Under the pieces are notes generated by a model that ran no database searches, was not told where the DNA came from, and was given only the letters and a program-made list of their open reading frames with translations. Shown here one piece after another: positions 1-34,928 of a DNA stretch of 34,928 nt (position 1 is its first letter; each line of letters opens with the position of its first letter). The position numbers and the translations under genes were made by a program. Origin of the DNA: Magnetococcales bacterium HA3dbin3. GTDB taxonomy: Bacteria; Pseudomonadota; Magnetococcia; Magnetococcales; DC0425bin3. Location: positions 1 to 34,928 of the forward strand of contig PEAJ01000008.1 of NCBI GenBank assembly GCA_002753495.1. The letters are read 5' to 3'.

Positions 1-639
1 GCCCTGTTGTTGACGGCGGTATGCGAGAAGGTTGCCGTGGGTCTCGATGCCGGGGTGCCGGTGCGGCGGCAGGGGCTTTCACCCGAGGAGTCGGCGGCGG
101 CACGCGAACTGTTTCTGCTCACGGCCAAGCCCGTTCTTTACGTCTGCAATGTTGCCGAGACTGAAGTGGCATCGGCACAGGAGCCGGGCGGGCATCCGCT
201 GGTGGATGCCGTGCGCACCCTGGCTGCGGCCGAAGGGTCGGGGGTGGTCGTGGTGTGCGGGGCAATCGAGGCGGAGATTGCCGAGCTGCAAGAACAGGAA
301 AAACAGGCCTTCCTGGAAGATTTAGGGTTGGCGGAACCGGGGCTGCACCGTTTGATTGCTTCTGCCTATACGCTGCTCGGGTTGATCACCTACTTCACCG
401 CCGGGCCGAAGGAGGTGCGCGCCTGGACCGTTCATCGTGGGGACTCCGCCTACGATGCCGCTGGCGTCATTCACACCGACTTCCAGAAGGGGTTCATCCG
501 TGCCGAGGTGATCGCCTATGCCGACATGATCGCCTGCGGCGGTGAGCAGGGGGCGCGCGAAAAGGGGCGCCTGCGGCTGGAGGGACGCGACTATCAGGTT
601 GTTGACGGCGACGTCATGCACTTCCGTTTCAACGTCTAA
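1..639 (+). CDS. ychF: Redox-regulated P-loop ATPase YchF/OLA1, C-terminal part
   Basis: The reading frame is open from base 1, so the N-terminal G domain (Walker A, NxxE) lies outside the window. What remains is the end of the G domain with the KPVLYVCNVAE strand and the helical insertion. It is followed by the C-terminal TGS domain, with the YFTAGPKEVRAWTV segment and the HTDFQKGFIRAEV core that is nearly invariant in YchF. The family binds ATP rather than GTP, associates with ribosomes and acts in stress and translation control. The TAA stop is followed at once by a copy of the dispersed inverted-repeat element. The gene converges on the gamma-carbonic anhydrase gene. Identification is firm; only the missing start is unknown. 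Confidence 0.95.
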   Translation, partial: ALLLTAVCEKVAVGLDAGVPVRRQGLSPEESAAARELFLLTAKPVLYVCNVAETEVASAQEPGGHPLVDAVRTLAAAEGSGVVVVCGAIEAEIAELQEQEKQAFLEDLGLAEPGLHRLIASAYTLLGLITYFTAGPKEVRAWTVHRGDSAYDAAGVIHTDFQKGFIRAEVIAYADMIACGGEQGAREKGRLRLEGRDYQVVDGDVMHFRFNV

Positions 640-764
640 TTCCAATTCCATATCAAGACGGCAACTTCGTTGGCTGCCTTGCTCGCTCCTCGCCGTACCA
701 AACACGTACTGCCTCGTCGCTCGCGCGTTGTAAGCCTCGTTGCCGTCTTGATCTGAAATTGGAA
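640..764 (+). repeat. Dispersed inverted-repeat element, copy A
   Basis: This 125-bp element begins with TTCCAATTCC immediately after the ychF stop codon and ends with AAATTGGAA. The outer 26 bases at each end (640-665 and 739-764) are inverted repeats matching at about 24 of 26 positions. An RNA copy would fold into a long hairpin with a roughly 70-nt top. Copy E at 26700 is about 95 percent identical (six differences by eye). Copies at 8733, 13738, 22741 and 32051 are more diverged. No transposase is near, so a MITE-like non-autonomous element or a large REP-type palindrome fits best. The remaining bases to the next gene (765-842) show nothing clear. Confidence 0.9.
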
Positions 765-842
765 CAACGCGCACCAGCGCGCGGCTTTGGTGACGGCGAA
801 GACAGGGAGACGGCAAGGCGCGCCGCGCAATCGGCTCTCTTT

Positions 843-1403
843 TCAGTCCTGAACCTCTTCCTCCTGTCCGCCGTGCGCAAGGCGGTATTGTGTCGCCAGC
901 CGGCGGTAGTTTTCGGCGGTGGCGCGGATGGATTGGCGTTCGGCCTCGGAGGTGGTGCGCAGCTGGCGCGCCGGTGACCCCATCCACATCGTGCCTTCGG
1001 GGACATCCTTGCCCGGAGTCAGGAGAGAGCCGGCGCCGACGATCGAATCGCGTCCGACCGAGGCGTTGTCGAGGACGATGGCGCCGATGCCGATCAGGCA
1101 GGAGTCCTCCAGTCGGCAGCCGTGCAGGACTACCTTGTGGCCGACGACGATGTCGTTGCCGATGAGGGTGGGATAGCCCTGCGGCGAGGCCTCCGACGGG
1201 CGGGAGACGTGGACCACCGACCCGTCCTGAATGCTCGTGCGTGCGCCGATGCGGATGAAATTGACATCACCGCGGATGACCACCCCCGGCCAGACCGAGG
1301 AGTCAGGGCCGATATGCACATCGCCGATCACCACGGCGTCGGGGTGAACGAAAGCCGTGGGGTGGATCTCCGGAAAGGTCCCCCGATAGGGATAAACAGG
1401 CAT
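843..1403 (-). CDS. Gamma-class carbonic anhydrase family protein (YrdA/CaiE-like)
   Basis: This 186-residue protein is built from left-handed beta-helix hexapeptide repeats (IGDVHIGPDSSVWPGVVIRG and following). It has the three histidines that bind the metal in gamma-carbonic anhydrases: H65 in VVHVS, H89 in VVGHK and H94 in LHGC. The family forms trimers; some members hydrate CO2 and many have no proven activity. The ATG at 1403 is preferred over a codon 33 bases upstream because AGGAG stands eight bases before it. The 241 bases upstream, to the end of the SPOR-domain gene, hold no gene and no convincing promoter. Function beyond the fold and metal site is not shown by the sequence. Confidence 0.88.
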   Translation of the reverse strand: MPVYPYRGTFPEIHPTAFVHPDAVVIGDVHIGPDSSVWPGVVIRGDVNFIRIGARTSIQDGSVVHVSRPSEASPQGYPTLIGNDIVVGHKVVLHGCRLEDSCLIGIGAIVLDNASVGRDSIVGAGSLLTPGKDVPEGTMWMGSPARQLRTTSEAERQSIRATAENYRRLATQYRLAHGGQEEEVQD

Positions 1404-1644
1404 GGGCACTCCTCGCGTGGGCGGTCGATCAATCAAGGATAACGGGGGTTGACAGAGTCACTGTTCGGTATCGATTCGGGGTGCGATTCTGCCGAAAGCT
1501 TGCGCCTGCTGCACGCCCGACCCAACTTGCCCTGCCGCGTTGTGCCTGTGCTGCCGCCATGCGGTGACCCGCAGCCTGGTTGGGATCGGGATGCGTGTCC
1601 ACCGGTTGTGCTCATGCCGGGGGGCGAGGTTGGTTGGGGGTTGA

Positions 1645-3096
1645 TCAGTGGGTCGCCGGGACCAGGCTGGCCTTCAATCCGGTACGGCGCCGGAAGGCCT
1701 CCAGGGCGGCCGCCGCGTGTGCGCCGCGAATCGGACCGACGCGCACCGAGAATCGATGCCGGTGCTGTGCATCGCGCACCTTATGTACATGTGGGCGATA
1801 CCCTTTTTTGCGCAGATAAGCAAGGGCGCGATCGGGACTGCCATGAATCTGGCTGGGGGAGACGCGAATATCGTAGCCAACCGCCGTCGGCGGTTTTTTG
1901 CCATGCCGCTCTTTCTTTCGCGTTTCCTCATTCCGGGATCCATGGCCGGCGGGGGTGTGAGTCAGACCAGCCTGGTGGGTGGCGGCGCGCATCCCGGCAC
2001 GGGAGGATGCCGCTCGGCGTGCTGATTTGGCGGACTTTCCGGGGGAGTCGTCGTCCCGATCGACGTCACTCTCCGGGTTCTTGCCGTGCGCGCTGGTCGC
2101 GGCGGTTTTACCCCGTTTTTGGTTGCCCCCGCTGCTGTCACGGCCCGCGAGCACATGGGCGGGGATGACCTCATTTTTCTGGTTGGTCGCCGCTGCCACC
2201 ACCACGGCCGACATCTTGGCCTTGTCCAAAAAATCCTGCAGGGCCTCCTGCGCGCCTGGGCGATCGGGGTAGGTGCCGACACGGACGTAATACCACTTGT
2301 GGTTTTCGGCATCCCGCGCCGACTCCAGGCGGGGCTCATAACCCAAGGCGCGCAGGGTCTTGATCGTCCCGTAGGCACGTTCGAGGCCGGGGCTCGCGTC
2401 AACCTGGACGGTGTAACGCGGCTCTTCCTTGCTGCCGGCATCGCGCACCGGGGTGGGAGCCGGCTGCTTTGCCGCGGGGGCGGTGGCAACCGCCTGCAAT
2501 ACCGACAATGGTGACATGGCCACCAATGGTCGGGCATCGATCCGTTGCAAATGTTCGGCGAGGGGGATGATCAGTTGATTGATGGCCTGGCGCAGGTCGG
2601 AATCATTGCCGAGTGGGGCCATGGCCAGCCAGACCATGCGCGGTTGCGGCGGATGGTAAAGCTCCAGGGCAAGAAACCCCGATTGCCCGGGAACCAGCGT
2701 GTGCCCGATGACATAATCAGCACCCAACTGCGCAAGCTGCAAGGCCCCTTGGGGCGTTCTCGGATCGGGGGCGCCGGGGGGCAATACGTAGGCGGGTGCC
2801 CCCAGGTCCAGTTTCTGGAATCCCTGAAGTCGGGCGAGTGCCTGTTGGATGGCATTCAGAACGCGCGCGGCGCTGGTCTCATCGGTTTTGCCACCGTCCG
2901 CCCCTTCGAGGGGGTAGATCCACACGCGCGGATGGACTGATGGCGTCTCCTTGGTGGCGGTGGCGGCCATGGAGCCGCTTGCCAGAAAGAAAAGGGCGGA
3001 GACGATCAGAAAAACCAGCAGGAGGGAGATCCGGACCCCTCCTGGTGCCTGGTGTGGCGGCTGCCGATCTCTTTCCGTGGTGATCAAGGAGGTCAT
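1645..3096 (-). CDS. Membrane-anchored protein with two SPOR-like domains
   Basis: This is a 483-residue protein with a short cytoplasmic tail, one membrane segment at about residues 22-42 and a large periplasmic part. Residues 55-185 resemble the TolB-N/LpoB-like fold (RVLNAIQQALARL, LGADYVIGHTLV), which is a weak call. Residues 226-303 are a SPOR-like domain (RYTVQVDASPGLERAYG, WYYVRVGTYPDRPGAQ). Then comes a basic, Ser/Lys/Arg-rich linker and a second SPOR-like domain at about 405-480. SPOR domains bind denuded peptidoglycan glycans, so a cell-wall or division role is inferred. It follows mutS by three bases. AGGAG directly abuts the ATG at 3096, whereas a TTG at 3087 lies nine bases after it, so the start may be three codons later. 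Confidence 0.75.
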   Translation of the reverse strand: MTSLITTERDRQPPHQAPGGVRISLLLVFLIVSALFFLASGSMAATATKETPSVHPRVWIYPLEGADGGKTDETSAARVLNAIQQALARLQGFQKLDLGAPAYVLPPGAPDPRTPQGALQLAQLGADYVIGHTLVPGQSGFLALELYHPPQPRMVWLAMAPLGNDSDLRQAINQLIIPLAEHLQRIDARPLVAMSPLSVLQAVATAPAAKQPAPTPVRDAGSKEEPRYTVQVDASPGLERAYGTIKTLRALGYEPRLESARDAENHKWYYVRVGTYPDRPGAQEALQDFLDKAKMSAVVVAAATNQKNEVIPAHVLAGRDSSGGNQKRGKTAATSAHGKNPESDVDRDDDSPGKSAKSARRAASSRAGMRAATHQAGLTHTPAGHGSRNEETRKKERHGKKPPTAVGYDIRVSPSQIHGSPDRALAYLRKKGYRPHVHKVRDAQHRHRFSVRVGPIRGAHAAAALEAFRRRTGLKASLVPATH

Positions 3097-3099
3097 CTC

Positions 3100-5787
3100 C
3101 TATGGGGTGGCGGCTATTTCCTTCAGCCGGTAGAGGGTTTCCATGGCCTGACGCGGGGTCAGGGCATCGGTATCGATGGCCATCAGCTCGGAGAGGACAG
3201 GATGCGGCGGTGCCGGCGGGAGTTCGGTGGCCGGCACCCCGCACGGCGCGGCGTCAACCGCATGCCACTCTGCAGGGTGAGTCCGTACCTGACCGGATCG
3301 TCGATCGTCCATCGTACCGTATCCATACTCCGGGTCGTGTTCCAGGGCTGCCAGGATGGCGTCGGCGCGCTCGGTGACCTGCCGCGGCAGACCGGCAAAA
3401 CGGGCGACGTGGATGCCATAGGAACGGTTGGCCTGCCCCCGCAGGATGGTATGCAGAAAAAGGACCGTTTCTTGCCACTCGCGAATCCCCACCGTATGGT
3501 TGACGATGCCGGACCTCTGCTGTTCGAGGGTGGTCAGCTCGTGGTAGTGGGTGGCGAAGATGGTGCGCGCGCCGATGGTATCGTGGATGTGTTCGGCAAC
3601 CGACTGGGCGATGGCAAGACCGTCGCGCGTGGCGGTGCCGCGGCCGATTTCGTCGAGGATGATGAGTGAATGCGCGGTCGCCTGGTGCAGGATGTGAGCG
3701 GTCTCGGTCATCTCGACCATGAAGGTGGAGCGGCCGCCGGCGAGGTCGTCCCCGGCACCGACCCGGGTGAAGATGCGATCGACCAGTCCGATGCGTGCCG
3801 ATTCGGCCGGGACAAAGGAGCCGGTGTGCGCCATCAGGGTGATCAGGGCGACCTGACGCATCCAGGTTGATTTGCCACCCATGTTTGGCCCCGTGAGCAG
3901 CAGCAATCGGTTGTCCTGACCGTCGAGCAGGGCATCGTTGGGAACGAAGGGTTTGTCGGTGTGGCGTTCGACGACCGGGTGACGCCCGCGCCGGATGTCG
4001 ATGGTGGTGCCGGTGTGCAGCTCCGGACGACAGTAGGTGTGACGTTCCGCCATTTCGGCGAAGGCAGCCAGAAGATCGAGGGTAGCCAGCGCGCGTGCCG
4101 TGACCTGTAAGGGGGTGGCCTGTGCGGTGATATCACCCCTGACGGCCTCGCACAGCGTCTCCTCGAGGCGGACCATTCCCTCCTCGGCGTGCTCGATGCC
4201 CTCCTCCAACTCTTTTAGCTCGGCGGTGACAAAACGCACGGCGTTGGTCATGGTCTGGCGTTGTTGATAACGGTAGGGAACCTTTTCCAGGTGCGCGTTG
4301 CCAACCTCGATACTGTAGCCAAAGGTGCGGTGGTAGGAGATTTTCAGCCTGGAGATGCCAGTCTCCTGCTGTTCCTTCTGCTCCATGACCTGGATAAGCC
4401 GCTTTCCTTCGCGCGCCGTGATGCGCAGACGGTCCAGATCTGCGTTGAACCCCTGACGGATGACGTTGCCCTCCTTTTGTTCGGTCGGGAGAGGATCATC
4501 GGCCAGGGCGGCTTGCAGACGACCCAACAGGGCCTCATGTCCCTTGATCTCCTCCCGCAGCACGGCAATCAGGGAGGGTGCCAGGGGGTCGTCGAGCGAA
4601 GCGGCGATGCGTGGCAGACGGGCAAGGGTTGCACGCAGGGCGCCGAGGTCGCGCGGGGAGGAGCGCGCAAGCGAAATACGCGAAAGAAGGCGCTCCAGAT
4701 CGGCAATGCCTTTCAGTTCGGTACGCAATTGCAGGCGCAACCGCGCATCGCGCAGCAGCCAGGCCACCGCCTCCTGGCGTTGCCCGATGACCTCGACCTG
4801 ACGCAAGGGGCGATTGAGCCAGGCGGCAAGCAGGCGACTGCCCAGCGGGGTGACGGTGAGGTCCAGGGTGCCCAGAAGGCTGCCCTTGCGCTGATTGTCG
4901 CGGAGTGTGGTATTGATCTCGAGGTTGCGGCGGCAGATGTCATCCAGGACCAGAACCGCATCCGGCTCGATACGTGTCAAGGATGTGACATGCCGCATGG
5001 TCTCCCGTTGGGTTTCGAGACAGTAGCCGATCAGGGCGCCCGCCGCGGCTTTGCAGGCGGGGGACTCTTCGATGCCGAAGGCCTCCAGCGAGTTGACCTG
5101 AAAGTGATCAAGGAGGTTGCGCGCGCCGTGGCCGGGGTCAAACTCCCAATCAGGGCGGCGGGTCAGGGGGAGTCCCATGTCGGCGATTTCGGCCGGGGGT
5201 TCCCAGCCGGCCGGAACGATCACTTCGGAGGGGGAGAGCAGGGAGATTTCGGTCAGGGTACGATCCAGGGAGCGCGTCAGGACCACCTGGAAGGTTCCTG
5301 TTGAGAGGTCAAGGGCGGCAACGGCAAGTTCAATCTTTTGCCGCGTCTTCTGCGCGGCGGCCATGGCCAGGGAGACAAGGTAGTTGTTGGCCAGCGGGTC
5401 GAGAAGGTCATCTTCGGTGAGGGTTCCGGCGGTGATGGTGCGCACGACGGCGCGCCGAATGGGCGCACGACCGTTGCCTGGGGGTTCCATCTGCTCACAG
5501 ATGGCAACCCTGTGACCGGCATCGAGGAGCTTTTTCAAGTGGATACGCGCCTGGTGATGAGGAACGCCGGCCATCGGGATCGGTTGCCCGGCGGAGTGAC
5601 CACGCTGTGTCAGGGCGATACCCAAAACCTCGGACGCGGTCTTGGCATCCTCGTAAAACATCTCGTAAAAGTCACCCATCCGATAGAACAGAATCGTTCC
5701 CGGATGTGCTCGTTTCAGCGAGAGGTACTGCTGCATGACAGGGGTATGCCCCTCGATGCCGTCCGGGGCCTGTCTGGTGGCGTTCAT
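3100..5787 (-). CDS. mutS: DNA mismatch repair protein MutS
   Basis: This 895-residue protein is the usual length for MutS. The N-terminal mismatch-recognition domain has the GDFYEMF motif (Phe40 and Glu42 contact the mismatch). It is followed by the connector, lever and clamp domains and the ABC-type ATPase: Walker A GPNMGGKST at 633-641, the STFMVEM signature near 687, and Walker B IILDEIGRGT at 709-718. It binds mispaired bases and recruits MutL. The start HTPVMQQYLSLK context matches family members. It begins seven bases after the stop of an unknown small membrane protein and ends three bases before the SPOR-domain gene, so the three are probably co-transcribed. No mutL is in the window. 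Confidence 0.98.
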   Translation of the reverse strand: MNATRQAPDGIEGHTPVMQQYLSLKRAHPGTILFYRMGDFYEMFYEDAKTASEVLGIALTQRGHSAGQPIPMAGVPHHQARIHLKKLLDAGHRVAICEQMEPPGNGRAPIRRAVVRTITAGTLTEDDLLDPLANNYLVSLAMAAAQKTRQKIELAVAALDLSTGTFQVVLTRSLDRTLTEISLLSPSEVIVPAGWEPPAEIADMGLPLTRRPDWEFDPGHGARNLLDHFQVNSLEAFGIEESPACKAAAGALIGYCLETQRETMRHVTSLTRIEPDAVLVLDDICRRNLEINTTLRDNQRKGSLLGTLDLTVTPLGSRLLAAWLNRPLRQVEVIGQRQEAVAWLLRDARLRLQLRTELKGIADLERLLSRISLARSSPRDLGALRATLARLPRIAASLDDPLAPSLIAVLREEIKGHEALLGRLQAALADDPLPTEQKEGNVIRQGFNADLDRLRITAREGKRLIQVMEQKEQQETGISRLKISYHRTFGYSIEVGNAHLEKVPYRYQQRQTMTNAVRFVTAELKELEEGIEHAEEGMVRLEETLCEAVRGDITAQATPLQVTARALATLDLLAAFAEMAERHTYCRPELHTGTTIDIRRGRHPVVERHTDKPFVPNDALLDGQDNRLLLLTGPNMGGKSTWMRQVALITLMAHTGSFVPAESARIGLVDRIFTRVGAGDDLAGGRSTFMVEMTETAHILHQATAHSLIILDEIGRGTATRDGLAIAQSVAEHIHDTIGARTIFATHYHELTTLEQQRSGIVNHTVGIREWQETVLFLHTILRGQANRSYGIHVARFAGLPRQVTERADAILAALEHDPEYGYGTMDDRRSGQVRTHPAEWHAVDAAPCGVPATELPPAPPHPVLSELMAIDTDALTPRQAMETLYRLKEIAATP

Positions 5788-5794
5788 CGAGCCA

Positions 5795-6301
5795 TCAGGG
5801 GTGAGGGTTGATCAGGTAGACCAGACCGGGGGGAAGGATGAGCTCCCCGCGTTTGGGGAATTCAAGGCAGCGGCACTCCTCGGGCATTTGGATGGCGACG
5901 GTGCCGGTGTATTCGGCGCGGCGGCCATCGGAGGTTTCGATCCAGGCCGGAATTGGCAGATCGCGAAACCGTCCCAGGGAGGAGCCCTGCTGGACCACCT
6001 GCCAGGGGCGCTGATGGTAAACGGCACCTTGCTGCGGCGCGGCCGCCTCGTCGAACCCCTCCCGATCCCTTTCGTTCTCCTCTTCCCTGCCGTCATCCGG
6101 CAGTCCGTTCGTCTCTCCCGGCCGTGACCCGAATCGGGAGCGCTCGAACCATTGTCCCAGGAGAACCCAGAAGATGGCGAGAATGACCCACGTGAAGGCG
6201 TTTTCCAACGTCATCAACTCGCGAAAGTTTCCACCGTGAAACAGCAGGCCGATCACCAGGACCGCGGCGGCGGAGAGCAGCAATGTGCGAATTGGTATCA
6301 T
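5795..6301 (-). CDS. Small two-pass membrane protein of unknown family, first gene of the mutS operon
   Basis: This 168-residue protein is not recognised. It has two hydrophobic segments (about 5-21 and 36-51), a charged Glu/Arg-rich stretch at 60-90, and a compact C-terminal region at about 100-165 that looks like a small beta domain (IPAWIETSDGRRAEYTG, GELILPPGLVYLINP). With both termini cytoplasmic, the beta domain would face the cytoplasm. The ATG at 6301 is chosen because GGGAGGA lies nine bases upstream; a GTG at 6310 would sit directly on that site. It has its own promoter candidate at 6336-6365 and runs straight into mutS, but nothing in it suggests a role in mismatch repair. Confidence 0.7.
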   Translation of the reverse strand: MIPIRTLLLSAAAVLVIGLLFHGGNFRELMTLENAFTWVILAIFWVLLGQWFERSRFGSRPGETNGLPDDGREEENERDREGFDEAAAPQQGAVYHQRPWQVVQQGSSLGRFRDLPIPAWIETSDGRRAEYTGTVAIQMPEECRCLEFPKRGELILPPGLVYLINPHP

Positions 6302-6335
6302 TGAAATCACTCCTCCCGATCATACGACTCTTGCC

Positions 6336-6365
6336 ATTGTATACGGCCTGCCGTATCAGGCGCAA
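6336..6365 (-). promoter_or_regulatory. Sigma-70-type promoter candidate with palindrome in the spacer, upstream of the mutS operon
   Basis: Read on the minus strand, a -35-like TTGCGC (6365-6360) and a -10-like TACAAT (6341-6336) are separated by 18 bases. The spacer holds a perfect inverted repeat, ATACGGC-AG-GCCGTAT (6341-6356), which is the shape of a repressor or activator site. The start codon is about 35 bases downstream of the -10. This is a visual call. Confidence 0.45.
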
Positions 6366-6492
6366 TCGACAAAGGCACCAGCCTTTCTTAAGATTTTGGT
6401 GCTCCTTCCGGATGTTGGCACCCTGCTTTCGCGACGAGAGCGTGGTGAAACGGGAGGGCCTGACGTTTCCGGAAAGGTGGATCCGCGGTCGC

Positions 6493-7098
6493 CTACTGGA
6501 GCAGAATACGCGGCTGGATTTCCGTCACGATGCGGTCGACGCAGCTGGAGATGTCCAACCGTCCGGTATCGAGGTTCAATTCTGGCGAGCGTGGGGGCTC
6601 ATAGGGTGAGGAGATGCCGGTGAAGTTGGGAATCTGCCCGGCTCTCGCCTTGCGGTAGAGGCCTTTTACATCACGCTGTTCGCATATCTCCAGGGAACAA
6701 TTGCAGTAGATCTCGAAGAATGTACCCGGATCAACCAGGTTGCGAACTCTTTGTCGATCGGACTGGAAGGGGGAGATGAAAGCGGCCAGAACAATGACCC
6801 CGGCATCGACCAAGAGCCTGGCCACCTCGCCGATGCGACGGATATTTTCGATGCGGTCTTCGTTGGAGAACCCAAGGTCCGCGCACAGCCCGTGGCGGAT
6901 GTTGTCCCCGTCCAGGGTGTAGGTGTGCAGACCGGTCTCGAACAGCTTGGCCTCCGTGGCCTGGGCGAGGGTCGACTTCCCGGATCCGGAAAGGCCGGTA
7001 AACCAGATGACCAGCCCCCGATGGTTGTTGCTCCTTTCCCGCTCCTGTCGTGTCACCGTGACTGGATGCCAGACCGTATGTGCACTTTTTTCGTTCAT
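6493..7098 (-). CDS. cysC: Adenylylsulfate kinase CysC
   Basis: The protein (201 residues) phosphorylates adenosine 5'-phosphosulfate to PAPS, the sulfate donor for reductive assimilation and for sulfotransferases. It is a single-domain APS kinase of usual length: P-loop GLSGSGKST at 35-43, DGDNIRHGL at 63-71 for APS binding, FISPFQSDR with the family's active-site Ser109, and GLYRKARAG in the lid region. It stands alone: no cysN, cysD, cysH or sulfotransferase gene is in the window. The 191 bases after it (6302-6492) carry only the promoter candidate of the next gene. The 270 bases before it carry the terminator of the DUF465 gene. The Shine-Dalgarno sequence is weak. Confidence 0.96.
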
Positions 7099-7290
7099 GG
7101 CCCTTATGTTTCATCAGAAAGTGGAGAGACTCAAAGAACGGCTCGTTCGCCCGGTCACCCGAAACTCCCGAACCCCTCGCCCCAGGGGAAGCACGGGACT
7201 TAAAGGCGGAGGGGGCAAGCAGAAACGATGCCATCTCGCAAGCAACGAAACGCCTCGGGGGAACAGGGCCCGGTGACACGTGAAATGAGC

Positions 7291-7335
7291 ACGAAAACAA
7301 ACGGCGACCGGAATCCGACACGATCCCGGTCGCCG
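7291..7335 (-). terminator. Rho-independent terminator after the DUF465 gene
   Basis: A perfect 10-bp stem (CGGCGACCGG at 7302-7311, CCGGTCGCCG at 7326-7335) with a 14-base loop is followed on the minus strand by TTTGTTTTCG. It lies about 33 bases past the stop of the DUF465 gene, in the right orientation to end an rnhA-DUF465 transcript. Confidence 0.75.
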
Positions 7336-7368
7336 GCATTCGACCGACCAATGAGCGCAGGCTTTAAG

Positions 7369-7587
7369 TCAGACACGCGCCTCGGTATGGCGATGCAGAA
7401 TGACGGCCATTTTGTCCTTGAGCAGGAGTTTCTCTTTCTTCATGCGCTCGACGGCGAAGTCGCCGAGGCTTCGCGGTCCCATTTCGGCGATCTTGCTTTT
7501 CAGATCCTGATGCTGCTCGTAGAGCTCGCGAAACTGGGGATCGATCTCCAGCAGCTCCTGAACGGCCTGAAGCTGGTCCTCGAACAT
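7369..7587 (-). CDS. DUF465 (YdcH-like) small protein
   Basis: This 72-residue, highly charged, all-helical protein has the typical DUF465 pattern: HQDLKSKIAEM in the middle and a C-terminal KKEKLLLKDKMAVILHRH helix. YdcH-type proteins are common in alpha- and gammaproteobacteria and their function is not established. The start is well supported by AAAAGGAGG seven bases before the ATG. It follows rnhA by 40 bases and is closed by a good intrinsic terminator. Confidence 0.88.
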   Translation of the reverse strand: MFEDQLQAVQELLEIDPQFRELYEQHQDLKSKIAEMGPRSLGDFAVERMKKEKLLLKDKMAVILHRHTEARV

Positions 7588-7627
7588 GGAAGCCTCCTTT
7601 TAACCTTGGGGTCCTGTGGGAAAGAAG

Positions 7628-8152
7628 TCAATTTTCCAGCAAAGTTCCAACGGGGGAGCCGTCCGGGTCGGAGGGTAGTTCCCCTTTAAGTCCCATGTCA
7701 ATGGCCTGGCGGGCGAGTTGATCGGCCAGTTCGTTGTCCGGGTTACCCGCGTGTCCCCTGACCCACTCCCAGTGCACGACGTGTTGCCCGGTCAGCTGGT
7801 CAAGCCTCTGCCAGAGGTCGGCGTTGCGCACGGCACCCCCGTCCTTTTTGTGCCAGCGGTGGCGTTTCCAGGTGTGGATCCAGCGCGTGATGCCATCCTT
7901 GACGTAGGCAGAGTCCGTGACCAGCCGCACGCGACAGCTCCTCTTCAGGGCAACGAGTGCACGGATGGCGGCAAGCATTTCCATGCGATTGTTCGTCGTG
8001 TGCGCGGCGAACCCGCACAACTGCCTGGCATGCGAACCATAGCGCAGAACGACCCCCCATCCACCGGGCCCGGGATTACCCCGACAGGCACCATCGGTGT
8101 GAATCTCGACCTCGGGGCGTGTGCCCTCTGTGGTGCCCTCGGGAGCGATCAT
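7628..8152 (-). CDS. rnhA: Ribonuclease HI
   Basis: This enzyme cuts the RNA strand of RNA-DNA hybrids (R-loops, primers). The 174-residue protein has the full RNase HI signature: [16 protein letters not shown] with Asp20, TTNNRMEM with Glu58, VTDSAYV with Asp80, the loop His134 in [10 protein letters not shown] and Asp144 in [10 protein letters not shown]. The basic handle region ([16 protein letters not shown]) is present, as in the Escherichia coli enzyme. A C-terminal tail of about 25 residues is extra. No clear Shine-Dalgarno sequence precedes the ATG at 8152, so the exact start is uncertain by a few codons. It is probably co-transcribed with the DUF465 gene. Confidence 0.96.
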
Positions 8153-8421
8153 GCGGACGACATCGGCGGATTGTCCCCTCTTCCATCCCCTACCGCCGAC
8201 GATCCTAACGTATTTACCGAAAAGTTACAAGATCCCATGAAGATATTTCCCCTGGTGCGTCTTGATGGTTGCCGCATCCGGGGGGTGCCCGGCCGATGGC
8301 AAGAGGCTCTTGGCCCGGGAGTTGCTCTGTCGTGTGCTTTGTTGTTGTCGTCGTCGCCGGTTGCGTGGTTGGCGGCGTGCGGGTGCTTCCCGGGGGTGGC
8401 GCCAGGATGAAAGGAGCGGGT

Positions 8422-8646
8422 ATGCTGTTGCCAGGGCAGATGATGGATGCGGTGGCGAATGGGGCCATGTCCGGTGATGCGGGGTGTTTTGGCGGGGGGG
8501 CGGGGCAGCCCGAGCGGTTGACCTTCGGCTGTGACAGGGAGGGGACCCTCCTGCAGAACGGTGGTTCCCTGAGGCGTTTGTCCCTTGATACGATCCTGAC
8601 CGATGCCGATGTACGGCGCTTGTTGTGCATCCTATCCGCCAGATAG
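8422..8646 (+). CDS. Possible small protein of 74 residues, unrecognised
   Basis: This short frame starts at an ATG preceded by AGGAG with a five-base gap, which is the main reason to list it. The middle is Gly-rich. The last 25 residues (SLRRLSLDTILTDADVRRLL and following) look like two short amphipathic helices. I know no family for it, and its codon use does not clearly differ from non-coding sequence. It could be a chance frame in a GC-rich region. Confidence 0.28.
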   Translation: MLLPGQMMDAVANGAMSGDAGCFGGGAGQPERLTFGCDREGTLLQNGGSLRRLSLDTILTDADVRRLLCILSAR

Positions 8647-8732
8647 TTGACGTGTGATTGAGCGGGGGATTTTGTCCACCGGGGGGAATCGCCGGGGATG
8701 CCCTGGTTGCGGGCACGGACCGGATGGCCTGA

Positions 8733-8856
8733 TTCCGATTCCGGATCGAGATGGCGACGAGGCTTGCAACGCGTGAGCGACGAGACGAATACGTTTTGGT
8801 GCGGCGGGGAGCGGACAGGGCGACCAACGAAGTTGCCGTTTGGTATGGAATTGGAA
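8733..8856 (-). repeat. Dispersed inverted-repeat element, copy B (reverse orientation)
   Basis: About 124 bp, opposite in orientation to copies A and E. The left end (TTCCGATTCCGGATCGAGAT) matches the right end of copy A, and the right end (GTATGGAATTGGAA) matches its left end. The interior segment CCAACGAAGTTGCCGT is identical to copy A read in reverse. It lies 76 bases upstream of the first hybrid kinase and seems to contribute the -35 of that gene's promoter candidate. Confidence 0.85.
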
Positions 8857-8860
8857 TAAT
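8833..8860 (+). promoter_or_regulatory. Promoter candidate at the edge of repeat copy B, facing the first kinase
   Basis: TTGCCG (8833-8838), inside the terminal inverted repeat, and AATAAT (8855-8860), straddling the repeat boundary, are 16 bases apart. A transcript would begin near 8867, about 65 bases before the kinase start. Both boxes match the sigma-70 consensus at four to five of six positions. This is a visual call. Confidence 0.35.
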
Positions 8861-8932
8861 GTGCGCAGTGTCTCGGATTGATCTTAAAGCCCGGCCGCTG
8901 GGCGGTTTCCCGCCGGTCCGCCCCTGGGAGAT

Positions 8933-11791
8933 ATGGGTAATTTCGATCGTGTGACAGCGGACTTTGTTTCTGCATGGGTGGCAGGGGCGCTTCTTGTTGC
9001 CTGGTTCTGGCGGGAAGGGGCAGGGGGGCGGTTGGGTGCCCGCGTCGCCCTGGCTGGAGTTGCCCTCCTCGTTGCTGCTGGCGTTGCCGGTTCCGGATGG
9101 TATCCCGCGGCCGGTGGTTCGTCCCTGCGCGAGGGTGTCCAGCTTTTGGGACGGCTCTGCGGGTTGCCGCTCGTAATCCTCGGCCTGTGGCTTCGGGGAC
9201 ATGGCCAGCGCGAGGGCTTGGGTTCGGTCGGCAAAAGCCCGGGGACACGGGTGCGGGAGGCGGCGGATCGGGCCTGGCGGGATGGCATGCATGCCCGGTC
9301 GGAGTGGGAACGGCTCCTGTTTGCCCTCGATCAGCATGCGATTGTCACCTTCACGGACAGCCGCGGACGCATCACCTACGTCAACCGCAAGTTCGAGGAG
9401 GTCAGCCGGTTCACGGCCGCCGAGCTGATGGGGGAGGATCATCGTCTGGTGCGTTCCCACGTCCACGCAGATGATTTTTTCTCCAACATGTGGCAGACCA
9501 TATCCTCCGGCCGTGTCTGGCAGGGGGAGATGTGCAACCGGCGCAAGGACGGCACTCTTTTCTGGCAGGAGACGACCATCGTCCCCTTCCTGAACGATCG
9601 CGGCGAACCCTACCAGTACATCGCCATCCGCACCGATATCACGCGCGGCAAGGAGCTGGAGGAGGCCCTGCGCCAGCAACAGGCCCGCCTGGAAGAGGAG
9701 GTTCACAACCGGACGCGGGATCTGCAAGAGGCGCGCGATCAGGCGGTACAGGCCAATCGGGCCAAGAGTTTCTTCCTCGCTGACATGAGCCATGAGATTC
9801 GTGGCCCGCTCAACGTTGTTCTCGGTCTGCTAGAGCTGCTGCGCAAGGCGCGACTGGATGCGCAGTATCGCGAATATGTGCAGCTTTGCCACAGCTCCGG
9901 ACGGGCCATCCTCTCCCTCCTCAACGACACCCTGGATTTTTCCAAGATCGAGGCCGGGCACCTGACCCTGGATCAGGTGCCGTTCGACCTGCGTGCCCTG
10001 GTGGATGAAGCGGCGCTGATGATGGCTCCGCTCGCGCACGCCAAGGGGGTCGAACTGACGGCCTTCGTGCCGCGCGGCCTGCATACCGCGGTGCGCGGGG
10101 ATCCGAATCGTCTTCGTCAGATTTTTGTCAATCTCCTCGGCAACGCGGTCAAGTTCACGCCACAAGGGGGAACGGTGGAGTTGCACGCCCGTATCCAGGC
10201 GATGGGGTCGGGTGGTGAGGCATACCACTTCGAGGTTTGGGATACCGGCATTGGCGTTCCCGAGGCGCAGCGGGAGAGGATCTTCAACAAGTTTGCCCAG
10301 GTGGAGCGCCCCTCTGGCCAGGAGCGCATCGAGGGAACCGGTTTGGGCCTGACCATCAGCAAGAGACTGGTCGGATTGATGGGGGGGGGAGATTGGCGTT
10401 GCGTCCAATCCAACGGCCCTTCTGGCAGCGTGTTTCATTTCTCCGTCGTGTTGGAGAAAATGGTCGCGGCGACTGAAGGGAGGAAGGACGAACGCCTGCC
10501 CCCGCTGCGTATCCTGATCGTCGGCAGTCAGGGGCTGCAACGGGTGTTGTTCGAGGATTTCTTTGCTGCCCTGGGGGTGCGTCACACCTATGTCGAGGAT
10601 CCAGACGCCGCGCGCCTGGCCCTGCGGGAGGCGCATGAATCCCGGGATCCCTATCGCCTGCTCATGATCAACCAAAAGGCCGGGGATGGACAACGATCGG
10701 AGATGATCGACCTCCACGACACGTTGCCGCCGGGGTTGGGAATCATCCTCCTGACCAATCTGCTTGATCACGGCCTGGATCAGGCCGCCCACGTACCCGG
10801 GGAGGTGCTCTGCCTGCAAAAGCCGATCAGTGCCACGCGATTGCGACAGGCCATGGATCGCTTGTTGGGAAGGGGTGCCCCGGAGATGCAGCGTGAGGAA
10901 ACGAGGCAGGGTCCCGGCAGGGAGGCGTCGGATGCGCGCACGCGGATTCTCTATCGGGACCGAATCCTGATTGTCGATGACCATGTCGCCAACCTGAAAG
11001 TGGCCAGCGGCATGCTCCAGGGTCTGGGGTGTGATCCCGCCCTGATAGAGGGGTGCTCCGATGCCAGTACCGCCCTGGAGAGGTTATCGCGTCACGACTA
11101 CGGTTTGGTCCTCATGGATTGTCGGATGCCGGGTATGGATGGCTTGACGGCGACGCGGCTCATTCGCGAGCGGGAGGCACGGGAAAATCGTCCGCACCTT
11201 CCCATCGTGGCGTTCACCGCCGATATCATGGAAGGAAAACGCCAGCAGTGCCTGGAGGTTGGCATGGACGAGATTCTGGTAAAGCCGGTCACGTTGCGCA
11301 CCATGGGCAACGTGCTGCGCAAGTTCTTGCACCCTCTTTCCCAGCCGTTGGTTCATGCCTCACGGCTGCTTGAGGTCGGGGACCCTTGGACGAAGGCGGT
11401 TCCGTCGTTGGAAGAGGCCCGTCCCGAGACCAGAACCATGCCGGATATCCCGGAGGCGATGGGGAGTTTCGGGTTGCCGGAGGAGACCTTCCAGGAGGTG
11501 GCGGAGCTGATCGTCCAGCAGATTCCCGACCTTTTGGCCAGCATGGAACGCGACATCGACAGCGAGTTTCAAGAGGAGGCACGCGCCAAGGCGCACGTTC
11601 TGCGCGGCAGCATGGCCAATGCCATTTTCCCGGCGCTCAAGGAGCCAGCCCAGGCTCTGCACCGGGAAATCAGGAGCGGTGAGTGGCGGCGTGCGCGCAT
11701 AGCCCTGGAACGCCTTGGGCAGGAGTTCGCCCCCATCCTGCAGGCCCTGAAAGGGTATCTCGCCCGCCACGCATCACGACCGGAAGGGTGA
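8933..11791 (+). CDS. Hybrid sensor histidine kinase: PAS, HisKA, ATPase, pseudo-receiver, receiver, HPt
   Basis: This is a 952-residue membrane sensor. Two or three hydrophobic segments occupy about residues 11-87, followed by a PAS domain (about 128-238, with the PAC-like YQYIAIRTDIT) and a coiled coil. The kinase core has an H box with His287 (DMSHEIRGPLN), an N box (Asn404), G1 DTGIG and G2 GTGLGL. A first receiver-like domain (525-645) is degenerate: Asn580 replaces the phospho-Asp and the acidic pair is missing. The second (676-800) is intact, with Asp682/Asp683, Asp729 and Lys784. The C-terminal HPt has His888 in AKAHVLRGSMAN. The layout recalls BarA/ArcB-type phosphorelays. The signal and output are unknown; no DNA-binding regulator is nearby. 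The second kinase gene starts nine bases after the stop. The Shine-Dalgarno site is only GGGAG two bases from the ATG. Confidence 0.93.
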   Translation: MGNFDRVTADFVSAWVAGALLVAWFWREGAGGRLGARVALAGVALLVAAGVAGSGWYPAAGGSSLREGVQLLGRLCGLPLVILGLWLRGHGQREGLGSVGKSPGTRVREAADRAWRDGMHARSEWERLLFALDQHAIVTFTDSRGRITYVNRKFEEVSRFTAAELMGEDHRLVRSHVHADDFFSNMWQTISSGRVWQGEMCNRRKDGTLFWQETTIVPFLNDRGEPYQYIAIRTDITRGKELEEALRQQQARLEEEVHNRTRDLQEARDQAVQANRAKSFFLADMSHEIRGPLNVVLGLLELLRKARLDAQYREYVQLCHSSGRAILSLLNDTLDFSKIEAGHLTLDQVPFDLRALVDEAALMMAPLAHAKGVELTAFVPRGLHTAVRGDPNRLRQIFVNLLGNAVKFTPQGGTVELHARIQAMGSGGEAYHFEVWDTGIGVPEAQRERIFNKFAQVERPSGQERIEGTGLGLTISKRLVGLMGGGDWRCVQSNGPSGSVFHFSVVLEKMVAATEGRKDERLPPLRILIVGSQGLQRVLFEDFFAALGVRHTYVEDPDAARLALREAHESRDPYRLLMINQKAGDGQRSEMIDLHDTLPPGLGIILLTNLLDHGLDQAAHVPGEVLCLQKPISATRLRQAMDRLLGRGAPEMQREETRQGPGREASDARTRILYRDRILIVDDHVANLKVASGMLQGLGCDPALIEGCSDASTALERLSRHDYGLVLMDCRMPGMDGLTATRLIREREARENRPHLPIVAFTADIMEGKRQQCLEVGMDEILVKPVTLRTMGNVLRKFLHPLSQPLVHASRLLEVGDPWTKAVPSLEEARPETRTMPDIPEAMGSFGLPEETFQEVAELIVQQIPDLLASMERDIDSEFQEEARAKAHVLRGSMANAIFPALKEPAQALHREIRSGEWRRARIALERLGQEFAPILQALKGYLARHASRPEG

Positions 11792-11799
11792 GCCAGACG

Positions 11800-13716
11800 A
11801 TGGACACCATCGGCAATGGCTGGGTGAGTCGCCTGCGTTCCGTTCCCTCGTTGCAGGTCCACTTTTGGTTGCTGGTCGGCATGGTGCTGGTCATGCTCTT
11901 GCTGTTCGGTGCGTTCGCCTACTGGCTTGACGCGCAGGAAAGGCAGGGGGAGGAGCTGGTTGTCGATTATCACTTGGCTATGGTCAAACGCCTGGCCCAA
12001 CTTGATGTCGCCCTGGTCGGTTTGGGGTCACGCCTGAGCAGTAAGCCGGGGGAGGATGGCAACGCGGACGAGATCATCGCGCCCATGGAGCGGGACCTGC
12101 GCCGCATCGAGCGGGAGATCACGGAGATGCGTCGCATCGAGGGGTATTACGGCAATGTTCCGGCGAATCGTTCCGCCCTGCATGATATCGAAACCCGCTT
12201 TCGATCTCTTGATACCGAGGTGCATAGGTGTATCGAGGAGCTGAAGACGACGCATAGGGTCGATGCCGCCAGGGCCAAGGCACTTTCCCGCGAGGTTGAC
12301 AGCCTGCACATTGGAGTCATGCGTCTGCAGGCAGGTCATGGATTTTCCGTCGAAACGATCCACAAATATTTTGACCAGGAGTGGAAGACGGGGTGGCACT
12401 ACCTGCTGCTGTTTTCCACTTTTTTGTTGGCGACCGGATTTTTAGTCATCCGTTGGATCTTTGGGCAGATTCATGAATTGGTTCACCGTTGCGGGCGTGC
12501 CGAGCTTGCCAGCCGGGAGGCCCGCCAACGTGCCGAATCAGCCAACGCGGCAAAAAGTCAGTTCCTGGCCAATGTCAGCCATGAAATCCGCACGCCGCTC
12601 AACGCCATCCTGGGTATCCACGATCTGTTCATCGATATCAACCTGCCGCCGGAACAGAGACGCTATCTGGAGGTTGGTCGTCGATCGGCCGAGAATCTGC
12701 TCCACCTTGTCAATGATCTGCTCGACATTTCCAAGGTTGAATCCGGTCATCTTGAATTGGAGAACGTTCCTTTTCGTTTGGTTGAAATTGTCGAACACGT
12801 TGGCGAAGCCTTGCGTCCGAGGGCCCAGGTCAAGGGGGTCCGGCTTGCTTTTGACGTGGAGACGGGGGTGCCGAATACCCTCATGGGCGATCCCTTTCGG
12901 TTGCAGCAGGTGCTTTTCAATCTGGTCGGCAATGCCGTGAAGTTTACCGACCGCGGTTCCATCGACCTGAATGTCCGGTTGCTGGGGATGTCCGAACAGG
13001 GGTTCGCCCTTGAATTTGCGGTTCGTGATACCGGAATTGGTATTGCGCCGGAGCAGGTGGCGGGAATTTTTCAGATGTTTACGCAGGTCGATGCCAGCAC
13101 GACGCGACGTTTTGGCGGCACCGGTCTGGGGTTGGCGATTTCTCGGCATCTTGTGGAGAAGATGGGGGGAAGCATCCACGTCGAGAGCGCGATAGGGAGG
13201 GGGAGCCGCTTCTGGTTCGGGGTCACCCTGCGCGCGGCGGAGGTTGCGCCCATCTCCGAGGTTGTGTTGCCCCCCGTGCCATCGGAAGATCGTGGGCCTG
13301 TCAGGGCGATGCCGGATCGCGGCAGCGAGGCTTTGCCCTGGCGTCTCCTGGTAGTGGACGACTCGGAGGACAATCGCCTGCTCGTGCAGGCCTTCCTGAA
13401 GGATCATCCCTACCGGGTGGACACCGCCGAAGAGGGGGAGAGTGCCCTGGAGAAATTGCGGTTTAATCGTTACGACCTTGTTATCATGGATTTGCAGATG
13501 CCCATCCTCGACGGTTTGGAGGCAACGCGCCGCCAGCGTCAGCGGGAGCGAGAGCAGGGGGTGCCACGCGTGCGTATCCTTGCCCTGACGGCGCACGCCT
13601 TGGAAGAGGATGAACGTCGTGCCCTCGAGGCGGGTTGTGACCGGTTCCTGACCAAGCCGATTCGGCGGGCGCGCTTGCTCTCGGTTCTTGGGGAGATGCT
13701 TGCGCCCACATCGTGA
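11800..13716 (+). CDS. Hybrid sensor histidine kinase with helical periplasmic sensor and receiver
   Basis: The protein has 638 residues. TM1 (about 22-42) and TM2 (about 200-221) flank a periplasmic region of roughly 155 residues that is charged and helical, like four-helix-bundle sensors. The kinase core has His261 in NVSHEIRTPLNAIL, the N box Asn378, DTGIG (410-414) and GGTGLGL (439-445). A complete receiver follows with Asp520/Asp521, phospho-acceptor Asp564 (IMDLQMPILDG) and a C-terminal Lys in LTKPI. There is no HPt, unlike the kinase just upstream. The ATG at 11800 lies eight bases after the upstream stop. GTG at 11788 is an alternative start overlapping that stop. The tight spacing suggests co-transcription. 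Confidence 0.92.
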   Translation: MDTIGNGWVSRLRSVPSLQVHFWLLVGMVLVMLLLFGAFAYWLDAQERQGEELVVDYHLAMVKRLAQLDVALVGLGSRLSSKPGEDGNADEIIAPMERDLRRIEREITEMRRIEGYYGNVPANRSALHDIETRFRSLDTEVHRCIEELKTTHRVDAARAKALSREVDSLHIGVMRLQAGHGFSVETIHKYFDQEWKTGWHYLLLFSTFLLATGFLVIRWIFGQIHELVHRCGRAELASREARQRAESANAAKSQFLANVSHEIRTPLNAILGIHDLFIDINLPPEQRRYLEVGRRSAENLLHLVNDLLDISKVESGHLELENVPFRLVEIVEHVGEALRPRAQVKGVRLAFDVETGVPNTLMGDPFRLQQVLFNLVGNAVKFTDRGSIDLNVRLLGMSEQGFALEFAVRDTGIGIAPEQVAGIFQMFTQVDASTTRRFGGTGLGLAISRHLVEKMGGSIHVESAIGRGSRFWFGVTLRAAEVAPISEVVLPPVPSEDRGPVRAMPDRGSEALPWRLLVVDDSEDNRLLVQAFLKDHPYRVDTAEEGESALEKLRFNRYDLVIMDLQMPILDGLEATRRQRQREREQGVPRVRILALTAHALEEDERRALEAGCDRFLTKPIRRARLLSVLGEMLAPTS

Positions 13717-13739
13717 GCGGACGGGAGCGAGCGTCCGCT
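13716..13739 (+). terminator. Hairpin at the end of the second kinase gene, possible terminator
   Basis: A perfect 8-bp stem (AGCGGACG, CGTCCGCT) with an 8-base loop begins at the last base of the stop codon. Only a weak T-rich stretch (GTGTTGGTTGCTCTTT) follows, so termination is possible but not strongly indicated. Confidence 0.35.
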
Positions 13740-13838
13740 GTGTTGGTTGCTCTTTGCGCGTTCCTCGCTGCGGTCGGCATGCACGGTCTCCTCCGTGCGC
13801 GTGTTGCCACCTCGTGGCCATCTTGATCCGGAATTGGG
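13738..13838 (+). repeat. Dispersed inverted-repeat element, truncated copy C
   Basis: About 100 bp match the interior and right end of copy A (TGTTGGTTGC, TTCCTCGCTGC, then CATCTTGATCCGGAATTGGG). The left terminal repeat is missing and its place is taken by an unrelated short hairpin. Divergence from copy A is considerable, so this is a decayed remnant. The bases from 13839 to the flhA start show nothing else clear. Confidence 0.6.
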
Positions 13839-13952
13839 CTGAAGAGGGGGGATGCGATCCGACCGGTGCCGGTTGTCGGGTGCAGGAGAGGCGCCGGGGA
13901 TGGTACGGGAATTGCTGCCCGGGTCGGGGTTGGTGTCGGTAACCGGTCGGGT

Positions 13953-16067
13953 ATGGGAGAGAAGCCCTTGGCAGCCACCGCGTTTTCGTTTCCTCGAGTG
14001 CCATTCGGACGGTTGAAGGGTTCGAGCGATATTTTCATGGCCGTCGGCATCATCCTGGTGCTGGCGATCATGATCCTCCCCTTGCCGGCGACGGCCCTGG
14101 ATCTGTTTTTGTCCGTCAACATCTCTCTCTCCATCGTCATTCTTCTGACGACTCTCTATGTCCACAAGCCGCTTGAGTTTTCGTCATTTCCGAGCGTGCT
14201 GCTGATCACGACCCTGTTCCGGCTGTCGCTCAACATCTCGACGACGCGGCGCATTCTCCTGCATGGCGGGGAGGGGGAGTCGGCGGCGGGCGAGGTGATT
14301 CGCGCCTTTGGCCAGTTTGTGGTCGGGGGCAATCCGGTGGTGGGGATCATCGTTTTCTCCATCCTGGTCATCATCAACTTTGTCGTCATCACCAAGGGCG
14401 CCGGGCGCATCGCCGAGGTGGCGGCCCGCTTCACCTTGGATAAGATGCCCGGCAAACAGATGGCCATCGACGCCGACCTCAACTCCGGCCTGATTACCGA
14501 AGCGGAGGCTAAGCGGCGGCGGCGGGAGATCGAGGAAGAGTCCGAGTTTTTCGGGGCCATGGATGGTGCCTCGAAGTTCGTGCGCGGCGAGGCGGTGGCG
14601 GGTGTCTTGATCACCATCATCAACATCGTCGGCGGGTTTATCATCGGTGTTGCCCAGCAGGGGCTGACGGCGGCCGACTCGGCCAACATCTACACCATCC
14701 TGACTGTCGGCGATGGTCTGGTTGCCCAAATTCCGGCACTGGTCATCTCCACCGCGGCCGGTTTTCTGGTGACCCGCGCCTCGTCCGATCACCACATGGC
14801 CGAGCATGTTGGCGGGCAGGTGACGGCGCAACCGCGCGTGATTCTCATCAGCGCGGCGGTGCTCGGGCTCTTTGCCATTTTGCCCGGCATGCCGACCCTG
14901 GCCTTCTCCACGCTTGCGCTGTTGTTGGGTGGGTGGGCTTATCTGCTCTTTCGGCGTCGGGAGGTGGCCGAACGGAAACGGGTCGTCGAAGAGGCCGAAC
15001 AGGCGCAGGTGGTTGCCAAGACCGAGGAGCCGATCGAAAATTTCCTGGCATTGGATGTGCTCCGGCTCGATGTCGGCTATGGGCTGATCGCCCTGGTCGA
15101 CGAAAGCCAACAGGGGGATCTCCTGGAGAAGATTCGCGCCATCCGGCGTCAGTTCGCGGGTGACATGGGCTTTGTTGTGCCGCCGATCCACATCAAGGAC
15201 AACCTCCAGTTCCGTCCGGGCGAGTATGCCTTCCTGGTTAAGGGGGTCGAGGTTGGTCGCGGCGAGCTGCGGACCGGGCAGTTCCTGGCGATGGAGGGCG
15301 GGGCGATTTCCGGCAAGATCGACGGGATTCCAACAACCGAACCGGCTTTCGGATTGCCGGCGTTGTGGATCATGGGCCACGACCGCGAACGCGCGGAGAT
15401 GCTCGGTTACACCGTGGTCGATCCGTCGACGGTGCTGGCCACGCATGTCACCGAACTTGTCCACACCTATGCGCACGAAATGATCAGCCGGCAGGAGGTG
15501 CAAAATCTCCTCGATCTGGTCGCGAAAAATCAACCGAAGTTGGTCGAGGAACTGGTTCCCAACGTCATCAACCTGGGCGGGATCCAGAAGGTGCTGCAGG
15601 GACTGCTGCGGGAGCGCGTTTCGATTCGCGACATGCCGACCATTCTCGAAACCATCTCGGATTATGCCAAGATCATCAAGCACCCGGCCCAGCTTGTTGA
15701 GTTGGTCCGGCAATCTCTTTCCCGGTCGATCGTCAAGAAGTACCTCGACGATGGCGGGAGATTGCAGGTGATGATGCTGGGCGCCGATGCGGAAAATTTG
15801 ATCGCCGAGGCGATCGTTGATGGCGAATATGGCTCTTATCTGGCACTCTCACCGCGCGCTGCCAACCAATTCTGCGCGCGGGTGCGTGACATGGTGGAGC
15901 GGATTGCTTCCCAGGTGGTGCAGCCGGTCCTGGTGTGTGGTACCCGGGTACGGCCATTTGTCAAGCAGGCGACCGAGGGGGTGATACCGCATCTGGTGGT
16001 GATGTCGCACAACGAAGTCCCAGCCAACGTGTCAGTCCAATCACAGGGAACGGTGACGCTCTCTTGA
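13953..16067 (+). CDS. flhA: Flagellar export apparatus protein FlhA
   Basis: FlhA is the export-gate component of the flagellar type III secretion system, with a membrane ring and a nonameric cytoplasmic docking ring for chaperone-substrate complexes. The 704-residue protein has about eight N-terminal membrane helices. It has the family signature LFRLSLNISTTRRILLHG and the FHIPEP-type cytoplasmic loop (GKQMAIDADLNSGLITEAEA with the conserved Asp). The large C-terminal domain is complete (LGYTVVDPSTVLATHVTEL, VQNLLDLV). The start ATG is chosen just before GEKPLAATAFSFPRV because the upstream frame is low-complexity; the ribosome-binding site is poor. It opens the motility block and is followed 31 bases later by flhF. 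Confidence 0.97.
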   Translation: MGEKPLAATAFSFPRVPFGRLKGSSDIFMAVGIILVLAIMILPLPATALDLFLSVNISLSIVILLTTLYVHKPLEFSSFPSVLLITTLFRLSLNISTTRRILLHGGEGESAAGEVIRAFGQFVVGGNPVVGIIVFSILVIINFVVITKGAGRIAEVAARFTLDKMPGKQMAIDADLNSGLITEAEAKRRRREIEEESEFFGAMDGASKFVRGEAVAGVLITIINIVGGFIIGVAQQGLTAADSANIYTILTVGDGLVAQIPALVISTAAGFLVTRASSDHHMAEHVGGQVTAQPRVILISAAVLGLFAILPGMPTLAFSTLALLLGGWAYLLFRRREVAERKRVVEEAEQAQVVAKTEEPIENFLALDVLRLDVGYGLIALVDESQQGDLLEKIRAIRRQFAGDMGFVVPPIHIKDNLQFRPGEYAFLVKGVEVGRGELRTGQFLAMEGGAISGKIDGIPTTEPAFGLPALWIMGHDRERAEMLGYTVVDPSTVLATHVTELVHTYAHEMISRQEVQNLLDLVAKNQPKLVEELVPNVINLGGIQKVLQGLLRERVSIRDMPTILETISDYAKIIKHPAQLVELVRQSLSRSIVKKYLDDGGRLQVMMLGADAENLIAEAIVDGEYGSYLALSPRAANQFCARVRDMVERIASQVVQPVLVCGTRVRPFVKQATEGVIPHLVVMSHNEVPANVSVQSQGTVTLS

Positions 16068-16098
16068 ACGCCATGAGCCACAATCCGGGTTTGCGCCG

Positions 16099-17331
16099 AT
16101 GAACGACAAAGTATCCACATTCCGGGCACGGGACATGCGGGAGGCCTTGCAACAGGTCAAGGACGCCCTGGGGGCTGATGCCGTTATCCTCTCCACGCGC
16201 AGTCTCCGGGAAAAGGGGGGCGCCTTCATCGAGGTGACCGCCTGCCCGAATCCCAATGCTGGTGGTCCGGTACCGCCCCCCGCGGACACCCCGCCGCCAC
16301 GGAGTCGTTTTTCAGCCGTCGCCGATACGGATACCCCGCCGCCACGGAGTCGTTTTTCAGCCGTGGCCGACGATGCCCCGCCCTCCCTGGCTGGTCGGAG
16401 CGCGGTTGATCGCTATCGGCGGCAGCGTGGCCAGGGGCAAACGGCCTCCGCGCCGGCGCCGGGGTCGGGATTGGCGGCTGATCTTTCCACCATTCGCAAC
16501 TCGTTGGCGGAGCTGGAGGCTAAGGTCAACACCCAGGCAGCCCTCGAACCGGACATGGCCAATCTGGACATGGAGGGGAAGAAACGCTACAGCTACCTGC
16601 TCATGCATGGGGTCGAGGAACCGATCGCGCGCAAGTTGGCGGTGGTTGACAAGGGGGAGAAGGAACGGGGTCTGGAGGGGGCCCTGAAACGGTTTCTCAA
16701 GTTTCGCGATCCGATGGAGTCACAATCCCGGGTGATTGCCCTGGTCGGCCCGACCGGCGTCGGTAAGACCACCACCCTGGCCAAGATCGCCGCCGAGCTG
16801 CTGCTCAATCGTCGTCGAACCGTGGGCATGATCACCCTCGATACCTTTCGTGTTGGCGCCGTGGCCCAGCTTGAAACCTACGCCAAGCTGTTGCAGGTGC
16901 GCCTGATGGTGGCGCGTACCCTGTCGGAGGTGAAGGCGGGGCTGCACTCCTTGAGCAATTGCGATTTCATCCTGGTGGATACCGTGGGATCAAGTCCTTA
17001 TAATCGGCGCCAGGTCAATTCGACCGGGAGTTTGCTGCCGGTGATGGGTGAGGATCGCGAGGTTTTGCTCTGCATGGCCGGAAACGTTCGTGAAACCGAG
17101 CAACAGGCCATTTTCCGGCGTTTCTCCGCCCTGTCGCCGACTGGTTTGATCTTTACCAAGCTGGATGAGACGGTAACCTATGGCGGCATCCTCAACGTGG
17201 CGTTGCGCGCCCGGCTTCCTCTGACCCTGTATACGGACGGTCAGCGTGTGCCGGAAAATCTGGGTTGGTTGTCGGCGCAGACCATGGCCGGATGGTTTGA
17301 TCAGCCCAAGGTTCCGGAGATGGATGCTTGA
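16099..17331 (+). CDS. flhF: Flagellar biosynthesis SRP-type GTPase FlhF
   Basis: FlhF is an SRP-family GTPase that places polar flagella, working against FlhG. In 410 residues: an N-terminal B region (KVSTFRARDMREALQQVK), a Pro-rich linker, an N domain and a G domain. G1 is GPTGVGKTT (217-225), the LDTFRVGAVAQLETYA segment is at 247-262, G4 is TKLD (353-356) and the closing motif is GQRVPENL (381-388). G3 reads DTVGSSPYN (294-302) instead of the usual DTAGR, an unusual change in a catalytic loop. The linker holds an exact 15-residue duplication (see the repeat at 16286). It overlaps or closely precedes flhG. Confidence 0.96.
   Translation: MNDKVSTFRARDMREALQQVKDALGADAVILSTRSLREKGGAFIEVTACPNPNAGGPVPPPADTPPPRSRFSAVADTDTPPPRSRFSAVADDAPPSLAGRSAVDRYRRQRGQGQTASAPAPGSGLAADLSTIRNSLAELEAKVNTQAALEPDMANLDMEGKKRYSYLLMHGVEEPIARKLAVVDKGEKERGLEGALKRFLKFRDPMESQSRVIALVGPTGVGKTTTLAKIAAELLLNRRRTVGMITLDTFRVGAVAQLETYAKLLQVRLMVARTLSEVKAGLHSLSNCDFILVDTVGSSPYNRRQVNSTGSLLPVMGEDREVLLCMAGNVRETEQQAIFRRFSALSPTGLIFTKLDETVTYGGILNVALRARLPLTLYTDGQRVPENLGWLSAQTMAGWFDQPKVPEMDA
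16286..16375 (+). repeat. 45-bp tandem duplication inside the flhF linker
   Basis: Two in-frame copies of 45 bp (16286-16330 and 16331-16375) encode the shared core TPPPRSRFSAVAD. They are nearly identical at the DNA level, which points to a recent duplication. It lies in the disordered linker between the FlhF B and NG domains. Confidence 0.85.
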
Positions 17332-17443
17332 TGTCAGGGAAGCGTTTTTCGGGGGAGGGATCCCTCACGGTGGTAGGTGGCAACTGTGCGGGGCCTGTGC
17401 CGAATGGGGTGGCTCCCTGAAACCAAAAAAGAGTTGCAAGACG

Positions 17444-18433
17444 ATGATCGAAGATCTCGACAATCAGGTGGCGACCCTGAAAGAGTGGGCGAAAAAGGCC
17501 GAGCAGGAGCGCAAGGCCGATGGCGCGCAGGTGGGCAAGCCGGTGCCGACCTCGGTGCTCGCGCGGCGGCTGGCCGAACGCAAGGTGCCCTATACCCTGG
17601 CGGTGACCAGCGGCAAGGGGGGGGTCGGCAAGACCCTGGTCACCGTCAATCTGGCGCTCAACTTTGCCCGTCAGGGGCTCAAGGTGCTGGTGATCGACGC
17701 CGACCTGGGACTGGCCAACGTCGACGTGGTGCTGGGGTTGACCCCGCAATACACCATCGAGGACATCCTGTCGGGCAGGATGTCGATCGAAAACGTGGCC
17801 ATCACCGGTCCGCTCGGAATTACCGTGCTGCCAGCCGCCTCCGGCGTGGCAGGTTTAAGCTACCTGACCGAGGAACAGCGCTTGGCCTTGATGGATCACA
17901 TCGACCACTGGAACGCTGACTTTGATATCGTCCTGGTCGATACCGGCGCCGGTATTTCGAGCAACGTCCGCTATTTCATCCTTTCGGTCGAACGAATCCT
18001 GGTTGTTGCCACCCCCGATCCGGCAAGCATCACCGACGCCTACGCCTTGATGAAGGTGATGTTCATGAACCACCGCATCGACCACTTTGACCTTGTGGTC
18101 AATCAGGTGCGGGTCGAACGGGAGGCGCTTGATGTCTATCGGACCTTGCATCGGGTTGCCGATCGCTTCCTGAGCATTGGCCTTAATTACGCCGGATTTG
18201 TTCCCTACGACGACTTGCTGGTTCAGTCGGTACGCAAGCAAAAGCCGGTGACCCTGATGTTCCCCGAGGCGCCGTCGGCGCTGGCCTTTTCGTCCCTGGC
18301 CGGCAAGGTTCTCGAACGTTGGCACCAGGATCGGGAACGCAATGGCCAGGCGCTCTTTTTCTGGCGGCGGGTGCTCGATGAGTCAGCCCCTGCCCCGGCG
18401 GCGCGCCCGGCAACGCCGCCCGAATCGGACTGA
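17444..18433 (+). CDS. flhG: MinD/ParA-like ATPase FlhG (FleN)
   Basis: FlhG limits flagellar number and stimulates the FlhF GTPase. The protein has 329 residues from the ATG at 17444. The N-terminal helix EDLDNQVATLKEWAKK resembles the DQAxxLR activator helix that binds FlhF. The deviant Walker A is SGKGGVGKT (56-64), followed by DADLGLANVDVVLG (85-98) and the switch DTGAG (166-170). The C-terminal helices are rich in Arg. Spacing from flhF is 112 bases. A start at 17324 inside the flhF stop would add 40 residues of no recognisable kind, so I prefer 17444, although its ribosome-binding site is weak. fliA follows after 12 bases. Confidence 0.95.
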   Translation: MIEDLDNQVATLKEWAKKAEQERKADGAQVGKPVPTSVLARRLAERKVPYTLAVTSGKGGVGKTLVTVNLALNFARQGLKVLVIDADLGLANVDVVLGLTPQYTIEDILSGRMSIENVAITGPLGITVLPAASGVAGLSYLTEEQRLALMDHIDHWNADFDIVLVDTGAGISSNVRYFILSVERILVVATPDPASITDAYALMKVMFMNHRIDHFDLVVNQVRVEREALDVYRTLHRVADRFLSIGLNYAGFVPYDDLLVQSVRKQKPVTLMFPEAPSALAFSSLAGKVLERWHQDRERNGQALFFWRRVLDESAPAPAARPATPPESD

Positions 18434-18445
18434 GGCCCCACGACC

Positions 18446-19210
18446 ATGCAATCCCCGTCTGCCCCAGGATCTTCCGCTGCCAGCGACGCGTGGGCTGGCT
18501 TGACCCGGGAGCAGATCGTCATGAAATATGCCCCGATCGTCAAATACGTTGCCGGGCGGATTTCGTTGCGTCTGCCGCAGTCGGTGGACATGGACGATCT
18601 CTACCAGGTGGGGATCCTGGGGTTGATCGACGCCATCGCCAAGTTCGACCCCGAACGCGGCATCAAGTTTCAAACCTATGCCGAATTTCGGGTGCGTGGG
18701 GCCATTCTCGACGAGCTGCGCGCGATGGATTGGGTCCCGCGCGGGGTGCGTCACGCGGCGTCCCAACTTCAGGATGTCTACATGAAGCTGGAGGCGCAGC
18801 TCGGACGGCCACCCGAAGACGCCGAAATGGCCCGGCAGATGGGTGTCTCGCTCGAGGAGTATCTGCAACAATTGGAGTCGGTGCGCGGGCTGTCCGTGGT
18901 ATCGTTTGAGGATTTGCGACCCAGCCAGGAAGACGACGAATGGGATGTCCTCGATGTCCTGGCCGATCCCGCGCAGGTGGATCCGGTGGAGTCCCTCGGC
19001 TTGCAGCAAATTCGGGAGGCATTGAGCCAAGCCATCGCTTCCCTCCCGGAAAAAGAACGTCTGGTGGTCACCCTCTACTACTTCGAGGAGTTGACTATGA
19101 GTGAAATCGGGGCTGTACTGGGGCTGACCGAGTCCCGCATTTCGCAGTTGCACAGCAAGGCCACCTTGCGCATGCGGGCGCGTATCCGCAAGGTATTGGG
19201 TGGATCATGA
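18446..19210 (+). CDS. fliA: Flagellar sigma factor FliA (sigma-28)
   Basis: This 254-residue sigma factor directs late flagellar and chemotaxis promoters. Region 2 (MKYAPIVKYVAGRISLRLP, DMDDLYQVGILGLIDAI, FQTYAEFRVRGAILDELR), region 3 (WVPRGVRHAASQL, MARQMGVSLEEY) and region 4 (LPEKERLVVTLYYFEEL, LTESRISQLHSKA) are all present, as in the FliA/WhiG family. GAGG stands about 11 bases upstream of the ATG. The stop codon overlaps the next start in ATGA, so the DUF2802-like gene is translationally coupled. No flgM anti-sigma gene is visible in the window. Confidence 0.97.
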   Translation: MQSPSAPGSSAASDAWAGLTREQIVMKYAPIVKYVAGRISLRLPQSVDMDDLYQVGILGLIDAIAKFDPERGIKFQTYAEFRVRGAILDELRAMDWVPRGVRHAASQLQDVYMKLEAQLGRPPEDAEMARQMGVSLEEYLQQLESVRGLSVVSFEDLRPSQEDDEWDVLDVLADPAQVDPVESLGLQQIREALSQAIASLPEKERLVVTLYYFEELTMSEIGAVLGLTESRISQLHSKATLRMRARIRKVLGGS

Positions 19211-19713
19211 CCCTTTGGAACCTGATCGTCGTCGTTTGCCTCATGCTCCTGTACATGGGAATCGGGGTGGTATTTTTTCAGGTACGCAGGCTGCGGGATG
19301 AGATCAGGGCCTCCGCCGAGCGCAATGAGCCGGTTGCGGTCGAACATGAACCCGAATGGGATGCCCAGAAGATCGCCGATGGCGTCGTCGAGCCCATCCT
19401 CCAGGAGTTGGGCGCCATGGAGGAGAAGATCATGCGCGACATGGCCGAACTTCCGAAGCGGTTTGGCGAGGAGTTGGAAGAGATCCGGCGTGAAGTGCAG
19501 TTTTTGCAGCGTCCGAACCAGGTGGTGATGAATGCCCCCACCGCGGAGTCGCGCAGTGGCGGCAGCAAGCGTGACGCCTACCGCGAGGCCAAGCTCCTTC
19601 TGACCAACGGCGTGGATGAGGAGCGGGTGATCGAGGAGACCGGGCTGACGGTGGAGGAGGTCAGTCTTCTCAAACGTCTCTCCAGTCCCGAACGAACCTC
19701 CCAGCAAAGCTGA
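19207..19713 (+). CDS. DUF2802-like membrane-anchored motility protein
   Basis: The protein has 168 residues: an N-terminal membrane helix (about 5-26), a long charged coiled-coil region (30-100), and a C-terminal helix-turn-helix-like segment (DAYREAKLLLTNGVDEERVI and on to EEVSLLKRL). That is the pattern of DUF2802 proteins, which sit next to chemotaxis and flagellar genes in many proteobacteria. The biochemical role is not known. Its start overlaps the fliA stop by four bases. Family assignment is by pattern, so moderate. Confidence 0.65.
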   Translation: MTLWNLIVVVCLMLLYMGIGVVFFQVRRLRDEIRASAERNEPVAVEHEPEWDAQKIADGVVEPILQELGAMEEKIMRDMAELPKRFGEELEEIRREVQFLQRPNQVVMNAPTAESRSGGSKRDAYREAKLLLTNGVDEERVIEETGLTVEEVSLLKRLSSPERTSQQS

Positions 19714-19880
19714 CCTCCCCCCGCGTGCCCTGGCAGCGGGAATGAAGAAGAAGAGGAGGAGGACGGTCCTTCCGATCGTGCGGGGGTGTGATACGGGAGG
19801 GGTCTGGTGATCAGGGGTCTCGACGGATCCAGTGGCGTTCGTGTTCGTCGGAGCGCGGGTGGGGTTTCGCGGTTTTGTCT

Positions 19881-19909
19881 TTGACTTTTCGTCTGAAAGA
19901 CATCACGAT
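19881..19909 (+). promoter_or_regulatory. Weak promoter candidate before the DUF3124 gene
   Basis: TTGACT (five of six -35 matches) is followed 17 bases later by CACGAT, a poor -10. It lies 27 bases before the ATG in a 222-base gap that otherwise holds nothing clear. Confidence 0.25.
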
Positions 19910-19935
19910 TCCCCCCCATGTGTTCGCGATGAGGG

Positions 19936-20481
19936 ATGGGGAGTGTCGTGCGTTTGTCCAAAAGGCCGATTCTGCGTGCGTGGGTGCTTTTTTGTGCCCT
20001 CTTCCTGGCATGTGTCGGGGAGAGCGCGGCCACGGAAGCGCCGCCCCTCTCCAGTGGTCAGACGGTCTATGTGCCGGTCTACTCCTCGGTTCTGCACGGC
20101 AATCTGGACGCAAAGGGCAGGCCGGAGCAGGTGCTGCTTTCGTCCATGCTGAGTGTCCGCAATACCGATCTGCGTCACTCCCTGACCGTCACCACTGTGG
20201 ATTACTATGATTCAACCGGCCGCCTTTTGCGCCGCCATCTCTCGAAACCTCAGTCCGTACAGCCTCTTGGCACGGCCGATTTTTTTGTCGAGAACCGTGA
20301 AATCCAGGGTGGCACCGGGGCCAATTTCATCGTGGTTTGGTACTCGGAGCAGCCGATCGATCAGCCGCTCCTGGAAACGGTGCATGTCTATCATTGGGGT
20401 ACGCAGTCCCAGGCCTTCACGAGTCGGGGGCAGGTGTTGCATGTCCCGGTTCCTGTGCCTGATCCGGCGCGTGGTCCTTGA
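19936..20481 (+). CDS. Secreted DUF3124 protein
   Basis: This protein has 181 residues with an N-terminal signal sequence (hydrophobic run about 12-27 ending LFLACVGES). The cysteine could be lipidated, but the lipobox is imperfect. The mature part follows the DUF3124 pattern: QTVYVPVYSSVLHGN, MLSVRNTDLRHSLTVTTVDY, GTGANFIVVWYS and a closing FTSRGQVLHVP. The predicted fold is beta-rich and the function is unknown. The start is ambiguous: the ATG has GAGGG directly against it, while GTG at 19948 or TTG at 19954 sits better after GGGGAG. The location within a motility block may be incidental, as it stands apart on both sides. Confidence 0.75.
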   Translation: MGSVVRLSKRPILRAWVLFCALFLACVGESAATEAPPLSSGQTVYVPVYSSVLHGNLDAKGRPEQVLLSSMLSVRNTDLRHSLTVTTVDYYDSTGRLLRRHLSKPQSVQPLGTADFFVENREIQGGTGANFIVVWYSEQPIDQPLLETVHVYHWGTQSQAFTSRGQVLHVPVPVPDPARGP

Positions 20482-20607
20482 TATTTTCGCTCCCGACTGA
20501 GGGCGTTTCCGCATTGCGTGGGACTTTTTGGGTGATTCCGGAAGAGGAAGGCGGAAGTCGCCGTTGGGTCGGCTCTGCTGGTGTTGAGTCGGGGTGGGGG
20601 AGTGCCG

Positions 20608-21768
20608 ATGGCCATGATCATTTCCGGCAAGGTGATTCCCCCGCCTGGTGATCTCTCCCCGGTTGGCGGGCGCGGTGGTTCCGCGCCGGTGTCGGCGTTG
20701 TCGCCGGGGGATCTCCTGGAGGGGCGCATCACCCAGGTCAAGGGGGGCAGCGAGGGCATTTTCCGTTTTCCCGATGGCAGTGGGTTGGCCTTTTCTGGCG
20801 GCCAGGGGCTGGTCGAGGGGGAGCTGGTGCGTCTGGAGGTGGTGCGCCTTCTCCCGGAGCTGGCAGTGCGTGTTGCCGGCAGCGAGTCGCGAGTTGCCGC
20901 CGGTCTTGCGGATACGTTGCAGCAAGGCCTGGTCCGTGCCCCGGATCTTTTTTCCCGGCTGATGACCCTGATGACCACCCAGGATGGGGCAAAGGGAGGA
21001 GGGGTTCTTTCCGCGGTCAAGGGGCAGCCGATTTTTCTGTCGTTGTCGGCGACGGCCGGTGCCGGTGGTCGTGGTCTGCAACTGGCTGAACTTTTACGCG
21101 AAAATTTGCCCAATCTCTCGGCTGAATCCCTGTTGCGTGGGGAGGGTTCTGGCCTGGTGCGACTGCTTGAGGGGGCCTCGCGCCAGGAAGTAGCGGCAGC
21201 CGTGCGCGCCCTGCGTGAAGCCGCGATGGCTTGGCGTCAGCTTCCCGATACCGCCACCCCCGAAGGTCACGCAGCCGGAAGTGAAGGGTCGACCAGCCTG
21301 CCCACGGCGTTGCATCGTCTGAGTGACCTGCTTTCATTGCAGGACCTTTTACCGCACGTCGTTCCGGCCGGTTCCGCGGACGAGATGTTTTTGGGATATC
21401 GCATCTTTTGGTTGAACGAAGGTGGTTTGGGCGAAGCGATCTGGCGGCGGGAGAGGGAGAAACAGGATCGGTCTGGGAAGAAGGGGCGTCTTTTGCACTC
21501 GGTGTTTCTCTCCCTGAACCTGACCCATCTTGGCGCGGTGCAGTCGCGCGTGGTGTTCGGTGACGGCTTGTTGGGCGTTCGGGTGGTCGCCGAGGAGGAG
21601 GAGACTCTTTCCCTCCTGCGCAGCCACGTCGGCGACTTGCGTACCGCCCTGCTCGCCGCCGATCTGCCCCTGAACGCCCTCGACCTCGCCTGTCAAACCG
21701 GAGCGGCCATGCGCCAGAGCCGGCAAGAGGCGATCGGCCTTGGTGGGGGTTTCTCTGTCGCCACGTGA
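20608..21768 (+). CDS. FliK-like flagellar hook-length control protein, C-terminal type
   Basis: In this 386-residue protein the N-terminal half is Gly/Val-rich and poorly conserved. The C-terminal region (about 280-365) matches the flagellar hook-length control domain: SVFLSLNLTHLGAVQSRVVF, LLGVRVVAEEEETLSLLRSH, LRTALLAADLPLNALDL. This domain talks to the FlhB C-terminus to switch export specificity. A short flhX gene follows 47 bases later, the same pairing seen for such accessory FliK-like proteins elsewhere. The ATG at 20608 has GGGGGAG six bases upstream. It may be a second FliK paralogue rather than the main hook ruler; the main fliK would sit elsewhere. Confidence 0.75.
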   Translation: MAMIISGKVIPPPGDLSPVGGRGGSAPVSALSPGDLLEGRITQVKGGSEGIFRFPDGSGLAFSGGQGLVEGELVRLEVVRLLPELAVRVAGSESRVAAGLADTLQQGLVRAPDLFSRLMTLMTTQDGAKGGGVLSAVKGQPIFLSLSATAGAGGRGLQLAELLRENLPNLSAESLLRGEGSGLVRLLEGASRQEVAAAVRALREAAMAWRQLPDTATPEGHAAGSEGSTSLPTALHRLSDLLSLQDLLPHVVPAGSADEMFLGYRIFWLNEGGLGEAIWRREREKQDRSGKKGRLLHSVFLSLNLTHLGAVQSRVVFGDGLLGVRVVAEEEETLSLLRSHVGDLRTALLAADLPLNALDLACQTGAAMRQSRQEAIGLGGGFSVAT

Positions 21769-21815
21769 TGTCACCGTATTCCAGGTCCGGTATCCGATTC
21801 CGGGGGAGGAGAGCC

Positions 21816-22109
21816 ATGTCGGACGATTCCGAACCGCGCCCCACCATCAAACAGGCGGTGGCCTTGCGTTACCAGAAAAGTCAGGATCCGGCGCCGCGCG
21901 TGACTGCTTCTGGCCGTGGGCGCATCGCCGAGGTGATCATGGAACGTGCCCGCGAAGCGGGGATCCCGCTCATGGCGGATCCCGATCTGGTCGGGTTGTT
22001 GGGCAAGGTTCCCCTGGGCGAGGCCGTCCCCAGGGAACTCTACAAGGCGGTGGCCGAGGTGCTTGCCTTTGTCTATCGCATCAACAAAGGGATGCCGGCC
22101 AGAAGGTGA
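21816..22109 (+). CDS. flhX: FlhX: stand-alone FlhB C-terminal domain protein
   Basis: The protein has 97 residues corresponding to the cytoplasmic C-terminal part of FlhB, without the membrane domain. The segment KQAVALRYQKSQ aligns just after the autocleavage site, and the NPTH motif itself is absent. IAEVIMERAREAGIPLMADP and AVPRELYKAVAEVLAFVYRI complete the family pattern. FlhX-type proteins can substitute for the cleaved FlhB fragment in export switching in some species. GGAGGAG lies before the ATG. It follows the FliK-like gene and converges on cheX. Confidence 0.85.
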   Translation: MSDDSEPRPTIKQAVALRYQKSQDPAPRVTASGRGRIAEVIMERAREAGIPLMADPDLVGLLGKVPLGEAVPRELYKAVAEVLAFVYRINKGMPARR

Positions 22110-22130
22110 GCGGGCCATGGTTGTGCCCAA

Positions 22131-22147
22131 CCTGACTTTGGGTCAGG
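22131..22147. terminator. Small hairpin between flhX and cheX
   Basis: CCTGAC-TTTGG-GTCAGG forms a 6-bp stem in the 50-base gap between the convergent flhX and cheX genes. No T tract follows on the plus strand. It may serve as a weak bidirectional terminator. Confidence 0.3.
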
Positions 22148-22159
22148 ATACCCACCCGT

Positions 22160-22633
22160 CTAGAGCAAAAAGAAACACTCCACGAAGAAGGGCCCGCCTT
22201 CGATGCGAAAGTAAGTTTTGACCGCGGAGAAGTTGGCCTGACTCTCCATGGCGTACTGGCTTCCCAGGGCAACCTGCGGTGGGGTCAGGGAGATCTCCCC
22301 CAGGGTGTCAGCCAGGCGGGACTGCACGCCACCGGCCACCAGATTGGTCAGTTCACCAAAGGCGTCCCTGGCTTCGTCGATCATCTCTTCCAGATCCGTG
22401 CCGGCGAAAGAGCTGCTCATGGCCAGGGCGACGTGCATGGGTGCCGCGAGGTGAATACCACCATCGATGGCACCGCTCAGGCGCACAACACCGGTCACAT
22501 CCGCTTGCGGTGGCGTGTAAGGGGTGAAAGGCGGTTTGCGAAACGTCGGCCCAGAGTGGACTTCCAGAGAGAGGAAGGCCAGGAAGAATTCATGAACGGC
22601 CTCTTGGATGGCCTGAGCCAGCTGGTCGTGCAT
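22160..22633 (-). CDS. cheX: CheX-type chemotaxis phosphatase
   Basis: This 157-residue protein of the CheC/CheX/FliY phosphatase class removes phosphate from CheY-P. The single ExxN active-site helix is visible as DAFGELTNLVAGG with Glu94 and Asn97. The beta strands around it (GVVRLSGAIDGGIHLAAP, YFRIEGGPFFVECFFLL) match CheX dimers. It faces the motility block and stands without cheY, cheA or cheB in the window. The ribosome-binding site AGGAAGGG is about 12 bases from the ATG. Other targets, such as the receivers of the hybrid kinases, cannot be excluded. Confidence 0.85.
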   Translation of the reverse strand: MHDQLAQAIQEAVHEFFLAFLSLEVHSGPTFRKPPFTPYTPPQADVTGVVRLSGAIDGGIHLAAPMHVALAMSSSFAGTDLEEMIDEARDAFGELTNLVAGGVQSRLADTLGEISLTPPQVALGSQYAMESQANFSAVKTYFRIEGGPFFVECFFLL

Positions 22634-23065
22634 GGGGCGGTTTTTCCCTTCCTAGGTCATTCTCCGATCGCCGGCAATGACGAACATCAGTCACGCACCC
22701 TTGTGAGGTTTGTCGGTACGTCCCGACGGTCCCTGCTTTGTTCGAATCCCCCATCGAGCGTCCACTTTATCGGCGGCCTTGCGGCGCCCCGCCGCACCCG
22801 GACGCACTCGTCTCATTGCGCGCGTGCTGCCATTTCGTGGCCATCTTGATTCGGAACTGGAATCGTTGGGTGTTGAACGCACGCGACAGGCGGACCCTCC
22901 TCTCCGCCCGCCTCACCCAGACCGGGAGTATCGGCGTTTGTGCGGGAGGGGGCAACCCTTGCCGATGTCCAGTGAGATAGAGGGAGAAAAACAGGGATGG
23001 AGGTCCAGGATGGGACCGCGCTCGTGTCACGCGGGACTAACGTATTTCCCCCAGTCCAGGTGCAA
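22634..23065. other. Non-coding region upstream of cheX
   Basis: This 432-base stretch lies between the start of cheX and the end of the membrane protein gene, both on the minus strand. It holds repeat copy D (22741-22862). No convincing sigma-28 or sigma-70 promoter for cheX was found. The rest shows nothing recognisable. Confidence 0.5.
22741..22862 (+). repeat. Dispersed inverted-repeat element, diverged copy D
   Basis: About 122 bp in the same orientation as copy A. The left end (TTCGAATCCCCCATCGAGCG) and right end (GCCATCTTGATTCGGAACTG) both match, and the interior is strongly diverged. The end sequence CTTGATTCGGAACTGGAA is close to the unit of the 48-bp tandem repeat at 25228. Confidence 0.65.
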
Positions 23066-24907
23066 TCAAGGTAGCCCCGTGTAGGAGCATGGCTGCGCCA
23101 GCCGGTATACGAGATAGGTTGCGTCCTGGTAGGCGATCTCCCTGGAGTCCCCTTCCGGTGGCATGTTTTGTCGGCGCAGACGCACGATGTAGTCGGCTGC
23201 GTACCGGCAGGCCACCTCCTGCATGCGCGTCAGGGGAGTGTTGTGGTAGTAGGTGCCCAAAGCGACAAAATCTTCCGTCCCCTCCAATTTGGCCCTGTTG
23301 GTCACTGCCAGGAGGCGGCGATACCACTCCATTCGATGGTCCGATTGGTGTGGAATGCTCTGCCAATCCACGACCACCGCCCGCCCGCTCCGAAGGCGGA
23401 AGTTGATGTATCCAGGGGAGACAAGAAACCGTGTCCCCACCGGTGTGGACGCTGCCCAGGCCAACAGGTGGCGATCTCTTTGCTGGTCGTAAAATCCATT
23501 GACCAGGTCAAATTTCATATGTCGCGGTTCAAAGCGCAAATTCAAGACGACCAATAGTGCCGGCAGGAACATCCAAAGCAGAATCCGGTGTGCCTTGGGG
23601 GAGGCGAACATTGGCGGGAGGATGCGTCTTCCCCACGGCAGGCAGGCGAGAATGGGCGTGGAGGTCAGGGGCAGGATGGGCAAGAGTGTCAATGCCAGCG
23701 GTTGCAGGGCCGGATCATGTCCCTGTGGCCAATACCAGTGAACCGGATCTGGTGGTAACACGAAGGCAAATCCCAAAACCGCCAGTATTCCCAGGGTGGC
23801 CAGAAGGGCCGCGCGCCAGGAGGTATCGGAGGGGGCATGTGTTCCAAACAGGAGCCGTACCAGCCAGAGCACCACCATGCCCTGAGACATAAGCAGAACA
23901 ATGGGTGCCAGGCGCCAGACAAACAGGCGGGCAACCATGGGCAGAAACACGACCGTCGTCAACAGGGTTCCCATCGTGATCACTGTCAATCCAGAGATGT
24001 AAAGCGATGCCAGCCCGCCGATGGGGGTATGATGGCCGTTTATTCGTGACAGCGTGAAGCGTGGCTGGCTTAAAGCCACCCCTGCGACAATCCAACCCAG
24101 GAAGGGGATGAAAGAGACGGCAAAGTATGATGGGAGATAATGGAAAAAAGAGAGGCTGAAAAAGATCCGTTCTGCCTCACGCTCCTGTTCTGGCGGCAGG
24201 GTGGAGCCCACGGTCTGGAGAATCATTGGAACGAAGGCCACGAGTACGGCCAGGGGTGGCAGGAGCAAACGGAGCAGATTCCTGTCGAAAATCCGCCCGT
24301 GCATTCTCACGATGTACGCCAGACCGAAGAACGGAAATCCCAGAAGCAGGTAATTGGTGTGAAACAACCCGGCCCCAGCCCATAGCAGACCGGCCCATCC
24401 CTGCCGTCCGCACGCGAAGGCGTACATGCTGGCCAGAAACAGAGTGATACTCAACGATGATGGTTGCAGGGAATAGGAGAAGAAATAGCTCAGACCAACA
24501 CTGAAGGTCTGGTATAACAGGAAAAAACTCAACACCACGCCACACCAGGCCGGGAAGGCGAGACGTGGCTCCACGAGACGCAAGGTGGCATGGACGATTC
24601 CCAGGGTGAAGGATACCGCGACGACATTGCCCAGCGCCAAAGCCGCGGGCAAGATCCCCAACCCGTGCAACCACGCCACCAGCCAGTTGAAGACCAAGTG
24701 ATAGGAGGGTACCTGCTCGACGAACCAATCCCCGCGCCATAAGGTCGGATTGGCCTGACGCATGCCCGAGAGAAGGTAAATGCTGTGGTTGCTGCTGGCA
24801 TCTCCAAACGAAAGGCCAAAAGAGACCCCCACGATCAGAGAGATCGTTCCTACCAGCCAGAAGTGAGAAGGCGTAGTATCCTCCGGGACACTGCCTGGCG
24901 CGATCAT
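23066..24907 (-). CDS. Polytopic membrane protein of GT-C/DUF6798-like type
   Basis: This 613-residue protein has about 12 membrane helices and a soluble C-terminal domain of roughly 130 residues. The first periplasmic loop has acidic and His residues (GDASSNHSIYL) and then MRQANPTLWRGDWFVEQVPS, which resembles DUF6798 and other GT-C-fold proteins that use polyprenyl-phosphate sugars. The tail (FVALGTYYHNTPLTRMQEVA, ADYIVRLR) looks like the soluble domain seen at the end of such proteins. It is divergent from a GtrB-like glycosyltransferase gene, which suggests donor synthesis and transfer by a pair. Family assignment is by pattern. The ribosome-binding site is weak. Confidence 0.65.
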   Translation of the reverse strand: MIAPGSVPEDTTPSHFWLVGTISLIVGVSFGLSFGDASSNHSIYLLSGMRQANPTLWRGDWFVEQVPSYHLVFNWLVAWLHGLGILPAALALGNVVAVSFTLGIVHATLRLVEPRLAFPAWCGVVLSFFLLYQTFSVGLSYFFSYSLQPSSLSITLFLASMYAFACGRQGWAGLLWAGAGLFHTNYLLLGFPFFGLAYIVRMHGRIFDRNLLRLLLPPLAVLVAFVPMILQTVGSTLPPEQEREAERIFFSLSFFHYLPSYFAVSFIPFLGWIVAGVALSQPRFTLSRINGHHTPIGGLASLYISGLTVITMGTLLTTVVFLPMVARLFVWRLAPIVLLMSQGMVVLWLVRLLFGTHAPSDTSWRAALLATLGILAVLGFAFVLPPDPVHWYWPQGHDPALQPLALTLLPILPLTSTPILACLPWGRRILPPMFASPKAHRILLWMFLPALLVVLNLRFEPRHMKFDLVNGFYDQQRDRHLLAWAASTPVGTRFLVSPGYINFRLRSGRAVVVDWQSIPHQSDHRMEWYRRLLAVTNRAKLEGTEDFVALGTYYHNTPLTRMQEVACRYAADYIVRLRRQNMPPEGDSREIAYQDATYLVYRLAQPCSYTGLP

Positions 24908-25227
24908 CGTTCACACAGCCTCGGTTTTGGGACGCCACCTCGGAGTGGCGATTGATTTGAAGGCTCTTGGTCAACATAGGGCTCCAATTCCGCGGCCCGG
25001 TCGTCACAGGCTGCCAGAAAAGGGACCAGACGGCATGAGGCAGGGTTGGTTCTCAACCCGAGGATGTCGCCAACCCGCGTCCGAGCGTACCAGAAGTGTG
25101 ATACGAAAATCACCTGGGAAACACGTCATCCTTCGCCGCCCCGGGCAAGGTCGAGGTGAGGGCCCGCAGGGTGGTGGTGCGAATCTGGAAGATGGCCATA
25201 TGTTCCGGGCACAGCACGGCATGGGCG
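24908..25227. other. Divergent intergenic region of the glycosylation pair
   Basis: This region separates the two divergent glycosylation genes. A hairpin CGCCAC-CTCGGA-GTGGCG (24933-24950) lies in the leader of the membrane protein gene. A TTGACC on the minus strand has no good -10 partner. No promoter could be assigned with confidence. Confidence 0.4.
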
Positions 25228-25323
25228 AGGGTTATGCATCGGCTCGCGTCAGTCTTGAATCAGAACGGAACGAAAAGGGTTATGCATCGGCCCGCGTCAG
25301 TCTTGAATCAGAACGGAACAAAA
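25228..25323 (+). repeat. 48-bp tandem duplication just before the glycosyltransferase start
   Basis: Two copies of 48 bp (25228-25275, 25276-25323) differ at only one or two bases. Each contains GGTTATGCAT, giving an in-frame ATG, so the glycosyltransferase frame is open through both. The part CTTGAATCAGAACGGAAC resembles the right end of the dispersed repeat (copy D). The duplication ends seven bases before the chosen ATG. Confidence 0.9.
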
Positions 25324-25329
25324 AAAGTC

Positions 25330-26475
25330 ATGACGACCTTTCCCTACCATGTTGACCCGATCCCGGAACTTTCCGTGGTCGTCCCCGCCTACAACGAGGA
25401 AGAGACTGTTGCGCGCCTTTGCCAGGAAGTATGTGCGGTCCTTGTTCCACTTGGCATGACCTTCGAGATCGTGATTGTGGACGATGGCAGCAGCGACCGT
25501 ACCCTGGAGGAGCTGCGTGAACTGCATCGGCGGGACAGTCGTATCCACTATGTCAGCCTGTCGCGCAACTTTGGTCAGCAGGGGGGATTTGTTGCCGGGT
25601 TGGAGCAGTGCCGGGCCAGTGGCGCGATCATCACCATGGACGCCGACCTCCAACATCCGCCGAGCCTGTTTCCGGAGATGATTCGCCTCTGGCGAGAGGG
25701 ATATGACGTGGTCAACACCTTCCAGAGCGAAGAGGCGCGGGCTGGGGTATCGCACGCCTATGTTTTTGGTCGTCGGCTCTATTATCGCCTTCTCGCCGCC
25801 CTTGCCGGCCTTGACCTTGCCCGTGGCCAGAATGAGTTCCGTCTCATGGATCGCAGGGCGCTTCAGGCGCTTCTTTCAATGCCCGAGCAAGCCAAATACC
25901 TGCGCGGCATGACCGCTTGGGTTGGTTTTCGCCAGACCGGAATCGCCTATCGCCTCTCGCCGCGCGTGGCAGGTTGCTCCAAGTTTATTCCGAAGACGTT
26001 ATCCCTGACGGCTCTTGACAGCATCCTCTCCTTTTCGCGGCTGCCGTTGTGGCTTTTCGCCGCGCTTGGCCTGGTCGTCTCCCTGGGGGCTCTCATCCAG
26101 ATGATCCTGTATCCCCTGATGGCGTGGCTGCAATTCAAGGCCATCGGGGTGGCATCGCCGCCAAACGGGGTCCTCGGCCCGACTGCAATGGTTCTTCTCT
26201 TTCTGGGGGGGGTGCAGTTGGTGGGTTTGGGGATGCTCGGAGAGTACGTGGGATACATCTTGCGCGAGGTCAAACGTCGCCCGGTCTACTTGATTCGCGA
26301 AAGCACCCTGCCACCGCGAGGTGCCCAACCGCCTTCAGGGGAGGCATTGCCGGAAAGGAGTGTTGCCGCCTTCGGCGTTGATCGAGGGGGGCGAGCGGTC
26401 AGGTCGCGTCTCCCGATCCAAAGGCGACGGCGGCGCCTGCATCGGTACCGAACGCCGCCGGCCACCGGACGATAA
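25330..26475 (+). CDS. GtrB/ArnC-like polyprenyl-phosphate glycosyltransferase (GT2)
   Basis: This enzyme transfers a sugar from a nucleotide donor to a polyprenyl-phosphate carrier. The 381-residue protein has the GT2 core: LSVVVPAYNEEETV, the donor motif VDDGSSDRT (Asp51/Asp52), the family signature SLSRNFGQQGG and the metal motif MDADLQHP (Asp104, Asp106). Two C-terminal membrane helices and the closing GEYVGYILREVKRRPVY follow, as in GtrB. About 60 further residues form a basic Arg-rich tail that the family normally lacks. The start at 25330 fits family alignments, but it lacks a clear Shine-Dalgarno sequence, and ATGs inside the upstream tandem repeat are in frame. The gene is divergent from a GT-C-type membrane protein. 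Confidence 0.9.
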   Translation: MTTFPYHVDPIPELSVVVPAYNEEETVARLCQEVCAVLVPLGMTFEIVIVDDGSSDRTLEELRELHRRDSRIHYVSLSRNFGQQGGFVAGLEQCRASGAIITMDADLQHPPSLFPEMIRLWREGYDVVNTFQSEEARAGVSHAYVFGRRLYYRLLAALAGLDLARGQNEFRLMDRRALQALLSMPEQAKYLRGMTAWVGFRQTGIAYRLSPRVAGCSKFIPKTLSLTALDSILSFSRLPLWLFAALGLVVSLGALIQMILYPLMAWLQFKAIGVASPPNGVLGPTAMVLLFLGGVQLVGLGMLGEYVGYILREVKRRPVYLIRESTLPPRGAQPPSGEALPERSVAAFGVDRGGRAVRSRLPIQRRRRRLHRYRTPPATGR

Positions 26476-26699
26476 CGGCCCGCGCGTACCCCGCGCGCCG
26501 TTCGTTCCCAAACAAACCACGCAAAAGGCACCCCTTCCGCCGCGCATGCGCCGCTGGCGTGTGCGGCGCGGCGCGCGGAACCGGCCACGAAACCAGCCGC
26601 ACAGAGGGCAACGACCCACCCCGTTTGCCAGTCCTCTTCGGGCTGCATCCACACGGCCACCCAACCGCGTGCCCGTCGCTTGGCATGGCAGCGGTATCA
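26476..26699. other. GC-rich gap after the glycosyltransferase
   Basis: This very GC-rich stretch has runs of GCGC. It contains no gene, promoter or clear terminator. Together with repeat E and the hairpin at 26849 it makes up the 426-base convergent gap before glgB. Confidence 0.45.
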
Positions 26700-26824
26700 C
26701 GCCAATTCCATATCAAAACGGCAACTTCGTTGGCTGCCTTGCGCGCTCCTCGCCGTACCAAACACGTACTGCCTCGCCGCTCGCGCGTTGTAAGCTTCGT
26801 TGCTGTCTTGATCTGGAATTGGAA
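26700..26824 (+). repeat. Dispersed inverted-repeat element, copy E
   Basis: 125 bp, about 95 percent identical to copy A by eye (six differences), in the same orientation. The ends CCAATTCCATATCAAAACGG and CTGTCTTGATCTGGAATTGG are inverted relative to each other. The differences from copy A inside the terminal repeats are not compensatory, so the two arms are not being kept perfectly paired. Confidence 0.92.
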
Positions 26825-26848
26825 CCAGAAGAGTCCTGGGCGAGATTG

Positions 26849-26885
26849 GTCCCGGATCCAACCGTTGGCAGGTTGGATCCGGGAC
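26849..26885. terminator. Perfect 15-bp hairpin beyond the glgB stop
   Basis: GTCCCGGATCCAACC and GGTTGGATCCGGGAC are perfect inverted repeats with a 7-base loop (GTTGGCA), 16 bases past the glgB stop. No T run follows on either strand. It could be a bidirectional terminator or an RNA 3'-end stabiliser for glgB. Confidence 0.55.
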
Positions 26886-26901
26886 GCAGGTCGTCAGTCG
26901 T

Positions 26902-29133
<2,232 letters not shown>

Positions 29134-29508
29134 GGTGCATGGTCTCCCTGTTATCCTTCGTATCCCGGGCGAGGCAGGGGGCTGGAGAGTGCCGCCCTCC
29201 GTTCCCGTGCGAAAAGCGGGAATCGCTCCTCTCCCTCCGGAGATTTCTTGGTCTGGTACGCGTTTTCTGGACGAAACCGGATCCTCCGAGGTGGGGAAAA
29301 CCCCAACCCCCGAGGGGCGACGGATGGCGTGTCAGAAAAAACACGCGCACCCTCTCTTGCAGTTTTCAGGTTTTGGTTCGAGAGTCCGGCCTTGGTGAAC
29401 CGCTGGTATCGGCACCGACCCGCACACCCACGCCGCCGGCTCCAATGACGCGACCGGCGCATTGTAGACATCTTTTCATGTCACTTCAATCGATATCAGC
29501 CCCTGCGT
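29134..29508. other. Intergenic region between the Pro-rich protein gene and glgB
   Basis: These 375 bases should hold the end of one minus-strand transcript and the promoter of glgB. Seen are two small hairpins: GCGTGT/ACACGC around CAGAAAAA (29327-29346) and TTCCCG/CGGGAA (29202-29222). There is also a GGGGAAAACCCC palindrome near 29293. No convincing -10/-35 pair or gene was found. Confidence 0.45.
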
Positions 29509-30072
29509 TCAGATGGAATCGGTATTTTTCATGGCAGGCGCGGGTGGCGCTGCCTTGGGTGGGGGTGAGAGGTTCTGTTCAAGCTTGTGCAGCTGCCCTT
29601 CCCAATCCTGCATGAGCTTTTTTGTCTCTTCCACGGTTTTGCGCGTCTTTTCCTGGACGATGGGAACGTTTTCGTCAAGGGTGCGACGTCCCGCATCGCC
29701 CAACGCCCGCAATCCCTCCAGAAAATGACGTTGGGCCCGCTCCAGATCCTCCTTGATTCCCTCCGGGGGTACCGGATCCGGTTTTTCATTGGGGTGGCCG
29801 GCGGTGGGGATATCGGCCGGCGCGCGGGGAGCGGTTGTTTGCGCCTGCGTTTGCGCGGGCGTCGCCGGGGTCGCTGGCGGTGGGATGGCGGACCCCGGGG
29901 TTGTTTGCCCGGCTCCCGGGACAGCGGGAGGTGGGGTGGATGTCACCGGTGGGACGGAGGGTTGCGGCGAAAGCGTGGGGGTGGATGCCGTTTGACTGCC
30001 GGTTTCGGCGTGGATCAGCGGAGGAAACAGAATTGCGAGGAGTGCGAGAAGACCCGTCAGTGACTGCCTCAT
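29509..30072 (-). CDS. Secreted Pro/Thr/Ala-rich protein with C-terminal coiled coil, unknown family
   Basis: I do not recognise this 187-residue protein. A signal peptide is clear (residues 1-22, cleavage after IHA). Residues 24-105 are a disordered run rich in Pro, Thr, Ala and Gln. Residues 105-165 form a charged helix (KEDLERAQRHFLEGLRAL, VEETKKLMQDWEGQLHKLEQ) likely to be a coiled coil. A Pro-rich tail closes it. It lies 18 bases after the NUDIX gene, at the end of the envelope gene run, so a periplasmic spacer or scaffold role is possible but not shown. Confidence 0.65.
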   Translation of the reverse strand: MRQSLTGLLALLAILFPPLIHAETGSQTASTPTLSPQPSVPPVTSTPPPAVPGAGQTTPGSAIPPPATPATPAQTQAQTTAPRAPADIPTAGHPNEKPDPVPPEGIKEDLERAQRHFLEGLRALGDAGRRTLDENVPIVQEKTRKTVEETKKLMQDWEGQLHKLEQNLSPPPKAAPPAPAMKNTDSI

Positions 30073-30090
30073 GTCAACTCCCTGCCCGAC

Positions 30091-30534
30091 TCAAGGTGTG
30101 GAAAGGATCCATCCCAGAGCGGTCATCTGGGAGGGCATTTGGGCGTAGGCCATGCCACCTTCGCGTGCAATTGCGGCGAAGGTTTCCCGCCCGGCCCACA
30201 AGGTTTCGGAAATTTCACGACTGCGGCAACACGCCTCACCCTGCCAGAGGTCGCAGCGAAAAACAAACCCAACGTGCGGTGACTCCTGCTCGAGCATGGG
30301 GACGACACTCACCACGTGCGCCTCCTCCAGGTGCAGGCCGACCTCTTCCCCGACCTCCCGGCGCAAGGCGGGGAACAGCCCCTCCCCGCTGTCGACGAAG
30401 CCCCCGGGAAAGGACCACTTGCCGCCGCGGTGGTCGCGGTAGGCCAGTCGCACAAGCAGAACCTCCTCCTCGGTGCCGTCGCCCGCCCGACGCACGATCA
30501 TGACGTGAGCGGAGATGGTGGCTTTGGTGAGCAT
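30091..30534 (-). CDS. NUDIX hydrolase
   Basis: This 147-residue single-domain protein hydrolyses nucleoside diphosphates linked to another group. The NUDIX box is perfect: Gly45, then Glu51, then Arg59-Glu60 and Glu63-Glu64 before Gly66 (FVDSGEGLFPALRREVGEEV). The strand KWSFPGG before it is typical. The substrate cannot be told from the sequence; no MutT-specific or ADP-ribose-specific feature stands out. It is 78 bases after the L,D-transpeptidase and 18 before the Pro-rich gene, probably in one transcript. No clear Shine-Dalgarno sequence precedes the ATG. Confidence 0.92.
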   Translation of the reverse strand: MLTKATISAHVMIVRRAGDGTEEEVLLVRLAYRDHRGGKWSFPGGFVDSGEGLFPALRREVGEEVGLHLEEAHVVSVVPMLEQESPHVGFVFRCDLWQGEACCRSREISETLWAGRETFAAIAREGGMAYAQMPSQMTALGWILSTP

Positions 30535-30612
30535 GGATCAATGACCCCCTCGGCGCTGGCGTGAATGCCGCGTTCGACCCCCTCCGGTCGGCGGACCGAA
30601 CCCGGAAGGATC

Positions 30613-31869
30613 TCACCCGGTATCCTCGTAGACGATTTTCCACAGGTCGTTCTCCAACCACCAGTATTGCCGGCGCAAGGGCTGTCTGGAAAGCTCTTTG
30701 CCGCGCATCTCCTGGGTGAAGGTGACAACGATCATACGCCGGTCGGTGGGATAACCCAGGATACTCATGTCGGAGAAGCTGGTCTCCCCCGCGCCCTTCT
30801 CCTGGAAGAACCGGTGCAAGGCCCTGGACCAACTGGCATAATCATAGCGATTATTCTGGAACCCGCTCGAATAGTGGCGCAAAACACGATCGGCACGGCC
30901 ACTCACCCAATCCTGGTGCCACTCCTGCACCCGGGCGAGAAACCAATCGAGCTGGCCACGCCACTCGACCGGATCCAACCACTCGACGGCGTTGCTGATG
31001 ATGACCGGCGTGCCGATGCCGACCACCTCGCCAATGGTCTGAAAATCAATGTTGGTCAGGGCGACGCAGCCATCGCTCGTTGTCGGTGGGCGGCTGTAGG
31101 TGGTGAAGGGGGTGCCGTGCAGCCAGATGCCATCCCCGGTCTTTCTGTGCAGCCGATCCCACTCGTTGGGGTAGTTGATCGGCATTGCCCCGACTCCGTA
31201 CAGCGGCGGGAGTTTGTAGCCGGGAAGGTAGTCGGTAATGAAGTAGAGCCCGATCGGGGTCCTCTTGTCCCCCTTCAGGAACTTGCCGGCGCCGTTCTTG
31301 CCACTGGAGATGTAGTAATTGGCGATCAACTCTGGCCGCCCGTTGATGCGACGGAACAGGAAGAGACGGGATTTGGTCAAGTCGACGACGGCGGCGTGCC
31401 CCTGGGCGCGGGAGAGGTAAATCAGGTCCTGTGGGATGGCGTCCTTGGGCGGAGGATCGAGCAGGTTGCGCAGTCGCGCCCGGGCCTCCTCCTGAAGATG
31501 CTGCACCTCGGGGTCGTTCCCCTGACCATTACCAAAACCGTGCAGACCGCCGGCCATGGCCATATAGACGTCGCCCTGAACCAGCTGGGCCAGACGGAAA
31601 TCGGGTCTCTGCCTGGTGAGGACGGTCAACTCGCGCAAGGCTCCGGTCAGGTCGCCGTGCAGAACGGCGTCAAGCCCCTTCATCAGGGATCGCTCGGTGT
31701 TGGAGAGATAATCGAGTGAGGAGAAGGTGGTGTCGGTGGTTTCGCTCCACGCCGGGTTCCACGCGGAGTCGACGAGCCAAAGCCCGTAGATCACCAGCAA
31801 GCCGGATAGGAAACGGGACCAGTTTTTGGGGGGCACGGAGGCTTCGAGAGTATCGCTCCGCGACCACAT
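30613..31869 (-). CDS. L,D-transpeptidase (YkuD) with C-terminal NTF2-like domain
   Basis: This enzyme cross-links peptidoglycan stem peptides or attaches proteins to them. The 418-residue protein has a membrane anchor (about 19-35), a helical TPR-like segment (55-105: MKGLDAVLHGDLTGALREL), the YkuD catalytic domain (about 155-295) and a C-terminal NTF2-like domain as in Cds6-family transpeptidases. Catalytic residues are His251 in IWLHGTPF and Cys268 in TSDGCVALTN. A start at 31989 is also open and would add 40 residues of uncharacteristic sequence. I chose 31869 because it puts the anchor at a usual distance, but neither has a good ribosome-binding site. Repeat copy F lies between it and the upstream TPR gene. 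Confidence 0.88.
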   Translation of the reverse strand: MWSRSDTLEASVPPKNWSRFLSGLLVIYGLWLVDSAWNPAWSETTDTTFSSLDYLSNTERSLMKGLDAVLHGDLTGALRELTVLTRQRPDFRLAQLVQGDVYMAMAGGLHGFGNGQGNDPEVQHLQEEARARLRNLLDPPPKDAIPQDLIYLSRAQGHAAVVDLTKSRLFLFRRINGRPELIANYYISSGKNGAGKFLKGDKRTPIGLYFITDYLPGYKLPPLYGVGAMPINYPNEWDRLHRKTGDGIWLHGTPFTTYSRPPTTSDGCVALTNIDFQTIGEVVGIGTPVIISNAVEWLDPVEWRGQLDWFLARVQEWHQDWVSGRADRVLRHYSSGFQNNRYDYASWSRALHRFFQEKGAGETSFSDMSILGYPTDRRMIVVTFTQEMRGKELSRQPLRRQYWWLENDLWKIVYEDTG

Positions 31870-32050
31870 CCGAACGGAATCTTTTCCTTTCCGTTGCCAC
31901 GTACCCACGGACGCGCACACCGCCCGCGCCGGTTGTGACCATCGGGAGGAGAGATCCGAACCATCGTGCATGATTCGACCGCGTCCCATGCCGGTATCCC
32001 GTCAACCCTCAGCGCACCGACACGGCATGTCGGTTCCGGAGGGCTCCTTG

Positions 32051-32173
32051 TTCCAATCCCAGATCAAGATGGTCGCGAGGCAGCAACAAAAGGGCGACGA
32101 AACGGTGCGTGTTGGGCACGGCGAGAGGCGGGCGCGGCAACCAACGAAGGCGACGCTTGATCTGGAATCGGAA
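32051..32173 (-). repeat. Dispersed inverted-repeat element, copy F (reverse orientation)
   Basis: About 123 bp, read on the minus strand like copy A on the plus strand. The ends are TTCCAATCCCAGATCAAGAT and GCTTGATCTGGAATCGGAA, and CCAACGAAGG inside is shared. The element touches the TAA stop of the TPR gene, giving TAATTCC on the minus strand exactly as copy A does after ychF. Bases 31870-32050 otherwise show nothing clear. Confidence 0.78.
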
Positions 32174-33742
32174 TTAGTCATCCACCCCTTCCTGAAGAAT
32201 CTTCCACGTCTCCCCCTCCTTTTTCATCAGGATGGTTTTGTGGGTCACGTCGTGGAACTTGTCGGAATGGTAACTTTGGGTGAAGGTCACCCGGGCCGTG
32301 TTCGGGCTTTCCAGACGGACGTGCATATCCTCCAGGCCGACCTGAATCGATTTTGCCCTTCCAATGAGGTATTTGCGTTTCCTTGACCACTCATCCCGAT
32401 GTGAGAACCCCTCCGGCAGCTGAAAATCCCGAGCGTAGGCGGCCAGATACCGGGGGACAGCCCGTTCCGACCACGCCTCTGCCCAACCTCGAACCGCCTT
32501 TTCCACGGCCTGCGTCTCCTGAGCGGCGTTTTCCGGTGATTGCGGACGTTTGGGAGCGACTCGGGCCGATGCGGCATCGGCGCCGGACCCGGCGGCGGCC
32601 CTCTCCACTGCCTCGAAGACCTGATCCAATTGGGTCAGGTGCGCCGCGCGGACGGCCTGGTCCGCCGTCTTGACCTGCCCCTTGGCCAATTGCTTCATGG
32701 CCGCCGGGGCTTCATCCTTGATGTCTTTTTCCTTCCCTTCGTCCTTGACATCCTTCTTTGCGTCGCCCTTTTTCTGCGGGGCAGGTGGGGGCGGCGCGGC
32801 CTTGGTCTCGCGCGGGGGTTGTTGTTTCTCTTTCGCTTGTTGTTCCAGTGCGAGGGCACGCTCCTTTTCCGCGCGCACCTTGGCCTCGATATCGGCACGC
32901 GAGCGTTCGAGGGCCTCGGCGTCAGCGCGCTCGCGCTCCTCGCTCTTGACCTGAGCCATCGCCTCCGAGCGAAGCTTCTCCATCTCGGTCGCCTGGACGT
33001 GGGCCAAAATTTCGGCGTGCAATTTTTGCCGCACCTCAGCCCGAACCTGGTCCAGGACCTCGGTCCGAACCTGGTTCATGGCTTCGGCGCGGAGTTTATC
33101 CATCGCCTCGGCACGCACCTTGTCCACGGCCTCGGTGCGCGCCTTGCGCAAAAACTCCTCGGGCAGACGTGGTGGCGCGGCGGTCGCGGTCGTGCCGCCG
33201 CTCCCGGTTGGTGCGACAAAGAGATTGCGAACCAGGGCAAGCTTGGCTTCGGTCACCGAGTTGTCCCGATTGACCTGCAAGGCCTTGCGATAGGATTGCG
33301 CGGCCAGCTTGGCGTAAATGTCGCCCAGGTTTTCGCGCGCCGTGGCGTAGCCCGGTCTGGAGTTGATCGCCCGAATCAGGACATCGCGCGCCTTTTCCAG
33401 TTGCCCCTGTTCGGCATAGAGCACGGCCAGGTTGTTGAAGGGCTCGGGACGATCTGGAAACTCCTCGGTCAACTCCTGAAACACCTGGATGGCCTCGGTT
33501 TGTTTCTGCTCCTCGATCAGGAGCAGACCCCTAAGAAACCGGCCCTGGATGTCCTTGGGATTGGCCTTCAGGAACTCTGTCAGGCGGGTGGATGCCGCCG
33601 CCAGTTGCTTTTTTTCCACGAGGGCCTGGATATCCTCGATCTCCCCGGCCGTGACCGGCACGGCCACCAGCGCCCAGAGCGACAAGGCACAAGCAAGCAG
33701 GGACGGGAAAGATAAGACGCGCCTCACCGCACGAACCTCCAT
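32174..33742 (-). CDS. Secreted TPR protein with octad-repeat helix and C-terminal NTF2-like domain
   Basis: The protein has 522 residues. A signal peptide (about 1-31, ending VTAG) is followed by TPR repeats (about 32-165: AIQVFQELTEEFPDRPEPFN, EKARDVLIRAINSRPGYATA). Next come a linker, twelve 8-residue repeats (202-297), a Pro/Lys-rich linker, and a C-terminal NTF2-like domain (about 410-522) like that at the end of the neighbouring L,D-transpeptidase (both close with a W-KI-E pattern). The domain order suggests a periplasmic scaffold. The ATG at 33742 is preferred to a TTG at 33769 because it follows AAGG and starts the signal peptide properly. It has a good promoter candidate of its own. 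Confidence 0.82.
   Translation of the reverse strand: MEVRAVRRVLSFPSLLACALSLWALVAVPVTAGEIEDIQALVEKKQLAAASTRLTEFLKANPKDIQGRFLRGLLLIEEQKQTEAIQVFQELTEEFPDRPEPFNNLAVLYAEQGQLEKARDVLIRAINSRPGYATARENLGDIYAKLAAQSYRKALQVNRDNSVTEAKLALVRNLFVAPTGSGGTTATAAPPRLPEEFLRKARTEAVDKVRAEAMDKLRAEAMNQVRTEVLDQVRAEVRQKLHAEILAHVQATEMEKLRSEAMAQVKSEERERADAEALERSRADIEAKVRAEKERALALEQQAKEKQQPPRETKAAPPPPAPQKKGDAKKDVKDEGKEKDIKDEAPAAMKQLAKGQVKTADQAVRAAHLTQLDQVFEAVERAAAGSGADAASARVAPKRPQSPENAAQETQAVEKAVRGWAEAWSERAVPRYLAAYARDFQLPEGFSHRDEWSRKRKYLIGRAKSIQVGLEDMHVRLESPNTARVTFTQSYHSDKFHDVTHKTILMKKEGETWKILQEGVDD
32852..33139 (-). repeat. Twelve 24-bp (8-residue) tandem repeats in the TPR protein gene
   Basis: 288 bases encode twelve unbroken 8-residue units of the type RAEAMDKL, RAEAMNQV, RTEVLDQV, HAEILAHV. 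Units 1-8 are the most regular; units 9-12 (KSEERERA, DAEALERS, RADIEAKV, RAEKERAL) are degenerate. The DNA copies differ at many third positions, so the array is old and kept by selection on the protein. Confidence 0.85.
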
Positions 33743-33789
33743 GACCTTGTATCCCCAAGGGACAGGCAAAGGAAACGAACAGCGCCGCC

Positions 33790-33818
33790 AGTATAGCCGC
33801 GGATCGGTCCGATCTCAA
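33790..33818 (-). promoter_or_regulatory. Sigma-70-type promoter for the TPR gene, palindrome in the spacer
   Basis: On the minus strand TTGAGA (33818-33813) and TATACT (33795-33790) are exactly 17 bases apart. This is the best promoter match seen in the window. The spacer contains the palindrome GATCGGTCCGATC (33802-33814), a possible operator. The leader to the ATG would be about 40 bases. Confidence 0.6.
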
Positions 33819-33834
33819 CGCCCTGATTGGGGAA

Positions 33835-34557
33835 TCAAATGGGCAGAAAGATCAGAAACTGCAAGGCCTGCTTGATGAAGCGCTTGGTCTTTTGCGCCAC
33901 CACCTGCGACATGGCGTCCTGGAGGGCGATCATCTTCCCGAAAAGACGTTCATAGCTAAGGTTGTGTACACTCCCCTCGCTTTCGTTGCTGAGCAGATAG
34001 AGCGTGCCCTGTGCGTCCCGCTCGTGGCCGAGGAGCCACAAGGCCAGCTCCAGATTGCGGGCGCTGTTGTAGAGCTTTTGCGGATCAAGCGAGTCGAGGA
34101 CGAAAAACTCCCTCTTGCTGTTGTAAGAGGCCATGACCATCGACCCAAGGCCTACGGTGTAGGCAAGGACGCGATCACCGGTGAAGGAGTCCTGGAAGGC
34201 AAGCCGGATGCAGTCGACCCCCTTCTGGCGGTTCAGTTCCTGAAACTCCCAATTGTGAAAAGAGCCGAACACCCGCGCAACGTTGCCATCGATCTGGTGT
34301 ACGGTGCCGCGATGCAGCTGGCTGGGATTGCGCCGGTAAAGCTTGATCATCAGCTGCTTGATGTATCCCATCATGTCGCGCTGGATGGTTTCGACGAACA
34401 GGTTGACATCGGTCTTGGCCAGATCCTGCCAGGAGAAGCTTGGATCATCCTGATCGATCGGGGTTTTTTCCGGCGCGGAGCCGGCACACCCCGCGAGTCC
34501 CGACAGCAGGGGCAGGGCAGCCAGCAGCACCCGAAAGGGCCTCAAGCGCACATGCAT
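33835..34557 (-). CDS. Lipoprotein of unknown function next to mlaA
   Basis: This 240-residue protein is a lipoprotein: basic N-terminus, hydrophobic run and lipobox LSGLAGC with Cys24. The mature part is mixed alpha/beta (LFVETIQRDMMGYIKQLMIK, VLAYTVGLGSMVMASYNSKR, LYNSARNLELALWLLGHERD) and ends with a hydrophobic helix (QALQFLIFLP). I do not recognise the family. It starts 35 bases after the mlaA stop and is probably co-transcribed with it, which suggests an outer-membrane or lipid-transport setting; that is inference only. Confidence 0.75.
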   Translation of the reverse strand: MHVRLRPFRVLLAALPLLSGLAGCAGSAPEKTPIDQDDPSFSWQDLAKTDVNLFVETIQRDMMGYIKQLMIKLYRRNPSQLHRGTVHQIDGNVARVFGSFHNWEFQELNRQKGVDCIRLAFQDSFTGDRVLAYTVGLGSMVMASYNSKREFFVLDSLDPQKLYNSARNLELALWLLGHERDAQGTLYLLSNESEGSVHNLSYERLFGKMIALQDAMSQVVAQKTKRFIKQALQFLIFLPI

Positions 34558-34592
34558 GGTGGATAGAGGGTGATGGCGAGGGGGACATCCCC

Positions 34593-34928
34593 TCAGCGCG
34601 CCACCTTCTCCTGACGCCTCTGGACGTAGCCGCTGCGCACCGCGATGTAGGGATCGAGAGTCGCCGTGCGCAGGGTTTGAAACTCCTCAAGCCGGAGCGA
34701 AATCTCATTGACCTTGGCAAAGGTGCGAATGGCCAGCCGGTCCCAAAAGTCGTCGGGCTTGTAGTTCAGGGGATCGAGGAAGGCGTCGCCAATTTCGCCG
34801 ACACTGTCGCGCGCATTGGAGGGACCAAAAACGGGCCAGACGACGTAAGGTCCGTTACCGATACCGTAACGACCAAGCGTCTGGCCGAGATCGGACTCGC
34901 TGCTGTGCAGGTTGAAATGCAGGGAAGC
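34593..34928 (-). CDS. mlaA: Outer-membrane lipid asymmetry lipoprotein MlaA (VacJ), C-terminal part
   Basis: The frame is open to the window edge, so only the last 111 residues are present. SDLGQTLGRYGIGNGPYVVW, VFGPSNARDSVGEIGDAFLD and DPLNYKPDDFW are the conserved MlaA core; the tail ends EKVAR. MlaA sits in the outer membrane with porins and removes misplaced phospholipids from the outer leaflet, passing them to MlaC. The start and lipobox lie outside the window, as would any mlaC or mlaBDEF genes. Confidence 0.93.
   Translation of the reverse strand, partial: ASLHFNLHSSESDLGQTLGRYGIGNGPYVVWPVFGPSNARDSVGEIGDAFLDPLNYKPDDFWDRLAIRTFAKVNEISLRLEEFQTLRTATLDPYIAVRSGYVQRRQEKVAR

What the first reader, a model, noticed from the sequence alone, without database searches (positions are those of the whole stretch)
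32852..33139. Strict 8-residue periodicity, twelve units without a break
Units of the RAEAMDKL type repeat every eight residues for 96 residues. Ordinary coiled coils use 7 or 11. An exact octad gives a 4.0 hydrophobic spacing, which is unusual and would force either strong supercoiling or a charged single helix about 14 nm long. It may be a rigid periplasmic spacer.
Basis: seen in the sequence. Interest (0 to 1): 0.55.

Follow-up and report, generated by a model that had tools for sequence, protein, structure and literature searches.

The report
Eight-residue helical rod joining two domains
A predicted cell-envelope protein from a Magnetococcales bacterium joins a protein-binding domain to a probable cell-wall-binding domain through a long helix built of eight-residue repeats, a rhythm that ordinary coiled coils cannot adopt and that related species replace with quite different linkers.

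Summary
The octad is real: residues 202-297 of a 522-aa protein (window 32852-33139, minus strand) repeat at lags 8, 16 and 24 (0 of 5000 shuffles reach any of them) with no indel. Units 1-8 are clean, 9-12 degenerate. Units are only about 32% identical to each other, but each is conserved as itself in relatives: an old, selected array. AlphaFold2 predicts one unbroken helix, residues 195-306 (about 17 nm). Its 4.0-residue hydrophobic spacing lies outside the published coiled-coil range. It has an i,i+4 salt-bridge ladder but too few charges for a canonical single alpha-helix. The protein is signal peptide - TPR - octad helix - disordered - Csd6/Pgp2-type NTF2 domain, next to a Csd6/Pgp2/Bd1075-like YkuD gene. 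Across Magnetococcales the end domains are conserved, the linker is not: octad in 6 of 22 orthologues, otherwise heptad, 12-mer, pentad or mostly Pro/Ala-rich. Pgp2's peptidoglycan-pocket residues are kept in the 22 TPR proteins (F242 in 20; K257 as R), while the neighbouring enzyme's own NTF2 domain has lost several. Best reading: a stiff periplasmic spacer in a peptidoglycan-binding partner of the enzyme. Peptidoglycan binding, partner and monomeric state are inferred, not shown.

The parts
32174..33742 (-). 522-aa gene: signal-like N-terminus, TPR, octad helix, disordered stretch, Cds6_C NTF2-like domain (an upstream in-frame TTG at 33769 is also possible)
   Evidence: ORF; Pfam TPR and Cds6_C; AlphaFold2 model
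33647..33742 (-). signal-like N-terminus, residues 1-32 (basic n-region, hydrophobic core, V-T-A before G-E)
   Evidence: read from sequence; no signal-peptide predictor was available; relatives share the layout
33215..33649 (-). TPR domain, residues 32-176
   Evidence: Pfam TPR_11 1.8e-13 and others; helices in model; Foldseek TPR hits
32825..33160 (-). single unbroken predicted helix, residues 195-306, about 16.8 nm at 0.15 nm per residue
   Evidence: AlphaFold2, pLDDT block means 81-96 over 201-300
32852..33139 (-). twelve in-frame octads, residues 202-297; consensus R-A-E-A-(M/L)-(D/E/A)-(K/Q)-(V/L)
   Evidence: autocorrelation, spectra and composition, unit-by-unit conservation
32537..32812 (-). 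Pro/Lys-rich stretch of mostly low confidence, probably largely disordered, with two weakly predicted helices (345-353, 360-384); residues 311-402
   Evidence: pLDDT below 50 over 311-358 and 385-399; fastest-changing part of the protein
32177..32509 (-). Cds6_C NTF2-like domain, residues 412-522, with the Pgp2 peptidoglycan-pocket residues kept
   Evidence: Pfam 4e-15; PDB profile hits Bd1075 1.7e-14, Pgp2, Csd6; Foldseek rank 1 Bd1075; pocket counts
30613..31989 (-). neighbour: YkuD domain + Cds6_C NTF2-like domain, Csd6/Pgp2/Bd1075-like LD-carboxypeptidase or LD-transpeptidase
   Evidence: Pfam YkuD 6.6e-16 and Cds6_C 1.8e-18; PDB hits 7o21, 4xzz, 6xj6
33835..34557 (-). conserved neighbour, putative 240-aa lipoprotein (by eye) of unknown family
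   Evidence: found in 10 of 21 fetched loci; no Pfam or NCBIfam match
34593..34928 (-). MlaA lipoprotein (cut by the window end)
   Evidence: Pfam MlaA 6.6e-29; within 17 of 21 fetched loci

Best explanation
The octads form one long, essentially straight alpha-helix that works as a stiff periplasmic spacer. It holds an N-terminal TPR domain (partner binding) about 15-17 nm from a C-terminal part that ends in an NTF2-like domain gripping peptidoglycan. Shown by computation: the octad, its conservation, the predicted single helix, the two end domains, the retained pocket residues and the conserved neighbourhood. Inferred: periplasmic location, peptidoglycan binding by this protein, the monomeric rod state, and that the TPR end serves the adjacent Csd6/Pgp2-like enzyme, whose own NTF2 pocket is degraded in this order. 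The 4.0-residue rhythm is tolerated because E3, K/Q/R7 and the next E3 face each other at i,i+4 along the helix, while the hydrophobic residues at positions 5 and 8 spiral round it (80 degrees per unit) instead of making a coiled-coil seam.
For: Octad statistics. i,i+4 opposite-charge pairs 17 against 8.9 expected (7 of 5000 shuffles as high) and i,i+4 like-charge pairs 2 against 8.5 (11 of 5000 as low). AlphaFold2 helix 195-306, and 201-287 in the family-f4 octad orthologue L040. 4.0 excluded for coiled coils (PMC4786415, passages). Same ends, different linkers in orthologues. Array nonsynonymous change (pN 0.18 at pS 0.65) close to the NTF2 domain (0.16 at 0.62) and about half the rest of the linker (0.33) for window against L036. 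Pocket residues Y233, K307, E324 identical in 22 of 22, K257 as R in 22 of 22, F242 in 20 of 22; in Pgp2 these bind peptidoglycan (PMC8038945, passages). YkuD gene adjacent in 15 of 21 loci.
Against: Only 44% of residues are charged and 22% are LIVM, less polar than typical single alpha-helices; Ala-rich designed repeats aggregated (reported in PMC5812594 section 7), so self-association is possible. Alternating-charge networks are only modestly enriched in the whole array (58 of 2000 shuffles as high) and not in units 1-8 (305 of 2000) or in the f4 array (741 of 2000). i,i+3 salt bridges are not enriched (9 against 9.0). Only a single chain could be modelled. The gene persists without an adjacent YkuD gene in 6 of 21 loci. 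There are no localisation or binding data. A probably disordered stretch separates helix and NTF2 domain, so the rod does not fix the distance rigidly.
Confidence: 0.55

Rival explanations
1. The octad helix self-associates: the 4-residue-spaced A4/V8 positions pack against another helix, as a tightly wound right-handed pair or an untwisted antiparallel stack, making the protein a dimer or higher oligomer.
For: Hydrophobic power at 4.0 is the strongest line (15.3); 22% LIVM and 19% Ala; PMC5812594 section 7 suggests even-numbered patterns would stack if they aggregate at all.
Against: PMC4786415 places 4.0 outside the accessible coiled-coil range, about 3.33 to 3.9; hydrophobic seam triplets are not clearly above shuffles (7 against 4.0, 319 of 2000 as high); the octads degenerate in units 9-12 without loss of predicted helix.
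Confidence: 0.25
2. The octad helix is itself a binding surface for a partner (membrane protein, glycan or the TPR groove), so the repeat is selected for side-chain presentation and not for reach.
For: Array pN is similar to that of the NTF2 domain; each unit is conserved as itself (window against genus relatives 5.3-5.6 of 8, against another genus 4.3, against about 2.5 for other units).
Against: Orthologues with the same end domains lack the octad (15 of 22), so a conserved partner on this surface is unlikely outside this lineage.
Confidence: 0.13
3. The octad is a neutral by-product of old DNA duplication with helix-compatible low-complexity composition, without a role for the period.
For: Linkers of other periods (5, 7/14, 12) exist in sister lineages.
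Against: DNA units average 49% identity while the protein phase persists; no indel breaks the phase across the 4 genus-level sequences; nonsynonymous change is well below synonymous.
Confidence: 0.07

Closest known systems
Single alpha-helix (SAH) domains (Myo10, INCENP, Drebrin; designed E4K4 octads)
   Same: Long lone helix between two domains, i,i+4 salt-bridge ladder, even-numbered repeat that gives no coiled-coil seam.
   Different: 44% charged instead of up to 80%; richer in Ala and V/L/M; a true 12-fold octad, whereas PMC5812594 (section 7) reports E4[K/R]4 octads as extremely rare in eukaryotic SAHs and not repeated. Monomeric state untested.
TolA / TonB domain II periplasmic linkers
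   Same: Homologous periplasmic proteins whose middle linker is alpha-helical in some lineages and Pro-rich in others (PMC12204202, passages).
   Different: End domains differ: no TolA/TonB match in Pfam or NCBIfam; here TPR and NTF2-like ends, with no motor partner known.
Csd6 / Pgp2 / Bd1075 LD-carboxypeptidases
   Same: C-terminal NTF2-like domain (profile E 1.7e-14 to 7o21 = Bd1075) with peptidoglycan-pocket residues; the adjacent gene is a full YkuD+NTF2 protein of this kind.
   Different: The octad protein has TPR + helix in place of the catalytic YkuD domain; the neighbour keeps the YkuD domain but has lost pocket residues.
alpha/beta coiled coils with hexads and nonads (PMC4786415)
   Same: Non-heptad, non-hendecad periodic bacterial fibres.
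   Different: Those are trimers with beta-layers from 6- or 9-residue motifs; here an 8-residue repeat modelled as one continuous helix.

Membership tests
Alpha-helical coiled coil | hydrophobic periodicity within about 3.33-3.9 residues per turn | tested here: not met
   Power peaks at 4.0 (15.3); 0.8 at 3.5, 0.0 at 3.67, 1.9 at 3.75; range from PMC4786415 passages
Alpha-helical coiled coil | two or more helices wound together | not testable with these tools
   Only single-chain prediction available
Single alpha-helix (SAH) domain | one long continuous helix | tested here: met
   AlphaFold2 helix 195-306; 201-287 in the L040 orthologue
Single alpha-helix (SAH) domain | i,i+4 salt bridges enriched | tested here: met
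   17 against 8.9 expected, 7 of 5000 shuffles as high; three-residue charge networks only 58 of 2000
Single alpha-helix (SAH) domain | composition dominated by E, K, R (up to 80%) | tested here: not met
   44% DEKR, 19% A, 22% LIVM
Single alpha-helix (SAH) domain | monomeric in solution | not testable with these tools
   needs ultracentrifugation, SEC-MALS or SAXS
Cds6_C NTF2-like domain (Pfam PF24125) | profile score above curated cut-off | tested here: met
   56.5 bits against 27; Foldseek rank 1 Bd1075
Cds6_C NTF2-like domain (Pfam PF24125) | Pgp2 peptidoglycan-pocket residues Y233, F242, K257, K307, E324 | tested here: met
   Window: Y, F, R, K, E; over 22 rows: Y 22, F 20, R 22 (conservative change), K 22, E 22; binding itself untested
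Csd6/Pgp2 LD-carboxypeptidase | YkuD catalytic domain in the same chain | tested here: not met
   The octad protein has no YkuD match; the neighbour 30613-31989 has one
TolA/TonB force transducer | TolA/TonB C-terminal domain | tested here: not met
   No such Pfam or NCBIfam match at E <= 0.01

The most novel reading that the evidence does not exclude
Natural 4.0-residue-periodic alpha-rods exist as a structural class between coiled coils and charged single helices. In Magnetococcales such a rod is the ruler of a dedicated peptidoglycan-recognition subunit: the LD-enzyme's own NTF2 pocket has decayed and its TPR-NTF2 partner supplies cell-wall recognition in trans at a set distance, with sister lineages swapping the ruler for heptad, 12-mer or Pro-rich linkers.
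Probability: 0.25. Interest if true: 0.62.

Novelty: new variant of a known kind. Interest (0 to 1): 0.42.

Why it matters
A conserved 12-fold octad is a natural test of how far helix periodicity can leave the coiled-coil range. The orthologue set (same ends, linkers of period 5, 7/14, 8, 12 or none) is a ready-made natural linker-swap series for asking whether length or stiffness matters. The split pocket pattern suggests how a cell-wall enzyme of a shape-determining family may borrow its wall-recognition domain from a partner.

Tried and rejected
Recent DNA tandem duplication: rejected (units 49% identical in DNA on average). Heptad or hendecad coiled coil: rejected from the spectrum; heptads are instead found in the f11 orthologues L044 and L046, which served as a positive control for the method. 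Octad arrays elsewhere: none at E <= 1e-4 outside this protein in 299 genomes drawn from the phylum (6 of 299 match, all in this orthologue); none elsewhere in the same genome at E <= 1 (the genome is 77% complete); none in phages; one weak partial hit in one plasmid record. PDB: only ribosomal eL29 tails at E 0.11 to 2.8, judged compositional. L043 shows lag 8 (z 4.1) but heptad-type hydrophobic power (5.1 at 3.5), so it is not counted as octad. Single origin of the octad: the tree needs 2 changes, but one clade is not rejected (p 0.267). Literature: searches (tetratricopeptide, NTF2-like, D-transpeptidase, Magnetococc; any three) returned no paper, and no paper on this protein appeared in the others' listings. 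Only open-licence papers are held there. Papers seen as passages: PMC8038945, PMC4786415, PMC5812594 (plus its section 7), PMC8938487, PMC12204202; all others only as search listings with the start of the abstract.

Rows left out: 22 orthologues were analysed in detail out of up to 48 genomes of the order (20 stretches picked to cover families and the long-linker candidates, plus the window and L034); 30 linkers were read by eye. L044, L045 and L046 were left out of A1; L054 out of A4 because its enzyme frame is cut at a contig end; L045 out of the tree. Family f5 (G007) has its frame split and was not used. L034 and L037 are near-identical, so the effective number is smaller. Synonymous change is near saturation, so pN/pS is only comparative.

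Full report
WHAT IS THERE. The finding lies in a minus-strand gene, 32174-33742 (ATG; 522 aa). Identity at lags 8, 16 and 24 is 0.341, 0.312 and 0.306 (z 7.5, 6.4, 5.6; 0 of 5000 shuffles each); no other lag up to 29 exceeds z 1.1. Position preferences in the 12 units are R (8), A (8), E (10), A (5) or V/I (4), M/L/V (8), D/E/A (9), K/Q/R (10), V/L (10). Units 9-12 are degenerate but in phase.

WHERE IT COMES FROM. The nearest named relative is a Magnetococcales metagenome bin, 61% identical over residues 9-530 (L034); the window's genome is 2.9 Mb in 316 contigs, 77% complete. Relatives carry codes, not names: f1, f2 and so on are the family codes.

IT IS OLD AND CONSTRAINED. Units of the window average 32% protein identity and 49% DNA identity to each other, yet each matches its own counterpart in relatives: window against genus relatives 5.3-5.6 of 8 and against another genus 4.3 of 8, against about 2.5 of 8 for other units. 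Nonsynonymous difference between the window and L036 is 0.18 in the array, 0.16 in NTF2, 0.11 in TPR and 0.33 in the rest of the linker, at synonymous difference 0.57-0.71 (uncorrected proportions). No indel breaks the 12 units in the 4 genus-level sequences; L038 has a 9-residue insertion in unit 11. L034 and L037 are near-identical, so these are about three independent lineages plus L038.

WHAT SHAPE. AlphaFold2 on a 19-row orthologue alignment gives helix 195-306, block pLDDT 81-96 over 201-300, then a low-confidence stretch. The orthologue L040 of another family, with its own octads, gives helix 201-287. Such models tend to favour helix for this kind of sequence, so this supports helicity, not the monomeric state. 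Hydrophobic power peaks at 4.0 (15.3) with almost none at 3.5-3.67, whereas the linkers of L044 and L046 peak at 3.5 as normal coiled coils do (9.2 and 10.2). PMC4786415 (passages) puts the lower limit of coiled-coil periodicity at 3.33, expects the upper one near 3.9, and states that 4.0 is outside the accessible range. i,i+4 opposite-charge pairs are enriched (17 against 8.9) and like-charge pairs depleted (2 against 8.5); i,i+3 pairs are not enriched. Composition (44% DEKR, 22% LIVM, 19% A) is not that of a canonical single alpha-helix; PMC5812594 section 7 gives up to 80% E/K/R, finds E4[K/R]4 octads extremely rare and unrepeated in eukaryotes, and argues that even-numbered patterns make straight helices.

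WHAT IT JOINS. N-terminal TPRs and a C-terminal Cds6_C NTF2-like domain (56.5 bits against cut-off 27). The NTF2 profile finds only Bd1075, Pgp2 and Csd6 in the PDB at E <= 0.01, and Foldseek ranks Bd1075 first. PMC8038945 (passages) shows that the Pgp2 NTF2 pocket (Y233, F242, K257, K307, E324) binds peptidoglycan and is needed for cell shape; PMC8938487 (passages) shows that this domain localises Bd1075. In 22 TPR proteins these positions are Y 22, F 20 (A 2), R 22, K 22, E 22.

NEIGHBOURS. The window order is MlaA, a 240-aa putative lipoprotein, the octad protein, YkuD+NTF2, NUDIX. In 21 fetched loci the YkuD gene is present next to the TPR gene in 15 and absent in 6 (L041, L047, L048, L050, L051, L055); MlaA is found in 17, the 240-aa protein in 10, NUDIX in 19; some misses are contig ends. 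In G003 MlaA and the 240-aa gene lie about 11 kb away. In 3 of 3 distant genomes of the phylum (family f18) that I fetched because both end domains matched, the TPR-NTF2 gene and a YkuD-NTF2 gene are also adjacent, with a short linker of mostly Pro-containing, non-repetitive sequence, so the pair is probably older than the order and the octad derived.

SPLIT POCKETS. In 15 Magnetococcales YkuD proteins the NTF2 positions equal to Y233 are V/A/I/L (15 of 15), to K257 L/I/V/M (15 of 15), to K307 R (13), H (1), M (1), while F242 (14) and E324 (14) are kept. In the 3 f18 genomes both partners keep the pocket: in the enzyme Y, F, K, K, E in 3 of 3; in the TPR protein Y (2) or F (1), Y (2) or F (1), K 3, K 3, E 3. 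This suggests, without proving, that wall recognition moved to the TPR protein in this order. It rests on an alignment of divergent domains (21% identity in the profile comparison, probability 98).

LINKER SWAPPING. Over 22 orthologues the leading linker period is 8 (with 16) in the window, L036, L037, L034, L038 and L040; 14/7 in L044 and L046; 12 in L039; 5 in L045; ambiguous in L043; and no clear helical period in the others, most of which are Pro-rich. The tree of the end domains puts the five f1-type octads together (90/94) and L040 apart, but a single octad clade is not rejected (p 0.267). TolA and TonB show a similar helix/Pro-rich alternation (PMC12204202, passages).

VERDICT. The octad is real, conserved and unusual. 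The best reading is a stiff spacer in a probable peptidoglycan-binding partner of a Csd6-like enzyme. Location, binding, partner and oligomeric state remain to be measured.

Noticed in passing
window 642-765 and 26702-26825; partial inverted copy 8795-8841: Dispersed repeat of about 124 nt, 95% identical between two copies 26 kb apart, with a third partial inverted copy (47 nt, 84-85%): looks like a small intergenic mobile or palindromic element.
   Followed up: no
window 25228-25323: 48-nt direct tandem duplication (96%) in the long open frame at the start of a glycosyltransferase-like ORF (name by eye); the true start is probably downstream.
   Followed up: no
window 16283-16370: 45-nt tandem duplication (95%) in a Pro-rich N-terminal linker of the gene I take from memory to be flhF, among flagellar genes.
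   Followed up: no
window 30613-31989 and 15 aligned Magnetococcales YkuD proteins: The enzyme's NTF2 domain has lost the Pgp2 pocket residues Y233, K257 and mostly K307, while distant relatives keep them.
   Followed up: partly
L005 / L034 (G035:C400; JADFZF010000076.1 has the same length, 11653 bases): Bin G035 is placed in family f13 but this contig carries a TPR gene nearly identical to that of G002 in the window's genus, and the bin has its own f13-type copy on C426: likely a mis-binned contig.
   Followed up: no
window 32540-33715, plus strand: A 391-aa open frame antisense to most of the gene, array included; taken as a by-product of codon composition because the minus frame shows the conservation.
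   Followed up: partly
L039 5503-7275 (G004): Orthologue with a strongly charged 12-residue-period linker (102 alternating-charge networks against 35.6 expected, 0 of 2000 shuffles as high): a better candidate for a canonical bacterial single alpha-helix than the window's octad.
   Followed up: partly
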